NCBI GenBank assembly: GCA_012728415.1
Contig: JAAYFD010000032.1
Location: forward strand, 1 to 64,000
Direction of reading: 5' to 3'
DNA from: Gammaproteobacteria bacterium
GTDB lineage: Bacteria; Pseudomonadota; Gammaproteobacteria; Pseudomonadales; Pseudomonadaceae
Length of the DNA: 64,000 nucleotides
This document shows, in pieces, positions 1-64,000 of the stretch (positions are counted from its first letter, which is position 1; the number at the start of each line of letters is the position of its first letter). The translations under genes were made by a program, and so were the position numbers. The notes beneath the pieces are model-generated. The model saw nothing but the letters and a program-made list of their open reading frames with translations. It searched no databases and was not told where the DNA came from.

Positions 1-502
1 CATCTTTGCCCTACTGGTGGCCGCACAGCTGATCGCCAAACAGGTCAAACAACCCCGCCAGCGAACCGATGCTGTGCTCAACTTCTATCGCATGGCGCGC
101 AAAAAAGGCTACAGCCGGCAACACATCTACCAGATGCATGACTTCATCGAGTGGATGATTCGTATCCCCAAGCACGAACTGAGCTACTATAATCAAGGCA
201 TACACCTGATCGAACAGGAGGATGACACCATGGGCTACATGGCAATTTACAAACGAGAGTCCTTTGCACAAGGGATTGAGCAGGGCATTGAAAAAGGAAT
301 TGAGCAAGGAATTGAACAAGGCATGGATAAAGGCCGGCTGATCGCACTGCAAAGCACCTTGCAAAAGCTGCTGCAGCTGAAGTTCCGCGAGCTGGACGCC
401 GCCACCCAGGAACGCCTACAGAACGCCAGCGCAGCAGAACTCGAACACTGGACCGAGCGCATCCTGTTTGCCGACAGTCTGGAAGCAGTGTTTGCGGAGT
501 AA
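1..502 (+). CDS. Rpn/PD-(D/E)XK transposase-family protein, 5'-truncated
   Basis: The reading frame is open from the left edge, so the GTG at 17 is probably internal and the N-terminal nuclease core lies outside the window. The visible part has the 'DFIEWMIRIP' type segment common in Rpn (recombination-promoting nuclease, formerly putative transposase) proteins. A run of GIEQG/GIEKG units follows, encoded by near-identical 12-bp repeats, and then a short helical C-terminal domain. Rpn-family proteins are DNA endonucleases linked to recombination and phage defence. The family is assigned from the tail only, because the catalytic residues are not visible. Confidence 0.6.
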   Translation, partial: IFALLVAAQLIAKQVKQPRQRTDAVLNFYRMARKKGYSRQHIYQMHDFIEWMIRIPKHELSYYNQGIHLIEQEDDTMGYMAIYKRESFAQGIEQGIEKGIEQGIEQGMDKGRLIALQSTLQKLLQLKFRELDAATQERLQNASAAELEHWTERILFADSLEAVFAE

Positions 503-654
503 AACCTTGCCAGCGCAACGGACTGTTACCAAAATCGAGGCAACTCTCCACGGGTCAGCCGTCTAGGCGTTTTACGAAAAGCACCAGCTGGAAAAATGAG
601 CTGGGCTTATTACATGCAAGAAAATTATCCCGCTCAGCATTTATCAGACCGACA

Positions 655-1422
655 ATGACAGTAAAGAACCACAGCATATTCCAGCACATTGACCGCCTCA
701 AAGCCCGGCTCGACCAGCATCCCCCCTTACCGCCTGCTGTGGTCAGCAATCTGCGCGAGAACCTGATCCTCAACTGGACCTATCACAGCAACGCCATTGA
801 AGGAAACACCCTTACCCTGAAAGAAACCCGCGTCGCGCTGGAAGGCATTACGGTGGGCGGCAAAACCCTGCGCGAGCACTTTGAAGCCATCAATCACCGT
901 GACGCCATTTTGTTGCTGGAAGAACAGGTTCAGCAGAAAAGCCAAATTACAGAATGGTTGATCAAATCCTTGCATCAGCTGGTGCTGAAAAACATCGACG
1001 ATGAAAACGCAGGCCGTTATCGCACCACCAACGTGCTGATTGCCGGGGCCACACACCGCCCGCCGGATGCCCTGCAAGTGCCACAACTGATGGAACAATT
1101 CATTGCTCAACTGCAACAGCAGGCACAAACCCTGCATCCGGTTGAGCTTGCCGCCCGCGCCCATGGCGAGCTGGTCAAAATTCACCCTTTCACCGACGGC
1201 AATGGTCGCACCTCGCGCCTGCTGATGAACCTCATCCTGCTACAGGCCGGGCTGCCAGCGGCAATCATCAAGGTTGAACAACGGCTGGCATACTACAGCG
1301 CACTGGACAAAGCCCATACCACAGGCGACTACCAGGACTTTATTGCGCTAGTGGGACAGTGCGTAGTGGAAGGGTTTGAGACGTATTGGTGGGGGCTGGG
1401 CATTAACGCATGGAAGAAATGA
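655..1422 (+). CDS. Fic family protein (AMPylase-like), class II
   Basis: Fic enzymes transfer AMP or other nucleotide parts to target-protein hydroxyls. The core motif HPFTDGNGRTSR is present, with its catalytic His at about residue 177. An N-terminal SNAIEGN segment near residues 45-51 matches the (S/T)xxxE(G/N) inhibitory motif of class II Fic proteins, so the enzyme is probably self-inhibited. At 255 residues it ends soon after the Fic core and lacks the C-terminal winged-helix region found in many longer class II members. Its stop overlaps the start of the next gene (ATGA), so both are probably co-transcribed. The target is unknown. Confidence 0.85.
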   Translation: MTVKNHSIFQHIDRLKARLDQHPPLPPAVVSNLRENLILNWTYHSNAIEGNTLTLKETRVALEGITVGGKTLREHFEAINHRDAILLLEEQVQQKSQITEWLIKSLHQLVLKNIDDENAGRYRTTNVLIAGATHRPPDALQVPQLMEQFIAQLQQQAQTLHPVELAARAHGELVKIHPFTDGNGRTSRLLMNLILLQAGLPAAIIKVEQRLAYYSALDKAHTTGDYQDFIALVGQCVVEGFETYWWGLGINAWKK

Positions 1423-2501
1423 ACATTCTCTTTATCGGCAAGCGTTTTAACACCAACCGTGATGCCTTGCTGGAAAAGTTTGGCCGCAATTACCAGTTTC
1501 CACTGCATTTGGCACAGCGTCACAACGTGGCCCTGTGGCTGGTGGATTACCACAGCAAAACCACCATTCAGTGCAGCGATGGCCCGCTCAATATAACCTC
1601 CACCCCTGTTAAAAATCTGGCCGTGTTCAAGCACTATCTGCTGGGCGCTTATAAATCTACCCAGCCCATAGATATGGTGATTGCCAGTGGGGATTGCTAC
1701 ATAGCCCTGATGGCGCAGCGCATTGCCAAAAAGCTCAAGGCAAAATTCGTATTTGATGTATATGACAAATACGATGAGTTTGGCGGCTATGTAAGGCCAC
1801 TGGGTTTTGACTTATTTGGCTACCTGTTGAAAAAGGCTGATATGCGTCTGTTTGCTAGCCATGCGCTGCTGCACAGCCTAGGCCAGCCTGAGCGCGATGC
1901 GATATTAAGCAACGGGCTGGATGCCAACCACTTTCGCCCCATAGACAAAGCCGAAGCGCGGCGCAAACTGCAACTACCTGCCGATGCCACCTATGTAGGC
2001 TACTTTGGCAGCATGGAGCCAGACCGAGGCGTGCAAGACCTGATTGCCGCCGTGCAAATCCTGCGAGAACAAGGGCAGAGCATAGAACTACTCTTGGGTG
2101 GCAAAGCCCATGACAGCCTGCAACTTGATCAGCCCGGCATCCGTTACTTGGGCAATGTGCCCTTTGCCGATGTGCCCTATGCACTGGCGGCCTCTGATGT
2201 GTTGGCCATCCCCCATCGTCGCTCGGCTTTTTTGGATGCGGCCGCACCTAACAAAGTAGGCGAAGCGCTGGTTATGCAGCGCCCCATTGTTGCCACCCGC
2301 TCACCCAACCTCACAGCCAATTTCCCGCAGCAAGCGCAAGAGCTGGAGCCCTATTTGGCAGAGCCAGAAAACCCGTTCTCTTTAGCTAAAGCAATTGAAA
2401 AGCAGTTGCAAAACCGCTATTTGATTAGCGCTAATAGTAAGTTGGGCTGGAACGAAGTGGCTGCTGAAATTGAGACGTATCTGGATATGCTCCGTCAATA
2501 A
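1419..2501 (+). CDS. Glycosyltransferase family 4 (GT-B fold)
   Basis: This is a likely GT4 sugar transferase for a surface glycan. The N-terminus 'MNILFIGKRF' begins a Rossmann-like strand, and the second half has a typical GT4 donor-binding region ('YVGYFGSMEPDRGVQDLIAA', then 'NKVGEALVMQRPIVA'). No signal peptide or membrane span is visible. I chose the ATG at 1419, which gives an ATGA overlap with the Fic stop; the ORF track starts three codons earlier. It converges on the phosphonate/teichoic-type cluster and ends about 20 bp from it, so it may act on the same glycan. The sugar is unknown. Confidence 0.75.
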   Translation: MNILFIGKRFNTNRDALLEKFGRNYQFPLHLAQRHNVALWLVDYHSKTTIQCSDGPLNITSTPVKNLAVFKHYLLGAYKSTQPIDMVIASGDCYIALMAQRIAKKLKAKFVFDVYDKYDEFGGYVRPLGFDLFGYLLKKADMRLFASHALLHSLGQPERDAILSNGLDANHFRPIDKAEARRKLQLPADATYVGYFGSMEPDRGVQDLIAAVQILREQGQSIELLLGGKAHDSLQLDQPGIRYLGNVPFADVPYALAASDVLAIPHRRSAFLDAAAPNKVGEALVMQRPIVATRSPNLTANFPQQAQELEPYLAEPENPFSLAKAIEKQLQNRYLISANSKLGWNEVAAEIETYLDMLRQ

Positions 2502-2521
2502 AAGATGTAACGATGCCAAGC

Positions 2522-3784
2522 CTAAGCAGTAGCGATCCAGTTTTTTTCCTGCATGAGTTGCAATATTTTTTCCGTTGCTTTTTCTTGCGGTAGCTCATCA
2601 AATGCTTTCAAAACCAAAGCGTGGCGCTGATGACGGTAACCATCTTCTTTCCACTGTTGCTCCAGAGCCTCAAGCAATTCTGGCCATGTTTTGACTTTGG
2701 GGCCAGGAGTCATGTCATTGTAGTCAAATTGAATTTGACGATCCTTGCGAATATATTCCTCCATATCAGGAACAAGGAATAAAACTGGTTTATCCAGTAA
2801 TAAAAAATCCATATAAATGGAAGAGTAGTCCGATATCATCGCATCGGCGAACCCTATCAATGGATAGAGATCGGCGCCAGCATCGTATATATGCAAATGT
2901 TTGCCACTAAAATATTCTACCCCCCGCTCCCAAGGATGAAATTTGAATACCAGTTCAACCTGATGGAGAGCGCACCAAGCATCAAGGTTTCTGCATGTGT
3001 CCGAGTCTAAGCCCAAAGGTGTGGGCCGTGACTCCCGAAAGGTCGGAACAACCAGCACAATCCGGCGCTCTTGCTGCTGCCAGGTTTCAATTTTTCCTAA
3101 GATGCCGGTATCTGTGCCTAACAATGCGTTTTTATCACACGAAAAAGAATTACGCGGATACCCAGAGGCAAGAAAGTAGTGGCTAGCAAACGCAGGACGA
3201 AAAACCTCTTCCAAGTAAAACCTTGATGTTGTATTAACCAAGTCGTATCGCACATGTCGGCCTGTGAAAGTCCGTAAACCCAAGCGTAAAATAGTAATTA
3301 CAGAGCCGCTGATCCATTGTTTTTCTTTTGCCTCATGGCTGACCTTGCTACCTTCAATCTGCTTAAATCCTACACCGTGCCATAACTGTATTTTGCGAGC
3401 ACCAGACAATAAAAATCGGCGCATTTGCAGATACCAGTCACAGGAATCAACAACTAAGACACCTGCACGAACAAGCAGCCAGACGCCCTGAACAGATGGA
3501 TAAAAAAGCACAGGCAGGCCATTGTCTTCCAGGAGTTTTTTGTCAGCTCGGTGAGAGGTCAGCCACATACAGCGAATACCCACTGGTAAACTGTTTTGCG
3601 CCTGCAAATAGAAATACTTGCTATTGTCAGTAAATTTTCCGCCATTGCGCCCCATGACAACCATCAGGTTTTTTTGGCGCGGCACCAGCCAAATCAATGG
3701 AACGATCACAAGCCAGCCTATCAAGGCCAGCATGGTCTGGGAGAAAATACGCCCGCCTTCACGCAACCAGTCAGCGCCTGACAT
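2522..3784 (-). CDS. CDP-glycerol glycerophosphotransferase family protein (TagB/TagF-like)
   Basis: Members of this family move polyol phosphates (glycerol- or ribitol-phosphate) from CDP-polyols to teichoic-acid or capsule chains. Visible marks are an N-terminal membrane stretch, 'LWHGVGFKQ' around the conserved His, 'FKFHPWE', and the C-terminal 'SDYSSIYMDFLLLDKPVLF' block typical of the family. The ATG at 3784 is preferred to the TTG at 3787. It overlaps the upstream gene by 14 bp, so it is the last gene of the minus-strand cluster. Its neighbour probably makes CDP-ribitol, so ribitol phosphate is the likelier substrate (inference). Confidence 0.8.
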   Translation of the reverse strand: MSGADWLREGGRIFSQTMLALIGWLVIVPLIWLVPRQKNLMVVMGRNGGKFTDNSKYFYLQAQNSLPVGIRCMWLTSHRADKKLLEDNGLPVLFYPSVQGVWLLVRAGVLVVDSCDWYLQMRRFLLSGARKIQLWHGVGFKQIEGSKVSHEAKEKQWISGSVITILRLGLRTFTGRHVRYDLVNTTSRFYLEEVFRPAFASHYFLASGYPRNSFSCDKNALLGTDTGILGKIETWQQQERRIVLVVPTFRESRPTPLGLDSDTCRNLDAWCALHQVELVFKFHPWERGVEYFSGKHLHIYDAGADLYPLIGFADAMISDYSSIYMDFLLLDKPVLFLVPDMEEYIRKDRQIQFDYNDMTPGPKVKTWPELLEALEQQWKEDGYRHQRHALVLKAFDELPQEKATEKILQLMQEKNWIATA

Positions 3785-5135
3785 CAATCACCTGCCCGGT
3801 CCGTTCGGTCAACAAGATCCGAAGCGTCGCATCAGCGACTGTCTTTACATCCAGCAAGGAATCTTGTGGCTCGTTGCCAAAATTTTCTGTACGCATCGGG
3901 GTTGCTGTACGCTCCGGGTTGATTGCGTTGATACGCACATTGAACGGCAAATATTCTTCAGCCAGGCCCTGCATCAAGTTGACCACAGCTGCCTTGGTGG
4001 CTGAATACACTGCTGAGCGGGCACGCCCCCTCGTATATGAGCTAGAGGCAAACAGAGCAATACTGCCCCCTTGCTCTTTTAGCACTTCAAACGCTTCACG
4101 CGCAACGATAATACTGCCACGCAAGTTGGTTAAAAGTTGCTCGTCAATCACCTCATCACTCTGCCCCGCCAGCAAGCCTGTATGCAGCACCCCGGCCGTA
4201 TTAACCACATAATCAATACGACCAAACTGCTCCATGGCACTTGCAAACAGGTGCCTTACCGCCTGGCTGTTGGCAACATCCATTCCGCTACTGCGCGAAG
4301 CTGCCACTATATGAGCACCGTGCAGTTCTGCCAGCTGTTGCACTGCCTGTCCAATTCCCTTGCTGGCCCCCAGAACTACAACTACTTTGTTTTGTAAGGC
4401 GGAAAGGTTTTCATTTGCCTGGAATGTGCCCGAGCGCAGTTGAAATAAGCGATCAGCAAGGTAAATATCTGACGGATATGTAATTTTGATATTGCTGGTA
4501 TCTCCGGCGACCACATGCACCTTGCCCAGTCCATAATGCAAAATCAGCCCACAATCATCCGTAACCTTGAGCTCTGAGTCAGTGGCAGCCAGTGCATGTG
4601 CCTTGCGCAATAAGCCCGCCCGAAATGCCTGCGGAGTTTGCCCAAGCCGCAACTGCTCACGGTCGGGAATCTTTGTAATACAGTTTTCTGCATCCACCTG
4701 AATCACTGTATCCGGGGAAGGTACTCCAGTATCAACGGCGTCAAAGTGTTCCAATGCGTTCAGACACCGGTCAATGGTGGCAGCATCCAGCAAAGGTCGC
4801 ACCGCATCATGGACGAGGACTTTGTGGCTGTCCCCTTTGATCGCTGCAATACCAGCAGCCGAACTGGCCTGCCGTGTATCGCCACCTAGCAACACTCGTG
4901 TGACCTTGCTGTAATCACCATGCAGAATAATTTCCTCCATCAGCGCTATTTGCTCACGGGAAGTGACGATGATGATTTCATCAATGCCTGCATGGTTCTG
5001 AAAACAATCCAGCGTGTGTTCAATGACACGCTTGCCGGCTAGCTTTAGAAATTGTTTGGGAGTTTCTGAGCGAAAGCGGGTGCCTGTGCCAGAGGCAAGG
5101 ATAATGGCGATATGTTGAGTTTGCAATGTGCTCAA
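3771..5135 (-). CDS. Bifunctional IspD-like cytidylyltransferase / SDR oxidoreductase (Bcs1/TarIJ-like)
   Basis: Residues 1 to about 230 form an IspD-type cytidylyltransferase: 'IILASGTGTRFRSETPKQF', 'VLVHDAVRPLL' and 'TDDCGL'. Residues from about 240 to the end form a short-chain dehydrogenase, with 'GASKGIGQ' for NAD(P) binding and 'YSATKAA' carrying the Tyr/Lys pair. The same fusion is known in Haemophilus Bcs1, which reduces ribulose 5-phosphate to ribitol 5-phosphate and joins it to CMP, giving CDP-ribitol. The start is a TTG placed five bases after an AAGGAG site that follows the licD stop. It probably feeds the TagB/TagF-like transferase. A variant polyol product cannot be excluded. 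Confidence 0.8.
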   Translation of the reverse strand: MSTLQTQHIAIILASGTGTRFRSETPKQFLKLAGKRVIEHTLDCFQNHAGIDEIIIVTSREQIALMEEIILHGDYSKVTRVLLGGDTRQASSAAGIAAIKGDSHKVLVHDAVRPLLDAATIDRCLNALEHFDAVDTGVPSPDTVIQVDAENCITKIPDREQLRLGQTPQAFRAGLLRKAHALAATDSELKVTDDCGLILHYGLGKVHVVAGDTSNIKITYPSDIYLADRLFQLRSGTFQANENLSALQNKVVVVLGASKGIGQAVQQLAELHGAHIVAASRSSGMDVANSQAVRHLFASAMEQFGRIDYVVNTAGVLHTGLLAGQSDEVIDEQLLTNLRGSIIVAREAFEVLKEQGGSIALFASSSYTRGRARSAVYSATKAAVVNLMQGLAEEYLPFNVRINAINPERTATPMRTENFGNEPQDSLLDVKTVADATLRILLTERTGQVIDVRR

Positions 5136-5144
5136 AGCAACTCC

Positions 5145-5993
5145 TTATTCTTCGTAACCAAAAAATTCACAAGGCCTATTTAAATTGATTTTCGTAATGC
5201 CATGATTAACTCTCTGTTCAACTGGCGGTAAAGACATATAATCCCCATATGTGTTTTTCAAATAAAAATCAGGATCAAGTGGGGCAGGAAAAAAATGGCC
5301 TTCGAACTCCACCTCAGAAAAAGGAAGCATACTTGCCTTATTGAAGACCTCAGAAGGCATCTCAAAAACAGAGCCCACATACTCACTTTTATTATATTTT
5401 TTACATGACTCTAACCAATCAATCACTGAAACCAGAGCAGAAACAGGGATTTTTTTCAAAATGAATTCAAAACCTGAGAATAGAGAGGGAAAAAATCTGA
5501 AAGCACTTTTATATCTATCCACAAGACTACGCTTAAACTTTAACTTAAAAATAAAAAAAAATACCTGCATTATTCGCCAGCGCAGAGCCCTGAAAAATCC
5601 ATTCTCGAACTGGCCATCAATAGGAAACACATCAATCCAAGCAGCTGAATAGTGTTGGCGACCATTTATATTTCTATGAATTGAAGTAGAGAAATCATAA
5701 ATACGGGTCACATGCCATATATATCCTGACATATAGTCAGAGGGCGTAATAATTTTCATACGGCCAGGCATAAGATCTCTAACCTCAATTAATTTTTCAT
5801 AGTCTGGCCTTGGCATCATAATATCAACATCATCATCCCAAGGTATAAATCCCCTATGCCTTACGGCGCCTAATAATGTGCCATAACAAAGACAATATTT
5901 AATATTGAATTTCTTACAAATTGCGTCAAAATCAACAAGCATCTTTAACAAGTGATTTTTATAAGACTCGAGCGTATCTTCTGAGTTTTCCAC
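5145..5993 (-). CDS. LicD family phosphotransferase
   Basis: LicD proteins transfer phosphocholine from CDP-choline to sugars of teichoic acid or LPS; relatives move other phospho-amino-alcohols. The core 'YGTLLGAVRHRGFIPWDDD' followed by 'VDIMMPRPDY' near residues 35-70 carries the nucleotidyltransferase-like Asp residues. No choline kinase or LicC gene is nearby, but an AEP-making and AEP-activating set is directly upstream. I therefore infer that it transfers aminoethylphosphonate from CMP-AEP. It starts with GTG directly after an in-frame TAA, with AGGAG upstream. Base composition is AT-rich, unlike the flanks. Confidence 0.85.
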   Translation of the reverse strand: MENSEDTLESYKNHLLKMLVDFDAICKKFNIKYCLCYGTLLGAVRHRGFIPWDDDVDIMMPRPDYEKLIEVRDLMPGRMKIITPSDYMSGYIWHVTRIYDFSTSIHRNINGRQHYSAAWIDVFPIDGQFENGFFRALRWRIMQVFFFIFKLKFKRSLVDRYKSAFRFFPSLFSGFEFILKKIPVSALVSVIDWLESCKKYNKSEYVGSVFEMPSEVFNKASMLPFSEVEFEGHFFPAPLDPDFYLKNTYGDYMSLPPVEQRVNHGITKINLNRPCEFFGYEE

Positions 5994-6036
5994 TTAACGG
6001 CTCTCCTAATAAAGGCATCTTCAATTAGGGCGCTTA

Positions 6037-7875
6037 TCAAACTTTATCGTTATCCCCACGCAAGGCTTTCTCTATATACTCTCTTAATAGACAAACAAAG
6101 TGTTGAATATCATTTTTATCTACCTGCCCAATATTAGCTATACGGAAGGTATTAAACTCTTCAACCTTTCCAGGATAAATAGTATAGCCAAGACTGTAAA
6201 AATGATCATGCATTTTATTAAAATCCAACTCTTCGGGTAGGTTAATAGATGTGATAATTTTAGAGTGATGTGCATCATCCACCAAATAGGTCAGCCCCAT
6301 TTGTTTAAGCTCGCTGGTTAGTAATTCCCAAGACTCGCTGTAGCGTTGATAACGCTGGGCTATGCCTTCTTTTTTTGCCTCTATTACGGCTTGTTTTAGG
6401 GCGTAAAGGGTTTGCACAGGTGGGGTAAAACGCATTTGACGGGTTTTAATGAAGCTGCTGTATTGTTCATGTAAACTAAGATAAAACGTTCTTGGCTCTA
6501 TATCTTTTAGGCTATCAAACTTTATTTTACTGGCAACAATAAAGCAGATACCCGCCATGCCCTGAATATTTTTATTGCTACTAGCTACAAGGTAAGTGAT
6601 GTTTTGCTCTTGCATGTCAATTGGCAATGCAGCGTAAGAGCTCATAGCATCCAAAATCACATCCAATTGATATTTGGCAGCTAACTTGCCAATGCCTTCA
6701 ATATCGTTAAGTAAACCAGTCGTGGTTTCATTGTGAATAAGCGCCAAATGGCTAAATTGTGTATTTTGCTGAATTATTTCTTCGAGTCTGGCTAAATCAA
6801 CAGGCTCTACGGGCGAGCTGTTAAATTCCACAAAATTCATTTTATAGCGACTGGCAATTTCGCACATGCGCTGTCCGTAAGCTCCATTATTAATTATCAG
6901 CACCGCTTTATCGTGCGGCACCACTGAGGTGAGTACAGATTCTACAGCCGCTGTACCGCTACCACCAAAGAGCACAGAAGTATAAGTTTCCGGATTGGCC
7001 ACAATCGAGGTTAATTCTACTGAAACAAACTCCATCAGCTCACCAAACTCTTGCTCTCGCGGACAAATATCAGGCACCACCTGCGCGAGCTTTACGCTGT
7101 CAGTAGTAGTAGCTGGACCAGGATTTAGTAATATATTTCGTTTGATTTGTATATTAGCCGCTTTAATTTTAGGTAAAACAAGTTTAAGGGCGCGGGCAAG
7201 ATGCTGGGCGTCGTCAATTTCGCACCAAGCAAGCGAGTCAATTTTTTTTATTTTAAAAGGTGCAGGATGATGGGCGTTGTTTACAGCCACTAAAATATAT
7301 TCATAGTCAATTTTCTTATTATCTTGAGCAGCGTAAACTTCACACATAGCATGGTAAGAGGCTTGAGAGATTGAAGTAATGCCCACTAGTTCAGCACTTA
7401 TATGTGTTAGCTGCTTGGCTTCTTTAGACATTTTTTGCAGAGTATTATCACCAGCAGCCTGTATATAAACCTCATCATTAGAGTGGGTAGTACCGCTAGC
7501 CAAAATCGTATCGGAGCTGTGAATCAAGTGCTTGATTGCATCAGATTCATAGAGTAAATCTGACTCCAGCAATAAAAAATCCTCATTCAGGTATTTGCGC
7601 ATAACAAAAAGTGTTTCCATACTACCAGTATTCGAGAAATCACTATTGTTAATGCAGATAATCTCAGGAAACTTCTGTGCAAATGTTTGATAGTGCTCCG
7701 CTAAATAGCCTGTACCTATAAAAATCTTTTCGATACCTGCTTTGAGTAAATTATTAACACTGCGCTCAATCAGGCTAATACCCTCAATAGGCAAAAAACC
7801 TTTCGGCATTGTTTTGGTTTTATCTTTCAAACGACTGCCAAATCCGGCAGCAAGAATTACAGCAACCTTAATCAC
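6037..7875 (-). CDS. Fused nucleotidyltransferase (PntC-like) / 2-aminoethylphosphonate transaminase
   Basis: Residues 1 to about 240 form a LicC-like nucleotidyltransferase ('VILAAGFGSRL', 'MPKGFLP'). From about 245 the protein is a PhnW-type PLP aminotransferase: 'LLNPGPATTT', 'DICPREQEFGE', and 'SSNKNIQG' with the likely PLP lysine. The same arrangement is known in the PntC-AEPT fusion of Treponema denticola, where phosphonoacetaldehyde is aminated to AEP and AEP is joined to CMP. It starts with GTG overlapping the methyltransferase stop (GTGA). Together with PEP mutase and decarboxylase upstream this completes PEP to CMP-AEP. The assignment of AEP rather than phosphocholine rests on the fusion and its neighbours. 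Confidence 0.88.
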   Translation of the reverse strand: MIKVAVILAAGFGSRLKDKTKTMPKGFLPIEGISLIERSVNNLLKAGIEKIFIGTGYLAEHYQTFAQKFPEIICINNSDFSNTGSMETLFVMRKYLNEDFLLLESDLLYESDAIKHLIHSSDTILASGTTHSNDEVYIQAAGDNTLQKMSKEAKQLTHISAELVGITSISQASYHAMCEVYAAQDNKKIDYEYILVAVNNAHHPAPFKIKKIDSLAWCEIDDAQHLARALKLVLPKIKAANIQIKRNILLNPGPATTTDSVKLAQVVPDICPREQEFGELMEFVSVELTSIVANPETYTSVLFGGSGTAAVESVLTSVVPHDKAVLIINNGAYGQRMCEIASRYKMNFVEFNSSPVEPVDLARLEEIIQQNTQFSHLALIHNETTTGLLNDIEGIGKLAAKYQLDVILDAMSSYAALPIDMQEQNITYLVASSNKNIQGMAGICFIVASKIKFDSLKDIEPRTFYLSLHEQYSSFIKTRQMRFTPPVQTLYALKQAVIEAKKEGIAQRYQRYSESWELLTSELKQMGLTYLVDDAHHSKIITSINLPEELDFNKMHDHFYSLGYTIYPGKVEEFNTFRIANIGQVDKNDIQHFVCLLREYIEKALRGDNDKV

Positions 7876-8558
7876 AGCCTCTCCATAATCACATTAAATC
7901 TTAACTTTGAATTACCGTACTCTTTAAAATCCTGATCGAATACGTCTATTTTCAAACCATTCTTATTTGCAAAGTTCACAAACCATTCTTTTTCGTAAAA
8001 CAAGTGCTCAAGATCTTTATATTTTTCATTATATTCTTCAGCATTCAACCCTTGAGACCTAATCAAGTGATACTCTTGTTCTTTTTCTTTATCATTAACA
8101 TCTAATATTGCAATTTTATTTTTTGACTTCTCAATCATTTTACCCAACACCAATTCTGCGTACTCATGGTTAGGAAAGTAATGAAAAACCCCATGCGAAA
8201 GAACCAAATCATACTTTTTATTTATATCCATATGTGCTGCCTCTGCAACAACAAACTTCCCCTCTCGCATAACTGTGCTAGCCAGCTCAATTAATACCTC
8301 TGAAAAGTCTAGCCCGCCCACAGAGTTACCTCTTTTGAAAAACGGATACAAAAAAGCTCCGCTTCCACAACCAACCTCAAAGACAGCATCTTCTAAACCT
8401 ATATCAAGCCTGCTAATTAGCTTATCGGTGTAAACCTTCCAATTATTCAAATTAAAAGCACCTGCACCAAAATCAAAACCATCAGCCTTTATTAGTATCT
8501 CCAATATTGCGCCCGATACTCTTTCTTCTTTATTCCAAATTTTACTCCAGTTTTTCAT
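7872..8558 (-). CDS. Class I SAM-dependent methyltransferase
   Basis: A small Rossmann methyltransferase with motif I 'VFEVGCGSGAF', followed by 'GLDFSEVLIELAS' (motif II region) and 'DLVLSHGVFHYF' (motif IV region). The substrate cannot be read from the sequence. It sits between the decarboxylase and the AEP transaminase genes with 10-bp and overlapping junctions, so it may methylate the amino group of AEP or a sugar of the glycan. N-methylated AEP head groups are known in nature, which makes that a reasonable guess but no more. Low GC content like its neighbours. Confidence 0.75.
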   Translation of the reverse strand: MKNWSKIWNKEERVSGAILEILIKADGFDFGAGAFNLNNWKVYTDKLISRLDIGLEDAVFEVGCGSGAFLYPFFKRGNSVGGLDFSEVLIELASTVMREGKFVVAEAAHMDINKKYDLVLSHGVFHYFPNHEYAELVLGKMIEKSKNKIAILDVNDKEKEQEYHLIRSQGLNAEEYNEKYKDLEHLFYEKEWFVNFANKNGLKIDVFDQDFKEYGNSKLRFNVIMERL

Positions 8559-8568
8559 AACGATTGCC

Positions 8569-9639
8569 TTAAAATTTATTTTTCATAACAACATCTAAAG
8601 GTGGCCGTGGCATCTCTGGATCTTCTCCACATTTCACATGAATAAAGCTCAATCCACTTTGTTTTTGTGCTACTATCAAAACATCAACAAATTCTTGAAC
8701 ATTAGTTATCACCTTTTCATGACAGCTTAAGCCAGAGGCTTTAGCGATACTTATATAGTTAACGTGAGCTTGGTAAGTATTTTGTCCTCCAGTAGATTTA
8801 TTACTTTCGTTATCAAATAAAATGTAGGTTAAATTGATGTCTTTGGCGTAACGTCCTGCGGTAGTTAAGCCGCCCATATGCATAACAAATTCAGCGTCGC
8901 CACCACAGACAATTACTTTTTTGCCAGCTTTAGCCGCACCCACTCCAACGGACAGCGCTCCACCCATATTGCCGGCCATATAAAAATTTTCGGTATCTGG
9001 CATAAAACTGTACATTTCACGGGCGGTGTTTCCTGTGGTACCCACAAACAAGGCTTCGCTATTGGCAAAGGCTTGGTTCATTGCGTTTAAAAATTTACTA
9101 CGTGGCACGTAGGAGGAAAGATCTAAACGGTGTTCGGGTAAAAGCTTAACTTTGGTAAAGCTATTCTTTTTGAGCACACCGATTTTCATACCTTGATCTA
9201 GGCTTCTGATTTGTGCCAAGATATTATTCAAGTTTTCGTTGTCCAAAATTTCATACTCATACCCATAAGATTTAATTAATTCTGGCAGTTCAGTGGCAAG
9301 GTGTTTGTGCTGAATTTCACTATCACCTTCTTTATAAGTACGCCAACTGGTAATGATAGGAAACTGCACGCCATACGGGTTCAGCAAGCTGGTGATACAG
9401 CTGCCCATATTTGTTATTCCGCTAGACTGTACAACCACCACTGGTTTTTTACCTGCCATTTTTAGCCCTGCAGCTATGGAACAAGCTATCGCTTCACTGG
9501 CACAGGGTAGATAGTCAATATTAGGATTATTAATTGCTTCGTTAATAAGAAATTTAGCAAAACTACAAGGCACCACACATAGATGTGAAACGCCCTGATC
9601 GATTAAACCCTGAACAAAGCTTTCGGTATGAATAGGCAT
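8569..9639 (-). CDS. Phosphonopyruvate decarboxylase
   Basis: A thiamine-diphosphate enzyme that decarboxylates phosphonopyruvate to phosphonoacetaldehyde, the step that pulls the unfavourable PEP mutase reaction forward. The ThDP/Mg motif is seen as 'GGDAEFVMHMGG' and, about 25 residues on, 'FDNESNKSTGGQ', which is typical of this decarboxylase. The N-terminal half has 'VVPCSFAKFLINEA' and 'VVVQSSGITNMGS'. At 356 residues it is near the family's length. It lies 23 bp after the PEP mutase gene in the same direction. Confidence 0.9.
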   Translation of the reverse strand: MPIHTESFVQGLIDQGVSHLCVVPCSFAKFLINEAINNPNIDYLPCASEAIACSIAAGLKMAGKKPVVVVQSSGITNMGSCITSLLNPYGVQFPIITSWRTYKEGDSEIQHKHLATELPELIKSYGYEYEILDNENLNNILAQIRSLDQGMKIGVLKKNSFTKVKLLPEHRLDLSSYVPRSKFLNAMNQAFANSEALFVGTTGNTAREMYSFMPDTENFYMAGNMGGALSVGVGAAKAGKKVIVCGGDAEFVMHMGGLTTAGRYAKDINLTYILFDNESNKSTGGQNTYQAHVNYISIAKASGLSCHEKVITNVQEFVDVLIVAQKQSGLSFIHVKCGEDPEMPRPPLDVVMKNKF

Positions 9640-9662
9640 ATAATACTTACTTATATTGTTTA

Positions 9663-10964
9663 CTAACGAGTACCTGGGATTAAATTCAAAATATCTTTAA
9701 TTGGCATGCAATCTGATTCAGCCTCTAAACTGCGCTTATTTTTAAGAATGGACTTGGCCACCTTCATCATGCCAGGGTAAGCTGCACGTAGCATGTGGTT
9801 GGCATAAATGACCACATTTACACCAAGCTCAACAAACTCGTCGGTAGTTACACTATTAAAAGATGTGGGCACAACAATTAGTGGTGTGTGCATATCCTGA
9901 GTACGGAATTTTTGTACAAACTCGATAATTTCAGCTGGGTCTTTATGACGAGAGTGAATCATAATGCCGTCAGCGCCGGCCTCTATATAGGCGTGTGCTC
10001 TAGCCAGAGCATCATCCATGCCCGCCTCTAAAATTAGGCTTTCCACGCGTGCGACTATCATAAAATCTTGAGTGATTTGTGCAGCCTTGCCAACCTTTAT
10101 TTTCTCACAAAAACTTTCAATAGAGTCTTGTTTTTGTATAACTTCATTGCCAAACAAAGAATTTTTCTTTAGCCCTGTTTTATCTTCAATAATTGCTCCG
10201 CTAACCCCCAAACGCTCCAAGGTTTTTACTGTGAACTCAAAGTGCTCTGTTTTTCCTCCTGTATCTGCGTCGTAAATCATTGGTAAAGTGGTTGCTTCAA
10301 AAATTTCATTAATAGTATTAGTTCGAGCAGTAGTATCCACAGCCTCGATATCAGGCTTACCTTTGGAAGTGGAGTCAGTCAACGAACTTGACCACATGGC
10401 ATCAAACTTGACAACTTCCCCCCCCTCAGTAATTTCTTCAGCATTTTCAGCAATCAGCCCACTTAAAGCATTGTGAACTTCTAGAATTTTCACTATAGGT
10501 TTTGCTTCAATTAGTTTTCGCAGGCGACCTAAGCGAGCGGTAGCAGTAATACCTAGTTTGTTTTTTTTATCTTTAACATTAGCTTCGCTAATTTCTGAGC
10601 TATAAGAAACCTCAATAAGCTTACCGCCCCACCTAGCCAATATATCAATCACTTCTTGTCGATATTTTCGCTGACTATTGATCTTCCAGTCATCACCTCG
10701 CACAACAAAATCTGGTTTCAACGCTTCCAAATTTTCTTTATAACTCGCGCTTTCTTGGGGAATCACCTCGCTAACCATCGATAAGGTTTCTAGCACTTCC
10801 TTGCGTGTATCATAATCCAGATAAGGTACATCATTCACTTCTCCTCCCGCTTTATCCGTCCATAGACCAACGATGACAGTACCATACTTAGCGGCTTCTT
10901 TTAAAACTCTGATATGGCCTGCGTGGAGCAAATCACCAATCAGACTTACATATACTTTAGGCAT
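9663..10964 (-). CDS. Phosphoenolpyruvate mutase with N-terminal nucleotidyltransferase-like domain
   Basis: PEP mutase makes the C-P bond of phosphonopyruvate from PEP. The C-terminal two thirds are an isocitrate-lyase-type barrel with the diagnostic 'EDKTGLKKNS' near residue 260 and 'ARVESLI'. Residues 1 to about 130 resemble glycerol-3-phosphate/ethanolamine-phosphate cytidylyltransferases: HAGH at residues 14-17 and 'RGDDW' later. The usual RTxGISTT signature, however, appears as 'YSSEISEANVK'. I chose the ATG at 10964 over the upstream TTG; AAGGA lies upstream. It is the first gene of the phosphonate run, after about 225 bp of AT-rich non-coding DNA. Confidence 0.92.
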   Translation of the reverse strand: MPKVYVSLIGDLLHAGHIRVLKEAAKYGTVIVGLWTDKAGGEVNDVPYLDYDTRKEVLETLSMVSEVIPQESASYKENLEALKPDFVVRGDDWKINSQRKYRQEVIDILARWGGKLIEVSYSSEISEANVKDKKNKLGITATARLGRLRKLIEAKPIVKILEVHNALSGLIAENAEEITEGGEVVKFDAMWSSSLTDSTSKGKPDIEAVDTTARTNTINEIFEATTLPMIYDADTGGKTEHFEFTVKTLERLGVSGAIIEDKTGLKKNSLFGNEVIQKQDSIESFCEKIKVGKAAQITQDFMIVARVESLILEAGMDDALARAHAYIEAGADGIMIHSRHKDPAEIIEFVQKFRTQDMHTPLIVVPTSFNSVTTDEFVELGVNVVIYANHMLRAAYPGMMKVAKSILKNKRSLEAESDCMPIKDILNLIPGTR

Positions 10965-11189
10965 TATTGACAAATCCTTTAAGCAGCCATATTAACCCAT
11001 GAAAACAAACCAACAATTTTATTTAGCGCTTACTAAATTTGCTCTAGATATTTTACGCTAGCCCCTAATATTAACTGATCAACAAAACTAACCACCATGT
11101 GTTTGCCAAAATCTGAAAACTAACATTTTATGAAATAAAATGCTACGGAATTTTCGTGAAGTTTCATAATTAAAACACAGTGAGCATGC
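10965..11189. promoter_or_regulatory. AT-rich intergenic region ahead of the phosphonate operon
   Basis: These 225 bases separate the ABC transporter stop from the PEP mutase start and probably hold the promoter of the phosphonate genes. I could not pick out a convincing -35/-10 pair. A perfect 8-bp inverted repeat, CATTTTAT-gaa-ATAAAATG, lies at 11124-11142, and the palindrome GAGCATGCTC lies nearer the ABC gene. Either could be a regulator site or a hairpin. Confidence 0.35.
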
Positions 11190-12908
11190 TCAATCTTGTT
11201 TACCCCCAACACTCTGTATGACTTGACAGTTTGCGAGCGTGTTCGTTCGGTGCGCAATAATCACCACAGTCTTCTCACCAGAAAGCATATTAACCGCCTG
11301 ATTAACTTCTTCTTCCGTCTGGCTATCCAGCGCACTGGTCGCCTCATCCATTAACAACACTGGCGGGTCCCGATAAAGGGCACGGGCAATACCAATACGC
11401 TGCCTTTGTCCGCCCGACAAACGAATCCCTCGGTCACCCACCCGGCTTTGGTAGCCGTCGGGTAGCTCTGTGCTGATAAAGTCATGTATCTGTGCGGCTT
11501 TAGCGGCACGTTCTACCGCATGCATGTCGATCTGGTTGGCTGGCACGCCAAAGGCGATATTCTCGGCGATGCTGGTATCGGCCAGGTAAATATGTTGCGG
11601 TACATAGCCGATGGCGGCCTGCCAGTTTTGAATATTGCTGCTGTCGATCACCTGCCCATCGACAGAGAGCGTGCCCGCCTGCGGCTCAAGCAGGCCCAGC
11701 AGCAAGTCCATGACGGTGCTTTTGCCGGCACCACTTTTGCCAACGATGCCAACGCTGGTGTTGGCAGGAATCACCAGTTCAAAATCCTGCAAAACGGCCT
11801 TGTCTGGAGCAGACGGGTAGGAAAAGCGAATGCCCTGTAAACGGATTTCTTGCTGTGGGGCCAGCACTGTTGAAGCAGCGCGGCTCGCCTGGCGTGGCAG
11901 GCTCAGATGCTGGTGAACGGTATCCAGCGCAGCGGATGAAAATTTCAGCTGGGCAAAGCCCCGGTACATGATTTGCGCCGAAGGCAGCAAGCGATAGGCG
12001 GCAAAGCCGTACAGACCCAGTACTGGGAGTACCTGGCCAATGTCGTTGCTTTGCTTCATCAGGATGAGCGCCAAAATAATCAGCCCGCTATAGCCGACGG
12101 TTTCCACCATGTACAGCGGCGACTGGCTCAGGGTTTCGGCATTGGCCTGATGGCGCGAGAAGTCGCGGGAAGATTGGTTGAATTTATGCTGGTAGGTTTC
12201 GGCGGCTTGGGTAATTTTTACATCCTTGATGCCACCCAATGCCTCGTTACATGCCTGAAAACGGGCACCGTTAGCGGCCTGACGTGCTTTGCCGGTATCT
12301 CCCAGCCGCTTGCGCACCAAGGTATAAATTACGCCATAGAGCACAGCAATAACGGCAGCGGCGCTGATGGCAATCCAGGGGTTGTAAAACAACAGCAACA
12401 ACATCATGGCGGTTGCTACTGCGCCCTGTGCAATCAACTGCGAGACCGGTTTAATCAAACCATTTTGCAGTTGGTCAATCTCCGACAGCACATTACGGCT
12501 AAGCTCGGACGGGTTATAGCGCAGGAAAAATTCGTAAGGCTGGTGCAAATAACCCGACAGCAGCCGTGCGCTGATGCTGTGGCGCAGCAAAAAGGTAAAG
12601 CGGTTCACCAGATGCAGGGTAACGGTTTTGAATGCGGATGAGCCGACCACCAGCACGATGGAGGCAATACCCAGCGCGGTGATGAATTCTTGATTGCTGT
12701 TAAAAGCAAACCGGTTATAGAGCCAGCTCAGGGCAGCATTGTCTTGCACGATATCGGGCCGGGCCAGCACCGACAAAAACGGCATGATGGATACCACGCC
12801 TGCCGTTTCGGCCAGCGCCATCAGGGTGACCAGTACCATCATCACCACGGCCCGGCGGCGTTCGTGGCGGGTCAGAATGGCCCAGATTTTTTTCAGGTCG
12901 GATTTCAT
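11190..12908 (-). CDS. ABC transporter, fused permease and ATP-binding domains (exporter/flippase)
   Basis: A half-size type IV ABC exporter of 572 residues. About six membrane spans fill residues 20-320. The nucleotide-binding domain follows, with Walker A 'GKSGAGKST', signature 'LSGGQRQRIGIARAL', Walker B 'VLLMDEATSALD' and the switch His 'IIAHRTN'. MsbA- and PglK-like members flip lipid-linked glycans. The position just upstream of the phosphonate/LicD genes suggests it flips the lipid-linked surface glycan (inference). Composition is closer to the chromosomal average than that of the phosphonate genes. Confidence 0.85.
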   Translation of the reverse strand: MKSDLKKIWAILTRHERRRAVVMMVLVTLMALAETAGVVSIMPFLSVLARPDIVQDNAALSWLYNRFAFNSNQEFITALGIASIVLVVGSSAFKTVTLHLVNRFTFLLRHSISARLLSGYLHQPYEFFLRYNPSELSRNVLSEIDQLQNGLIKPVSQLIAQGAVATAMMLLLLFYNPWIAISAAAVIAVLYGVIYTLVRKRLGDTGKARQAANGARFQACNEALGGIKDVKITQAAETYQHKFNQSSRDFSRHQANAETLSQSPLYMVETVGYSGLIILALILMKQSNDIGQVLPVLGLYGFAAYRLLPSAQIMYRGFAQLKFSSAALDTVHQHLSLPRQASRAASTVLAPQQEIRLQGIRFSYPSAPDKAVLQDFELVIPANTSVGIVGKSGAGKSTVMDLLLGLLEPQAGTLSVDGQVIDSSNIQNWQAAIGYVPQHIYLADTSIAENIAFGVPANQIDMHAVERAAKAAQIHDFISTELPDGYQSRVGDRGIRLSGGQRQRIGIARALYRDPPVLLMDEATSALDSQTEEEVNQAVNMLSGEKTVVIIAHRTNTLANCQVIQSVGGKQD

Positions 12909-12911
12909 GGA

Positions 12912-13372
12912 TTAGTTTTTCGTGATTAATTCGTAGTAAGTGCCGCGCCCCTGGCCGCAGCGTATGAGGATGTTTTTTGCCACTAGACCATCCAGAACGT
13001 AGTACGCTTTTGTTTGCTGAACGCCCAATACGCCTATGGCTTGTTTCTGGTGATTGTTTGCTTGCTTAGTAGATGATCAATGATCAGTTTTTCATTTGGC
13101 GTTAATCGTTCGTAATCGTTCACAATCGACCGTAATCGTTCGGCGTTACCCATGTTTTCAGAGTCACCAGCAGGTTCAAAATCAAACACCACCCACACAC
13201 CATTAGGCTCCACTTTCCATTCTGGCGTGGGGTAATCGTCCTGTTTGCAGGCTTCAATAATGCGTTCGATGCCGCGCCCCCAGGCTTCTATCAGTCCGGC
13301 CAGGAAAAAGCATTTGGCAATTTCCGGGTTGTACGGGATGGACTCATGCTTGCCCAGTAGCTCGTCTTTCCA
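12912..13372 (-). pseudogene. Decayed C-terminal remnant of a COG2865-like (AlbA_2/HATPase_c_4) regulator
   Basis: Reading the minus strand, a frame without a start gives 'SIPYNPEIAKCFFLAGL' and 'EAWGRGIERI', the pattern of the ATP-binding C-terminal part of COG2865 'predicted transcriptional regulator / helicase-like' proteins. It is blocked by a TAA at its upstream end and stops at a TAG at 13034. A second frame continues with 'QQTKAYYVLDGLVAKNILI', a winged-helix-like tail, to a TAA at 12912. It therefore has a 5' deletion plus a frameshift. The tail lies 3 bp from the ABC transporter start. The ORF track lists nothing here. Confidence 0.7.
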
Positions 13373-13402
13373 TTAGCGTTTTCCTTGTTTTGACTGTGCC
13401 GG

Positions 13403-13912
13403 TTAACCTTTTACTGTCCAGTTCATATTTGCTTTTAAGATTTTCTGACCCACCACACAAGGGTGGGCATCTATCGCTTTAATTTGCTGCTTCAGCTTGG
13501 TTTGCAAATCAGCAACGTCAATCGTAAACAACCTATTTTTGCTTTGCTCAACATGCAAAACAACTCTTATTCTTGAGCTTTTCAGGGCGTTTTTCGCAAA
13601 ATCTTTTTCTTCTGCACTCGCATTGCGTTCAGCTGCGACCAAACCAGCAAGAGTATCTTTAACTTTTGCAGCTACAGTGTTTGCCAAAACAGAGGGCTTA
13701 ATTTTTTCAGTATCAGGATGACGGTAGTCCTTGACCTCAATTAACCATGTATTATTACTGGATTTATCTATATAAATAAAATCTACAGCTTTAGTCCCAT
13801 TCACTACCTTTACAAATCGGCTTCTATAAAACGCCCATTCATCATATTTACTAGCTTCGGAATTACTGGCAGAGTCAAACGTAAACTTTAGGTTTTTTTC
13901 AATCAGAATCAT
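13403..13912 (-). CDS. Small PD-(D/E)XK-like nuclease candidate, partner of the upstream ATPase
   Basis: A protein of 169 residues that I do not recognise as a named family. The segment 'KAVDFIYIDK' followed by 'WLIEVKDYRHP' puts Asp44 and Glu59-x-Lys61 in the spacing of a PD-(D/E)XK nuclease active site, flanked by beta-strand-like stretches. A helical region (residues 75-115) and a lysine-rich C-terminus follow. Its ATG overlaps the ATPase stop by 14 bp, so the two are translated together. This layout suggests a nuclease effector gated by an ATPase. No signal peptide or membrane span is seen. Confidence 0.6.
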   Translation of the reverse strand: MILIEKNLKFTFDSASNSEASKYDEWAFYRSRFVKVVNGTKAVDFIYIDKSSNNTWLIEVKDYRHPDTEKIKPSVLANTVAAKVKDTLAGLVAAERNASAEEKDFAKNALKSSRIRVVLHVEQSKNRLFTIDVADLQTKLKQQIKAIDAHPCVVGQKILKANMNWTVKG

Positions 13913-14963
13913 CCGTCAACTCCATAAAGCGATCCGTTTGCTGTAATGCTTCATCCAGCAATACAAGTGTTTGCAAGTCAGTTAGCTCGCTTCCTTGCTC
14001 GATGGAAATCTCGTTTTCGCTTAAAGCCAGAGAAAAGAACTTTTGCGTGTAATTTTTGTTGCCGTCCTTCCTGCAAATAATTTCAAGTTCACGTAGTAAA
14101 AATAATGAATGCGTAGCGATAAAAATTTGCACTCCGCTAGCAGCCAGTGTGTAAATAACCTGCGCAACCAGTTTAATCAGTTTCGGATTCAGATTGGCCT
14201 CAGGCTCATCCCAAAAAATATAGCCGTTTTCTTGCAGCACACCATTACTTATCAGCTGTGCAAGCATGGCCAGCTTGCGTAAACCCTCGGACACCAGCTG
14301 CATTTCCATATTGCCGGCTCCTGCTTTACTCAAATAAAACCTCCCGGTTTTATCCAGGATGACTTTACCTGACATGGCCTGCTCAAGTGGCTCAAGCAAA
14401 TCCGCAACGGATGCTGAGCGTCGCCCTTTTAACTGCGGAACTCCCAAGTGAATACAGGTATCACGCCATGTTTCTTCAAAGGGCACATGATGCATATCGT
14501 ATAGCGCGACAAAGCCCGGATAAATGGTCATCAATTCGCGGGTTGGTAAAAACAGGGCACGTGCTTTTTGCCATTTTTTCGGCAGTTGCTCAACTTGCAC
14601 ATCACTTTGGGCGTTAGTAGCGAAACTGATACGGGTATCAAGGGTGGAATCTGCAAACGTTAAAGAAATTTCACAGCGGGCACGGCCTTGCTTTCTGCTG
14701 GCCAGTCGCCCCAGGGCATCGGGCTTAAAGACGCCCATGAGCTTTTCAGCATAAGCCTTTTGCAAAAGGGTTTTGGTCGGGCTAGTGTCGGGCTGTTTGC
14801 GGCCTGTTTCTTCACTGGTAGCAAGCAAGGCATACGTGGCTTTCAACAGGTGTGTTTTGCCTGTGCCGTTTTCGCCGATAAAGACATTCAGCCCCGCAGC
14901 AAACTCCAGGCGGTGCTCACCAGGGAAAAGCGTAAGATTGGTTGCGGTTAATTGCTTTATCAT
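13899..14963 (-). CDS. AAA/ABC-type ATPase (AAA_15/AAA_21, OLD-like)
   Basis: An SMC/OLD-type ATPase of 354 residues: Walker A 'GENGTGKT' at residues 30-37, a signature-like 'VSEGLRKLAML', Walker B 'YIFWDEPEANL', and a switch His in 'IFIATHSLFLLREL'. Such ATPases are common sensors in two-gene phage defence systems. I chose the ATG at 14963 because 'MIKQLTATNLTLF' is the family's usual N-terminus; the 17 extra codons in the ORF track look non-coding. It has no TOPRIM domain of its own, so nuclease activity would come from the overlapping downstream gene. Confidence 0.8.
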   Translation of the reverse strand: MIKQLTATNLTLFPGEHRLEFAAGLNVFIGENGTGKTHLLKATYALLATSEETGRKQPDTSPTKTLLQKAYAEKLMGVFKPDALGRLASRKQGRARCEISLTFADSTLDTRISFATNAQSDVQVEQLPKKWQKARALFLPTRELMTIYPGFVALYDMHHVPFEETWRDTCIHLGVPQLKGRRSASVADLLEPLEQAMSGKVILDKTGRFYLSKAGAGNMEMQLVSEGLRKLAMLAQLISNGVLQENGYIFWDEPEANLNPKLIKLVAQVIYTLAASGVQIFIATHSLFLLRELEIICRKDGNKNYTQKFFSLALSENEISIEQGSELTDLQTLVLLDEALQQTDRFMELTDDSD

Positions 14964-15122
14964 GTTTCTACTCAGGCCAGAAAGTATAGGTAAACAGGCT
15001 TTGCAGATTAGCATACCTGCTGGCTAATGCGTCACACTCGTCATTGCCCGGCCTGCCCGGGCAATCCCCGCAACTCATGGAACTGGCTGTGCAAAACGCG
15101 GCCTGACTGGTTCAGCGCTTCC

Positions 15123-15971
15123 CTAATCATCCTTGTACATCAACGCCGTGATCTGCTCTGAAATCAGCCCCATCAGGAAAATCATCACGCTGCCGGTGTA
15201 CAGCAAGGCGCTCATGTTGGTGAACTTGCCATGGTGATAAAAAGTATGCCCATACCAGAACGAAGCCAGGCCAAATAGTAGCGCGGCAATGGGAGCAAAA
15301 AGCTTGAGTGGCGAGTACAGGGTGCCGATTTTGAAGATGATCAGCAGAAAACGCATGCCGTCGCGCAGCAGGCGGATATGGCTTTTACCGATGCGCTGGG
15401 CGGCGTGAATGGGTACATAGCTGACCGAATAACCGGCACGGAAAAACGCCATGGTGCTAGTGGTCGGGTAGGAAAAGCCATTGGGCAGCAGATACAGAAA
15501 CTCGCAGAACTTGTCTGCCCGCACCGCCCGCATGCCGGAGGTCAAATCTTCGATTTTGTGCCCGGTCATGTAAGTGGCCAGCCAGTTGTAAAATTTGTTG
15601 GCCACGCCCCGCCCCACGCTGGCCTGCGAGCCTTTTTGCCGTGCACCGACCACCATGTCATGGCCTTGTTCGAGCCGCTCCAGCAGGCGCGGAATGTCTG
15701 CTGGGTCATGCTGACCGTCGGCATCCATAAATACCAGCACCTCTCCCTGCGCCGCCCGTGCGCCAGTCTTGATCGCCGCGCCATTGCCCTTGCTATACGG
15801 GTGGCTGACCACTCGTGCACCGGCAGCTACGGCTACTTCGGCGGTGTTGTCGGTGGAGCCATCGTTGACCACGATGATTTCTGCCTGCGGGAAACGCTCG
15901 GCAAGTCCGGCAACGGTGGAGCCGATGGCAGCGGATTCGTTTTTGGCGGGGAGGATGATGCTAAGTTTCAT
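15123..15971 (-). CDS. Family 2 glycosyltransferase, polyprenyl-phosphate sugar synthase type
   Basis: A GT-A enzyme with 'IILPAKNE', 'IIVVNDGSTDNTAEVA' and the metal-binding 'FMDADGQHDP', followed by two C-terminal membrane spans (residues about 215-275). This is the layout of dolichyl/undecaprenyl-phosphate mannose or glucose synthases. It would load a sugar onto a polyprenyl phosphate at the inner face of the inner membrane. Its start overlaps the stop of the GT-C gene (ATGA), and pilA lies upstream of that. It is the plausible donor supplier for pilin glycosylation (inference). Confidence 0.85.
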   Translation of the reverse strand: MKLSIILPAKNESAAIGSTVAGLAERFPQAEIIVVNDGSTDNTAEVAVAAGARVVSHPYSKGNGAAIKTGARAAQGEVLVFMDADGQHDPADIPRLLERLEQGHDMVVGARQKGSQASVGRGVANKFYNWLATYMTGHKIEDLTSGMRAVRADKFCEFLYLLPNGFSYPTTSTMAFFRAGYSVSYVPIHAAQRIGKSHIRLLRDGMRFLLIIFKIGTLYSPLKLFAPIAALLFGLASFWYGHTFYHHGKFTNMSALLYTGSVMIFLMGLISEQITALMYKDD

Positions 15972-17890
15972 GGAGTTTCCTGTTCAGCCTTTTCAATAGC
16001 TTCGTTCAGTGCGCTGTATAAGTAATCAATATCTTGTTGATAGGATGCCCGCGAGCGTTTGAGTTTGCGAGTATCCTGCTTTATAAACACCTGTTCTGCC
16101 TGCTGTAAAAGCTTAATTGCTTCGATGGCATAGCCTGCGGTTGCAACTTCTGCAACCATGGCCAGTGCGGCATCTGTTTCGTTGTAGCGGCTGATCGCCT
16201 GGCTGTACTCCTGTTGCATTGCTTGCGGCTGCTTCAAGTATAAAAACAGCTGGCCGCGCAAATAATGTTGCAAACGTATAAACAGTGGGAACTGGCTGTA
16301 TATGGGGCTACTGCTCATGGCATCTAAAAGCTGGAGTGAATAATAGGCATAGTCGGTATTATTTCTTTTGACAACTGTTTCCACTATCGTGCGGACACCT
16401 TTCACGGTTTGAGCATCAAACTCCTGATATTTCAAGCGTTCACCAGCAAGGGCAAAGTCTTGCTCTGTGGCAACACCAACAAATACTTTCTGTAATAGCA
16501 AACGGGCAGTTAACAAAGAGCTTTTATCAAGCCGCTGGCTTTGCTCTTCCAGATAACTGTTGGCTTTTTCGTACTCGCCCCGGTTCATGTAAAAAGCTGC
16601 CATGCTATTGATGGCACGCGGCGACTCGGTGGCCGACTGAACCCAATGCAGCTCCAGCCGGTCGTTATCGGCCCAGAGGCTGGCACGTAGCCAGGTCATG
16701 GAGGTCAGGATGCCTAAAACCAGCACTGTAACAACAGGTAACAGCTTGTAGCGCGGTGCCAATATCACGCTATACCAGGCCAGTGGCAAAAACAAAAATA
16801 GCGCCGCCTGATAGTTGCGATGCTCAAAATACAGCTCCAGCCCAATCACTGTGGACTCCATCAGGTGGGCAGCAAAGAAAAACAAAACAGCTAGAGCAAC
16901 CACGGGGGCTTTGCGGCGCACCCAAAAGGCAAAGCCGAGCAAACCAGATAGAAAAGCAATAGCTGGCACAGTGGTGACTGGCTGCCACAGGCTGCGCGAA
17001 ATCACATAACCATCCTGATACAGGCCGTTGCCTTCGATGCGGGGCACAAACAGGTGGAACAGGTATTCGCACACAATCCGCGCCTCGGTCAGCAGACGCT
17101 CAATCATATTGAAATTACGGTTTGGCCAAGGGTTTTCGGACAAATTGATATAGGTGGCCAACTTATAGCCAAGTGCCAGAGAGGGTAGCCACAGGAAAAT
17201 CGCACGCCACTGCCAGGCCGGCTTGCCGTCTTTGGGTAGACAAAATTCGATACACAGAATCAGCAGTGGCAGCAGAGCGCCATTTTCTTTGCTGTAGGTG
17301 GCCAGTACAGTGAACAGGCCAATGGCAAAGGTCATCCAGAAATAGGCACGCTTGGGTGTTTTTTGCAGGCTTAGACGTGCGTGCAGATAGAGCACAATGC
17401 CACCCAGGCTAAACAGGGTAGCCAGTTGTGCCATGCGTTGCACCACATAGAGGGTGGTGGAGACCATATAGGGATGCAGCATCCACAATGCGCAGGCCAG
17501 CACGGCAATCCACTGCGCCTGCTGCTCACTGACTGACTTGAAGTTGCGCGCCAGCAACAGCACAGCCCAGCACACCAGCAGGCCACAGAGAAGATGAATC
17601 AGAATATTGGTTTGCTTAAACCAGGGGGCGTAACTAGGCCAGGTGTTGTCATCGAGCAGAAAGCTGGCAAGTGATATAGGGCGGCCTGTAGGACCGGACC
17701 AGCCGCTAAATACAAAAGCATGAAAGGTTTCCCAATTGACGATACCTCCCATGGCACCCATGGCGTTCAGATTCGGAAAATCGTCAAACAAAAAACCGCC
17801 TTGCAGGCCGGGCAAGTAAAGAAGATAGGTGGCCAGGACCAACAGGGCCAGCGCCACCTCTGCACTCTTATTCTGATAAGTTATTTTCAT
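15968..17890 (-). CDS. GT-C membrane glycosyltransferase with TPR-like C-terminal half (candidate pilin O-glycosyltransferase)
   Basis: About 11 membrane spans fill the first 420 residues. The first periplasmic loop has 'FLFDDFPNLN', whose acidic pair at D36/D37 is the usual catalytic or metal site of GT-C enzymes using polyprenyl-phosphate sugars. The C-terminal part is soluble and helical, with TPR-like repeats, as in TMTC-type O-mannosyltransferases. It lies directly after pilA and overlaps a polyprenyl-phosphate sugar synthase gene. The ATG at 17890 is preferred to the GTG at 17908, which lies inside the pilA terminator. It differs from the Wzy_C-type TfpO/PilO family. The pilin target is inferred from position. 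Confidence 0.7.
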   Translation of the reverse strand: MKITYQNKSAEVALALLVLATYLLYLPGLQGGFLFDDFPNLNAMGAMGGIVNWETFHAFVFSGWSGPTGRPISLASFLLDDNTWPSYAPWFKQTNILIHLLCGLLVCWAVLLLARNFKSVSEQQAQWIAVLACALWMLHPYMVSTTLYVVQRMAQLATLFSLGGIVLYLHARLSLQKTPKRAYFWMTFAIGLFTVLATYSKENGALLPLLILCIEFCLPKDGKPAWQWRAIFLWLPSLALGYKLATYINLSENPWPNRNFNMIERLLTEARIVCEYLFHLFVPRIEGNGLYQDGYVISRSLWQPVTTVPAIAFLSGLLGFAFWVRRKAPVVALAVLFFFAAHLMESTVIGLELYFEHRNYQAALFLFLPLAWYSVILAPRYKLLPVVTVLVLGILTSMTWLRASLWADNDRLELHWVQSATESPRAINSMAAFYMNRGEYEKANSYLEEQSQRLDKSSLLTARLLLQKVFVGVATEQDFALAGERLKYQEFDAQTVKGVRTIVETVVKRNNTDYAYYSLQLLDAMSSSPIYSQFPLFIRLQHYLRGQLFLYLKQPQAMQQEYSQAISRYNETDAALAMVAEVATAGYAIEAIKLLQQAEQVFIKQDTRKLKRSRASYQQDIDYLYSALNEAIEKAEQETP

Positions 17891-17922
17891 AATAAAAAAG
17901 CCTGCCACCAGTAGCAGCAGGC
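17891..17922 (-). terminator. Rho-independent terminator between pilA and the GT-C gene
   Basis: On the minus strand GCCTGC...GCAGGC form a stem closed around 'TGCTACTGGTG' and are followed by TTTTTTATT. It lies right after pilA and ends at the ATG of the GT-C gene. Most pilA transcripts should stop here, and read-through would supply a low level of the glycosyltransferases. Confidence 0.8.
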
Positions 17923-17944
17923 TTCTTGCTAGCTGTTGCTAAAA

Positions 17945-18406
17945 TTAGCTACGGCAAGTTTGTGGCAGATACTTATTCTTTGTTGCATCTTTGCTTTGCT
18001 CGAAGCATCTCCACTCTACTGAACCTGCAGTGGTTACAGCGCTCAGTGTTAGCTTAAGGCCTTGAACACCGCTAGCAACACCCGAAGTTTTCATTGTTGC
18101 TGTTATCATACCAGGTGTTGTGTTATCACCACTGTTGCCGGTACCGACTTTCTCAACATAGTTACCGGTAATAGACGTATCGGGGGCTAAGCCTGCAGAT
18201 GCGTTATGAGGCGGAAAGTAACCGCGGTCAGCCCAGAATTCTGCTACGGCAACTTTACCACCACTAGCCAAGGTCATCGCTTCTGACACCTGAGAACGGG
18301 CGGTGTAATCCTGATAAGCAGGCAGCGCAATGGCAGCCAAAATACCGATGATCGCCACGACGATCATCAGTTCAATAAGGGTGAAGCCCTTTTGTACGTT
18401 TTTCAT
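17945..18406 (-). CDS. pilA: Type IV pilin major subunit (prepilin)
   Basis: The prepilin leader MKNVQKG is cut before the methylated Phe of [18 protein letters not shown], the classic type IVa pilin helix. Two cysteines ('WRCFEQ' and 'QTCRS') frame the C-terminal D-region loop. The chain ends in Ser, as in P. aeruginosa group I pilins that are glycosylated on the last residue. The start is the ATG at 18406 with AAGGAG six bases upstream; the seven extra codons of the ORF track are dropped. A sigma-54 promoter lies about 70 bp upstream. The pilin is assembled at the inner membrane by the Pil machinery, which is not in this window. Confidence 0.95.
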
Positions 18407-18477
18407 TTTTCTCTCCTTAAGATTCAAGTCAGGTCTGGCTTGGGCAGTGCCTTCACCAATTAACCTGATGGTGCTAA

Positions 18478-18493
18478 TGCAACTGCTGTGCCA
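18478..18493 (-). promoter_or_regulatory. Sigma-54 (-24/-12) promoter of pilA
   Basis: The minus strand reads TGGCACAGCAGTTGCA, a full match to TGGCAC-N5-TTGCW. It lies about 70 bp before the pilA ATG. In pseudomonads pilA is transcribed by RpoN with PilR, which fits. Confidence 0.88.
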
Positions 18494-18687
18494 GCCTGGC
18501 GCACCCCATTAAAAAACATTACAAAAACACAGGCCATTTGAGTTTGCGCATCGCAAAATCGACCGCAACCAATTGATATTAATGTGTTTATTTTCAGACA
18601 CCAAAACTAGCCAAAATTACACTTAAAAACAAAATGAAGCCCTGTGCTGCTTACGCACGGGCAAGCGTTGCTGTAAAATTTCGCCGC

Positions 18688-18776
18688 TGTCACAGCCTGT
18701 CAGTGACACAAAACAGCACTGTCACACCAAGGCTGTGACACAGGTTCAATTGTCACAACGGGAGTTCGGGTAGAAT
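18688..18776 (+). promoter_or_regulatory. Array of TGTCACA/TGTGACA sites over the promoter of the HTH-Sel1 gene
   Basis: The heptamer TGTCACA occurs at 18688, 18720 and 18751. TGTGACA lies at 18734, and the palindrome TGTCAGTGACA at 18698. The main sites are 31-32 bp apart, about three helix turns. The last one overlaps a possible -35 (TTGTCA, 18750) with a -10 TAGAAT at 18771. This looks like a multi-site operator, perhaps bound by the adjacent HTH protein itself. Confidence 0.5.
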
Positions 18777-18842
18777 GCACACCCTGATTAATCTGACTGT
18801 TTGTCCAGACCATTAAAACAGCCTGCTACTCCGGAGGAAGCG

Positions 18843-19319
18843 GTGAACCACGAGCCAGTCATCAATATCGATACAGCTGCCCTGCTAATGGGGGTCAGCA
18901 AGCGTACGTTATGGCGGTATTTGAGTGATGGGCGGCTGAGTACGCTGCCCAAGGATGAAGATGGGCGCGTCATGCTGTTGGTGGCGGAGGTGGCCGAACG
19001 TTGCAAGTTTCGCTTGCAGGCTGGCGATGGCGATATGGAGACGGATGATCACGCCTTGCTTGCCCTGGCAGACGGTGGTGATGCCGTTGCACAAACCGGC
19101 TTTGCCCTGTTAATGCTGGAGCAAGGCATACATGAGCTGGCGCTGCATTATTTGCAGCTGGCTGCTGCGCAAGGTCATGCAGACGCCATGCAGCACCTTG
19201 CCAACCTGTACCAGGCTGGCACGGGTGTAACCCAGTGTTTTGATACGGCCCTGTCCTGGCGAAGCAAAGCGGCGGCGCTCGGCCACCCCGTAGCGCGAGA
19301 GCAGCTGGCGCTGATGTAA
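18843..19319 (+). CDS. HTH (MerR/excisionase-like) protein with Sel1-like repeats
   Basis: The N-terminal part 'IDTAALLMGVSKRTLWRYLSDGRL' is a winged-helix/excisionase type DNA-binding helix pair. Residues from about 70 to the end form Sel1/TPR-like helices ('LALHYLQLAAAQGHADAMQHLANLY'). The GTG at 18843 is chosen because GGAGG lies six bases upstream; the TTG at 18801 has no such site. It is divergent from pilA behind a repeat-rich promoter region. A regulator that couples DNA binding to a protein partner is likely, but no specific name can be given. Confidence 0.7.
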   Translation: MNHEPVINIDTAALLMGVSKRTLWRYLSDGRLSTLPKDEDGRVMLLVAEVAERCKFRLQAGDGDMETDDHALLALADGGDAVAQTGFALLMLEQGIHELALHYLQLAAAQGHADAMQHLANLYQAGTGVTQCFDTALSWRSKAAALGHPVAREQLALM

Positions 19320-19331
19320 CCCTTTTAATTC

Positions 19332-20903
19332 TTAATTGCTGACCAGCTGCTGTGCTTCATCCAGCAAACGTTGCAAGTGGACTTCACCCAGAAAGCTCTC
19401 GGCATAGATTTTGTACAGATCTTCGGTGCCGCTGGGGCGGGCGGCAAACCAGCCGTTTGCGGTGACCACTTTAATGCCGCCAATGGCGGCATTGTTGCCG
19501 GGCGCACAGGTGAGGATGTGCTCAATGGGCTCGCCAGCCAGTTCGCGTTGCCGAACCGACGCCGGGCTGAGCTGTTTCAAAGCCGCTTTTTGTTCTGCCG
19601 TGGCCGGTGCGTCCACCCGACGATATACCGGTGCGCCATGTTGCTGTTCCAGCTTGCTGTAGTACTCCGATGGCAGCATGCCGGTAACCGCGGTTATTTC
19701 TGCCGCCAACAAGCAGAGCACAATACCGTCCTTGTCGGTGCTCCAGGGCCGGCCATCTTGGGTAAGCAGGCTGGCACCGGCGCTTTCTTCACCGGCAAAG
19801 CCCAGCCAGCCTTTGTGCAACCCTTCAACAAACCATTTGAAACCAACCGGCACTTCATGCAGTTCCCGCCCATGACTGGCCACGATGCGGTCAACCATGG
19901 AGGTGGTCACCAGTGTCTTGCCGATTTTCAGGTCTCTGGGCCAGTTGTCCCTATAAGCCAGCAGGTAATCAATACAAACACAGATGAAGTGGTTAGGGTT
20001 CATCAGGCCAGACGCATCCACAATGCCGTGACGGTCAGCATCCGGATCGTTGCCAAAAGCCAGATCAAAATCGTGACGAGCGTTCAGCAAGTTGGCCATG
20101 GCAGCCGGGCTGGAGCAGTCCATGCGGATGCGGCCGTCATGGTCCGGCGGCATGAAGGCAAAACTTTCATCAATTTGCTCATTGGTCACCGTCAAGCCGA
20201 GGCTGACATCCTGCGCCAGTGCCTGCCAGACCGGCAAGGCCGTGCCGCCCATCGGGTCAGCACCCAGCTTAAGCCCTGCGCGACGAATGGCTGCAAGATC
20301 GATCACGTCTTCAAGGCCGTCAATGTAGTGTTGCACGTAGTCATGGCGGGTTGCCTGTGCCATTGCCTGCTCCAGCGGCACTTCGGCTACACAGGTACAC
20401 CCCTTGAGCAGGTAGCTGTTGGCCTGCTGTTGTAGCCAGTCGGTCACATCGGTATCGGCCGGTCCGCCATTGGGCGGGTTGTATTTGATGCCGCCATCTT
20501 CCGGCGGGTTATGCGAGGGGGTAATGATGAGGCCATCGGCCAGCCCGTCAACACAGTCTGCGTTATAGGCAAGGATTGCCCGGCTGACCAGCGGCGTTGC
20601 GGTTACCTGGACACCTGCGGCTATGCGTACATCCACTCCATTGGCAACCAGCACCTGCAGTACAGTTTCCCATGCCGGCAAGGACACGGCATGGGTGTCG
20701 TGGCCCAGAAACAATGGGCCGTCAATGCCGGCCTGCCTGCGGTAGTCCACCACCGCCTGGGTGATGGCCAGCAAATGTGGCCGGTTGAAGCTGTGCGTTA
20801 ACGGCGAACCCCGGTGGCCCGAGGTGCCAAAGCTTACAAGCACGGCAGGGTCGGCAACGTCGATGGTGGCATCAAGGTAGGCGGTACGGATCGGGTGGTT
20901 CAT
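19332..20903 (-). CDS. pgm: Phosphoglucomutase (alpha-D-glucose phosphate-specific)
   Basis: Interconverts glucose 1-phosphate and glucose 6-phosphate in the cytoplasm, supplying sugar nucleotides for surface glycans and storage. It shares blocks with E. coli Pgm: 'VSFGTSGHRGS', the phosphoserine loop 'ITPSHNPPEDGGIKYNPPNG', 'GNDPDADRHGIVD' for the metal, and 'ARPSGTEDLYKIYAESF' for phosphate binding. The length of 523 residues is slightly less than the 546 of E. coli because of a shorter N-terminus. It is in the same direction as the Sel1 gene 60 bp upstream. Confidence 0.93.
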   Translation of the reverse strand: MNHPIRTAYLDATIDVADPAVLVSFGTSGHRGSPLTHSFNRPHLLAITQAVVDYRRQAGIDGPLFLGHDTHAVSLPAWETVLQVLVANGVDVRIAAGVQVTATPLVSRAILAYNADCVDGLADGLIITPSHNPPEDGGIKYNPPNGGPADTDVTDWLQQQANSYLLKGCTCVAEVPLEQAMAQATRHDYVQHYIDGLEDVIDLAAIRRAGLKLGADPMGGTALPVWQALAQDVSLGLTVTNEQIDESFAFMPPDHDGRIRMDCSSPAAMANLLNARHDFDLAFGNDPDADRHGIVDASGLMNPNHFICVCIDYLLAYRDNWPRDLKIGKTLVTTSMVDRIVASHGRELHEVPVGFKWFVEGLHKGWLGFAGEESAGASLLTQDGRPWSTDKDGIVLCLLAAEITAVTGMLPSEYYSKLEQQHGAPVYRRVDAPATAEQKAALKQLSPASVRQRELAGEPIEHILTCAPGNNAAIGGIKVVTANGWFAARPSGTEDLYKIYAESFLGEVHLQRLLDEAQQLVSN

Positions 20904-20963
20904 GGGAAGGCAGGTTCCGGTCTGGGGTTCAAAGGGTCAGTTGTTGGCCAGGCAAGCTTTGCC

Positions 20964-21437
20964 TCAAATCAGCGGATGGTCACCCAGCTGCTGCCGGATA
21001 CGCTCGGCTTTTTTCGCGTCGCTGGTCTGCGCCGGTCCGTCTTCTGCGTACAGTTCCAGCAGTTTGATTCCGGCTGCCGGGTGGCCATGCTGCAGCGCCA
21101 GTTCGAACCAGTCGGCCGCCTGCTGCGGATCACCCGCCTGATGGATGTTGTCCTGCAATGAATATACGCCCAGCTGGTAGGCAGACTTGGCATCGCCGGC
21201 CTGTGCTGCCAGGCGCAGCAGACGCACGCCTTCATTGCGTGCCCCCATACCCTGCCCCTTGTGCAACAATAAGTGGCCATAAAAAGCCCGCGCTGCCACA
21301 TCATCATAGGTAGCCATACGGGAAAACTGGGTTTGCATCCACTCCCATATCCAGTCTGTTTCCACTGCCCAGCGCTGATTGAACAGCCGCCGTGCGACCC
21401 AGTACCCAAGCAGGGTGCGCCATTTCCAAAACATCAT
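20964..21437 (-). CDS. Sel1-like repeat protein
   Basis: A protein of 157 residues with an N-terminal hydrophobic segment ('FWKWRTLLGYWVARRLF') and Sel1/TPR helices ('RLLRLAAQAGDAKSAYQLGVYS', 'AADWFELALQHGHPAAGIKLLEL'). Such repeats mediate protein contacts. The start overlaps the previous gene's stop (ATGA), making it the last gene of an fkpA-xre-hypothetical-sel1 run. The partner is unknown. Confidence 0.7.
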   Translation of the reverse strand: MMFWKWRTLLGYWVARRLFNQRWAVETDWIWEWMQTQFSRMATYDDVAARAFYGHLLLHKGQGMGARNEGVRLLRLAAQAGDAKSAYQLGVYSLQDNIHQAGDPQQAADWFELALQHGHPAAGIKLLELYAEDGPAQTSDAKKAERIRQQLGDHPLI

Positions 21438-21796
21438 CCTTCTCCCGGGTAATCAAAGGTAAATATCCGCTGCAGCTCCTGGGTGTGCCAGCGTTTTGCA
21501 TCTGCTTCGCTGGCGGGCATGTCCAGAATGCCGGCTTCGCACAGGTGCTGAAAAAAGCCCTGCCGCGGCAAACTGCTGCCAGTCTGACTGACCACCAGTG
21601 CACTGCGCAATGGCCAGCCACGCTGCGCATCCTGCTCGGCCAGCTGCTCCAGCAAGCGAGCCAGCTGCTGCATTTTCGGCACTCGCAAAGGCAGCGCATC
21701 CAGCAATTGCCGGTAGGTGAGCACGGCCTGCCGGCGCCGGGTCTGCATCAGCTGGTCAAGCAACAAGGCGCGCGCTTGACCTGTATCGTCAGACAT
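21434..21796 (-). CDS. Conserved hypothetical protein in the fkpA-xre operon
   Basis: Starting at 'MSDDTGQARALLLDQLMQ', this gives 120 residues, mostly helical, with no signal or membrane span. The 17 additional codons of the ORF track lie inside the upstream xre gene and are dropped; the chosen ATG overlaps the xre stop by 8 bp. 'RRRQAVLTYRQLLDALPL' resembles a helix-turn-helix-like stretch, but I do not recognise the family. It is translationally coupled on both sides. Confidence 0.6.
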   Translation of the reverse strand: MSDDTGQARALLLDQLMQTRRRQAVLTYRQLLDALPLRVPKMQQLARLLEQLAEQDAQRGWPLRSALVVSQTGSSLPRQGFFQHLCEAGILDMPASEADAKRWHTQELQRIFTFDYPGEG

Positions 21797-22112
21797 CCCA
21801 GTTTTGCACATTGAAAATCCGCCCAAAGGCCCGCAGCAGCACGGCACTGGGCTCGCGCTCGCCGCTTTCGATCATGTGCAGATAAGCCGGGCTGATGCCC
21901 GCTTCTCTGGCCAGGGCTTCGAGTGTCAGTTTGTGCTCTTCGCGCAGGCTACGCAAGTTGCTCAGGGGAACCGCTGCGACCGGTTCGGGCTTGCGCTGTT
22001 CGGCTGTTTGCCTGGCATCCCGGCCTGCCTCACGCAGCAGCTGCTGAAAATCCGCCCAGGGCAGCACGGCGTAGTCCGGCTTGCCCTCGCGGTAAATCAC
22101 CTGGATATCCAT
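21789..22112 (-). CDS. XRE-family transcriptional regulator
   Basis: The C-terminal half holds a Cro/C1 helix-turn-helix: 'LRSLREEHKLTLEALAREAG' followed by 'ISPAYLHMIESGEREPS'. The N-terminal 45 residues ('VIYREGKPDYAVLPWADFQQLL') resemble the short upstream domain of antitoxin-like XRE regulators. The gene begins 8 bp after fkpA and overlaps the following hypothetical gene, which could be a partner. No toxin fold is evident there, so a toxin-antitoxin role is not claimed. Confidence 0.8.
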   Translation of the reverse strand: MDIQVIYREGKPDYAVLPWADFQQLLREAGRDARQTAEQRKPEPVAAVPLSNLRSLREEHKLTLEALAREAGISPAYLHMIESGEREPSAVLLRAFGRIFNVQNWDV

Positions 22113-22120
22113 GACAGCAG

Positions 22121-22918
22121 TTAGTCCTGCCCGTCTGTTTCGGGGGTTGTGTCAGTTTCGGGGGTTGTGTCAGTTTCAGATGCTGTGTCAGCGTCGGCGG
22201 TTTCCGCTTCAGCTTCCTGTCCGACAATGCCCAGCAGCTCAACCTCAAACACCAGGGTAGAGTTGGCCGGAATGGCAGGGGTCGGGCTTTGCGCGCCGTA
22301 GGCCAGTTCGCTGGGGATCACCAGACGATATTTCTCGCCAACGCTCATCAGTTGCAGCGCCTCGACCCAGCCGGGAATCACTGCCATTACTGGAAACTCG
22401 ACCGGTTCACCACGCTCAATGGAGCTGTCAAACACACTGCCATCAATCAGGGTACCGGTGTAGTGTACGCTGACAGTATCGCCTGCTTTGGGCTTGTTGC
22501 CTTCGGCGGCCGTCAGGACTTCGTATTGCAGGCCGGACTCTGTAGTGATCACGCCATCACGCTTGGCATTTTCAGCCAGATAGTCCTGACCCGCCTTGGC
22601 GGTTGCATCATTTAAGGCGTTCATTTTTTCTTCTGCACGCTTTTGTACAAACATGAAGGCTTCCATCAGCTCTTCATCGTCCACGCGCTGCTCAGCATCA
22701 GCCAGGGCGTCAGCAATACCGGCAGCAACCGCTTGCGGGTTGATGTCGTCCATGCCGTCCTCTTTCAGGTTCTTGCCCATGGTCAGGCCGATACCGTAGG
22801 AAACCTTTTGTGCAGGCGTGTCCAGATCCAGCTTGGTCTGTGCAGGCTTGCTGTTGTCACAGCCAGCCAATGTCAGGGTTGCCACGGCCACAACGGCGGC
22901 CAGATGCTTTAGCTTCAT
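22121..22918 (-). CDS. FKBP-type peptidyl-prolyl isomerase lipoprotein (FkpA/Mip-like)
   Basis: The signal peptide ends in the lipobox LAGC, so the protein is probably lipid-anchored in the envelope. Residues 30-120 form the helical dimerisation domain of FkpA/Mip proteins ('KVSYGIGLTMGKNLKEDGMD'). Residues about 130-235 are the FKBP domain ('GDTVSVHYTGTLIDGSVFDS', 'GWVEALQLMSVGEKYRLVIP'). An acidic tail with a repeated PETDTT unit is encoded by near-perfect DNA repeats and is likely variable in length. It aids folding of secreted proteins. Confidence 0.88.
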   Translation of the reverse strand: MKLKHLAAVVAVATLTLAGCDNSKPAQTKLDLDTPAQKVSYGIGLTMGKNLKEDGMDDINPQAVAAGIADALADAEQRVDDEELMEAFMFVQKRAEEKMNALNDATAKAGQDYLAENAKRDGVITTESGLQYEVLTAAEGNKPKAGDTVSVHYTGTLIDGSVFDSSIERGEPVEFPVMAVIPGWVEALQLMSVGEKYRLVIPSELAYGAQSPTPAIPANSTLVFEVELLGIVGQEAEAETADADTASETDTTPETDTTPETDGQD

Positions 22919-22979
22919 GAATGTATCCTTGTTGATAATATGTTGAATAAATGAACGGGCAAGCTTAGCAGCCCTGTAT

Positions 22980-23042
22980 CCATTTTAAAGGGGTCAGGTC
23001 CATTAAAATGCAGTTAAGCCGACCTGATCCCATTTAAAATGG
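22980..23042. repeat. Long imperfect inverted repeat between fkpA and copA
   Basis: Arms 22980-23000 and 23021-23042 pair over about 20 bases (CCATTTTAAAgGGGTCAGGTC against GACCTGATCCcATTTAAAATGG), with a 20-base loop. It has no T-tract typical of a terminator and sits between divergent genes. It resembles a REP-like or mobile palindrome containing GGTCAGGTC. Confidence 0.55.
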
Positions 23043-23093
23043 AAAGCATTAAGCAAACAAGGTTCCCTTGAATGTGTGCTGCTGCACAACTTC

Positions 23094-23124
23094 TTGACCT
23101 TCCCATGGTGGCAAGCTTTACCAT
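23094..23124 (+). promoter_or_regulatory. CueR-type promoter/operator of copA
   Basis: TTGACC (23094) and TACCAT (23119) are separated by exactly 19 bp, the overlong spacer typical of MerR-family controlled promoters. The spacer TTCCCATGGTGGCAAGCTT starts like the E. coli copA CueR box. CopA lies 35 bp downstream and cueR is nearby. Confidence 0.82.
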
Positions 23125-23158
23125 TGGCGCAATCTGAATTACTTGACTGGAGGTCACC

Positions 23159-25621
23159 ATGTCCAGCACCAACCACCTTGAAATTCCGGTCAAAGGCATG
23201 ACCTGTGCGTCCTGTGTCGGCCGTATCGAGCGCGAGCTGTCGGCGATGCCCGGCGTCAGTGAAGTCAATGTCAATCTGGCCACCGGACGGGCGAATATTG
23301 CTTACGATGGGCAGCAAACTGCCGCCAGCTTGTTTAGCGCTATTGAGAATCTGGGTTTTGAGCCACAGGCGCAGCAGGCCGAGCTTGCCATCAAAGGCAT
23401 GACCTGTGCCTCCTGTGTGGGCCGCGTTGAAAAACAGATCAGCACCTTTCCTGGCATCATCAGTGCCGAAGTCAATCTGGCCACTGGCAAAGCGCGTATC
23501 CAGCATGCAGGCGCGGACTTTGCTGCCCTGACTGCCCTGCTCGGCGAAAACGGCTACCCGGCTGAACGGGTTGACGATGCTCCGGCCACGCAGCAGGCCG
23601 ATCCGTCCGGGCAGTTTACCGAGACCGTAGAGGGCTTGAAAAAATCCTTGCGGGTAGCCTTTGCCCTGGCCATTCCGCTGTTCATCATGGAAATGGGCGG
23701 CCATCTGTTTCCTGCGTTTCATGACTGGCTGAATGCCTTGCTGGGGCAAAAAACCAACTGGATCATCCAGGCGGTGCTGGCCGCCGGTGTGTTTTTTGGC
23801 CCCGGCTGGCCGCTGATCAAGGCCGGCGTGCGCGGGCTGATCCGCTGGCAACCGGACATGAACGCACTGGTGGCACTGGGCACCGGCTCGGCCTTCGGTT
23901 ATTCACTGGTGGCTACTTTTATGCCCGGCGTTTTGCCTACGGGTACGGTCAATGTCTACTACGAAGCGGTCGCCGTAATTATTGCGCTGATCCTGCTGGG
24001 CCGTTATATGGAAAACAAGGCCAAGAGCAACACCTCGGAAGCGATTCAGGGGCTGCTGAAATTGCAGGTAAAAACCGCCCGCACCATCACCTGCTGTGGC
24101 AACGCCAAGGACGTACCCATCGAGAAAGTGACCGTTGGCAAGACGCTGGAAATCCGCCCCGGCGAGCGTATTCCGCTGGATGGTGTGGTCACCGATGGCG
24201 ACAGCTTTGTCGATGAGTCCATGATCAATGGCGAGCCGGTGCCGGTGCAGAAAACCGCCGGCAGCCAGGTGGTTGGCGGCACCATCAACCAGACCGGCGT
24301 GCTGCGCATGGAAGTACAAAAAACCGGCGGCGACACCTTGCTGGCACAAATCATCCGTCTGGTCGAGCAGGCCCAGGGCAGCCGTTTGCCAATCCAGAAT
24401 CTGGTCAACCAGATTACCGCCTGGTTTGTGCCGGCGGTGATGGCCGCCGCCGGCCTGACCTTTCTGGTCTGGGTTATCTTTGGCCCTTCGCCCGCCCTTA
24501 CTCTGGCGCTGGTCAACGCAGTGGCCGTGCTGATTATTGCCTGCCCCTGTGCCATGGGGCTGGCCACGCCGACTTCCATCATGGTCGGCACTGGCCGTGC
24601 CGCCCTGCTGGGCGTGCTGTTCCGTCAGGGTACCGCCCTGCAGGGCTTGCAGGATGTCAAGGTGGTGGCAGTGGACAAGACCGGCACCTTGACCGAGGGT
24701 CGTCCGGTGCTGACCGACTTTGTCGTCGCCAGCGCAATGGATGAAACCCGTGCCCTGCAACTGCAAGCCTCGCTGGAGCACCAGTCCAGCCACCCGGTGT
24801 CCCGCGCCATAGTCGCAGCAGCCGAAGAAAAGCAGCTGACCATGTTGCCGGTGACGGAGTTTGAATCCATGACCGGCCTGGGTGTGCGCGGCAACGTGGA
24901 TGGCCAGCAGCTGCATGCCGGCTCCCACCGCCTGATGCAGCAGCTGGACATTGATGCCACAGAATTTGCCGAAGCCGCTGCCACACTGGCCAAAGAAGGT
25001 AAAACACCGATGTATCTGGCCATCGACGGTCAGCTGGCGGCCATGCTGGCCGTGGCCGACCCGATCAAGGCCAGCACTCCGGCGGCCATTCGCGCCCTGC
25101 ACGAGCTGGGCCTGAAGGTAGTGATGATCAGCGGCGACAACCAGCACACCGCCCGCGCCATTGCCGCGCAGCTGGAGATTGATGACGTAGTGGCCGAGGT
25201 GATGCCGGCGCAGAAAGTCGAGGCCGTGCAGCAACTGCAGGAAAAATACGGCAAACTGGCCTTTGTCGGCGACGGCATCAATGACGCTCCCGCGCTGGCC
25301 AGTGCCGATGTCGGCATTGCCATTGGCACCGGCACCGATATCGCCATCGACGCCGCCGATGTGGTGCTGATGTCCGGCCAGCTGACCGGCGTGGTCAATG
25401 CCCTGCAGATCTCCCGCAGCACGCTGCGCAATATCAAGCAGAACCTGTTCTGGGCCTTTGCCTACAACGCCGCGTTGATCCCGGTGGCCGCTGGTGTTCT
25501 TTACCCGGTCAACGGTACGCTGCTGTCGCCCATGTTTGCCGCGGGCGCCATGGCCATGTCCAGTGTGTTTGTGGTCAGTAACGCCCTGCGCCTGCGCAAG
25601 GTAAAAGCAGTGTTGGCGTAA
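23159..25621 (+). CDS. copA: Copper-exporting P1B-type ATPase
   Basis: Pumps Cu(I) from the cytoplasm across the inner membrane. Two N-terminal heavy-metal domains each carry GMTCASC (residues 13-19 and about 80-86). The transport motif CPC is at 462-464, the phosphorylation site DKTGT at Asp506, and 'GDGINDAPAL' forms the hinge. The last span region has 'MAMSSVFVVSNALRLR', as in Cu(I) pumps. The length of 820 residues is normal. GGAGG lies six bases before the ATG. It is controlled by the CueR-type promoter immediately upstream. Confidence 0.95.
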   Translation: MSSTNHLEIPVKGMTCASCVGRIERELSAMPGVSEVNVNLATGRANIAYDGQQTAASLFSAIENLGFEPQAQQAELAIKGMTCASCVGRVEKQISTFPGIISAEVNLATGKARIQHAGADFAALTALLGENGYPAERVDDAPATQQADPSGQFTETVEGLKKSLRVAFALAIPLFIMEMGGHLFPAFHDWLNALLGQKTNWIIQAVLAAGVFFGPGWPLIKAGVRGLIRWQPDMNALVALGTGSAFGYSLVATFMPGVLPTGTVNVYYEAVAVIIALILLGRYMENKAKSNTSEAIQGLLKLQVKTARTITCCGNAKDVPIEKVTVGKTLEIRPGERIPLDGVVTDGDSFVDESMINGEPVPVQKTAGSQVVGGTINQTGVLRMEVQKTGGDTLLAQIIRLVEQAQGSRLPIQNLVNQITAWFVPAVMAAAGLTFLVWVIFGPSPALTLALVNAVAVLIIACPCAMGLATPTSIMVGTGRAALLGVLFRQGTALQGLQDVKVVAVDKTGTLTEGRPVLTDFVVASAMDETRALQLQASLEHQSSHPVSRAIVAAAEEKQLTMLPVTEFESMTGLGVRGNVDGQQLHAGSHRLMQQLDIDATEFAEAAATLAKEGKTPMYLAIDGQLAAMLAVADPIKASTPAAIRALHELGLKVVMISGDNQHTARAIAAQLEIDDVVAEVMPAQKVEAVQQLQEKYGKLAFVGDGINDAPALASADVGIAIGTGTDIAIDAADVVLMSGQLTGVVNALQISRSTLRNIKQNLFWAFAYNAALIPVAAGVLYPVNGTLLSPMFAAGAMAMSSVFVVSNALRLRKVKAVLA

Positions 25622-25670
25622 AATGACCCGGTCTGTACGACGGGGCACCTCTCTGAGGCTGCCCCGCCTT

Positions 25671-25790
25671 GTCATGCTGCGCGGCACCAGCACCCCGTCA
25701 TGCTGCGCATGGCGAAGCGCAGTTGCAGCATCCATGGACCCTGCGACTGCGCGCAGGGTGACAAATCAGGGCTCGCAGGGTGACGGGTAT
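25671..25790. repeat. REP/palindromic extragenic element between copA and cueR
   Basis: GTCATGCTGCGC occurs at 25671 and 25697, followed by a hairpin (ATGCTGCGC...GCGCAG-GCAGCAT). CAGGGTGAC occurs at 25754 and 25776. The GTCATGCTG...CAGCATCCATGG...CAGGGTGAC layout matches the widespread bacterial extragenic palindrome type. Confidence 0.5.
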
Positions 25791-25822
25791 ACTGGATGAC
25801 TACCTTTTCTTGGAGGCGCTGT

Positions 25823-26227
25823 ATGAACAAAACCATAGGTCAGGCAGCAGAAGAATCCGGCATCAGCCGCAAGATGATCCGTTACTACGAAGAAACCGGC
25901 CTACTGCCACCAGCACGGCGCAGCGAGTCGGGCTATCGTTATTATGACGAGCCGGCCATCCGCCGCCTGCAGTTTATTCGCCGCGCCCGTGACATGGGGT
26001 TTTCGCTGGAGCGCATCAGCCAGTTGCTGGGGCTATGGCAAAATGAACAACGCCACAGCGCCGATGTCAAAGCCCTGGTCGAGCAGTATATTGCCGAACT
26101 GGACGAAACTATCCGCCAGATGCAGGCCATGCGCGATGAACTGTACGACTGGGTTGACCACTGTCATGGTGACGATCAGCCCGAATGTGCCATTATTGAC
26201 CACCTGAAACCTGCAACGGAAAACTAA
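25823..26227 (+). CDS. cueR: MerR-family copper-responsive regulator CueR
   Basis: The N-terminal MerR helix-turn-helix 'TIGQAAEESGISRKMIRYYEE' is followed by 'GLLPPARRSESGYRYY' and a dimer helix. The C-terminal loop has Cys-His and 'PECAIIDHL', the same spacing of two cysteines that binds Cu(I) in E. coli CueR. The ATG at 25823 has TGGAGG upstream; the codons before it in the ORF track are dropped. It should activate copA by untwisting the 19-bp spacer promoter. Confidence 0.9.
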   Translation: MNKTIGQAAEESGISRKMIRYYEETGLLPPARRSESGYRYYDEPAIRRLQFIRRARDMGFSLERISQLLGLWQNEQRHSADVKALVEQYIAELDETIRQMQAMRDELYDWVDHCHGDDQPECAIIDHLKPATEN

Positions 26228-26230
26228 TCC

Positions 26231-26563
26231 ATGGGCAAACTGCTGCGCATCGTATTGCTGCAACTGTTACTGGTCGCTGGCCTGGCCACTGCCGGCGGAC
26301 AGCTGCTGGCCACGCCTACAGCGCCCCATGTTTTTACCGATAGCAATATTCACTGTCTGGATTGTCCGGCACCTGCCGGCGACAGTTTCACGGATTGTTG
26401 CATCCAGGTGCACCAAGGTTGCAGCAGCTGCGCCAGCATTCACCCTTCGCTTCTGATTGCCAGCATTCCCCCTGTCCGGACAGGCTTTGACGAGCCGCAC
26501 AGCCGGCTTGCCGTGCCCGTTTACACTCCGCCCAAGCCCCCGCCCAGAACCGTCCTCAGTTAA
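26231..26563 (+). CDS. Small Cys/His-rich secreted protein of the copper locus
   Basis: A protein of 110 residues starting 3 bp after cueR. A hydrophobic N-terminus (residues 4-27) looks like a signal peptide or anchor. The middle holds 'HCLDCPAPAG', 'DCCIQVHQGCSSCASIH', six cysteines plus histidines that could bind copper. A Pro-rich tail follows. I do not recognise a named family. Position between cueR and a DUF411 copper protein supports a periplasmic metal role (inference). Confidence 0.65.
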   Translation: MGKLLRIVLLQLLLVAGLATAGGQLLATPTAPHVFTDSNIHCLDCPAPAGDSFTDCCIQVHQGCSSCASIHPSLLIASIPPVRTGFDEPHSRLAVPVYTPPKPPPRTVLS

Positions 26564-26660
26564 TTTTTGCACCCCTGCGCATGCTTGTGTCTTGGAAGAC
26601 GGCTTGTTGCCTTCGCTTCATCTGCCTGCGCACAGAAACCAGATTATTGAGGATTATTGC

Positions 26661-27110
26661 ATGAAAACATTTTTCACCAGCCTATTGCTGACCAGCGCCA
26701 TGACCCTGACTTTCGCCAGCCATGCCAGCGCCGGCGAGCCCATTGCCGCCACCCTGCATAAAGACCCCTGGTGCGGCTGCTGTACCGCTTATGCGGACTA
26801 CCTGGACGAAAACGGCTTCAAGACCAAGCGCATCGACCACCAGGACATGTCACCGGTCAAGCGCAAGCTCGGCACCCACAAGGCTGCCAGCTGCCACACG
26901 GTAGAAATTGACGGCTATGTGATTGAAGGCCATGTGCCGGTTGCCGCCATCAACAAGCTGCTCAAGGAGCGCCCGGACAACATTCGCGGCATCGCCCTGC
27001 CCGGCATGCCGCTGAACTCGCCCGGCATGGGCCCGGAAAAACCCGGCAGCCTGGAAGTGCTGAGCCTGGACAAGAACGGCAACGTCACCGGCCTGTATCA
27101 GCGCCTGTAA
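26661..27110 (+). CDS. DUF411 family periplasmic copper-binding protein
   Basis: A signal peptide ends near 'ASHASAGEP'. The DUF411 core follows: 'LHKDPWCGCCTAYADYLDENG' with the CGCC pair, 'KAASCHTVEIDGYVIEGHVP', and the conserved C-terminal 'GIALPGMPLNSPGM'. DUF411 proteins are found with copper resistance genes and bind metal in the periplasm. I use the ATG at 26661; the ORF track extends 68 codons too far upstream. A strong terminator follows. Confidence 0.85.
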   Translation: MKTFFTSLLLTSAMTLTFASHASAGEPIAATLHKDPWCGCCTAYADYLDENGFKTKRIDHQDMSPVKRKLGTHKAASCHTVEIDGYVIEGHVPVAAINKLLKERPDNIRGIALPGMPLNSPGMGPEKPGSLEVLSLDKNGNVTGLYQRL

Positions 27111-27121
27111 AATTTCGCACA

Positions 27122-27160
27122 ACAATAAAAACGGCCACCCGGGGTGGCCGTTTTTATTGT
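27122..27160. terminator. Bidirectional terminator between the DUF411 gene and tyrP
   Basis: Perfect stem ACAATAAAAACGGCCACCC with its complement and a GG loop. The A- and T-runs on both sides make it work for both convergent genes. Confidence 0.93.
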
Positions 27161-27175
27161 TTGTACAGCTATCCT

Positions 27176-28384
27176 CTAGCCCACATCCGGCAGCCAGCCG
27201 GCGACGATCAGCAACTGGATCAGGATGATCCCCAGCCCCAGCACAAATACTCCCCACAACGCGGGAGTACCGCCGGCTACCCGGTAGCCGGCCGGGTCCA
27301 TCCGCCGCGAGCGGCGCACCAGCAAAGGCGGCAAGATCAACGACAGCACAGCCAGTGCAATGGCAGCAAAACCCAGCGCAAAAATAAAGCCGTTTGGATA
27401 AAACAGGGCAAAAAACAATGGCGGTAAAAAGGTCAGCAACCCTGTCTGCAAGCGCCCGCGCACCGTGTTTTGCCGGCGGAAGGTATCGGCCAGAAAATCA
27501 AACAGCCCCAGCGCTACCCCGAGAAAGGATGTCGCCAGCGCCAACCCGGCAAACAATCGCACAGCCATCTCCACCTTGCCACTCTTGGCTACCACCTGGA
27601 TCGCACCAAGCAAGCCGTTAATACCGGAGCGCTGTGCCAACACCCCCATAAAGGTATCGGTGGCAATACTGCCCAGCGTCGCCAGCTGCCAGAGCACGTA
27701 GATCAGTAGCGGAATGGCGCTGCCAGCCACAAAAATCAGCCGTAGCTTACGCGTATCACCCTGCATATAGCTGACAATGCTGGGTACGCTGCCGTGAAAG
27801 CCGAATGAGGTAAACACCACTGGAATGGCCGACAAGATCAGCGCTTCGCGTACCGGCATGGCCAGCAAATTGACCTGTTCGACATGGGGCAACAACAGCA
27901 CCAGCATTAGTGCAAGAAAGACCACCTTGATAGCAAACAGCATGCGGTTGACCCGATCCACCGAGCCGGTACCAAGGCACACGACGCTGCCACCTATGAC
28001 TGCAAAGGCGAGAATGCCAAGCCAGCCGGCCAGCTGGAAGCCAAAAACCTTGCTAACAGAAAGGGTAATCATGTCCCCGCCACCAACCAGGTAGGCGGCA
28101 ACCAGCGAGTACATCAGAAACGGCATGGCCAGCCGCGCCAGCCACTGCCCCGTGCGACCCAGATATTGCTGGGCTAACGAACCCAGACCGGTATCTGCAT
28201 CATTGTATTGATAAACCTCGACCAACAGCAGCGCGGTGTAGCTCATCACCAGCCAGAGACCAAACAGCATGGCCAGGGCGGTCCAAAACCCTATGCCGGC
28301 AGTGGCTACCGGCATCGCCAGCATGCCCGCGCCAAGAGCGGTACCGGCAACAATGAAGGTGCTGCCTATTGCACTGTTTTTCAC
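27176..28384 (-). CDS. Aromatic amino acid permease (HAAAP family, TyrP-like)
   Basis: An inner-membrane proton-coupled transporter with about 11 spans. '[28 protein letters not shown]' matches the start of E. coli TyrP. By comparison the protein should begin with the GTG at 28384 (VKNSAIGS). An ATG at 28417 is an alternative, and the 31 codons before 28384 in the ORF track look non-coding. The length of about 402 residues agrees with the family. Tyrosine or tryptophan is the probable substrate; the exact one cannot be read off. Confidence 0.82.
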
Positions 28385-28527
28385 TAGAGTGTTCCGTATT
28401 GGCGGATGCCGTCGCATCCGGGAAGCGGCGTAGTAAAACACAGCCGTCCCGCTGCTGCAAAACCTGCAATCAGACAACTTGATCCTGAGCCGGCAACCTG
28501 GCCTTGCCTTACGCTCCAGCTGCCTGT

Positions 28528-28544
28528 CTGGTTAATTAGACCAG
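28528..28544. promoter_or_regulatory. Palindrome upstream of the aromatic permease
   Basis: CTGGT-TAATTAG-ACCAG is a small inverted repeat in the 274-bp gap between the AEC transporter and the permease. CTGTCTGGTT is repeated in opposite orientation about 120 bp away, near the AEC stop. It may be a regulator site; it does not match the TyrR box I know. Confidence 0.3.
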
Positions 28545-28658
28545 CGTTCCATAACAGGGTGTCGGGGCGAAACATAATGAAAGCACGGCAAAGATCAACA
28601 ATGCAGTACCGGGGCCCTGAACATCAAAGCTGCCTGATTGAGCAAACCAGACAGACCG

Positions 28659-29537
28659 CTAGATCAGCGTCAGCGCAATAACCAGCGGCATAACCACCAC
28701 AGCCAGCAGGTTGCCCAGCAGCACGACACTGGCCACCGTGTCTGTGTCTGCCCGGTATTGCTCACTGAGCAGATAATTGAGCACTGCCGGTGGTAACGCA
28801 GCCGACACCACCAGCATTTTTATCCAGAGCGGGCTTAGCGGCAGCACCAGTACAATCAATGTCACGCTGAGCAGCCCCGCCACCAGGTACAGCAGATTGA
28901 TACGCACAGCCAGACCCAGCTGGCTGATACGCCCCGACGCCATGCGCACGCCCAGACTGAACAGCATCAGCGGAATGCTGACTTGCCCCAGCATATCGAC
29001 CGTGGTCTGAATAAATAGCGGAATCTGTTCGCGCACCGGTGCCAGCGTAACGCCCAGCACGCCCGCCCAGACATTGGGGTTGCGCAACCAGCCCCAAGAG
29101 CCGCTACTGCGTGATATCAGCCAGATACCTATCGAAAAATGCAGCGTATTGGAAATCACAAAGAGGACGATGATGTCGCCCAGCACTTCCTTGCCATAGG
29201 CCAGCACCAGCAGCGGAATGCCCATGTTGCCGGTATTGCGGAACATGCCGGTCATCAAAAAAGCGGGCCGGTTGACAGCTGCTGGCCGCACAAACCAGAG
29301 CAGCAGCCCCGGTAGCAAAATAATGGCCACCCCGGCCACCATCAACGCCCAGTCACTGGCCAGATCGACGGGGTTGGCCAACAGGGCAGAAAATATCAGT
29401 GCCGGGCAAAACAGGTGCACATTGACCGAGTTGATGAACTCCATTTCTGGCGCCTGCTGGCGCTTGCGGGCAAACAGGTAACCCAGACCGGTTACAGCAA
29501 ATACCGGCACGATGATGTTGAGCAGGGTAAGCAGCAT
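28659..29537 (-). CDS. AEC family transporter (auxin efflux carrier-like)
   Basis: A protein of 292 residues with about ten membrane spans in two inverted halves. 'FRNTGNMGIPLLVLAYG' is the conserved cross-over motif of the family. Bacterial AEC proteins export malonate, malate or other small acids. The gene begins 5 bp after a small membrane-protein gene, so both are probably co-transcribed. The substrate is unknown. Confidence 0.85.
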   Translation of the reverse strand: MLLTLLNIIVPVFAVTGLGYLFARKRQQAPEMEFINSVNVHLFCPALIFSALLANPVDLASDWALMVAGVAIILLPGLLLWFVRPAAVNRPAFLMTGMFRNTGNMGIPLLVLAYGKEVLGDIIVLFVISNTLHFSIGIWLISRSSGSWGWLRNPNVWAGVLGVTLAPVREQIPLFIQTTVDMLGQVSIPLMLFSLGVRMASGRISQLGLAVRINLLYLVAGLLSVTLIVLVLPLSPLWIKMLVVSAALPPAVLNYLLSEQYRADTDTVASVVLLGNLLAVVVMPLVIALTLI

Positions 29538-29542
29538 GGACG

Positions 29543-29773
29543 TTAGTCGTCAGTACCGGCTGCAGCTTCGTTTTCACGATGATTTTTATTCAGCAGCCGC
29601 CAAAAATTCAGGTGAGAACCAACTGCCAACACGGCAAACACACCAGCAAGGGGCATCTTGTCATTAATAATGGCAATCATGGACACTGCCGTGCACAGAA
29701 GCAGCGACACCACTGAGACCCCCATAACCAGGGCACGTGGCGATATTTTGTCTGTGGATTGATTTTGTTGCAT
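29543..29773 (-). CDS. Small membrane protein upstream of the AEC transporter
   Basis: A protein of 76 residues with two predicted membrane helices ('LVMGVSVVSLLLCTAVSMIAI' split by a short turn from 'LAGVFAVLAVGSHLNFW') and charged ends. No family recognised. The 5-bp gap to the AEC gene suggests a shared transcript, perhaps as an accessory subunit (inference). Confidence 0.6.
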   Translation of the reverse strand: MQQNQSTDKISPRALVMGVSVVSLLLCTAVSMIAIINDKMPLAGVFAVLAVGSHLNFWRLLNKNHRENEAAAGTDD

Positions 29774-29822
29774 CTGGACCGACTCTCCGGATAAAGACTT
29801 TAAGAAACGCTAGATTATTGCC

Positions 29823-29901
29823 TGCATGGCTCAACTGCTGCCGACAATAGCCATGCACTTCAGCGGTTCCCGGAGATCTTTCCGGGCGGTGCATCGGGCT
29901 A
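29823..29901. promoter_or_regulatory. Candidate structured leader with competing hairpins
   Basis: The segment TAGCCATGCAC (29848-29858) can pair with TGCATGGCT upstream (29823-29831, nine perfect pairs). Alternatively it pairs with GTGCATcgGGCTA downstream (29889-29901), enclosing a CCCGGA/TCCGGG hairpin at 29869-29886. The two folds exclude each other. It lies between the divergent AEC and TauE transcripts. No known riboswitch was recognised. Confidence 0.4.
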
Positions 29902-30021
29902 ACGGGACACCGCAGGATACTTGAGCTGTCGCAGATTTCATACTGCAAGCGGCATTAACCACAGGTATCATGACGTTTAACTGTATTTCCACACCTCATT
30001 TACCCGTAACGGGCAGATCGC

Positions 30022-30768
30022 ATGTCTTTTCCCCTGGAAGCACTAGGTATCGGCCTGATCCTTGGCAGCCTGCTCGGCCTGACCGGTGCAGGTGGCTCGC
30101 TGGTTGCACTGCCTTTGCTGCTTAGCCTGCACCTGCCCATGCGCGACGCTATCGGCATCAGTCTTGGTGCAGTTGGCCTGTCAGCGCTCATTGGCGCGCT
30201 GGGGCGCTGGCGCAGCGGCGATATCCAGCTAAAGATTGTGCTGTTTCTTGCACTCAGCGGTGTGCCGGGCAGCTGGCTTGGCCAAAAGCTGGGGCAATTC
30301 GTACCTGAATCCCTGCTGATCTGGACATTTTGCCTGCTGGTACTCTGGTCGGCACAGCGCATGTGGCATCAGGCCAGGCTGCCAGAAACACCCGGCCAGG
30401 TGCTGCGCCCGGCTGTTCTTGCCGTCATCGGTCTTTTGGTGGGTGTCTTGTCCGGCCTGCTCGGCGTTGGTGGCGGCTTTCTGATTGTGCCGGCGTTGCT
30501 CTGGTTTAGCCCTTTGAACATGCTGGCAGCGGCGGCCACCTCAATGGCGGTGATTGCACTGGTATCTGGCTCTGGCTTCTTTATTTACCTAGCCTCGGCC
30601 AACCCGCCAGCCGACTTGCTCACCGGCCTGTTCGCCGGCGGCGCCACGGGTGTACTGCTGGGCAACAAGCTGGCTGTGCGCCTGGGTGGTGTTCTGTTGC
30701 AGCGGATTTTCGCCCTGATGCTGCTGGTGGTCAGCCTCAGCGTGGCCGCACAAAAGCTGCTGGGCTGA
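30022..30768 (+). CDS. Sulfite exporter TauE/SafE family membrane protein
   Basis: A protein of 248 residues with about eight membrane spans in two similar halves. Each begins with a glycine-rich motif ('GSLLGLTGAGGSLVALPLLL' and 'GVLSGLLGVGGGFLIVPALL'), the hallmark of the TauE/SafE family. Members export small anions such as sulfite, sulfoacetate or organic acids. It converges on dinB. The specific substrate cannot be told. Confidence 0.88.
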   Translation: MSFPLEALGIGLILGSLLGLTGAGGSLVALPLLLSLHLPMRDAIGISLGAVGLSALIGALGRWRSGDIQLKIVLFLALSGVPGSWLGQKLGQFVPESLLIWTFCLLVLWSAQRMWHQARLPETPGQVLRPAVLAVIGLLVGVLSGLLGVGGGFLIVPALLWFSPLNMLAAAATSMAVIALVSGSGFFIYLASANPPADLLTGLFAGGATGVLLGNKLAVRLGGVLLQRIFALMLLVVSLSVAAQKLLG

Positions 30769-30803
30769 CAGGCAAGCAAAGGAGCCCAAAGGAAAAAGAC
30801 AGG

Positions 30804-31922
30804 CTATTGGTTACCTACAACAAACGAACCTGGCCCACTTTGTTTGGGCTCTTTTGATGTCTCCAGTAACGGCAGTTCAAGCTGCTGCGCCTTGCCTTTC
30901 AGGTCTTCCAGCCGCACTCCGATACCCAACAGGCGCACCGGCTTGTTGCCCCGGGCGTAGGCCGCTGCCAACATCATGGCAAAACGTTCCTGGCTGACCA
31001 GTGCTCCAGCCTGCTCAAGCGTGGTCTGGCTGAAGTCATGAAACTTGATTTTTACATGGGGCCGGTCAATCCGGTAGTACTCATCGAGCCGCTCCATACG
31101 TCGCTGCAAGCTGGCCATCAGCCCTGGCAATTTGGCCAGACAGGCTTTCAGATCTGGCAAGTCATCGCTGTAGGTTTCCTCCACACTGACACTCTGACGC
31201 CTGCTGTTGGCCTCCACCGGACGCTCGTCAATACCGTGGGCCAGCTGCCACAAACGCTCGCCAAACTTGCCGAACTGGCGCACCAGTTCCAGCCGGTCAA
31301 AGGTACGCAGCGTCGCGCAGTTGTCAATGCCTAGCCGCTCCAGCTTCTGCGCCGTGACCTTGCCCACACCATGCAGTTTGTTCACCGGCAGCTGCAGCAC
31401 AAAATCATCCACCTCGTCCGGGGTAATCGTAAAAAGCCCGTTGGGCTTGCGCCAGTCAGAAGCGATTTTGGCCAAAAACTTGTTGGGCGCCACCCCGGCC
31501 GAGACCACCAGCCGCAAATCTTGCCAGACCCTGCTGCGGATCTCCTGCGCCATCAGGGTGGCACTGCCCCTGCAGTTGTCGCTTGCGGTGACATCAAGAA
31601 AGGCTTCGTCCAGCGACAAGGGTTCAATCAGCTCAGTATAGTCTTGCAGGATATGGTGAATCTGCTGTGAAACCTGCCGGTACAGATCCATGCGAACCGG
31701 CATGACAATCAGGTCGGGGCATATTTTCAGCGCCTGCGCCATCGACATCGCCGAATGGACGCCCCAGCTGCGCGCCTCGTAGTTGCAGGCTGCGACCACT
31801 CCACGCTGGCGCGGATTGCCGCCCACCGCCACCGGTTTGCCATACAGCGCAGGATCCTCACGCATCTCCACCGCCGCATAAAAGCAGTCGGCGTCAATAT
31901 GGATGATCTTGCGTGTTGCCAC
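30804..31922 (-). CDS. dinB: DNA polymerase IV (Y-family)
   Basis: Translesion polymerase. 'IIHIDADCFYAAVEMRED' holds the first catalytic Asp and the steric-gate region, and 'SLDEAFLDVT' the Asp-Glu pair. A helix-hairpin-helix 'LPVNKLHGVGKVTAQKLERLG' and the little-finger domain follow. It starts with GTG just 2 bp past the yafV-like stop, so it is the third gene of a ybdL-yafV-dinB run. No clear LexA box was found directly before it. Length is normal (372 residues). Confidence 0.93.
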   Translation of the reverse strand: MATRKIIHIDADCFYAAVEMREDPALYGKPVAVGGNPRQRGVVAACNYEARSWGVHSAMSMAQALKICPDLIVMPVRMDLYRQVSQQIHHILQDYTELIEPLSLDEAFLDVTASDNCRGSATLMAQEIRSRVWQDLRLVVSAGVAPNKFLAKIASDWRKPNGLFTITPDEVDDFVLQLPVNKLHGVGKVTAQKLERLGIDNCATLRTFDRLELVRQFGKFGERLWQLAHGIDERPVEANSRRQSVSVEETYSDDLPDLKACLAKLPGLMASLQRRMERLDEYYRIDRPHVKIKFHDFSQTTLEQAGALVSQERFAMMLAAAYARGNKPVRLLGIGVRLEDLKGKAQQLELPLLETSKEPKQSGPGSFVVGNQ

Positions 31923-31924
31923 AC

Positions 31925-32722
31925 TCAGCCCTCAACAACATCCGGCAGGCTGTAATCGTCGGCATCCATCCAGGCCGGAAAACGCTGCTTGAAACGGTCC
32001 AGCCTGGCCGCGCTGAGCCGCACCTGATATACACCCTCCTGGTCACGCACATGCAGCAAGCTGTCACCAATAAAGTCCAGCACCTGGGAGTCGCCACTGT
32101 GGGCATGGCCATTGTGGTCTTCGCCAATCCGGTTAACCCCGGCCACATAGCACAGGTTTTCAATGGCACGGGCCGGCAGCAGGCGGTTCCAGGCATCACG
32201 GCGTACTTGCGGCCAGCTGGCCAGATAAAACAGCAGGTCGGTAGTTTGTGCATCGCGACTCCATACTGGAAAGCGCAGGTCATAGCAAACCAGAGGCCGG
32301 ATGCGCCATCCCTTCAGCTCCAGCAACAAGCGCCGGTTACCAGGCCGAAAGCGTTCGTGCTCACCGCCCATGCGGAACAAATGCCGCTTGTCGTAGTACT
32401 CCAGGCTACCGTCAGGCCGGGCCCAAACCAGCCGGTTACGGTAGTCGCCCTCGCCGGCCTTGATGGTCAGGGTGCCACAGATCACAGCACCCAGCCGGGC
32501 AGCCTGCTGTTGCAGCCAGCGGGTGCTGGGACCGTCGGCCGCTTCGGCTTGTTCTGCCGAGTCCATGCTGAACCCGGTGTTGAACATTTCTGGCAGCAGC
32601 ACCAGGTCTGCCCCCTCTACCTGCTGCAGCAGGCGGTCAAAATTGTGCAGATTGGCCTGAGTATCGAAACGCGTGACCGGTGCCTGCACCAGGGCCACAT
32701 TCAGGTCTTCGCGTACAGTCAT
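31925..32722 (-). CDS. Omega-amidase, nitrilase superfamily (YafV-like)
   Basis: Hydrolyses alpha-ketoglutaramate and similar omega-amides. The Glu-Lys-Cys catalytic set is visible: 'LLPEMFNTGF', 'YDKRHLFRMGGEH' and 'PLVCYDLRFPVWSR', all closely like E. coli YafV. I prefer the ATG at 32722, which overlaps the aminotransferase stop (ATGA); an ATG three codons upstream (32731) is also possible. Paired with a YbdL-like glutamine/methionine aminotransferase, it would clear the ketoglutaramate that enzyme makes. Confidence 0.88.
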   Translation of the reverse strand: MTVREDLNVALVQAPVTRFDTQANLHNFDRLLQQVEGADLVLLPEMFNTGFSMDSAEQAEAADGPSTRWLQQQAARLGAVICGTLTIKAGEGDYRNRLVWARPDGSLEYYDKRHLFRMGGEHERFRPGNRRLLLELKGWRIRPLVCYDLRFPVWSRDAQTTDLLFYLASWPQVRRDAWNRLLPARAIENLCYVAGVNRIGEDHNGHAHSGDSQVLDFIGDSLLHVRDQEGVYQVRLSAARLDRFKQRFPAWMDADDYSLPDVVEG

Positions 32723-33861
32723 ATCGTGCATAACAGTTCTCCTGCCCGGTTCAGGGTCTCATCGGTCTTGGCAAAACACAGGCGCAGCCAGTACCTGTCG
32801 GCTGGCGGCCGTTCATAAAAAACAGAAAGCGGAATACTGGCAATACCCTTTTCTTCGGTGAGCCAACGAGCCATGGCGACATCGTCCAGGTCATCACGGA
32901 TGGCCCGGTAATCGACCAGCTGAAAGTAGGTGCCGGCGGCCGGTACCAGGCTGAAGCGCGAGCCAGCCAGCGCGGCACACAGGCGGTCACGCTTGGCCTG
33001 ATAGAAAGCGGCCAGCCCATCCACATGTTCCGGATGCTGTTGCATGAAATCCGCCAACGCCAGCTGCAGCGGTGTTGGCGCACAAAAGCTGACATACTGA
33101 TGCACCTTGCGGACTTCGGCGCTCAGCCTGGGCGACGCCACCAGGTAACCGGTTTTCCAGCCGGTGACATGGAAGCTTTTGCCAAAGGAGCTAACCACCA
33201 GCGCGCGCGGATACAGCTGCGAATGTGTCAAAACACTCTGATGCCGTTGCCCGTCAAACACCAGATGCTCATAGACCTCGTCACTGAGGATATGGATGCC
33301 GCGCGACTCGGTCAGAGCTGCCAGCCGGTCCAGGTCGGCCGCGGTCAGCAGGGCACCACTGGGGTTGTGTGGGCTGTTGATGATGACCAGGCGCGTGCGG
33401 TCATTGATGGCGGCAGCAAAAGCGTCCCAGTCTGGCGTAAAGTCATCACCCAGCTGCACATGCCTGGTAACGCCTCCGGCCAGGCGTACCGCTGGCTCAT
33501 AGCTGTCATAGGCCGGATCAAAAACAATCACTTCATCACCCGGGTGCACCAGCGCCTGAATGGCGCAGAAGATCGCCTGGGTCGCTCCCGGTGTGATGGT
33601 GATTTCTTCTTCCTGGCAAACTTCAATGCCATAGCGCCGGCTGATCAGGGCGGCCACCTGTTCACGCAACTCGGGCACGCCAGTCATGGGCGGGTACTGG
33701 TTGTCATCGCCGGCGACCCGCGCAGCGAGCGCTTCTTTCAACGCCAATGGAGCGGGAAAGTCAGGAAAACCCTGGGACAGGTTAAGAGCACCGCGCTGCT
33801 GAGCCAGCTGTGACATCTGGCTGAAAATGGTGAGGCCCACATCGGCCAGTTTACTGTGCAT
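32719..33861 (-). CDS. Methionine aminotransferase (YbdL-like), class I/II PLP enzyme
   Basis: 'LNLSQGFPDFPAP', 'ITPGATQAIFCAI', 'INSPHNPSGALL' and the PLP lysine in 'SSFGKSFHVTGWKTGY' mark this as a fold-type I aminotransferase of the YbdL/kynurenine aminotransferase group. YbdL prefers methionine, His or Phe with glutamine or keto-acid partners. Overlap with the omega-amidase gene suggests a glutamine transaminase/omega-amidase pair, known in methionine keto-acid salvage. Length 380 residues, as expected. Confidence 0.88.
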   Translation of the reverse strand: MHSKLADVGLTIFSQMSQLAQQRGALNLSQGFPDFPAPLALKEALAARVAGDDNQYPPMTGVPELREQVAALISRRYGIEVCQEEEITITPGATQAIFCAIQALVHPGDEVIVFDPAYDSYEPAVRLAGGVTRHVQLGDDFTPDWDAFAAAINDRTRLVIINSPHNPSGALLTAADLDRLAALTESRGIHILSDEVYEHLVFDGQRHQSVLTHSQLYPRALVVSSFGKSFHVTGWKTGYLVASPRLSAEVRKVHQYVSFCAPTPLQLALADFMQQHPEHVDGLAAFYQAKRDRLCAALAGSRFSLVPAAGTYFQLVDYRAIRDDLDDVAMARWLTEEKGIASIPLSVFYERPPADRYWLRLCFAKTDETLNRAGELLCTI

Positions 33862-33965
33862 GACTGCAATGCTCCTTGTGATCGGGAAGGCAGTTGATTG
33901 TGCCAGAGAAAGAAAACAGGAGGAAAGGAAAAGCGGGAAAACGGGTCAGGCACGTGAGAGGTGGT

Positions 33966-34013
33966 ACAAAAAGAGGTCAATTCCGTTTAGCCAATGGATT
34001 TGCCCCTTTTTGT
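33966..34013. terminator. Terminator-like inverted repeat after mdtI
   Basis: ACAAAAAGAGGTCAATTCC and GGATTTGCCCCTTTTTGT pair imperfectly around an 11-base loop, with A- and T-runs at the ends. It lies between the mdtI stop and the upstream region of the aminotransferase gene. Confidence 0.6.
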
Positions 34014-34045
34014 TCCATTTCGGTTTTCAGGCACTCAATCAGCCA

Positions 34046-34363
34046 TCAGGCCAGCTGCAGTCCGATAATGCCCAAAACAATGCAAATCACGCCGATAATG
34101 CCCTGACGGCCAAGGCGCGCGTTGAACAAAAACCGGTCCAGAGTCACGGTACCCAGCACGCCCAGGCTGCCCCAGGCAGAGTAGGCCACACTCAGCGGCA
34201 CATAGCGCACCACGATGCTAAGCAAAACAAACGCCAGAATAATCATCAGCAAGCCGGTAATGCCCCAGGCCAGCCGCTGAAAGCCATGCGAACGTTTCAG
34301 GCAGTAGTTGGCAGCCAGATCCAGTGACACTGACCCCAACAGCAGGGAAACAGGAAGAATCAT
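34046..34363 (-). CDS. mdtI: Spermidine exporter subunit MdtI (SMR family)
   Basis: A protein of 105 residues with four membrane helices. It aligns with E. coli MdtI by eye: 'SHGFQRLAWG' against its SDGF-R pattern, and 'VPLSVAYSAWGSLGV' against DLSVAYALWGG. Heteromeric SMR pump that exports spermidine with MdtJ. The start overlaps the mdtJ stop (ATGA). The usual SMR Glu in helix 1 is an Asp here ('SLDLAANYCLK'). Confidence 0.82.
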   Translation of the reverse strand: MILPVSLLLGSVSLDLAANYCLKRSHGFQRLAWGITGLLMIILAFVLLSIVVRYVPLSVAYSAWGSLGVLGTVTLDRFLFNARLGRQGIIGVICIVLGIIGLQLA

Positions 34364-34725
34364 GCCTCTACCCTCCCCTGCCCGGCAGGCTGTGTGTCTT
34401 TGTCCGGCCCCTGGTCGAAGGTGACCAGCAACAGGCCAAACATCATCAGGCCGACAGCCAGGAGCTGGCCCGTACTCAGGTGCTCACCGAATAACAGCAT
34501 GCCTGCCATGGCAATCAGGAACAGGCCGGCACCTTCCCAGACCGCATAGGATACGGCCAGCGGGATATGCATCACCGCACGGGAAAAAGCATACATGGAA
34601 AAAGAAATCATCACCACCATGAAGGCATAGCCCAGCAACGGTGAGTGGGTTGCGGCATATTTCATGCCAATGGTACTGGCGACTTCGGCCAAAACAGCCA
34701 GTGCCAGCATGATCCAGTAATACAT
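34360..34725 (-). CDS. mdtJ: Spermidine exporter subunit MdtJ (SMR family)
   Basis: A protein of 121 residues, four helices, the same length as E. coli MdtJ. It has 'YYWIMLALAVLAEVASTIGMKYA' with the proton-coupling Glu of helix 1, and 'LAVSYAVWEGAGLFLIA' with the WEG motif. Exports spermidine with MdtI across the inner membrane. A leader of about 350 bases containing a short upstream ORF precedes it, pointing to polyamine-dependent control of expression. Confidence 0.85.
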   Translation of the reverse strand: MYYWIMLALAVLAEVASTIGMKYAATHSPLLGYAFMVVMISFSMYAFSRAVMHIPLAVSYAVWEGAGLFLIAMAGMLLFGEHLSTGQLLAVGLMMFGLLLVTFDQGPDKDTQPAGQGRVEA

Positions 34726-34976
34726 TATCGCCTCTCTGGCATTGCCGTCTTGGGCAATGCATCAGGGATGCTCTGAAAAAACACTGTGCATGTGCAGGCA
34801 ATCAGCGTGGCTGTGTTTGCTTAAATTCGCTTTCATCGGGCGTGGGCATTGATCCCAGCTGGATGAAAGCACATGCATTTCTATGCAAGAAGAGTGCTTT
34901 TTGAGAGTTTCCTTGTGTCTGAAATTAAGGGTTCGGGCGGGTCTGGTGCCCGGAAACTTGCAGACCAGGAGAGACG

Positions 34977-35054
34977 CTAACGGCCACTACGCCATTGGCT
35001 GTCAAACAGGTGAGGATGGGTGGAGCGGGTAAAAATTGCTTGCGGAGTAAGCAT
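34977..35054 (-). CDS. Upstream ORF (leader peptide) in the mdtJI 5' leader
   Basis: A 25-codon ORF, too short for the ORF track: it starts ATG at 35054 and ends with 'RSTHPHLFDSQWRSGR'. A GAGG Shine-Dalgarno lies four bases before the ATG. The hairpin GCCTCG...CGAGGC just upstream would mask that site. In E. coli the mdtJI leader has a translated uORF, mdtU, needed for spermidine-dependent expression; I recall its existence but not its sequence. The gap from uORF stop to mdtJ is about 250 bases. Confidence 0.55.
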   Translation of the reverse strand: MLTPQAIFTRSTHPHLFDSQWRSGR

Positions 35055-35085
35055 AAAGCCTCGGGGGGCTGCCTATAACGAGGCA

Positions 35086-35091
35086 ATTATA
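35086..35091 (-). promoter_or_regulatory. Candidate -10 element for the mdtJI leader
   Basis: TATAAT on the minus strand, 32 bases before the uORF ATG. No good -35 is seen at 16-18 bp spacing. It sits immediately downstream of the tamB terminator, where a promoter for mdtJI would be expected. Confidence 0.4.
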
Positions 35092-35098
35092 ACACAAC

Positions 35099-35143
35099 CA
35101 ACAAGAGGCCAGACAGATTTTATAAATGTGCCTGGCCCCTTGT
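35099..35143. terminator. Terminator hairpin after tamB
   Basis: AACAAG-AGGCCAGACA and TGTGCCTGGCC-CCTTGTT pair into a long stem around an AT-rich loop, 5 bases beyond the tamB stop. T-content downstream is modest, so efficiency is uncertain. Confidence 0.6.
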
Positions 35144-35147
35144 TCGC

Positions 35148-38100
35148 TTAAAAGCTGCGGCGATAGAACAGGTCCAGCGAGTTGGCCAGTCCGCTGGCGG
35201 CATCCAGGTACAGCCGGCGGGTCAGTTTGTAACGCAGCCCCAGGGTCGTGCCCGGTTCGAAAATGCCGACCCCATACCGCAAGCTCAGGCGTTCGGTGAT
35301 CTGCCCGCTGGCGACTACGCTGGTCTGGTCACCACTGCCTTCGCTTTCCAGCTGGAAGTCCTCAATGCCCAGACTGTCGGCCAGCTTCTGTGTCACCGGC
35401 AGGGCACCCATCAGGCCGAGTCCGATGGCTGCTTCAGCCATCATATTGCCGTCGTCACCGCCACCCAGGGGCTTGCCCAGCAGCAGCCAGGACATGGCCT
35501 GCTCGTCAGCCATTGGCGGCTCGGAGAACACTTCTGCCGCGGGCTGCTCGGCAAGGCCGCTAATACGCAAGCCAGCCGTCACGCTGCCAGTCACCCGGAC
35601 TGCCTCAATATCAATATAGGGCTGGGTCAGTGGCCCGGAAAACACCAGCCGTGCCCGGCGCAAATCGAGCTTCTGGCCATAACCGCGGAAACGGCCATTT
35701 TTAAGCTCCAGCACGCCACGGCCCGACAGGTTGTCGGCCACCAGCAGGTTGCCCTGCACATCTGAAGTCAGGCCAAAGCCGCTGAACTTGAGCCGCTCGC
35801 TACCTACGTCGATAGCAATGTTCATATGAACATCAAGATCCGGCTCTTGCGGCTCCCGCCCGACAACCACCGTATCACTGGAGACACTGACAGAGTCCGG
35901 CGGCAGCTCGGGCACCGTGATGCTGCCCCTGGGCACCGCAACACTGCCGGTCACTGCCAGCCCGGCCGGGTCGTAGGCAATATGCAGGTCAGGCGCAACC
36001 TCCAGGTCGGCGTAGGGCTGAACAAATACCGGCAAATCCTGGCCTTTTAGATGAATGGCGGCGTTCAGCTCGCCGGCCCAGTCAAGGTCACCCGTCAGGC
36101 TGGCAGTGCCTTTGTTGCCGCTGCGCCAGCCTCCTTGCAGACGTGCCTGCTGGCCATCAATACGGACTGTCAGCCCCAGCTGCTCCAGCGTAACTGGCAA
36201 CATGCCGCCGCCGACATGGGCGTCAGCCAACAGGATTTCGCCCTGAATGGCCGGTTGCAGCAAGGTGCCGGCAAGCTCGCCCTGCCCCGTGATACGTCCT
36301 TGCAGGTGCTCGATGTCCGGCAAAAATCCATGCAGAACATGCAAATCAAGCTCTCGCAGGTCAAAGCGCCCGCGCAGTGGCTTGTCCTCCGGACGGGGGT
36401 CTATTCTGCTCTGAATCAGCAGGCGCCCCTGCTCTGCTCCCTGCAGCTCGATACGGGCATCCACTGCAGCCGGCAGCAGGTCTGCCTCCAGCTGCAGTGT
36501 GCGCCAGGCGAACCGCTGCCCTTCCTGCTCCAGTAGCAATGCCCCCTGACCAGCATCCAGCCCGACCTTGCCGTGCAAGCCGGCCTTGTCCTCACGCACC
36601 TGCAGCTGGCCATCAAGCCGGCCATCAATACCCAGCCCGTCCGGCAGCCAGGGCTGCAGACTGGCCAAAACAAACTGCTGTAACCGGTAATCCAGCTGTA
36701 GTTGTGGCAACACCTGCTGCCGGCCATCAGCACACAGGCGGCCATGTGCACTGACCAGACAGTGGGCACCCAGTCGTGCATGCTGCTCGTGCAAATAGTC
36801 CACGTCCATGGCGCGCTCCAGTTGCCAGTCCTGATTTTCGATGGCGAGTTGCAAGTGCTCCAGCTGACCCTGCCAGTGTAGCTGTTCAGCCTGCAGGTTA
36901 CCGCTGAGCCGCAAGCGAGCATCGGCCAACGGCCCGGTCAGGCTGGCTTCGAGCTGGTGCTTGGCCAGGCTGCCGGCGGACTTCAGCTGTAGCTGGCCCA
37001 GCAATTCTTCGCCGCTGGCCAGTCCACGCGCCAACAGGTTCAGCTTGCCGCTATGCCCCTGCTCCAGCTGCGCTGCCAGTTTGAGGCTGCGCACACGCTG
37101 GCCGTCGAATGCCAGATTGCGGCCACTGAGCTGAATATCGGCATCCGGTTGCTCCAGGGTGCCACCCAGCAAAATCTGCCCTTGCAAGGTACCGGTGACC
37201 CCGGGCTGCAGCTGGCCAGGCTCGGCAAGGTCGAGTTTCAGCTCTCCAGACAGCTTTTGCTCCAGCTGCGCCCAGCCATGTATGCGGTTATCACCCAGGC
37301 GCATGTCCAGCACTGGCAGCTGCCAGTGCTCACCCTGGCCAGTCGCCTGCAGCTCTGCCTTGAGCGGCTGCTCACGCAGCCGGCCACTTAGCTCCACATC
37401 GGCTGTCAGCGCCAGGTTCTCTCCCGCCAGACGGCCTTCACTGCGAATATGGCCATCCAGCTGACCGGGCAAGTCAGCAACCCAGTAGCCCGGGTCAATA
37501 TGTTCAACATCCAGTTCGGCAGCCCAGCTGACTGCATCCTGCCAGGCGGCATCCAGTACGCCGCGGATATGCCCCGTGCCTGCCGTCACCTCCAGCGGCT
37601 CAACCCGCACCCGCTCCGCATCACCCTTTAAACGGCTGTCGATAGCAAACTCGCCGGCCGGTCCCCGCAACTTGCCCTGTACGCTACCCTGATAACGGTC
37701 ATCGGCATAGTCAACAACCAGCTGTGCAGTATCAATCTGCACCGGCGCCTCGTCCATGCCGGCAAAATACTGCCAGGGGAACTGTCTGGCATGCACTTCG
37801 GCGCTGGCGCTCAGGCTATCTGCCCAGCCGGCACGCCCCTGGATTTGCACATGTCCGTTATCAGCATGGCTCAGCCGCAGTTGCTCAAGCACCGCACCAG
37901 GCAAACCTGCACTGCCATGGCCGGCGACGACAAAGGTTTGCTGCCTGGCCTGCAGCGCCGAGTCCAGTTGCCAGACAAAACCCTGTTCAAGGCTACCCTT
38001 CGCCGTAAGTCCGACGCTCTCAACCAGCATGTCTGCCGGCAACAGCCCGCCCAGCTCCAGCCGCTGTAACGCCAGCTCCAGGCTCGCCGGCAGGGCCGCC

Positions 38101-38828
38101 CGCAAAGGTTGCAGCCGCGCCTGCAGCGTACCGGTCAGGGCCCCCTGCAGCACGCCGTCCAGCCGTACTTCATCCCGCAACGCGCCATCCAGCCGCATGC
38201 TAAGCTGCTGCTGCCCAAGCTCTGGCAGCTCGCCGCCGGCGTCCAGCGTAAACTCCAGTGGCCATTGTTCATTCAGCTGCAAGCGGCCATCCAGCGCGGC
38301 CTGATAGGTGTCGTAGACCAGCGACAGATTGCCAACAACCAGCTCATTGCCGCTGGCGCTGGCCGCAAGCTGCAGCTGACTCAGCAACCCCTCACCATTA
38401 AGCAGCAGTTCGCCAACTTCCAGCTGCCCGATACGCACTGCAACAGGCAGATTTATATCGGGCAGCTCCACATCGGCAGCCGGCTCGTCGGGCTCATCCG
38501 TACTGTCGGGCAACTCCAGCGTGACCCGTTTGACCTGCAACTGTTCAAGGCACAGCATACCGCGCCACAGGCAGGCAGCATCCAGCTCCATCAGCGGCTG
38601 CTCCAGCACAACCCGTGTTTCATCGCTTTCCCACTGCAAGCGATCCGCCTGCCATCGGCCCAGCAGCGCTCCCTGATAACGCTCTAGGCTCAGCCCGGGC
38701 ACCCGCTCCAGCACCCAGCGACTGCCGGTGTCGCTCAGCAACAGGCCAACTCCCGCCAGCGGCACCAGCACCAACAAAGCCAGCAACGGCAACAACACCC
38801 ATAGCAGGATACGGCGTGTCCGCGTCAT
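35148..38828 (-). CDS. tamB: Translocation and assembly module inner-membrane protein TamB
   Basis: A giant AsmA-like envelope protein of 1226 residues. A single N-terminal membrane anchor ('ILLWVLLPLLALLVLVPLAG') is followed by about 1000 residues of repeating amphipathic beta strands that form a hydrophobic groove. The conserved DUF490 domain sits at the C-terminus ('YGVGIFEPGTTLGLRYKLTRRLYLDAASG', quoted here only in outline). TamB bridges the periplasm to TamA and moves phospholipids or assembles outer-membrane proteins. The start overlaps the tamA stop by 4 bp, the usual tamA-tamB operon. Confidence 0.93.
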   Translation of the reverse strand: MTRTRRILLWVLLPLLALLVLVPLAGVGLLLSDTGSRWVLERVPGLSLERYQGALLGRWQADRLQWESDETRVVLEQPLMELDAACLWRGMLCLEQLQVKRVTLELPDSTDEPDEPAADVELPDINLPVAVRIGQLEVGELLLNGEGLLSQLQLAASASGNELVVGNLSLVYDTYQAALDGRLQLNEQWPLEFTLDAGGELPELGQQQLSMRLDGALRDEVRLDGVLQGALTGTLQARLQPLRAALPASLELALQRLELGGLLPADMLVESVGLTAKGSLEQGFVWQLDSALQARQQTFVVAGHGSAGLPGAVLEQLRLSHADNGHVQIQGRAGWADSLSASAEVHARQFPWQYFAGMDEAPVQIDTAQLVVDYADDRYQGSVQGKLRGPAGEFAIDSRLKGDAERVRVEPLEVTAGTGHIRGVLDAAWQDAVSWAAELDVEHIDPGYWVADLPGQLDGHIRSEGRLAGENLALTADVELSGRLREQPLKAELQATGQGEHWQLPVLDMRLGDNRIHGWAQLEQKLSGELKLDLAEPGQLQPGVTGTLQGQILLGGTLEQPDADIQLSGRNLAFDGQRVRSLKLAAQLEQGHSGKLNLLARGLASGEELLGQLQLKSAGSLAKHQLEASLTGPLADARLRLSGNLQAEQLHWQGQLEHLQLAIENQDWQLERAMDVDYLHEQHARLGAHCLVSAHGRLCADGRQQVLPQLQLDYRLQQFVLASLQPWLPDGLGIDGRLDGQLQVREDKAGLHGKVGLDAGQGALLLEQEGQRFAWRTLQLEADLLPAAVDARIELQGAEQGRLLIQSRIDPRPEDKPLRGRFDLRELDLHVLHGFLPDIEHLQGRITGQGELAGTLLQPAIQGEILLADAHVGGGMLPVTLEQLGLTVRIDGQQARLQGGWRSGNKGTASLTGDLDWAGELNAAIHLKGQDLPVFVQPYADLEVAPDLHIAYDPAGLAVTGSVAVPRGSITVPELPPDSVSVSSDTVVVGREPQEPDLDVHMNIAIDVGSERLKFSGFGLTSDVQGNLLVADNLSGRGVLELKNGRFRGYGQKLDLRRARLVFSGPLTQPYIDIEAVRVTGSVTAGLRISGLAEQPAAEVFSEPPMADEQAMSWLLLGKPLGGGDDGNMMAEAAIGLGLMGALPVTQKLADSLGIEDFQLESEGSGDQTSVVASGQITERLSLRYGVGIFEPGTTLGLRYKLTRRLYLDAASGLANSLDLFYRRSF

Positions 38829-40549
38829 AACTCCGGTCCCATTGAAAAGTGGATACGCCAGTCACGGTCATCGTGCAGGGCGTGGGCAAAGTCCAGCCGC
38901 AACGGGCCAATCGGTGACACCCAGCGAATACCGGCACCCACGCCGACTTTCATGCTATCGGTCAGGCTATCCACAGCATTACCGCCATCGACAAAAGCCG
39001 CCGCACGCCAGCGTTCAACAAATTCATACTGGTACTCCAGACTTTGTGCCACCAGGTAGCGACCACCCACCCTGTTCCGCTGCGAATCACGCGGTGACAA
39101 GCTCTGGTAGTCGTAGCCTCGCACGCTTTGGTCACCACCGGCAAAGAAGCGAAGCGACGGCGGGATGGCGGAGTATTTGTCGGTTGCCACACCACCCACC
39201 TCAATCCGCGCCAGCACCCGGTGCTTGTCAGCCAGCGTAGTAAGCCCCCGGGCCAGCGCGCTGACATGCACCACATCCGCATCAGACAGCAGATTTCCGG
39301 AACCGGCGCTGATATCCAGCTGCAACCGGTAGCCCTTGCTCGGGTCCAGCGCGGAGTCACTTTTCAACTTGGCAAAACCAATGCTGGGCAACAGAAACTT
39401 GCTATGCCGGCTGCGGTTGCTGCCACGATCATATTCGTAACGCTCGTCTTCCCAGCGCAGGCCAATGGTGCGTTGCCAGTCATGGCTGACTTTTTTGCGC
39501 CATTGAGTACCCAGTGTCAAACGCTGGCTACTGGCATCGACCAGCTCCTCACGCTGATAACCGGCGACAAAGCGCAGCTCGTCCGACAAGGGTGAGCTGA
39601 GCGGAATTGCATACCAGGTGCTCACATTCTGTCTTGGCTTGGAAATTTCACTGTCAAAGCCCAGTTTGTGGCCTTTGCGATTGACCCGGTGGCGCTCCCA
39701 GCTGAAGCGGCCACGCGGCCCCACATCCGTAGAAAAACCGGCTCCCAGCCCCAGTGTGCGCGGCTTGACCGCTTCCAGCCGCACCTGCACCGGCACCGTC
39801 AGTGGCCCATCTTCACTGCCTGGCGCATCCACCTGGACGCCGGCAAAATAGCCGGTGTTCTGCAGGTTTTGCGACAACTCGGCCAATAATGCCGAGTCGT
39901 AAGGCACGCCGCTCTCAAACGGGATCAGCGCCGCCAGCAGGCGCTCGTCAATTTTGCCGGTCTCAACATACTCCACATCTCCCAGCCGGTAGCGCGGGCC
40001 GCTGTCATAATGCAGCTCGATATCAGCAGCTCCAGCTGCCGGATCAACCAGCAAGCGGTGACTGGTAAAGGTGCCGGCAAAAAAACCATACCGCAGGCCC
40101 TGTTGCTGCAGGGCACTCTTGACCTCGTCGTAAGCCCCATGGTGCAACTGGCTGCCGGGTTTGAGTCGCGGGTCACGCACCCGGAAAGCATCCATGCCAG
40201 CCGCCTCGCCTTCTACGCGAATATCGACGGTACGCAGCCGCACCGGCTCGCGCACCTGGATATGCACCCGCAATACAGGCTTTTCACCGTCGAGCACCTC
40301 GGTGCGGTAACGGTTGGCATAGTAGCCCAGTGCCTCACCGGCCAACCGTGCCTGCTGTACCGCCGCACGCTGGTAGCGACGCAGGCTGGCTGCATCATGC
40401 CCGGACAAATCACCGATCAACGCCGCCACGTTGGCATTCAGCTTTTTGTTTTCCGGCTTGCTGAGTACTTCCAGCCGGGCTGCCCAGCTGCTCTGGACCA
40501 GCACCAGCAACAACAAGGCTGCCAGTGGCCGTGTTAGCATATTGCGCAT
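38825..40549 (-). CDS. tamA: Translocation and assembly module outer-membrane protein TamA (Omp85/BamA family)
   Basis: A signal peptide ends at 'VQSSWAARLE'. Three POTRA domains follow to about residue 260. A 16-strand Omp85 barrel ends in a C-terminal strand ('DWRIHFSMGPEL'). 'FFAGGDQSVRGYDYQSL' holds the conserved (V/I)RGY/F motif of the lid-locking loop. It works with TamB in outer-membrane assembly. The ATG at 40549 is well placed before the signal peptide. It is divergent from xthA. Confidence 0.93.
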   Translation of the reverse strand: MRNMLTRPLAALLLLVLVQSSWAARLEVLSKPENKKLNANVAALIGDLSGHDAASLRRYQRAAVQQARLAGEALGYYANRYRTEVLDGEKPVLRVHIQVREPVRLRTVDIRVEGEAAGMDAFRVRDPRLKPGSQLHHGAYDEVKSALQQQGLRYGFFAGTFTSHRLLVDPAAGAADIELHYDSGPRYRLGDVEYVETGKIDERLLAALIPFESGVPYDSALLAELSQNLQNTGYFAGVQVDAPGSEDGPLTVPVQVRLEAVKPRTLGLGAGFSTDVGPRGRFSWERHRVNRKGHKLGFDSEISKPRQNVSTWYAIPLSSPLSDELRFVAGYQREELVDASSQRLTLGTQWRKKVSHDWQRTIGLRWEDERYEYDRGSNRSRHSKFLLPSIGFAKLKSDSALDPSKGYRLQLDISAGSGNLLSDADVVHVSALARGLTTLADKHRVLARIEVGGVATDKYSAIPPSLRFFAGGDQSVRGYDYQSLSPRDSQRNRVGGRYLVAQSLEYQYEFVERWRAAAFVDGGNAVDSLTDSMKVGVGAGIRWVSPIGPLRLDFAHALHDDRDWRIHFSMGPEL

Positions 40550-40573
40550 TAAAAACTCATATATTCGTATACC

Positions 40574-40592
40574 CGACAGTATCGTGCTGTCG
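40574..40592. promoter_or_regulatory. Small inverted repeat in the tamA-xthA divergent gap
   Basis: CGACAG-TATCGTG-CTGTCG lies in the middle of the 69-bp gap shared by the two divergent genes. It could be an operator for either gene; no T-run follows, so it is not a terminator. Confidence 0.3.
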
Positions 40593-40618
40593 TTTTAACG
40601 CAGGAAAAAGGCCTACCC

Positions 40619-41437
40619 ATGAAGCTTGTATCTTTCAACATCAACGGCTTGCGTGCTCGCCCGCATCAGCTTGAAGCCCTGATTGAAACCCACCAGCCCG
40701 ATGTCATCGGACTGCAGGAAATCAAGGTGGCTGACGAGCAGTTTCCGCATGAATTGATTCGTGAGCTAGGTTATCACGTAGAGCACCATGGGCAGAAGGG
40801 TCACTACGGCGTTGCACTGATGTCGCGCCAGGCTCCGGAGAATGTGATCAAGGGCTTCCCGGGGGATGAAGCGGATGCCCAGCGCCGCTTTATTCGTGCC
40901 GACTACCGTGACGCCAACGGCCAGCTGGTCACCGTGATGAACGGCTACTTTCCCCAAGGAGAAAACCGCAAGCACGAAACCAAGTTTCCGGATAAAACCA
41001 GGTTTTATGCCGACCTGCAGGAGCTGCTGGAAACCTCATTTACCCCACAAGACCCGATCGTGGTCATGGGCGACTTTAATATCGCACCCGAAGACAGTGA
41101 TATCGGCATTGGTGACCACAACGCCAAACGCTGGTTGCGTACCGGTAAATGCTGCTTCTTGCCGGAAGAGCGTGAATGGATGCAAGACTTGAAAGACTGG
41201 GGGCTGGTGGACAGCTTCCGCCATCTGCACCCGGATATCAGCGACCGCTTCAGCTGGTTCGACTATCGCAGCAAGGGGTTTGACGACACCCCTAAACGTG
41301 GCCTGCGGATCGACCTGATCATGGCCAGCCGGGCACTTGTCCCACACTTTGCCGAAGCCGGCATCGACTATGAGCTGCGCGGCATGGACAAGCCCTCCGA
41401 TCATGCCCCCATCTGGCTGACCCTGAAACCGCGCTGA
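40619..41437 (+). CDS. xthA: Exodeoxyribonuclease III
   Basis: AP endonuclease and 3' exonuclease for base excision repair. Blocks shared with E. coli XthA: '[18 protein letters not shown]', 'GLQEIKV' (metal Glu), '[10 protein letters not shown]', '[16 protein letters not shown]', '[18 protein letters not shown]', '[14 protein letters not shown]', and the catalytic 'PSDHAPIW' near the C-terminus. Length 272 residues against 268 in E. coli. Confidence 0.96.
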
Positions 41438-41468
41438 TCCGCTTTTCTGGTCGGCAGGTTCCTGATAG

Positions 41469-42515
41469 ATGAAGCAGCCACGAATTCAGCTTGGCAACCT
41501 GTCGGTCGGCTTTGTCCAGCCGATAGCAGACGCTCTGGACACCCTGGGCATCTGTGCCAAGCCCCTGCTGGAGCGCTTTGGCCTGCCGGCAGCACGACTG
41601 GCCGAAGCCGGTGCCCGGCTGTCGATTCCCCACTACATGCGGCTGGGCCATGCTGCCATCATGCTCAGCAAACGCCCCGGTCTGGGTCTGCTCATGGGCC
41701 AGCACAGCCGTCTGGAGCACTTGGGGCTGGCCGGTGCCTGTGCAGCACTGGCGCCGGATATCCGCTCAGCCATGCGCGCCCTGACCCGGTTCGAACCCTT
41801 GTATGCCTACAACTATCTGGGCCAGAGCCACCTGCAAGAAAGCGGTCAAGGGGCGTGGGTAAGCTTTTATTCAATTGCTCCCTATAACGGCTACAACCGA
41901 TTCGTGGTCGATGCCGTACTCAAAAGCTGGCACTGTCACATGCAGCAAATCGCTGATCAACCGGTCAGGCTGGAGCGGGTTCAAATCGAATACCCGGCGC
42001 CACCCCATGCGAGCGACTTTGAAGCGGCTTTTGGCTGCCCGGTAGAGTTTTCCGCTCCGGCCAACCGCATTCTGTGCAGCCCGGCCACCCTGGCCATCGG
42101 CAACCCCCGGCATAGCCCACACAGCTGGCATGAGCTGCAGCAGCTGTGCCACCAACAGCTGACACAGCAACAAGCACCGGTCAGCCTGAGCGATCAGGTA
42201 GCCCGCCTGCTAGGCCAGCAGCTGCGCCATGGCGAGCCGGAGCTGACCAGTATTGCACGCCAGTTACGGCTGCCCGCCTGGACGCTGCAGCGCCGGCTGG
42301 CGCAAGAAGGCAGCAGTTTTCGTGAGCTGCTGCAAGACACCCGCCATAACCTGGCAGTCTGCTACCTGCGCGATACGCAATTAACCCTTGCGGAAATCGC
42401 CTGGCAGCTGGGTTTTGCCAGCAGTGAAGCCTTTCAGCGAGCTTTCAAACGCTGGCAAGGGCAGCCACCCGGGAACTTTCGTCGCCAGCAGGCAGTCCCT
42501 GACGACAAAGCCTGA
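41469..42515 (+). CDS. AraC-family transcriptional regulator (OruR/ArgR-type, long N-terminal domain)
   Basis: A protein of 348 residues. The N-terminal 200 residues are an arabinose-binding-like regulatory domain of the kind found in Pseudomonas OruR-type regulators ('RLGHAAIMLSKRPGLGLLMG'). The C-terminal 100 residues hold two HTH units: 'SIARQLRLPAWTLQRRLAQE' and 'EIAWQLGFASSEAFQRAFKR', then 'WQGQPPGNFRR'. The ligand and targets are unknown. The next gene, a DedA-PAP2 fusion, begins about 100 bp later and may or may not be regulated by it. Confidence 0.85.
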   Translation: MKQPRIQLGNLSVGFVQPIADALDTLGICAKPLLERFGLPAARLAEAGARLSIPHYMRLGHAAIMLSKRPGLGLLMGQHSRLEHLGLAGACAALAPDIRSAMRALTRFEPLYAYNYLGQSHLQESGQGAWVSFYSIAPYNGYNRFVVDAVLKSWHCHMQQIADQPVRLERVQIEYPAPPHASDFEAAFGCPVEFSAPANRILCSPATLAIGNPRHSPHSWHELQQLCHQQLTQQQAPVSLSDQVARLLGQQLRHGEPELTSIARQLRLPAWTLQRRLAQEGSSFRELLQDTRHNLAVCYLRDTQLTLAEIAWQLGFASSEAFQRAFKRWQGQPPGNFRRQQAVPDDKA

Positions 42516-42612
42516 ACAGGCTTTCGCAGTCACCCGATGGGGTTTGGTGCCGACCACCCTGTGCCTGTACAATTCGCGCCTGAAGTTTCCCAGCTCCCAT
42601 CACGGTTATTTA

Positions 42613-43932
42613 ATGTCGGATTTTTTCGCCCCGCTGTTTGATTGGCTCGCCCTGCACCCACACTGGCTTGGGGCCAGCGTTTTCTTAATCATCCTGATCG
42701 AGTGCATGGCGCTGATCGGGGTACTCTGGCCTGGCGTAGTACTGGTGTTTTCCGCCGCCCTGCTGGCCGGACAAGCCGGTCTAGCCCTCTGGCCACTGTA
42801 TCTTTTGGCCTGGCTCGCCGCCATGCTGGGAAACAGCGGCTCCTATCTGCTGGGCATTCGACTGCAAGCCGGCGCACGCAGTTTGCCGCTCCTGCGCAAA
42901 TATCCGCACTGGCTGGCCCGGGCCGAGATCCACCTCTCCAGATACGGTACCGGCAGCCTGCTGGCCGGCCACTTTATCGGTCCGCTGCGTCCAGTCCTGC
43001 CGCTACTGGCCGGCATGCTGAAGATGCCAGCAAAGCGTTTTTTTATTGTCAACATGCTGGCTGCCGGTATCTGGTCATTCACAGCAATATTGCCCGGCTG
43101 GTTAACCGGTGCAGCCCTGGACAGCGCACCGCCTGACCAGTTCTGGAGTCAGGCGGGGCTGCTGGCAGCCGGTTTCGGGCTGTTGGCTGCAACTGCTTTC
43201 TGGTTCGGCCGCCGTCCTCACCCTCAACGCTTCACTTGCCTGGCCCTGCTCAGTGGTTTGTTGCTGGCGCTTTTATTGACCTTCTGGCCAATGCTCGCGG
43301 TATTTGACCGTTACCTGCAACAACTGACGCTAGCCAGTTCCAGCCCCGTCCTGGACCCAATTTTGCTGGTCTTCACCCAGTTCGGTGACGTGAAACTGCA
43401 AATTGTGCTGGATGCCCTGCTGTGTATCCTGCTGCTTGCTTACCGGGCATTTCCGGCCCTGGTTTTTGCCGCCGGCAGCCTGCTTGGCTCAACGGTGCTC
43501 AACGCAAGCCTGAAAAGCCTGGTCGGACGCACTCGTCCCGAGCTGCTGCCTCAGCTGCTTGATGGCTACAGCATGCCCAGCGGGCATAGCGTACGCAGCT
43601 ACACCTTTTGCCTGGTTATTGCCATACTGCTGGGGCTCGGCCAGCGCCGACAGGTGCGGGCAGGGCTCCTGTCATTAGCATTGCTGCCAGCCAGCCTGGT
43701 GGCTTTTTCCCGCATCTACCTGACTGCCCACTGGCCAACTGATGTGCTGGCTGGCGCCCTTCTGGCCGTCTTCAGTTGTACAGTCATGCTGGCCCTGCTT
43801 GGACGGCAGCAGCCGGCACATGCACTGCCCCGCCCTTTCTGGCTAACACAAGCCGGGCTGTCGCTGGGCATATTCATCCTGTTTGCTGCCTGGTCGTTTT
43901 CCACTGCGGCCACTCGATACAACCTGCTTTGA
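42613..43932 (+). CDS. DedA (SNARE-associated) / PAP2 phosphatase fusion protein
   Basis: Residues 1 to about 200 are a DedA domain with 'VLWPGVVLVFSAALLAGQ' and 'LAGHFIGPLRPVLPLLAGM', the family's conserved Arg-containing stretch. Residues from about 235 to the end are a PAP2 domain with all three phosphatase motifs: 'KSLVGRTRP', 'PSGHS' and 'RIYLTAHWPTDVLAG'. Such fusions are thought to recycle undecaprenyl phosphate: PAP2 removes a phosphate in the periplasm and DedA flips the lipid carrier back. The true start is the ATG at 42613. NorM follows 13 bp later. Confidence 0.88.
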   Translation: MSDFFAPLFDWLALHPHWLGASVFLIILIECMALIGVLWPGVVLVFSAALLAGQAGLALWPLYLLAWLAAMLGNSGSYLLGIRLQAGARSLPLLRKYPHWLARAEIHLSRYGTGSLLAGHFIGPLRPVLPLLAGMLKMPAKRFFIVNMLAAGIWSFTAILPGWLTGAALDSAPPDQFWSQAGLLAAGFGLLAATAFWFGRRPHPQRFTCLALLSGLLLALLLTFWPMLAVFDRYLQQLTLASSSPVLDPILLVFTQFGDVKLQIVLDALLCILLLAYRAFPALVFAAGSLLGSTVLNASLKSLVGRTRPELLPQLLDGYSMPSGHSVRSYTFCLVIAILLGLGQRRQVRAGLLSLALLPASLVAFSRIYLTAHWPTDVLAGALLAVFSCTVMLALLGRQQPAHALPRPFWLTQAGLSLGIFILFAAWSFSTAATRYNLL

Positions 43933-43945
43933 GTTATACCACTCG

Positions 43946-45313
43946 ATGACCTCGCTCCCATTTCGTCCTCGGCTGCTCAAAGAATGGCAAGCCTTGCTCA
44001 AACTGTCCGTGCCCATCGTAATCGCCCAGCTGGCCAACGCCGCCATGGGCTTTGTCGACACCATGATGGCCGGCCGGGTCAGCCCTACAGATCTGGCTGC
44101 TGTGGCGCTGGGGAACTCCATCTGGATGCCGGTTTTCCTGTTCATGAGCGGCGTTTTGATGGCCACCACCGCTAAAGTGGCGCGCGTCTTCGGCGCCGGA
44201 AAAACCGGACTGATCAGTCCGCTGGTACGCCAGGCGTTGTGGCTAGGGCTAACACTGGGCAGCCTGCTGGGTGTTTTGATGTGGAATGCCGAGCCCTTGC
44301 TGCAGTGGCTCAATATCGATCCACTGCTGATCAAGCCCGCCATGGGCTATCTGCAGGCAGTAGCCTGCGGCTTTCCCGCAGTAGCCTTGTATACCGTCTT
44401 GCGCTGCTACAGTGATGCCCTTGGGCATACCCGGCCCAGCATGGTCATTGGACTGTTAGGCTTGCTGATCAACATTCCGGCCAACTACATCCTGATCTAC
44501 GGCAAATTTGGTCTGCCGGCCATGGGCGGGGTTGGCTGTGGCTGGGCCACTGCGCTGGTCATGCTGTGCATGATGCTGGCCATGTTCTGGTGGGTACGCT
44601 GGGCGCCCCATTACAGGGAGCACAACCTGTTTGGCCGCTGGGAACTGCCCAGCCGGACCGAACTGCGCAGCTTGCTGGCGCTGGGCTTGCCAATTGGTGT
44701 ATCGATTTTTGCCGAGGCCAGTATTTTTTCCATCATTGCGCTATTGATTGGCGGTCTGGGAGCCAATATCGTAGCCGGCCACCAGATCGCGCTGAACTTC
44801 AGCTCGCTGGTGTTCATGCTGCCCTATTCGCTGGGTATGGCTACCACGGTGCGAGTCGGTCAAAACCTTGGAGCTGGCCGGCCCTCTGATGCGGCATTTG
44901 CTGCCTGGGTGGCAATGGGCAGCGCCCTGCTGCTGGCCTGTATTTCGGCCAGCTATATGACACTGCTGCGCGAACCGATTGCCCGTATCTACACCAATGA
45001 CCCGCAGGTACTGGGAATTGCCGCAACACTGATCATTTATGCTGCCATTTTCCAGTTTTCCGATGCAATACAGGTAACCGCTGCCGGTGCGCTACGCGGC
45101 TATCAGGATACCCGGATAACCATGCTAATCACCTTGGCTTCCTATTGGGGCATTGGGCTGCCGGTGGGCTACTCACTGGGCCTGACCAGCCTGTCCGGAC
45201 CCGCACAGGGGCCGGCCGGGCTTTGGCAAGGGCTGATAGCCGGTCTGACTTGCGCTGCTGTACTGCTTGGCTGGCGACTGGTGCATATGGGCAAGAAAAA
45301 CAAGACCGTCTAG
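43946..45313 (+). CDS. MATE family multidrug efflux transporter (NorM-like)
   Basis: A protein of 455 residues with twelve membrane spans in two bundles. 'LSVPIVIAQLANAAMGFVDTMMAG' is the typical first span, and 'GLGANIVAGHQIALNFSSLVFMLP' and 'TTVRVGQNLGAGR' are matching second-half motifs. NorM proteins export cationic drugs using sodium or proton gradients. The ATG at 43946 is chosen, 13 bp after the DedA-PAP2 stop, so both are likely on one transcript. Substrates not deducible. Confidence 0.9.
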   Translation: MTSLPFRPRLLKEWQALLKLSVPIVIAQLANAAMGFVDTMMAGRVSPTDLAAVALGNSIWMPVFLFMSGVLMATTAKVARVFGAGKTGLISPLVRQALWLGLTLGSLLGVLMWNAEPLLQWLNIDPLLIKPAMGYLQAVACGFPAVALYTVLRCYSDALGHTRPSMVIGLLGLLINIPANYILIYGKFGLPAMGGVGCGWATALVMLCMMLAMFWWVRWAPHYREHNLFGRWELPSRTELRSLLALGLPIGVSIFAEASIFSIIALLIGGLGANIVAGHQIALNFSSLVFMLPYSLGMATTVRVGQNLGAGRPSDAAFAAWVAMGSALLLACISASYMTLLREPIARIYTNDPQVLGIAATLIIYAAIFQFSDAIQVTAAGALRGYQDTRITMLITLASYWGIGLPVGYSLGLTSLSGPAQGPAGLWQGLIAGLTCAAVLLGWRLVHMGKKNKTV

Positions 45314-45383
45314 CCCCTGCCGCTTGACGGTCTGTCAACTGCTAGTCCCGGAAACCTTCAAGCCTGCTGCAGCCTGCCCGTGC

Positions 45384-46757
45384 TTACAACAGTTCCTTGT
45401 GCCGTGAGCAGCGGTTGGAGATGCCCGGAGTAAAACGCCCCGGATGGGTTTTGCGCTCAAGCGGCAAGCCACACTTCTCCCCAGTAACCGTAATATGCGC
45501 CTCACAAACCGGGTTTTCATAGTGTCTGAGCCAAGTATTGTACTCTTCAGCACTGACCATACAGTAGCGCGCTGCATAAGCCGCCGGGCTCTTCAAAAAC
45601 TCATCCACTTCATCGACCTGAATGGTAATGTGCCCAGCCCCGGGCTGCATGGTAACCAGAGATACACCGGCATCATCAAGCCGCTGCAAGATACCCCGGG
45701 CTGCCTGTATGGCTGCCTTGAACTCACGGCTGGCCGCCTCGTGCTGCGCGCGCACCTGATGCAACTCGTCCTGCAATTCTGCCAGCCTGGCATCGTGTTG
45801 TTGCTGTAGCAGTTGCTGCTGCTGTCGCTGTGAGGCTGCCAGCAATTTCTTGTGTGACTGCAGCTCCTGTTCAAACTGCGCCTTGAGCAGAACAACCTGG
45901 TTTTGTTCTTTTACGGCCAGACTTTCCAGCTCTCGCCTGGCATCCTCGCCAATGCTGCCCAGCTGGCTGATCTGCTCCTGCAGCACGCGATTTTGCTCAA
46001 GGCTTGCCTGCAGATCTCTTTCCAGCTGTCGAATTTTTTCCTGGCTGGCAGCCTGCTGCCGGGCCGCCTGTTGTCGCAAACTGGCAAGCGCCCTGTCATG
46101 CTCGGCTTCAAGAGTGCGGATACGCAAGCGTTGCTGCTTGATCAGTTGCGCCGCTTTTTTTCGCTGTGCAGCCTCCCGCTCGGCAGCCTGGCGCTCTTGT
46201 TCTTCCTTGCGTTCAATCTCTGCCGGCAGCTGCCAGGCCTCTTCGGCAACCACTTGCAGCTTGTCCAGCTCAAGAGTCGCTGGAGAAGCCGGCGCCTCGC
46301 CCGTATCCGCCAGCAAGCGCAGCTGGTTGCGCTGTACCGCATCACGAATCATGTGCAGATGATTATGGCCTGGGGCCAAATCCGGGTCCCACAAGTGCAT
46401 ATTGAGCCAAGGGATTGGCGACTGGCTATGACAAACCAGCCGAACCGGCCCACCCCCCAGGTCGGGGCCATATTCAGCCTTTTCGACCAGCTGGCGCAGC
46501 GGCACATTCCAGCCCGCATCTGCTGTTCCGGTCTCATCAAAATCAAGATAAAAGAGCACAACCGAGCGTATTTGCAGCCTCGGGTTGATCACGACATAAG
46601 CCGCGCGAGCCTGCTGGTCTGCCCACTCGGGCATGCTGACAACATTATCAAGCACAGCTTCAAACTCGGGGTACAGCATTTCTGTGACAATCCCGTCACC
46701 CCTGAACAGCATGATCGCTTCGGTCATTTGCTGCCGTCCCGGCCTGAAAGTGCTCAT
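45384..46757 (-). CDS. Coiled-coil protein with C-terminal Cys/His cluster, function unknown
   Basis: A protein of 457 residues in three parts. Residues 1-170 form a globular N-terminus ('DGIVTEMLYPEFEAVLDN'). A very long Gln/Glu/Ala-rich coiled coil spans about 180-360. The C-terminal domain has 'PVCEAH', 'EKCGLPLERKTH' and 'SNRCSRHK', three Cys plus His residues spaced like a zinc site. No signal or membrane span. I do not recognise a named family; similar cytoplasmic scaffolds occur in pseudomonads. The upstream ATG is kept, but an ATG ten codons in is also possible. Confidence 0.6.
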   Translation of the reverse strand: MSTFRPGRQQMTEAIMLFRGDGIVTEMLYPEFEAVLDNVVSMPEWADQQARAAYVVINPRLQIRSVVLFYLDFDETGTADAGWNVPLRQLVEKAEYGPDLGGGPVRLVCHSQSPIPWLNMHLWDPDLAPGHNHLHMIRDAVQRNQLRLLADTGEAPASPATLELDKLQVVAEEAWQLPAEIERKEEQERQAAEREAAQRKKAAQLIKQQRLRIRTLEAEHDRALASLRQQAARQQAASQEKIRQLERDLQASLEQNRVLQEQISQLGSIGEDARRELESLAVKEQNQVVLLKAQFEQELQSHKKLLAASQRQQQQLLQQQHDARLAELQDELHQVRAQHEAASREFKAAIQAARGILQRLDDAGVSLVTMQPGAGHITIQVDEVDEFLKSPAAYAARYCMVSAEEYNTWLRHYENPVCEAHITVTGEKCGLPLERKTHPGRFTPGISNRCSRHKELL

Positions 46758-47204
46758 TGTAATTTTAGTCTCCCTGATAGCAGAACCCTGTCACCTAAGC
46801 AACACCGGAAAGGCTTCACCATCCTGCCAACCGGCAGGACTGCTTGCTGACGAAAACCTGCAGGCAAGCCTTGGTGATGCTACATCAGTTACCGCATATA
46901 GACGCAAAGCATGAAAAACTTTGTGATATGCAGCACAGAAGCCCAACCAAAGTGCGGTGCAGACGCTGCTTAAAAGAAGAATTTACGACAAAGAACGCAC
47001 AGATCAAATGGTGGCATAACAGTACCAGCCGGCACCAAGAGCGAATCCGCATACAGCAAGCCAGAACTGGCAGCCTGTATACAGAAGCAATTGCAGACAG
47101 CTGAACAGGCCCCTGTTGCAGCTGAAATTTCCAGACGCAAAAGGGGCCACACGGGAGCGGACTGACAGCGCCAGCCACCCGCAAAGCCCTGGACGGATCC
47201 TCTG
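46758..47204. other. Intergenic region with hairpin, no gene supported
   Basis: About 450 bases between fadH and the coiled-coil gene, both on the minus strand. ORF-track entries here (such as 46844-47104) have poor composition and no ribosome site. A hairpin CAGCTGAACAGG/CCTGTTGCAGCTG lies at 47098-47124 without a T-run. The promoter of the coiled-coil gene presumably lies near its start but was not identified. Confidence 0.5.
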
Positions 47205-49576
<2,372 letters not shown>

Positions 49577-49606
49577 AAAAAAACCGGTCACGGGGACCGG
49601 TTTTTT
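49577..49606 (-). terminator. Terminator of rpsT
   Basis: AAAAAAACCGGTC-ACGG-GGACCGGTTTTTT forms a strong stem with a T-run on the minus strand, 15 bases past the rpsT stop. Confidence 0.92.
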
Positions 49607-49620
49607 GCAATGCCTAGGGC

Positions 49621-49890
49621 TTATGCAGCAGCCAGCGCCTTGATGTGCTGGTTCAGGCGGCTCTTGTGACGGGCAGCCTTGTTTTTGTGCAGAATGCCTT
49701 TGTCAGCCATGCGGTCAATGACAGGAACAGCCTTGGCATAGGCCTCTTGGGCTTTGGCCAGATCTTTGGCGTCCAGTGCCTTGATTACGTTCTTGATGTA
49801 GGTGCGAACCATGGAACGCAGGCTGGCATTGTGGCTGTTGCGCTTCTCAGCCTGTTTGGCGCGTTTTTTGGCAGAAGGGCTGTTGGCCAC
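49621..49890 (-). CDS. rpsT: 30S ribosomal protein S20
   Basis: A primary 16S rRNA binding protein of 89 residues, Lys/Arg/Ala-rich: '[20 protein letters not shown]', '[14 protein letters not shown]', '[20 protein letters not shown]'. The start codon is GTG rather than ATG. In E. coli rpsT begins with UUG and the weak start takes part in autoregulation, so the GTG here may do the same. It is monocistronic, with its own terminator. Confidence 0.97.
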
Positions 49891-50330
49891 AGTCGAACTC
49901 CTCGAATACTTCTACATGAAAGGGAAAAATGACTTGCGAATCATGCCGGTTTAGATGCTGCCTGTCAAGCCCGCACAGAACTTTATAGCGCCTTGCACGC
50001 CCACCATCGCATACGCGAAGCTTGCACTATAAACCCCTCATCTGCAGCTGCTGCATCCGTTCCGCCAGCCGCTTCAGCTGTATGGGCAATATAAACTGTA
50101 CCGGCGGCCCCAACTGCACGAGCAGCTTCAGCCGCGCCCCTGGCTATCCTGTGCTGACCCAGCCTGGGCCCTGCTCAAGCTCTTTTCACCACTGAAGTGG
50201 CTCCTGCAGTTGACTTGTACGAGCGGCTTTAGCCGTGGCCCGGAACCACCTTGTGCTGACCTTGTTCAAGCCCTGTTCGCCACTGCAGTGACTCCCACAG
50301 TGGCATCCAAGATCCTATTTAAAGCGATAT
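49891..50330. other. Intergenic region upstream of rpsT with extragenic repeats
   Basis: About 440 bases between rpsT and the thrC stop. It contains two tandem diverged repeat copies (listed separately) and presumably the rpsT promoter close to 49900-49960. No ORF is supported. Confidence 0.6.
50112..50301. repeat. Two tandem diverged extragenic repeat copies (REP-like)
   Basis: Copy one (about 50112-50210) and copy two (about 50212-50301) share ACGAGCxGCTTxAGCCG, TGTGCTGACC, CAAGCxCTxTTC and CCACTGxAGTG in the same order. Each copy contains the small palindromes GGCTttAGCC and CACTGcAGTG. They resemble Pseudomonas REP elements that read GAGCGGCTTTAGCC. Confidence 0.6.
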
Positions 50331-51740
50331 TTACAGCGGCTTGCCGCGATTGCCATGCTGACTGACAAACGCTTGTACAGTTGCCAGGTCGTTGGCCAAC
50401 ACGGTACAGCGCTCTTCACGTTCGAACAGGTCAGCCATGTGCGCTGGCAACTGTGGGGCGACGCCGGATACAGCCTTCTCCACCGCTTCCGGAAACTTGA
50501 CAGGGTGTGCAGTGGCCAGGGTCACCATGGGCACGCTTGGGCTGCGCCGGCATTCGCGGGCTGCCCGCACGCCAATCGCCGTGTGCGGATCAATCAGCTC
50601 ACCACACTGGGCATACACCTCGGCAATGGTCTGACAGGTTTGCTCATCATCTACGGCAAGAGAATCAAACAGCTTGCGCACCTCACTCCAGCGGTCTTCT
50701 TCAACAGACAACTGGCCAGTTGCACGGAAGCGGTCCATCAACCCTGCCACCAGCGCGCCGTTGCGACCGTGCATGTCAAACAGCAAGCGCTCAAAGTTTG
50801 ACGACACCATGATATCCATGGATGGCGATAGCGTCGGGTGCAGTTCATCCTTGTGGTAGCGGTTGCCGCTCATGAAACGGTGCAGGATATCGTTGCGATT
50901 CGTGGCCACAATCAGTTGGCTGACCGGCAAGCCCATGTTGCGCGCCAGATAGCCAGCAAAGATGTCACCAAAGTTGCCGGTCGGCACCGAAAATGCTACC
51001 GAGCGGTGCGGCGCGCCCAGCTGCAGCGCGGCATGAAAGTAGTAAACAATTTGCGCCATGATGCGCGCCCAGTTGATCGAGTTGACCGCCACCAGACGGG
51101 TACCCTTGAGAAAGCCCTGATCGGCAAAACTGGCCTTGACCATTTCCTGACAGTCATCGAAGTTGCCTTCGATGGCGATATTGTGAATGTTGTCACTGAT
51201 GGCGGTGGTCATCTGTTTGCGCTGTACTTCGGACACGCGCTGGTGCGGGTGCAGGATGAAGATATCCACATTGTCACAGCGGCGGCAGCCTTCGATAGCA
51301 GCCGAACCGGTATCACCGGAGGTGGCACCCATGATGACCACACGTTCACCGCGCCTGGTCAGCACATGGTCCAGCAGACGACCGAGCAGCTGCAGGGCAA
51401 AGTCCTTGAACGCCAGGGTCGGGCCATGGAACAGCTCCAGCGCCCACTCGTTGGTATCCAGCTGACGCAGCGGTGCGACGGCACTGTTGGCAAACGCACC
51501 ATAGGTGTCTTCGATAATGGCCTTGAAGTCGGCATCACTGATGCTGCCGGCAACAAAGGGACGCATCACTTCAAACGCCAGTTCATGATACGGCAGACCA
51601 ACCCAGGACTGCATTTGCTCCAGAGAGAAGCGTGGCAGGTTTTCTGGTACGTAAAGGCCGCCATCACTGGCCAGTCCGGCCAGCAGTACCTCTTCAAAAT
51701 TCAGGGCCGGAGCCTGGCCACGTGTGCTGATATAACGCAT
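50331..51740 (-). CDS. thrC: Threonine synthase
   Basis: The last step of threonine synthesis, from O-phosphohomoserine to threonine, PLP-dependent. 'HGPTLAFKDFALQLLGRLL' carries the PLP lysine; 'VIMGATSGDTGSAAIEG' and 'VAFSVPTGNFGDIFAGYLA' bind phosphate and cofactor. Length 469 residues, the long form typical of pseudomonads. It lies 21 bp after hom on the same strand. Confidence 0.96.
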   Translation of the reverse strand: MRYISTRGQAPALNFEEVLLAGLASDGGLYVPENLPRFSLEQMQSWVGLPYHELAFEVMRPFVAGSISDADFKAIIEDTYGAFANSAVAPLRQLDTNEWALELFHGPTLAFKDFALQLLGRLLDHVLTRRGERVVIMGATSGDTGSAAIEGCRRCDNVDIFILHPHQRVSEVQRKQMTTAISDNIHNIAIEGNFDDCQEMVKASFADQGFLKGTRLVAVNSINWARIMAQIVYYFHAALQLGAPHRSVAFSVPTGNFGDIFAGYLARNMGLPVSQLIVATNRNDILHRFMSGNRYHKDELHPTLSPSMDIMVSSNFERLLFDMHGRNGALVAGLMDRFRATGQLSVEEDRWSEVRKLFDSLAVDDEQTCQTIAEVYAQCGELIDPHTAIGVRAARECRRSPSVPMVTLATAHPVKFPEAVEKAVSGVAPQLPAHMADLFEREERCTVLANDLATVQAFVSQHGNRGKPL

Positions 51741-51761
51741 ATTGCTTGCCTTTATAAATGA

Positions 51762-53066
51762 TTAGTTCAGCTGTTCGACACGAATGCGAATGACCGGGGT
51801 ACTGACCGCCTCCAGCGCTTCCAGTGCGGCGATCGCATCAATCATGCGCACTTCCTGCACCCGGTGAGTCAGCAAAATGACGGGAATGAGGCCGTCCTGC
51901 TCCTCGGCTTCTTTCTGCATGATGGATTCGATATTGATGCCACGCTCCGACAAAATGCTGGCCACCTGGGCCAGTACACCGGGGTGGTCCTGTGCCTGGA
52001 TGCGCAGGTAGTAGGCCGATTCACAGTCGGCAATGGGCAACACCGCCTCGCTCGACAAGGCTTCAGCCTGGAATGCCAGTGCGGCAACCCGGCAGTCAGC
52101 CTCCGCATCCATCATGCGGGCAATATCTGTCAGGTCCGCCACCACCGCCGAAGCGGTCGGCTCCATGCCGGCACCGGCGCCGTAATACAGGGTGCTGCCC
52201 ACGGCATCGCCATTAACCATCACCGCGTTCATCACGCCGTTGACGTTGGCCAGCAACCGTTCCTCAGGAATAAGGGTCGGATGTACGCGCAATTCAATGC
52301 CGCTACCGGTTCGACGCGCTACACCCAGGTGTTTGATGCGGTAACCCAGTGCTTCAGCATAGTTGACATCAGCCGTGGTCAGCTGCGTGATGCCTTCGGT
52401 ATAGGCTTTGTCAAACTGCAGCGGAATGCCGAAAGCAATGGATGCCAGAATGGTCAACTTGTGAGCGGCATCAATGCCCTCAACGTCAAAAGTCGGATCG
52501 GCCTCGGCGTAGCCCAGCGCCTGGGCTTCTTGCAGCACATCTTCAAAGGCGCGCCCTTCCTCCCGCATTTCGGTCAGGATGAAGTTGCCGGTACCGTTGA
52601 TGATGCCGGCCAGCCAGTTGATGCGGTTACCGGCCAGACCCTCGCGGATTGCCTTGATCACCGGAATGCCGCCTGCCACTGCAGCTTCATAGCCAACCAT
52701 GACACCTTTGGCCTGGGCCCGGGCAAAAATCTCATTACCGTGCACGGCCAGCAAAGCCTTGTTGGCTGTCACCACATGCTTGCCGTTATCTATGGCAGCC
52801 AACACCAGCTCGCGTGCAACAGTGTCACCGCCAATCAGTTCGACCACAACATCAACATCCGGATTGGCCGCAACCTGCATCGCATCACTGATTATCTCAA
52901 TGCCTGTGGTGTCACACTGCGGATTAATGCTGCGCGCGGCAATTTGTACCACTTCAATCCGGCGACCGGTGCGACGGGAAATTTCGCCTGCATTGCGCTG
53001 CAACACATTAAGAGTGCCGCCACCTACGGTACCCAGCCCACAAATTCCGACCTTGACGGTTTTCAC
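51762..53066 (-). CDS. hom: Homoserine dehydrogenase
   Basis: Reduces aspartate semialdehyde to homoserine. NAD(P) binding 'KVGICGLGTVGGGTLNVLQ' starts the protein. The catalytic domain has 'NGTGNFILTEM' and 'EADPTFDVEGIDAAHKL'. The C-terminal ACT domain ('HPGVLAQVASILSERGINIE') provides threonine feedback. Monofunctional, 434 residues. It is followed by thrC, and dsbC lies upstream, the order usual in Pseudomonas. Confidence 0.96.
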   Translation of the reverse strand: MKTVKVGICGLGTVGGGTLNVLQRNAGEISRRTGRRIEVVQIAARSINPQCDTTGIEIISDAMQVAANPDVDVVVELIGGDTVARELVLAAIDNGKHVVTANKALLAVHGNEIFARAQAKGVMVGYEAAVAGGIPVIKAIREGLAGNRINWLAGIINGTGNFILTEMREEGRAFEDVLQEAQALGYAEADPTFDVEGIDAAHKLTILASIAFGIPLQFDKAYTEGITQLTTADVNYAEALGYRIKHLGVARRTGSGIELRVHPTLIPEERLLANVNGVMNAVMVNGDAVGSTLYYGAGAGMEPTASAVVADLTDIARMMDAEADCRVAALAFQAEALSSEAVLPIADCESAYYLRIQAQDHPGVLAQVASILSERGINIESIMQKEAEEQDGLIPVILLTHRVQEVRMIDAIAALEALEAVSTPVIRIRVEQLN

Positions 53067-53129
53067 GCTATGCCAACCCCTCTTGTTACGGCCGCTCTTA
53101 TGGGTGCGGCCCTTAATTTGATCTATCGT

Positions 53130-53849
53130 TTATCTTGCCCGCAATGCCCGCGTCACCAGCCGGGCTGCCGGAACATAGCCCGGAATCAGCTCGCCATTTT
53201 CCAGCACTATGGTCGGTGTGCCACGAACACCCACTTGCCGGCCCAGCGCATGCTGACGATCAACCGGATGCCGGCAGCTGGCCGCTGCAACTGGCTGACG
53301 CCGCTTGGCGCTGGTCATGGCTTGCTGGCGGTCCTCGGCACACCAGATGCTGACCATGGTGTCGTAGGTGCTGCCTGACAGGCCCTGACGCGGCCAGGCC
53401 AGATAGCGCACCTGAATGCCCTGGCGGTTCAGCTCTTCAACCTCGGCATGCAGTTTCTGGCAATAGCCACAGTCTACATCGGTGAAAACGGTTATGCTGG
53501 CCCGTGTCTCATCTTTCGCAGGAAAAATCACCATATCGTCCGGATTCAATTCCTGCATCAGCTCTGCAATCATCTTTTGCTGGGCCTGACCGGTCAGGTT
53601 CAAAGCCCGGTCTTTGCTAATTTGGTACAGCTCGCCATGCAAAACATAGCTGGCACTTTGATCAACATAGAGAAACTGGCCATCAGCCAGCTGCACCTGA
53701 TACAGCCCAGCACCTTCAATCAGGACAATGTGTTCAATCAGGATATCTGGCTGCAGCTGCTTCAGCTGTTCACGGACCCGCTGTTCATCAGCCTGCGCCG
53801 GCAAGACAAGCACTAGCCCACAGTAAAGAAAAAGGAATAATGGACGCAC
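53130..53849 (-). CDS. dsbC: Thiol:disulfide interchange protein DsbC
   Basis: A periplasmic disulfide isomerase. A signal peptide ends at 'LVLPAQADEQ'. The N-terminal dimerisation domain ('QLKQLQPDILIEHIVLIEGAG') is followed by the thioredoxin domain with active site 'FTDVDCGYCQKLH' and cis-Pro 'VRGTPTIVLENGELIPGY'. A second cysteine pair ('WCAED', 'AASCRHP') forms the structural disulfide. The start codon is GTG at 53849. It is likely co-transcribed with hom and thrC. Confidence 0.94.
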   Translation of the reverse strand: MRPLFLFLYCGLVLVLPAQADEQRVREQLKQLQPDILIEHIVLIEGAGLYQVQLADGQFLYVDQSASYVLHGELYQISKDRALNLTGQAQQKMIAELMQELNPDDMVIFPAKDETRASITVFTDVDCGYCQKLHAEVEELNRQGIQVRYLAWPRQGLSGSTYDTMVSIWCAEDRQQAMTSAKRRQPVAAASCRHPVDRQHALGRQVGVRGTPTIVLENGELIPGYVPAARLVTRALRAR

Positions 53850-53988
53850 CGCGACGCTCTGGTAACCTGCAAAAGCACAAATTCTACCACATCTATGCCT
53901 GTTGCCACAGGCCGGGCTGCCACTGTTTCTGTACCATCAGGTGGCCGCGACGCAGGCTGCCCACACCTTGCATGCGGGCAGGTGCAAG

Positions 53989-54219
53989 TCACTTGCGCCA
54001 ATAATTGTTGGCTGCAGCGACGGTCTGGAAATTGACGGCTATAACCTGGGACGCAGCTGTCAGCGAGTCGGCCGACTCGGCATATTCGGGGCGCAACCTG
54101 TGCAAAACCTCCGGATCAGGCTGGGTATACTTGACGCCGCGGCGGCTCAAGGTGATGGCCAGTTCAAATCCCTCCTGCGGGGTCTCCGTGACCAGACTGG
54201 TTAACCATATATCAGACAT
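53989..54219 (-). CDS. Hypothetical protein, 76 residues
   Basis: No family recognised. 'MSDIWLTSLVTETPQEGFEL' starts a small soluble protein with mixed helix/strand and a C-terminal 'NFQTVAAANNYWRK'. An AGGAGAATG-type ribosome site (AGGAG close to the ATG) supports translation. It stands alone between dsbC and a chemoreceptor gene on the same strand. Confidence 0.55.
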   Translation of the reverse strand: MSDIWLTSLVTETPQEGFELAITLSRRGVKYTQPDPEVLHRLRPEYAESADSLTAASQVIAVNFQTVAAANNYWRK

Positions 54220-54354
54220 GTCATTCTCCTGGGTTCAGTGAAACAGTGCTGCGCAGACTACACCTGCCAGCCATGTGGCCCTGTGCGACACAAAAAGCAT
54301 AAGCCCCCATACCGCTCGCGTCCATCCTTTCCCCACTCTTGCAGCAGCAGGGAC

Positions 54355-56352
54355 TCAGGTACGAAACTGCTGCACGAGACCTTGCATCTGGCTGGCCAGC
54401 CGGGCCAGCTCTTCACTTGCCTGGGCAATTTGCCGGGAGCTGCCTGCGGTCTGTTCGGTAACGCCACCGATCTTGGCCAGGCTGTGATTGATTGCGTCAG
54501 TAACTGCACGCTGCTCTTCTGCAGCAGCTGCAATCTGCTGGTTCATGCCTGTAATGGCTTGCAAGTTGCCAGCAACTTCATGCTGCAGACTCGACGAGCG
54601 CTCCACCATTACAACACTTTCATCGGCATGCCGGCCAACTTGCTGCATCACCTCAACGACCTGGGCAACGCCTTTCTGCAAATCGGCAATCAGCTGATGA
54701 ATTTCTTCGGTCGAGTTCTGCGTGTGTGTGGCGAGAGTTCTAACCTCATCAGCGACTACTGCAAAACCACGGCCTGCCTCACCGGCCCGCGCCGCTTCAA
54801 TGGCAGCATTCAGTGCCAGCAGGTTGGTTTGTTCGGCCACCCCGCGAATAACATCCAGCACCCGGTTAATCTGCTGGCTATTGGTGTTCAAACGGCCAAT
54901 TACCTCGGCTGCCTCCCCCGTCCCGGCTTCCAGCAAGCGGATTTTTTGTAAAACCTCCTGCACCACCTGGTTGCTGGCGCTACCCTGCTGCTCGGCATCC
55001 TGTGCAGCCATAGCTGCGGCAGCAGTATTCTGTGCAACATCCAGAACAGTAGCAGCCATTTGATTCATGGCAACCACGGTCTGTTCCGTCTCGCTACGAT
55101 TTTGCTGAATGCCTTGATCTGCCTGGTCTGTAGTTGTCGACAGCTCTTCTGCAGTAGCCGCCACCTGAACCGAAGACTGATGCATGTGGACAACTGTGCC
55201 ATGGAATTTTTCCAGCATCCGGTTGAAGGCTTCTGCTACCTGTCCAATTTCATCACCTGTGTCAACCTGCACTCTGGCATTCAAGTCGTTGGTTTTCTCA
55301 ACCCAGGTGATGGTAGTGTGCAGGCAGCGTACCTGCGATACGATAAGACGGGACAGGTAAAACGAAAACAGTACCGCAGTAACAATTGCGCCCGCCGCAA
55401 CCAGCAAGGTCACACCCGCCGTTTTTTTCGCACGGCCAATCAGTTGACCCGCAGCGCGAATCAAATCCTGTGCATAGCTGGCAGCAACTTCGTGATACAG
55501 GTCAATCTTGACTGTCGACAAGTCGAACCAGTGTGCAGCATCAACTCCAAGGGGTCCGCCCGAGCGCTCCACCGCCTGCTGTCGCAACTGGTCTACTTGC
55601 CCGACTGCCGGGTTTTGCAGAGTCATCCGGAACAGCTCGCGCTGTTCAACAGAAGCGACAGCCAACATGCCCTCAACGTACTGGTCCTGGTTCGCCATGA
55701 GCACGATCACTCGCTGCAAAAGTGAACGGGGCAGCTGATCGGAGCTAAAAGCTGCGCTCAGTGTAGCCCGCTCGATGCCTGCAGATTCAGATGCATGCAG
55801 CGCGCCAACGTAGCTTCTGACTGGCGATGCCAACTCATAAGCAGCGTCAACCTGCGCCAGACCTTCAATGGTGCTTAACAACAATCTGTTCAGAGCAGTG
55901 TAAAAGCTGATCCCCTCTGCAGCTTGAACCTTCATTGCACGCACTTGTTCACGCATGGCTTCCAGCTGGCTCAGCTGCTGTAAAAACCTCTGCCAGCCCA
56001 TGGCAAACTCAGTGTCAAACTCATCCAGCTGCACCCGCTGCAGTGCATCATGCAGTACACGAACCTGTGCATCAGTGGCGCGCTGCTGCTGTTGCAGTTC
56101 ACTGCCAAAACGCTGCCCCGAGGCCCCCAGGTAGCTGCCAGTGCGGCCGCGTTCACGCTGCAACTCTTTCAGCAGCAGGCTTGACTGGCCAGACAAGCTG
56201 GTTAATTGCTCCAGCTGTTCGGCCTGATGCCAGGTCGCCACCTGGGTGAGCAGTGAGGTGGTCGAAAAGTAGACAAGCCCAGCCAAGGGAAATGCCAGAA
56301 CCAGCATCAGCTTGCGACTGATGCTCAAAGCATTTAAGAATTTCACGCACAC
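54355..56352 (-). CDS. Methyl-accepting chemotaxis protein with NIT (nitrate/nitrite-sensing) domain
   Basis: A protein of 665 residues. One membrane span near residues 12-35 precedes a periplasmic four-helix NIT domain (about 40-300, with '[19 protein letters not shown]'). The second span follows ('[20 protein letters not shown]'), then HAMP and the cytoplasmic signalling hairpin, whose tip reads '[18 protein letters not shown]'. Senses nitrate, nitrite or a similar ligand and controls CheA. Start codon GTG; another GTG two codons on is possible. No other che gene is near. Confidence 0.9.
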
Positions 56353-56460
56353 CCCACTTTACATGCATTTGGCGGATATTTTGGCTATATATACAGCATC
56401 AGCAACCAAAGTCGGCTTGACAAAAATCACGACGCAGCCGGCCTGGCTTTAATGCTGATC

Positions 56461-57003
56461 CTATGCGCCTTCACGGCGCGCCAGCCACCAATACAGCGCG
56501 ATCAATGTTTTGGCATCCCTGATGCGCTGCTGCGCAAGGGCTTCACGTACCTGCTTGTCATCAAGCAGCACCAGCTCCAGCAACTCTCCCGCATCCGCCT
56601 GCAACTGGCTATTGGCCTCAACACCTTGCGCCCAGTACAAGAATATTTTTTCATTACAAAAGCCTGGCGTAGAGTAAAACTCATGCAGCAGCTGTACTGA
56701 CTGGGCCGTATAGGGCGTTTCTTCAGCCAGCTCACGACGGGCGCATGCTGCCGGGTCTTCGCCGGCGTCCAGCTTGCCTGCAGGCAGCTCCAGCAGATCA
56801 AGCCCGCATGCATAACGGTGCTGTCGCACCAGCACGACCTGCTGTTCTGGTGTTACGGCCAGCACCGCTGCACCACCAGGGTGCAACACACACTCCCTGC
56901 TGGCCAAACTGCCATCAGGCAAGCGCACCTGATCAACACATAACGAGATGATGCTGCCCACAAAATGCTCAGTTGAACTGACCGGTATTTCAGTCAAACT
57001 CAT
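56461..57003 (-). CDS. NUDIX hydrolase, ADP-ribose pyrophosphatase type
   Basis: Resembles NudF-type ADP-ribose pyrophosphatases: 'QVVLVRQHRYACGLDLLELPAG' before the Nudix box and 'EFYSTPGFCNEKIFLY' after it. The box is GKLDAGEDPAACARRELAEE followed by TPY, so the normally fixed Gly of the EExGU end is Pro here, while all metal-binding Glu residues are kept. The ATG at 57003 lies 5 bases after the sstT stop, so both form one transcript. Confidence 0.85.
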   Translation of the reverse strand: MSLTEIPVSSTEHFVGSIISLCVDQVRLPDGSLASRECVLHPGGAAVLAVTPEQQVVLVRQHRYACGLDLLELPAGKLDAGEDPAACARRELAEETPYTAQSVQLLHEFYSTPGFCNEKIFLYWAQGVEANSQLQADAGELLELVLLDDKQVREALAQQRIRDAKTLIALYWWLARREGA

Positions 57004-57008
57004 AGGTG

Positions 57009-58232
57009 TCAAACTCCTGCCTTGCGCTTGGCCGCAATGTCCGAGGCTGCTGTAAACAGTACGTCAGTGGACGAGTTAAGGGCTGTTTCGGCCGAATCCT
57101 GCAAAACCCCGATGATGAACCCTATGGCAACCACTTGCATGGAGGTCTCAGTATCAATGCCAAACAGACTGCAGGCCAATGGAATCAGCAACAGCGAGCC
57201 GCCAGCCACACCCGAGGCTCCACAAGCGCACACTGCCGACACCACACAAAGAAGAAGTGCAGTACCAAAACTGACCTCAATGCCCAGCGTATGTACAGCA
57301 GCCAGCGTTAGCACCCCAATGGTAATAGCTGCACCGGCCATATTGATGGTTGCGCCCAGCGGTATCGAGATCGAATAGGTTGCATAGTCAAGCTTAAGCC
57401 GTTTGGCCAGCTCCATGTTGACCGGAATATTGGCGGCAGATGACCGGGTGAAAAACGCGGTAATACCGCTTTCACGCAAGCAGCGGAACACCAGAGGATA
57501 AGGATTTTTGCGAATTTTCCACCAGACCAGTAATGGGTTGACGATCAGCGCTACAGCCGACATCGCCCCGAGCAGTACCAGCAACAAATGCGCATAGCTG
57601 GCTAAAGTAGCCAACCCTGCTTCCACCACCATGGTGGCTACCAGGCCAAATACGCCCAGCGGTGCCAGCCGGATTACCCAGCGGATAATCCACGAAACGC
57701 TATCTGCCAAGTCATGTACAACACGCCTTGTGGTATCCGTAGAGTGCCGCAAAGCAATACCCAACCCTATGGCCCAGGCAAGAATGCCGATAAAGTTGGC
57801 ATTGGCAATGGCACTCACCGGATTGTCGACCATGGACAGGACCAGTGTTCTCAATACGTCACGAACCTCGGCAGGAGGCACCGCCGATATGTCCGCAGCC
57901 CTGACCAGTACCAGCTGTGAAGGAAAAGCCAGGCTGGCCAGTACAGCCACCACAGCAGCGCCAAAAGTCCCTATCAGGTACAAAACCAGAATTGGCCGTA
58001 TATGTGTTGGCTGATCATTGTCGTAACGCGAAATGGCTGCGGTTACCAAAATGAAAACCAAAACCGGAGCAACCGATTTCAAGGCAGAAATGAAAAGCTG
58101 GCCCAGCAGCGAAACCTCGCCAGCCCAGTCAGGCGCCAGCAGTGCCAGCACAACACCGGCAACCATGCCGACCATGATTTGCACCACCAGACCGGTGCGG
58201 TTCAAAAGAGATACAATACTGCTCAGGCTCAT
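57009..58232 (-). CDS. sstT: Sodium:serine/threonine symporter
   Basis: An inner-membrane DAACS-family transporter of 407 residues with 8 helices and two re-entrant hairpins. '[19 protein letters not shown]' (HP1 serine-rich), '[21 protein letters not shown]' (sodium motif, NMxG) and '[20 protein letters not shown]' (HP2) match SstT. Imports serine and threonine. The ATG at 58232 replaces the longer ORF start. NudF follows in the same transcript. Confidence 0.92.
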
Positions 58233-58371
58233 ACCATGTTCTTTGGATGTATGGACAAGCGCTGATTTTAACCTGAAAGCCAACTGAATGCGTCCGCAAT
58301 TGCCCATAATTACCGGCGTTTACGTTTTATTGTCACAACATGACCTGCCTCAACCTCCTGCTTCCCCATGC

Positions 58372-58400
58372 TTGACAGCCGCAGCGTTACTTGTTTTATT
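58372..58400 (+). promoter_or_regulatory. Sigma-70 type promoter for the small membrane-protein gene
   Basis: TTGACA (58372) and TTTATT (58395) with a 17-bp spacer, about 45 bases before the ATG at 58446. Confidence 0.55.
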
Positions 58401-58445
58401 TGGCACACGTTTTGAGCCCAATTTTAATTCACAGGATAGAAAGTT

Positions 58446-58661
58446 ATGCAGAAAAACGCCTGGATCGTTACACTTGTGGGAACCGGCATCGCCGCAGCAG
58501 TGCTGCTGCTCTGGCTGGGCGGCGCAAAAGATGCAGCCCAGCAAACCGCTACTGCGACCATAGCCATGGCTTTTGCCATTATCCCTTTTATTTTTGCCAA
58601 GGCATGGGAAGCACTGGAGCAGATCAAGAAGTCCGAAAAAGACGCCGGTTCGGCACAGTAG
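58446..58661 (+). CDS. Small inner-membrane protein, 71 residues
   Basis: Two membrane helices ('AWIVTLVGTGIAAAVLLLWLGG' and 'ATIAMAFAIIPFIFAKAWEA') end in a charged tail. AGGATAGAAAG before the ATG is an adequate ribosome site, and it has its own promoter and terminator, so it is likely real. No family recognised. Confidence 0.65.
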   Translation: MQKNAWIVTLVGTGIAAAVLLLWLGGAKDAAQQTATATIAMAFAIIPFIFAKAWEALEQIKKSEKDAGSAQ

Positions 58662-58673
58662 CCGGATACAACC

Positions 58674-58702
58674 AAAAAGGCCTGCAAATGCAGGCCTTTT
58701 TT
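58674..58702 (+). terminator. Terminator of the small membrane-protein gene
   Basis: AAAAAGGCCTGC-AAAT-GCAGGCCTTTTTT, a perfect stem with a T-run, 12 bases past the stop. Confidence 0.93.
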
Positions 58703-58809
58703 CTATCAAGAAACACAGCGTTCATGCTGGCAGACAGCACTCCAGAGCAACTTCCACCCGGCCGCTGGCCTGACTGCTTGCGAGGGCGCAGCTTATAATA
58801 CCAGGGCAT

Positions 58810-58847
58810 AAAAACAAAAAAGGGTCCCGAAGGACCCTTTTTTGTTT
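58810..58847. terminator. Terminator downstream of the tRNA pair
   Basis: AAACAAAAAAGGGTCC-CGAA-GGACCCTTTTTTGTTT, symmetric with T-runs on both strands. It would end the minus-strand tRNA transcript. Confidence 0.93.
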
Positions 58848-58864
58848 CAGCTTAACGCCGTATT

Positions 58865-58940
<76 letters not shown>

Positions 58941-58947
58941 TTGAATA

Positions 58948-59023
58948 TGGCGTCCCCTAGGGGACTCGAACCCCTGTTACCGCCGTGAAAGGGCGGTGTC
59001 CTAGGCCACTAGACGAAGGGGAC
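58948..59023 (-). tRNA. tRNA-Glu (anticodon TTC)
   Basis: 76 nt on the minus strand: GTCCCCTTCGTCTAGTGGCC start, anticodon loop CCTTTCACGG with TTC, T-arm GGGTTCGAGTCCC, discriminator G and encoded CCA. It lies 7 bases upstream of tRNA-Gly, so both are made from one precursor. Confidence 0.97.
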
Positions 59024-59138
59024 GCAGCCTTGGAACTTTTAACAGTATCCATTTCCTGCTTCGGGCTGTACGCCCTGCTGGCTGGAAGTGGTGCGCATTC
59101 TATTGGTAACTTCGCCGCCCGTCAAGCCTTTTTTGAAT

Positions 59139-59546
59139 TTAGTGTTTGCTCTGCCCTGCCACCGGCAAGAACATCAGCCGAACCTCGGCATCCCAGTCAA
59201 ACGCTTTACCCTGTTCCAGAGCGGCAAACCGACGCTCCTCCAGCAACTGATACTTGGCAATTTCATCATCCGGCATAAAGTGCAAGCACTCACCACCAAA
59301 AAACCATAGCAAATCGCGGGGCACCTGGTGGGCAATCTGGGGATAGCGCTGGAAAACCTGGCTGACCAGCTCCTGGCCAAGATAGCGGTCATCATCGCCT
59401 TGACGCATGTGCTCAATCAGCTCGTCATAACGCGTAATGAATCCCTGGTGCTCTTCCGGCACCACGTCTTCCTCTGCCAGTGTTTGCAATACCTGCCGCA
59501 GGTACCGCAACAGGTCAATATGATGTTGTACATGTGCATCCGTCAT
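59139..59546 (-). CDS. PA2817-family protein
   Basis: A protein of 135 residues, mostly helical, with the conserved 'PRDLLWFFGGECLHFMPDDE' and 'LEERRFAALEQGKAFDW'. It belongs to a small family of uncharacterised pseudomonad proteins I know as PA2817. No catalytic motif is seen. It lies beside the tRNA pair and a DUF815 ATPase, as in Pseudomonas genomes. Confidence 0.72.
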   Translation of the reverse strand: MTDAHVQHHIDLLRYLRQVLQTLAEEDVVPEEHQGFITRYDELIEHMRQGDDDRYLGQELVSQVFQRYPQIAHQVPRDLLWFFGGECLHFMPDDEIAKYQLLEERRFAALEQGKAFDWDAEVRLMFLPVAGQSKH

Positions 59547-59564
59547 ACTGTTAAGTGCCCCATA

Positions 59565-60443
59565 TCAATTACTTGGCAAAGCCTGCATCCCCACCCAGTG
59601 GCGGGCGAACTGTTCGGCACAGCGGCCGTTGCGGTTACCCCGTGCCTGAGCCCAGCGAATAGCCTGCTTCTCAAGCTCTTCGTCGCGCTGCCAACTCATT
59701 TTTTGCTGCGCTGCATAATGACTAACCCAGTGGCAGACCACATCCAGATAGTGGTCCTGGCTAAAAGCATAAAATGACAACCACAGACCAAACCGGTCAG
59801 ACAGGGCTATTTTGTCTTCCACTGCCTCGCCCGGATGCAGTTCGCCATTGTCACCGCGCTGCCAGTCACGGTTGTCGCTCATGTATTCTGGCAAAAGATG
59901 ACGCCGGTTCGAGGTTGCATAGAGCACCACATTATCCGGTGCCTGTTCCAGCGAACCGTCAAGAACACTTTTCAACAACCGGTAATCACCCTCTCCGGCC
60001 TCGAACGACAGGTCGTCACAAAACACTATAAACCGTTGTGGCAAGCCGGCCAGCGCAGCGACAATCAGCGGCAGTTCAGCCAAGTCATTGCGCTCGACCT
60101 CAACAAGACGCAACCCCTGCCCGGCGTATTCAGACAGAATTGCCCGCACCAGCGAAGACTTTCCTGTACCTCGGGCGCCCCACATCAGGGCATGATTACA
60201 GGGCAACCCCTGTAAAAACTGCCTGGTGTTGGCCAGCAGCAGGTCGCGCTGACGCTCAATGCCCAGCAAGTCACCCAGCTTGAGCCTGGAACGCACCTCG
60301 ACCGGACGTAAATAGCCCGCGCGCGGACTGCTGACCCAGCGTGCTGCCAGCTGCCTGTTCCAGTCCAGAGGTGGATGGCGCTCCGGCAGCAAGGGCTCAA
60401 GTCGGTCGAGGGTCTGGATCGCCCGCTGTAAAAAAACTTCCAT
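59565..60443 (-). CDS. DUF815 family ATP-binding protein
   Basis: A P-loop ATPase of 292 residues starting at 'MEVFLQRAIQTLDRL'. Walker A 'GARGTGKSS' sits near residue 95, Walker B 'FIVFCDDLSF' follows, then 'NVVLYATSNRRHLLPE' (sensor region) and 'DRFGLWLSFYAFSQD'. DUF815 proteins are AAA-like ATPases of unknown role. The ORF track extends over 350 codons upstream through alaA on the other strand; that part is a shadow. It begins 19 bp upstream of the PA2817-like gene. Confidence 0.85.
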   Translation of the reverse strand: MEVFLQRAIQTLDRLEPLLPERHPPLDWNRQLAARWVSSPRAGYLRPVEVRSRLKLGDLLGIERQRDLLLANTRQFLQGLPCNHALMWGARGTGKSSLVRAILSEYAGQGLRLVEVERNDLAELPLIVAALAGLPQRFIVFCDDLSFEAGEGDYRLLKSVLDGSLEQAPDNVVLYATSNRRHLLPEYMSDNRDWQRGDNGELHPGEAVEDKIALSDRFGLWLSFYAFSQDHYLDVVCHWVSHYAAQQKMSWQRDEELEKQAIRWAQARGNRNGRCAEQFARHWVGMQALPSN

Positions 60444-60617
60444 TGAATTTTGCACTCTGGCCTCCCCGGTTTTGCGGTGCAAGGAATCCCGCACCAGCGC
60501 AAGCATTATCCGATAAAAGCTGGCATTATAGACGAGGTAGCCGAGCGCTGCGGGCCTGTCTGTGTACCCCCGCTGGCGACCAATCTGTATACCCACCTTA
60601 TTTGCGGGACATTTCTC

Positions 60618-61829
60618 ATGCAGTTCACCAAATCCAACAAACTGGCCAACGTCTGTTATGACATTCGCGGGCCGGTCATGAAGCATGCCAAGCGCCTGGA
60701 GGACGAAGGCCAGCGTGTAATCAAACTCAATATCGGCAACCCGGCCCCTTTCGGCTTTGAGGCGCCCGAAGAAATTCTGCAAGATGTCATCCGCAACCTG
60801 CCAACTGCGCAGGGCTACAGCGATTCCAAAGGCCTGTTCAGCGCCCGCAAAGCAGTCATGCACTATTGCCAGCAAATGAACATCGACGGTGTCGGCATCG
60901 AAGACATCTACCTGGGTAACGGTGTCTCCGAGCTGATCGTGATGTCTTTGCAGGCAATGCTCAATAACGGCGACGAGGTACTGATTCCGGCGCCCGACTA
61001 TCCACTGTGGACCGCTGCCTGCACCCTGGCCGGCGGCAAGCCAGTGCACTACCTGTGTGATGAGCAGGCCGGCTGGTTCCCTGACCTGGACGATATCCGC
61101 AGCAAGATCACGTCCAACACCAAGGCCATCCTGATCATCAACCCCAACAACCCGACAGGTGCAGTCTATTCTGAAGAACTGCTGCAGGAAATTGTTGAAA
61201 TCGCCCGCCAGCACAACCTGATCGTGCTGTCCGACGAAATTTACGACAAAATTCTCTACGACGGTGCCAGGCATACCTGTATTGCCTCGCTGGCCGACGA
61301 CCTGCTGTTTTTGACATTTAATGGCCTGTCCAAGTCTTATCGGGTAGCCGGTTTCCGCTCTGGCTGGCTGATTGTTTCCGGTGCCAAAGCCCGTGCCCAG
61401 GGCTATATTGAAGGTCTCGACATACTGGCCAACATGCGCCTGTGCGCCAATGTGCCCTCCCAGCATGCAATCCAGACTGCGCTGGGCGGCTACCAAAGCA
61501 TCAATGATCTGGTACTACCCAATGGCCGCCTGCTGGAGCAGCGCAACCGTGCCTGGGAACTGCTTAACGACATTCCCGGTATCAGCTGTGTAAAACCCAT
61601 GGGTGCCCTCTACGCCTTCCCGCGCATTGACCCGAAGGTTTGCCCGATCCATAACGACGAAAAGTTCGTGCTGGACCTGCTATTGCAAGAAAAGCTGCTG
61701 GTGGTCCAGGGCACCGCATTCAACTGGCCATGGCCCGATCACTTTCGGGTGGTTACCCTGCCACGGACCGAAGACCTGGAAGTGGCCATCGGCCGTATCG
61801 GCAACTTCATGAAGACCTATCGCCAATAG
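60618..61829 (+). CDS. alaA: Alanine aminotransferase (AlaA/YfbQ type)
   Basis: A PLP enzyme making alanine from pyruvate and glutamate. 'VIKLNIGNPAPFGFEAPEEI' at the start, 'INPNNPTGAVYSEE', the PLP lysine in 'FNGLSKSYRVAGFRSGW', and 'FNWPWPDHFRVVTLP' match E. coli AlaA throughout. The ATG at 60618 gives 403 residues against 405 there. The 56 codons before it in the ORF track are dropped. Divergent from the DUF815 gene. Confidence 0.93.
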   Translation: MQFTKSNKLANVCYDIRGPVMKHAKRLEDEGQRVIKLNIGNPAPFGFEAPEEILQDVIRNLPTAQGYSDSKGLFSARKAVMHYCQQMNIDGVGIEDIYLGNGVSELIVMSLQAMLNNGDEVLIPAPDYPLWTAACTLAGGKPVHYLCDEQAGWFPDLDDIRSKITSNTKAILIINPNNPTGAVYSEELLQEIVEIARQHNLIVLSDEIYDKILYDGARHTCIASLADDLLFLTFNGLSKSYRVAGFRSGWLIVSGAKARAQGYIEGLDILANMRLCANVPSQHAIQTALGGYQSINDLVLPNGRLLEQRNRAWELLNDIPGISCVKPMGALYAFPRIDPKVCPIHNDEKFVLDLLLQEKLLVVQGTAFNWPWPDHFRVVTLPRTEDLEVAIGRIGNFMKTYRQ

Positions 61830-61837
61830 CAGCCAGC

Positions 61838-62263
61838 ATGGATCTGCACATTGACGACTTCTACCGTGACGCGGCACTGGGGCTGGTCAAGCTATACCAG
61901 TCCTTTCCGCGCCCCGTCACCCTTTACCTGGATGACATGGTCGGCATTCTCCCGGCGGATGAGGTCGGCCTGCCGCATCCGCGCCAGCAGCACTGCCTGG
62001 CAACCTTGCTCTGGCTGGCCAATGAAGGCTACCTCCGCCATCTTGGCACACTGGGCTATGAAGCTCTTGACCAGGCCGAGCTGAGCGAAAAAGCCTTTGT
62101 TCGGCTGTCCAGCTGCAATCACCCGTTCAACGATTTCCCAGCCGATACTCCGGCCAGCATCCAGCGCGCCAGCGGCAGCATGGCCCAGCAGCTGCGGCGA
62201 CATTTGCAGTCCCGCAACAGCGAAGCCCTGATTGCTGTCATGCAGTATTTTTTCCAGATGTAG
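61838..62263 (+). CDS. Conserved hypothetical protein between alaA and htpX
   Basis: A protein of 141 residues beginning 'MDLHIDDFYRDAALGLVKLY' at the ATG 8 bp past alaA. 'LATLLWLANEGYLRHLGTLGYEALDQAELS' looks like a winged-helix fold, so a small DNA- or protein-binding role is possible. No family name is known to me, but the order aminotransferase / small gene / htpX recurs in pseudomonads. Probably co-transcribed with alaA. Confidence 0.65.
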   Translation: MDLHIDDFYRDAALGLVKLYQSFPRPVTLYLDDMVGILPADEVGLPHPRQQHCLATLLWLANEGYLRHLGTLGYEALDQAELSEKAFVRLSSCNHPFNDFPADTPASIQRASGSMAQQLRRHLQSRNSEALIAVMQYFFQM

Positions 62264-62379
62264 ATCCCGGCTAACGCCTTTCATGCAATGCCGGAACAGG
62301 TCCCTGTTGCACGAGCCAGCTCCGCTGGCCATTCCTAAAATATTTTGCAACAATCCTGTAATCCAGTCTGGCAAAAACT

Positions 62380-62408
62380 CTTGAATATCGCCCGGCTACA
62401 CACCATAT
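62380..62408 (+). promoter_or_regulatory. Sigma-32 (heat-shock) type promoter of htpX
   Basis: CTTGAAT-N14-CACCATAT matches the CTTGAAA-N(11-16)-CCCCATNT heat-shock consensus, about 40 bases before the htpX ATG. A TATAAT overlaps its end and could serve sigma-70. Confidence 0.7.
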
Positions 62409-62445
62409 AATCACGACCCTTTATAAAACTGGAGCTCTACGCATC

Positions 62446-63321
62446 ATGATGCGCATCTTACTTTTTCTTGCCACCAACGTTGCCGTACTTATTGTTGCCA
62501 GCATCGTCCTCAGCCTGCTCGGTATCGACAACTACACCGGGCAAAGCAACACCGAGCTGCTGGTAATCTGTGCCGTATTCGGCTTCACCGGTTCGTTTAT
62601 CTCCCTGTTCATGTCCAAGTGGATGGCAAAAAAATCCACGGGCACCCAGGTGATTGACCAGCCACGTACCCACAACGAACAATGGCTGATCAACACCGTA
62701 CAGCGACTGGCCAACGACGCCGGTATCGGCATGCCTGAAGTCGGCATTTTTCCTGCCTACGAAGCCAACGCCTTCGCCACCGGCTGGAACCGGAACAACT
62801 CACTCGTTGCCGTCAGCCAGGGCCTGCTTGAACGCTTTTCTCCGGAAGAAGTAGAGGCTGTACTGGCCCACGAAATAGGGCACGTCGCCAATGGCGACAT
62901 GGTTACCCTGACCCTGATCCAGGGCGTGGTAAACACCTTCGTCATGTTCTTTGCCCGCATCTTTGGCAATTTTGTCGACAAAGCAATCCTGAAAAATGAA
63001 GATGGCCCAGGTATCGGCTATTTTGTCGCCACCATCTTTGCCCAATTGGTACTGGGCATTCTGGCCAGCATTATCGTAATGTGGTTCTCCCGCCGCCGCG
63101 AGTTCCGCGCCGATGAAGCCGGTGCCAGGCTGGCCGGCACTGGTGCCATGATCAGCGCGCTGCGCCGCCTGCAGGTCGAGTCAGGCCAAGTCGAGTCACA
63201 AATGCCCGACAGCATGGCTGCCTTTGGCATCAGCAGCGGCTTCAAACAGGGCGTCGCCAGCCTTCTGATGAGCCACCCGCCACTGGAGCAACGTATCGCG
63301 GCCTTGCAACAACGCAGCTAA
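62446..63321 (+). CDS. htpX: Membrane zinc metalloprotease HtpX
   Basis: An M48 peptidase of 291 residues for quality control of inner-membrane proteins. Two N-terminal spans are followed by '[15 protein letters not shown]', the HExxH zinc site, two further spans ('[14 protein letters not shown]', '[17 protein letters not shown]'), and '[12 protein letters not shown]' with the third zinc ligand. '[15 protein letters not shown]' ends the protein, as in E. coli HtpX. A heat-shock type promoter fits its role. Confidence 0.95.
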
Positions 63322-63335
63322 GCATCCAGCTTATA

Positions 63336-63373
63336 AAAACAACCGCGCCAGCTTTCTGGACGCGGTTGTTTTA
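63336..63373. terminator. Bidirectional terminator between htpX and the last gene
   Basis: AAAACAACCGCG and CGCGGTTGTTTT pair around a 13-base loop, with T-runs on both sides, between two convergent genes. Confidence 0.92.
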
Positions 63374-63398
63374 TTTTCTGCAGCTGCCACCAGGACGC

Positions 63399-64000
63399 TC
63401 AGCTGTCAGCTTGCAGCGCAGCAGCCAGACGTTGAAGCAGCGCGGCATCCTTGCACGCCGAATTGTTGCTGATCGCCAGATAACGGGGGCTTGCCTGTAC
63501 CGGCCGGGTCAGATGCTCAATATCAGAAGCAGCCTGCGCCTGCATCAGCAAGCTATTGATCAACTCGCGGTCGGCCACCAAAAAATCGATCGTACCCTTC
63601 AGCAACGCAACCAGTGCCATGGCCGGACTGTCCAGTTCATGCATTGCCTCAAGCTCAAGGTGCGGCTGCAGCCCGGTCAGGCTCCCCGTGACGCGCTGTT
63701 GCAACCAAAACCCGCCGCGCAAGCCGTTAAGCTGTGGCCAATGTTCCAGGCTGACCACTTCGCCACTGCGCAGCCAGATCAATTGTTCATGCTGCCACAA
63801 GGGGGGTAGCAAAGGGTGGGCCATTGTTTGTTGCAGGCGCTCCAGTCCGGCACCCAACCACAGGTCCAGCACCCCGGAAGCAAACTCTTGTGCACTGTCT
63901 TCACCATATTCGTGCACATGCAATTGCAACTCGCCGATCCTTTGCAACTGCTCCACCTCCTGTTCGGGGGATTTGCCGGCAGGCCACTGCACATCAGGCT
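63399..64000 (-). CDS. Periplasmic substrate-binding-like protein, 5'-truncated
   Basis: The frame is open to the right edge; the GTG at 63992 used by the ORF track is probably internal. The visible 200 residues have features of family 3 solute-binding proteins: 'LPPLWQHEQLIWLR' (hinge strand), 'LNGLRGGFWLQQRV' and 'ALLKGTIDFLVADRELI'. The family assignment is tentative because the first lobe lies outside the window. Confidence 0.55.
   Translation of the reverse strand, partial: PDVQWPAGKSPEQEVEQLQRIGELQLHVHEYGEDSAQEFASGVLDLWLGAGLERLQQTMAHPLLPPLWQHEQLIWLRSGEVVSLEHWPQLNGLRGGFWLQQRVTGSLTGLQPHLELEAMHELDSPAMALVALLKGTIDFLVADRELINSLLMQAQAASDIEHLTRPVQASPRYLAISNNSACKDAALLQRLAAALQADS

Follow-up and report, generated by a model that had tools for sequence, protein, structure and literature searches.

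Organization of the mdtJI locus and its leader

The window, by which we mean the whole 64,000-nucleotide stretch of DNA that was analyzed, carries on its minus strand the end of tamB (at 35148), a predicted extended -10 element, a uORF, a 251-nt spacer, mdtJ, and mdtI, in that order. Because the window MdtJ is 93% identical to MdtJ of T. denitrificans X2, we place the genome that holds the window in the genus Thiopseudomonas. The features of the locus are as follows.

35094..35086, minus strand: predicted extended -10 element, TGtTATAAT, read from the sequence and recurring in relatives
35062..35059, minus strand: ribosome site of the uORF, GAGG, read from the sequence, with pairing probability computed
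35054..34977, minus strand: uORF of 25 codons plus stop, encoding the MdtU-type leader peptide MLTPQAIFTRSTHPHLFDSQWRSGR, supported by conservation and a codon-position signal
35003..34977, minus strand: C-terminal motif D-S-Q-W-R-S-G-R-stop, stop-anchored and ungapped in 37 of 37 loci
34982..34969, minus strand: anti-SD CGTTAgCGTCTCTC, comprising the last uORF codon, the stop, and the next 8 nt, which in the predicted fold pairs with GAGAGGCG and the TAATG of mdtJ
34912..34893, minus strand: 5' arm of a conserved stem, GGAaaCTCTcAAAAAGCACT, from paired cells in 11 sequences
34785..34766, minus strand: 3' arm of that stem, AGTGTTTTTTCAGAGcaTCC, a pattern found once in the genome
34760..34739, minus strand: local hairpin GCATTGCC/GGCAATGC, just 5' of the mdtJ ribosome site
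34736..34729, minus strand: region of the mdtJ ribosome site, GAGAGGCG, which the anti-SD covers in the predicted fold
34725..34360, minus strand: mdtJ, SMR exporter subunit, with its ATG at 34725, MdtJ as best NCBIfam family, and a place inside the MdtJ clade
34363..34046, minus strand: mdtI, SMR exporter subunit, overlapping mdtJ by 4 nt, with MdtI as best NCBIfam family, and grouping with E. coli MdtI

The window proteins scored best against the NCBIfam families MdtJ (85.5 bits versus 47.9 for the next family, short of the curated cut-off of 122) and MdtI (73.7 bits versus 49.9, short of the curated cut-off of 103). In a tree that included further SMR proteins from related genomes, the MdtJ sequences and E. 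coli MdtJ formed one clade (support 99/96), and the MdtI sequences clustered with E. coli MdtI except for L050_I and L060_I, for which the wrong reading frame had been taken and which fall outside the MdtI group. These sequence relationships make the two window genes orthologues of mdtJ and mdtI, the spermidine-exporter pair of E. coli. The same genome contains more SMR-type or related matches (G000:C65:8464-8760 and G000:C9:9766-10023), and a search for viral relatives of MdtJ found none. We also observed that MdtJ of Marinospirillum is 73 to 75% identical to that of Thiopseudomonas (L037, L038, and L039), with most other Pseudomonadaceae near 40%; horizontal transfer of the mdtJI operon with its leader between Marinospirillum and Thiopseudomonas is possible on these identities. 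One of these loci, L039, is labelled Pseudomonadaceae and resembles Marinospirillum, and it may come from a misnamed bin.

A preliminary description of this DNA had placed upstream of mdtJ a TATAAT, a uORF with a GAGG ribosome site, and a spacer of about 250 bases that is C-rich at first, and each of these elements was recovered. The TATAAT lies at 35091-35086 (minus strand) as part of the extended -10, the GAGG lies at 35062-35059, the uORF runs from 35054 to 34977 (minus strand) with 25 codons and a stop, and the spacer measures 251 nt to the ATG at 34725, with 38% C and 20% G in its first 60 nt. A TGnTATAAT-like element also precedes the uORF in three other Thiopseudomonas genomes and in Marinospirillum, and the predicted +1 is at about 35080-35078 (minus strand). 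Between tamB and the mdtU promoter, at 35140-35100, there is an imperfect inverted repeat, aaggggccaggcacattt...ctggcctc, and at the same place G002 has a near-perfect one, GGGGTCAGGTACATTT...AAATGTACCTGACCCC; this repeat resembles a tamB terminator or a palindromic element of the dispersed kind. Downstream of mdtI, at 34010-33966, lies a similar GGGGC.../GACCTC stretch.

The uORF encodes a conserved, stop-anchored peptide

We scored loci that had been picked by MdtJ similarity alone, with E. coli added and with L054 omitted because it lies near a contig end, for a uORF that has 12 or more residues and terminates in W[RTHC]xx[LRIT]-stop no more than 350 nt from mdtJ. Such a uORF was present at 37 of 37 MdtJ loci, a count that overstates independence because the pattern was chosen after the sequences had been seen and many of the loci are close relatives, with at least eight separate groups represented. 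Dinucleotide-preserving shuffles of the leaders yielded a motif uORF in 10 of 3,700 cases (0.27%), and none was found within the 450 nt searched upstream of 18 other SMR genes of the EmrE or SugE type in related genomes. A class-wide search with the MdtJ family model returned three weak, distant matches, all of which were without a motif uORF. Thus, the comparison with mdtJ leaders of other species that the preliminary description had suggested found the uORF conserved at every MdtJ orthologue scored.

Counting back from the stop without gaps, the Trp is present in 37/37 peptides and an E or D stands three residues earlier in 34/37. The residue after the Trp is R or T in 34/37 and the final residue is L, R, or I in 36/37 peptides of this stop-anchored alignment, giving the consensus [E/D]xxW[R/T]xx[L/R/I]-stop. 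The C-terminus of E. coli MdtU, read from the genome, is GEQHWRNAL followed by the stop. Over the last 12 codons of the 17 closest loci, variation was 0.11 at codon position 1, 0.12 at position 2, and 0.35 at position 3, and 44% of codon differences were synonymous in frame versus 11% in the other two frames. This roughly threefold variation at position 3 and the synonymous excess in frame imply that selection acts on the uORF peptide, and the codon-position signal is an indirect sign that the uORF is translated. Together, the comparisons indicate that the uORF is real and conserved.

The uORF stop region is predicted to mask the mdtJ ribosome site

The leader in the window has a predicted fold of -121 kcal/mol (z -3.6). 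This fold pairs CGTTA, which overlaps the last Arg codon and the stop codon, with the TAATG at the start of mdtJ. It also pairs the eight post-stop bases, CGTCTCTC, with the ribosome site of mdtJ, GAGAGGCG. In G002, the counterpart of the local hairpin that precedes mdtJ is GCGTTGCC/GGCAACGC. When complements of the mdtJ site were sought by sliding along the leader, none of 285 positions in the window was better than the uORF stop region. The same held for G002 (0/286), G001 (0/173), all five f44 loci (0 in each), and E. coli (0/140); better complements numbered 18 of 233 in G003 and 0 to 18 in seven Pseudomonadaceae loci of g8, g12, and g15.

The paired sequences vary by clade yet still match at the same place, as in L057 (GCTCCACAGC/GCTGTGGAGC), the g8, g12, and g15 loci (CCCTCCC/GGGAGGG), and E. 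coli (GTCCTT..CTTCTGC/GCAGGAG..AAGGAC). The native duplex of the window beat all 66 between-clade swaps, and overall, native pairs beat most swaps. A ribosome that holds the uORF stop codon in the A site would sit over the anti-SD stretch. When the stop region was masked, the mdtJ site became easier to open by computation in all four Thiopseudomonas, by a modest 1.8 to 8.2 kcal/mol, and in E. coli, by 3.1 kcal/mol; these gains are model values. In G002, a ribosome in the middle of the uORF lowered the computed opening cost more than did a ribosome at the stop.

Neither the sister genus g19 nor Marinospirillum has the stop-adjacent anti-SD, although their uORFs carry the same motif, and no clear stop-adjacent pairing was found in g13 and f8. 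Since g19, Marinospirillum, g13, and f8 keep the motif without a clear stop anti-SD, the peptide is more conserved than its readout. In g19 and Marinospirillum (L041-L048, L005, L006, and L037-L039), we observed that the stretch that best complements the mdtJ site, ACCCC, falls for the most part within the uORF, 40 to 54 nt before the uORF end. A rewiring of the readout in these two groups is a possible reading of that sequence.

A conserved stem and a C-rich stretch within the leader

A stem formed by GGAnnCTCTnAAAAAGCnCT with AGTGnTTTTTnAGAGnnTCC is common to Thiopseudomonas, sister genus g19, and Marinospirillum. All 187 of its cells in 11 sequences are paired, and 14 of its 17 pairs are invariant. 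Because the three variable pairs change on one side only, via G-U, with no two-sided change, the stem is supported by conservation and not by covariation. In the modeled leader, this 17-bp stem may fold the long spacer so as to bring the uORF end to the mdtJ start.

Among stretches of 78 nt in the window, about 0.1% reach the excess of C over G seen in the 78 nt from 35071 downwards. From its composition, this C-rich, G-poor part of the leader would be compatible with Rho-dependent premature termination. The leader had no relevant match to an Rfam riboswitch or leader at either the gathering or a relaxed threshold.

A model for control of mdtJI and its alternatives

We consider it likely that an MdtU-type leader-peptide switch controls mdtJI at this locus, where the peptide and the complementarity at its stop are read from the sequence and the arrest, the polyamine signal, and Rho are what we infer. 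At low inducer, ribosomes would complete the uORF and then leave, and the freed anti-SD would block mdtJ translation by pairing with both the start codon and the ribosome site of mdtJ. The untranslated C-rich RNA would probably be exposed to Rho, as in E. coli. At high levels of polyamine, the presumed signal, the nascent C-terminus with [E/D]xxW[R/T]xx[L/R/I] would arrest the ribosome at the uORF stop. The arrested ribosome would extend over the stop and a further 12 nt or so, which is the anti-SD, so that mdtJ would be freed and Rho termination would be reduced.

Control could instead be mainly transcriptional, with the position of ribosomes on the translated uORF gating Rho loading on the C-rich leader and the anti-SD being secondary. 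The Rho-dependent ends and the weaker induction in a rho mutant of E. coli (PMC7815308) speak for such an arrangement, as does the strong C-over-G bias across the uORF and start region. However, the compensated pairing of anti-SD and ribosome site at the stop in several clades would then be needless, and we lean somewhat against this reading while regarding it as possible. We hold it to be quite improbable that the uORF acts by plain translational coupling or reinitiation with neither arrest nor a metabolite. Translation of the uORF alone would open pairing that involves the uORF, according to the computation with a mid-uORF ribosome, but the 251-nt gap is long for coupling, and the stop-anchored motif, the invariant Trp, and the synonymous drift imply that the peptide sequence itself matters.

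Two structures in the leader might suggest other modes of control. The stem, as AAAAAGC.CT/AG.GTTTTTT, could be an intrinsic terminator just before mdtJ that acts by attenuation, given arms that are invariant in Thiopseudomonas, g19, and Marinospirillum and a six-T run on the 3' side. Against this, the pairing extends past the T run (CTCT/AGAG and GGA/TCC), which is needless for a terminator, and the loop is large and variable. A scan for intrinsic terminators gave no match, and the U run lies inside the stem and is not unpaired, so we find attenuation at this stem unlikely. The preliminary description had also named a hairpin of GCCTCG (35084-35079) and CGAGGC (35063-35058) that would mask the uORF ribosome site and, if so, set uORF translation. 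Since its 5' arm begins 2 nt past the -10 box, GCCTCG is mostly upstream of the predicted +1, which the arm overlaps; the named 6-bp form thus needs bases upstream of that position, and it is not conserved in relatives, G001 and Marinospirillum among them. A smaller, 4-bp hairpin, AGCC/GGCU, is predicted to be able to pair with the GG of GAGG, and it is present in G002 and G003 and absent in G001 and Marinospirillum. Even with this shorter pairing reaching the GAGG, control by masking of the uORF ribosome site by the hairpin at 35084-35058 seems very improbable.

Relation to known leader peptides and significance

In E. coli, mdtU (YdgV) is translated, and spermidine induction of mdtJI requires the mdtU start codon (PMC7815308, Adams et al. 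2021). Rho contributes to E. coli mdtJI control, where Rho-dependent ends are seen and induction is weaker in a rho mutant, and pairing of mdtU RNA with the ribosome site of mdtJI was predicted (PMC7815308). The MdtU C-terminus was reported to be conserved in at least 17 genera, and the mechanism was left open, with a SpeFL-like one proposed (PMC7815308). As the preliminary description had suggested, the MdtU uORF arrangement appears to extend to the window, possibly with an arrest-type peptide, judging by the shared stop-anchored motif and the pairing of the stop with the mdtJ site. Like E. coli mdtU, the window uORF lies in the same direction upstream of the orthologous mdtJI pair, ends in a stop-anchored C-terminus (DSQWRSGR-stop here versus EQHWRNAL-stop in E. 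coli), and has at its stop an anti-SD predicted to pair with the mdtJ site. In contrast to E. coli MdtU, the window peptide has 25 residues rather than 33 and a different N-terminus, its distance to mdtJ is 251 nt rather than 106 nt, and its leader has the extra conserved 17-bp stem. The roles of spermidine and Rho known from E. coli are proposed to hold here.

As described in the mdtU study, the ornithine-sensing SpeFL of the speF leader is likewise a polyamine-pathway leader peptide with arrest near its stop codon and Rho involvement, although it governs synthesis and not export (PMC7815308). In the published account of tryptophan-sensing TnaC, a small molecule likewise arrests the ribosome on a leader peptide, although the peptide, ligand, and target genes are different (PMC8429421). 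We found no later paper on the MdtU mechanism in a literature search, which is not proof that there is none; the comparative evidence for stop-anchored arrest with an anti-SD appears stronger than what we found in print. We propose only tentatively, as an idea that we still doubt, that MdtU peptides are a wide class of polyamine-sensing termination-arrest peptides with a stop-anchored [E/D]xxW[R/T]xx[L/R/I] whose readout has been rewired. That readout would be the stop-adjacent anti-SD in Thiopseudomonas, other Pseudomonadaceae, f44, and E. coli versus, in the sister genus and Marinospirillum, an anti-SD inside the uORF together with the invariant 17-bp stem.

These findings would extend the MdtU-type switch to Thiopseudomonas and its relatives, with Pseudomonadales perhaps already among the 17 genera of the E. 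coli study. They also give the E. coli mechanism a sharp, testable form, in which a peptide motif counted from the stop is joined to an anti-SD that lies under the stop-halted ribosome and whose matching sequences are clade specific. In this form, a ribosome paused at the uORF stop could switch the exporter on, as the RNA at the stop is modeled to hide the ribosome site of the exporter.
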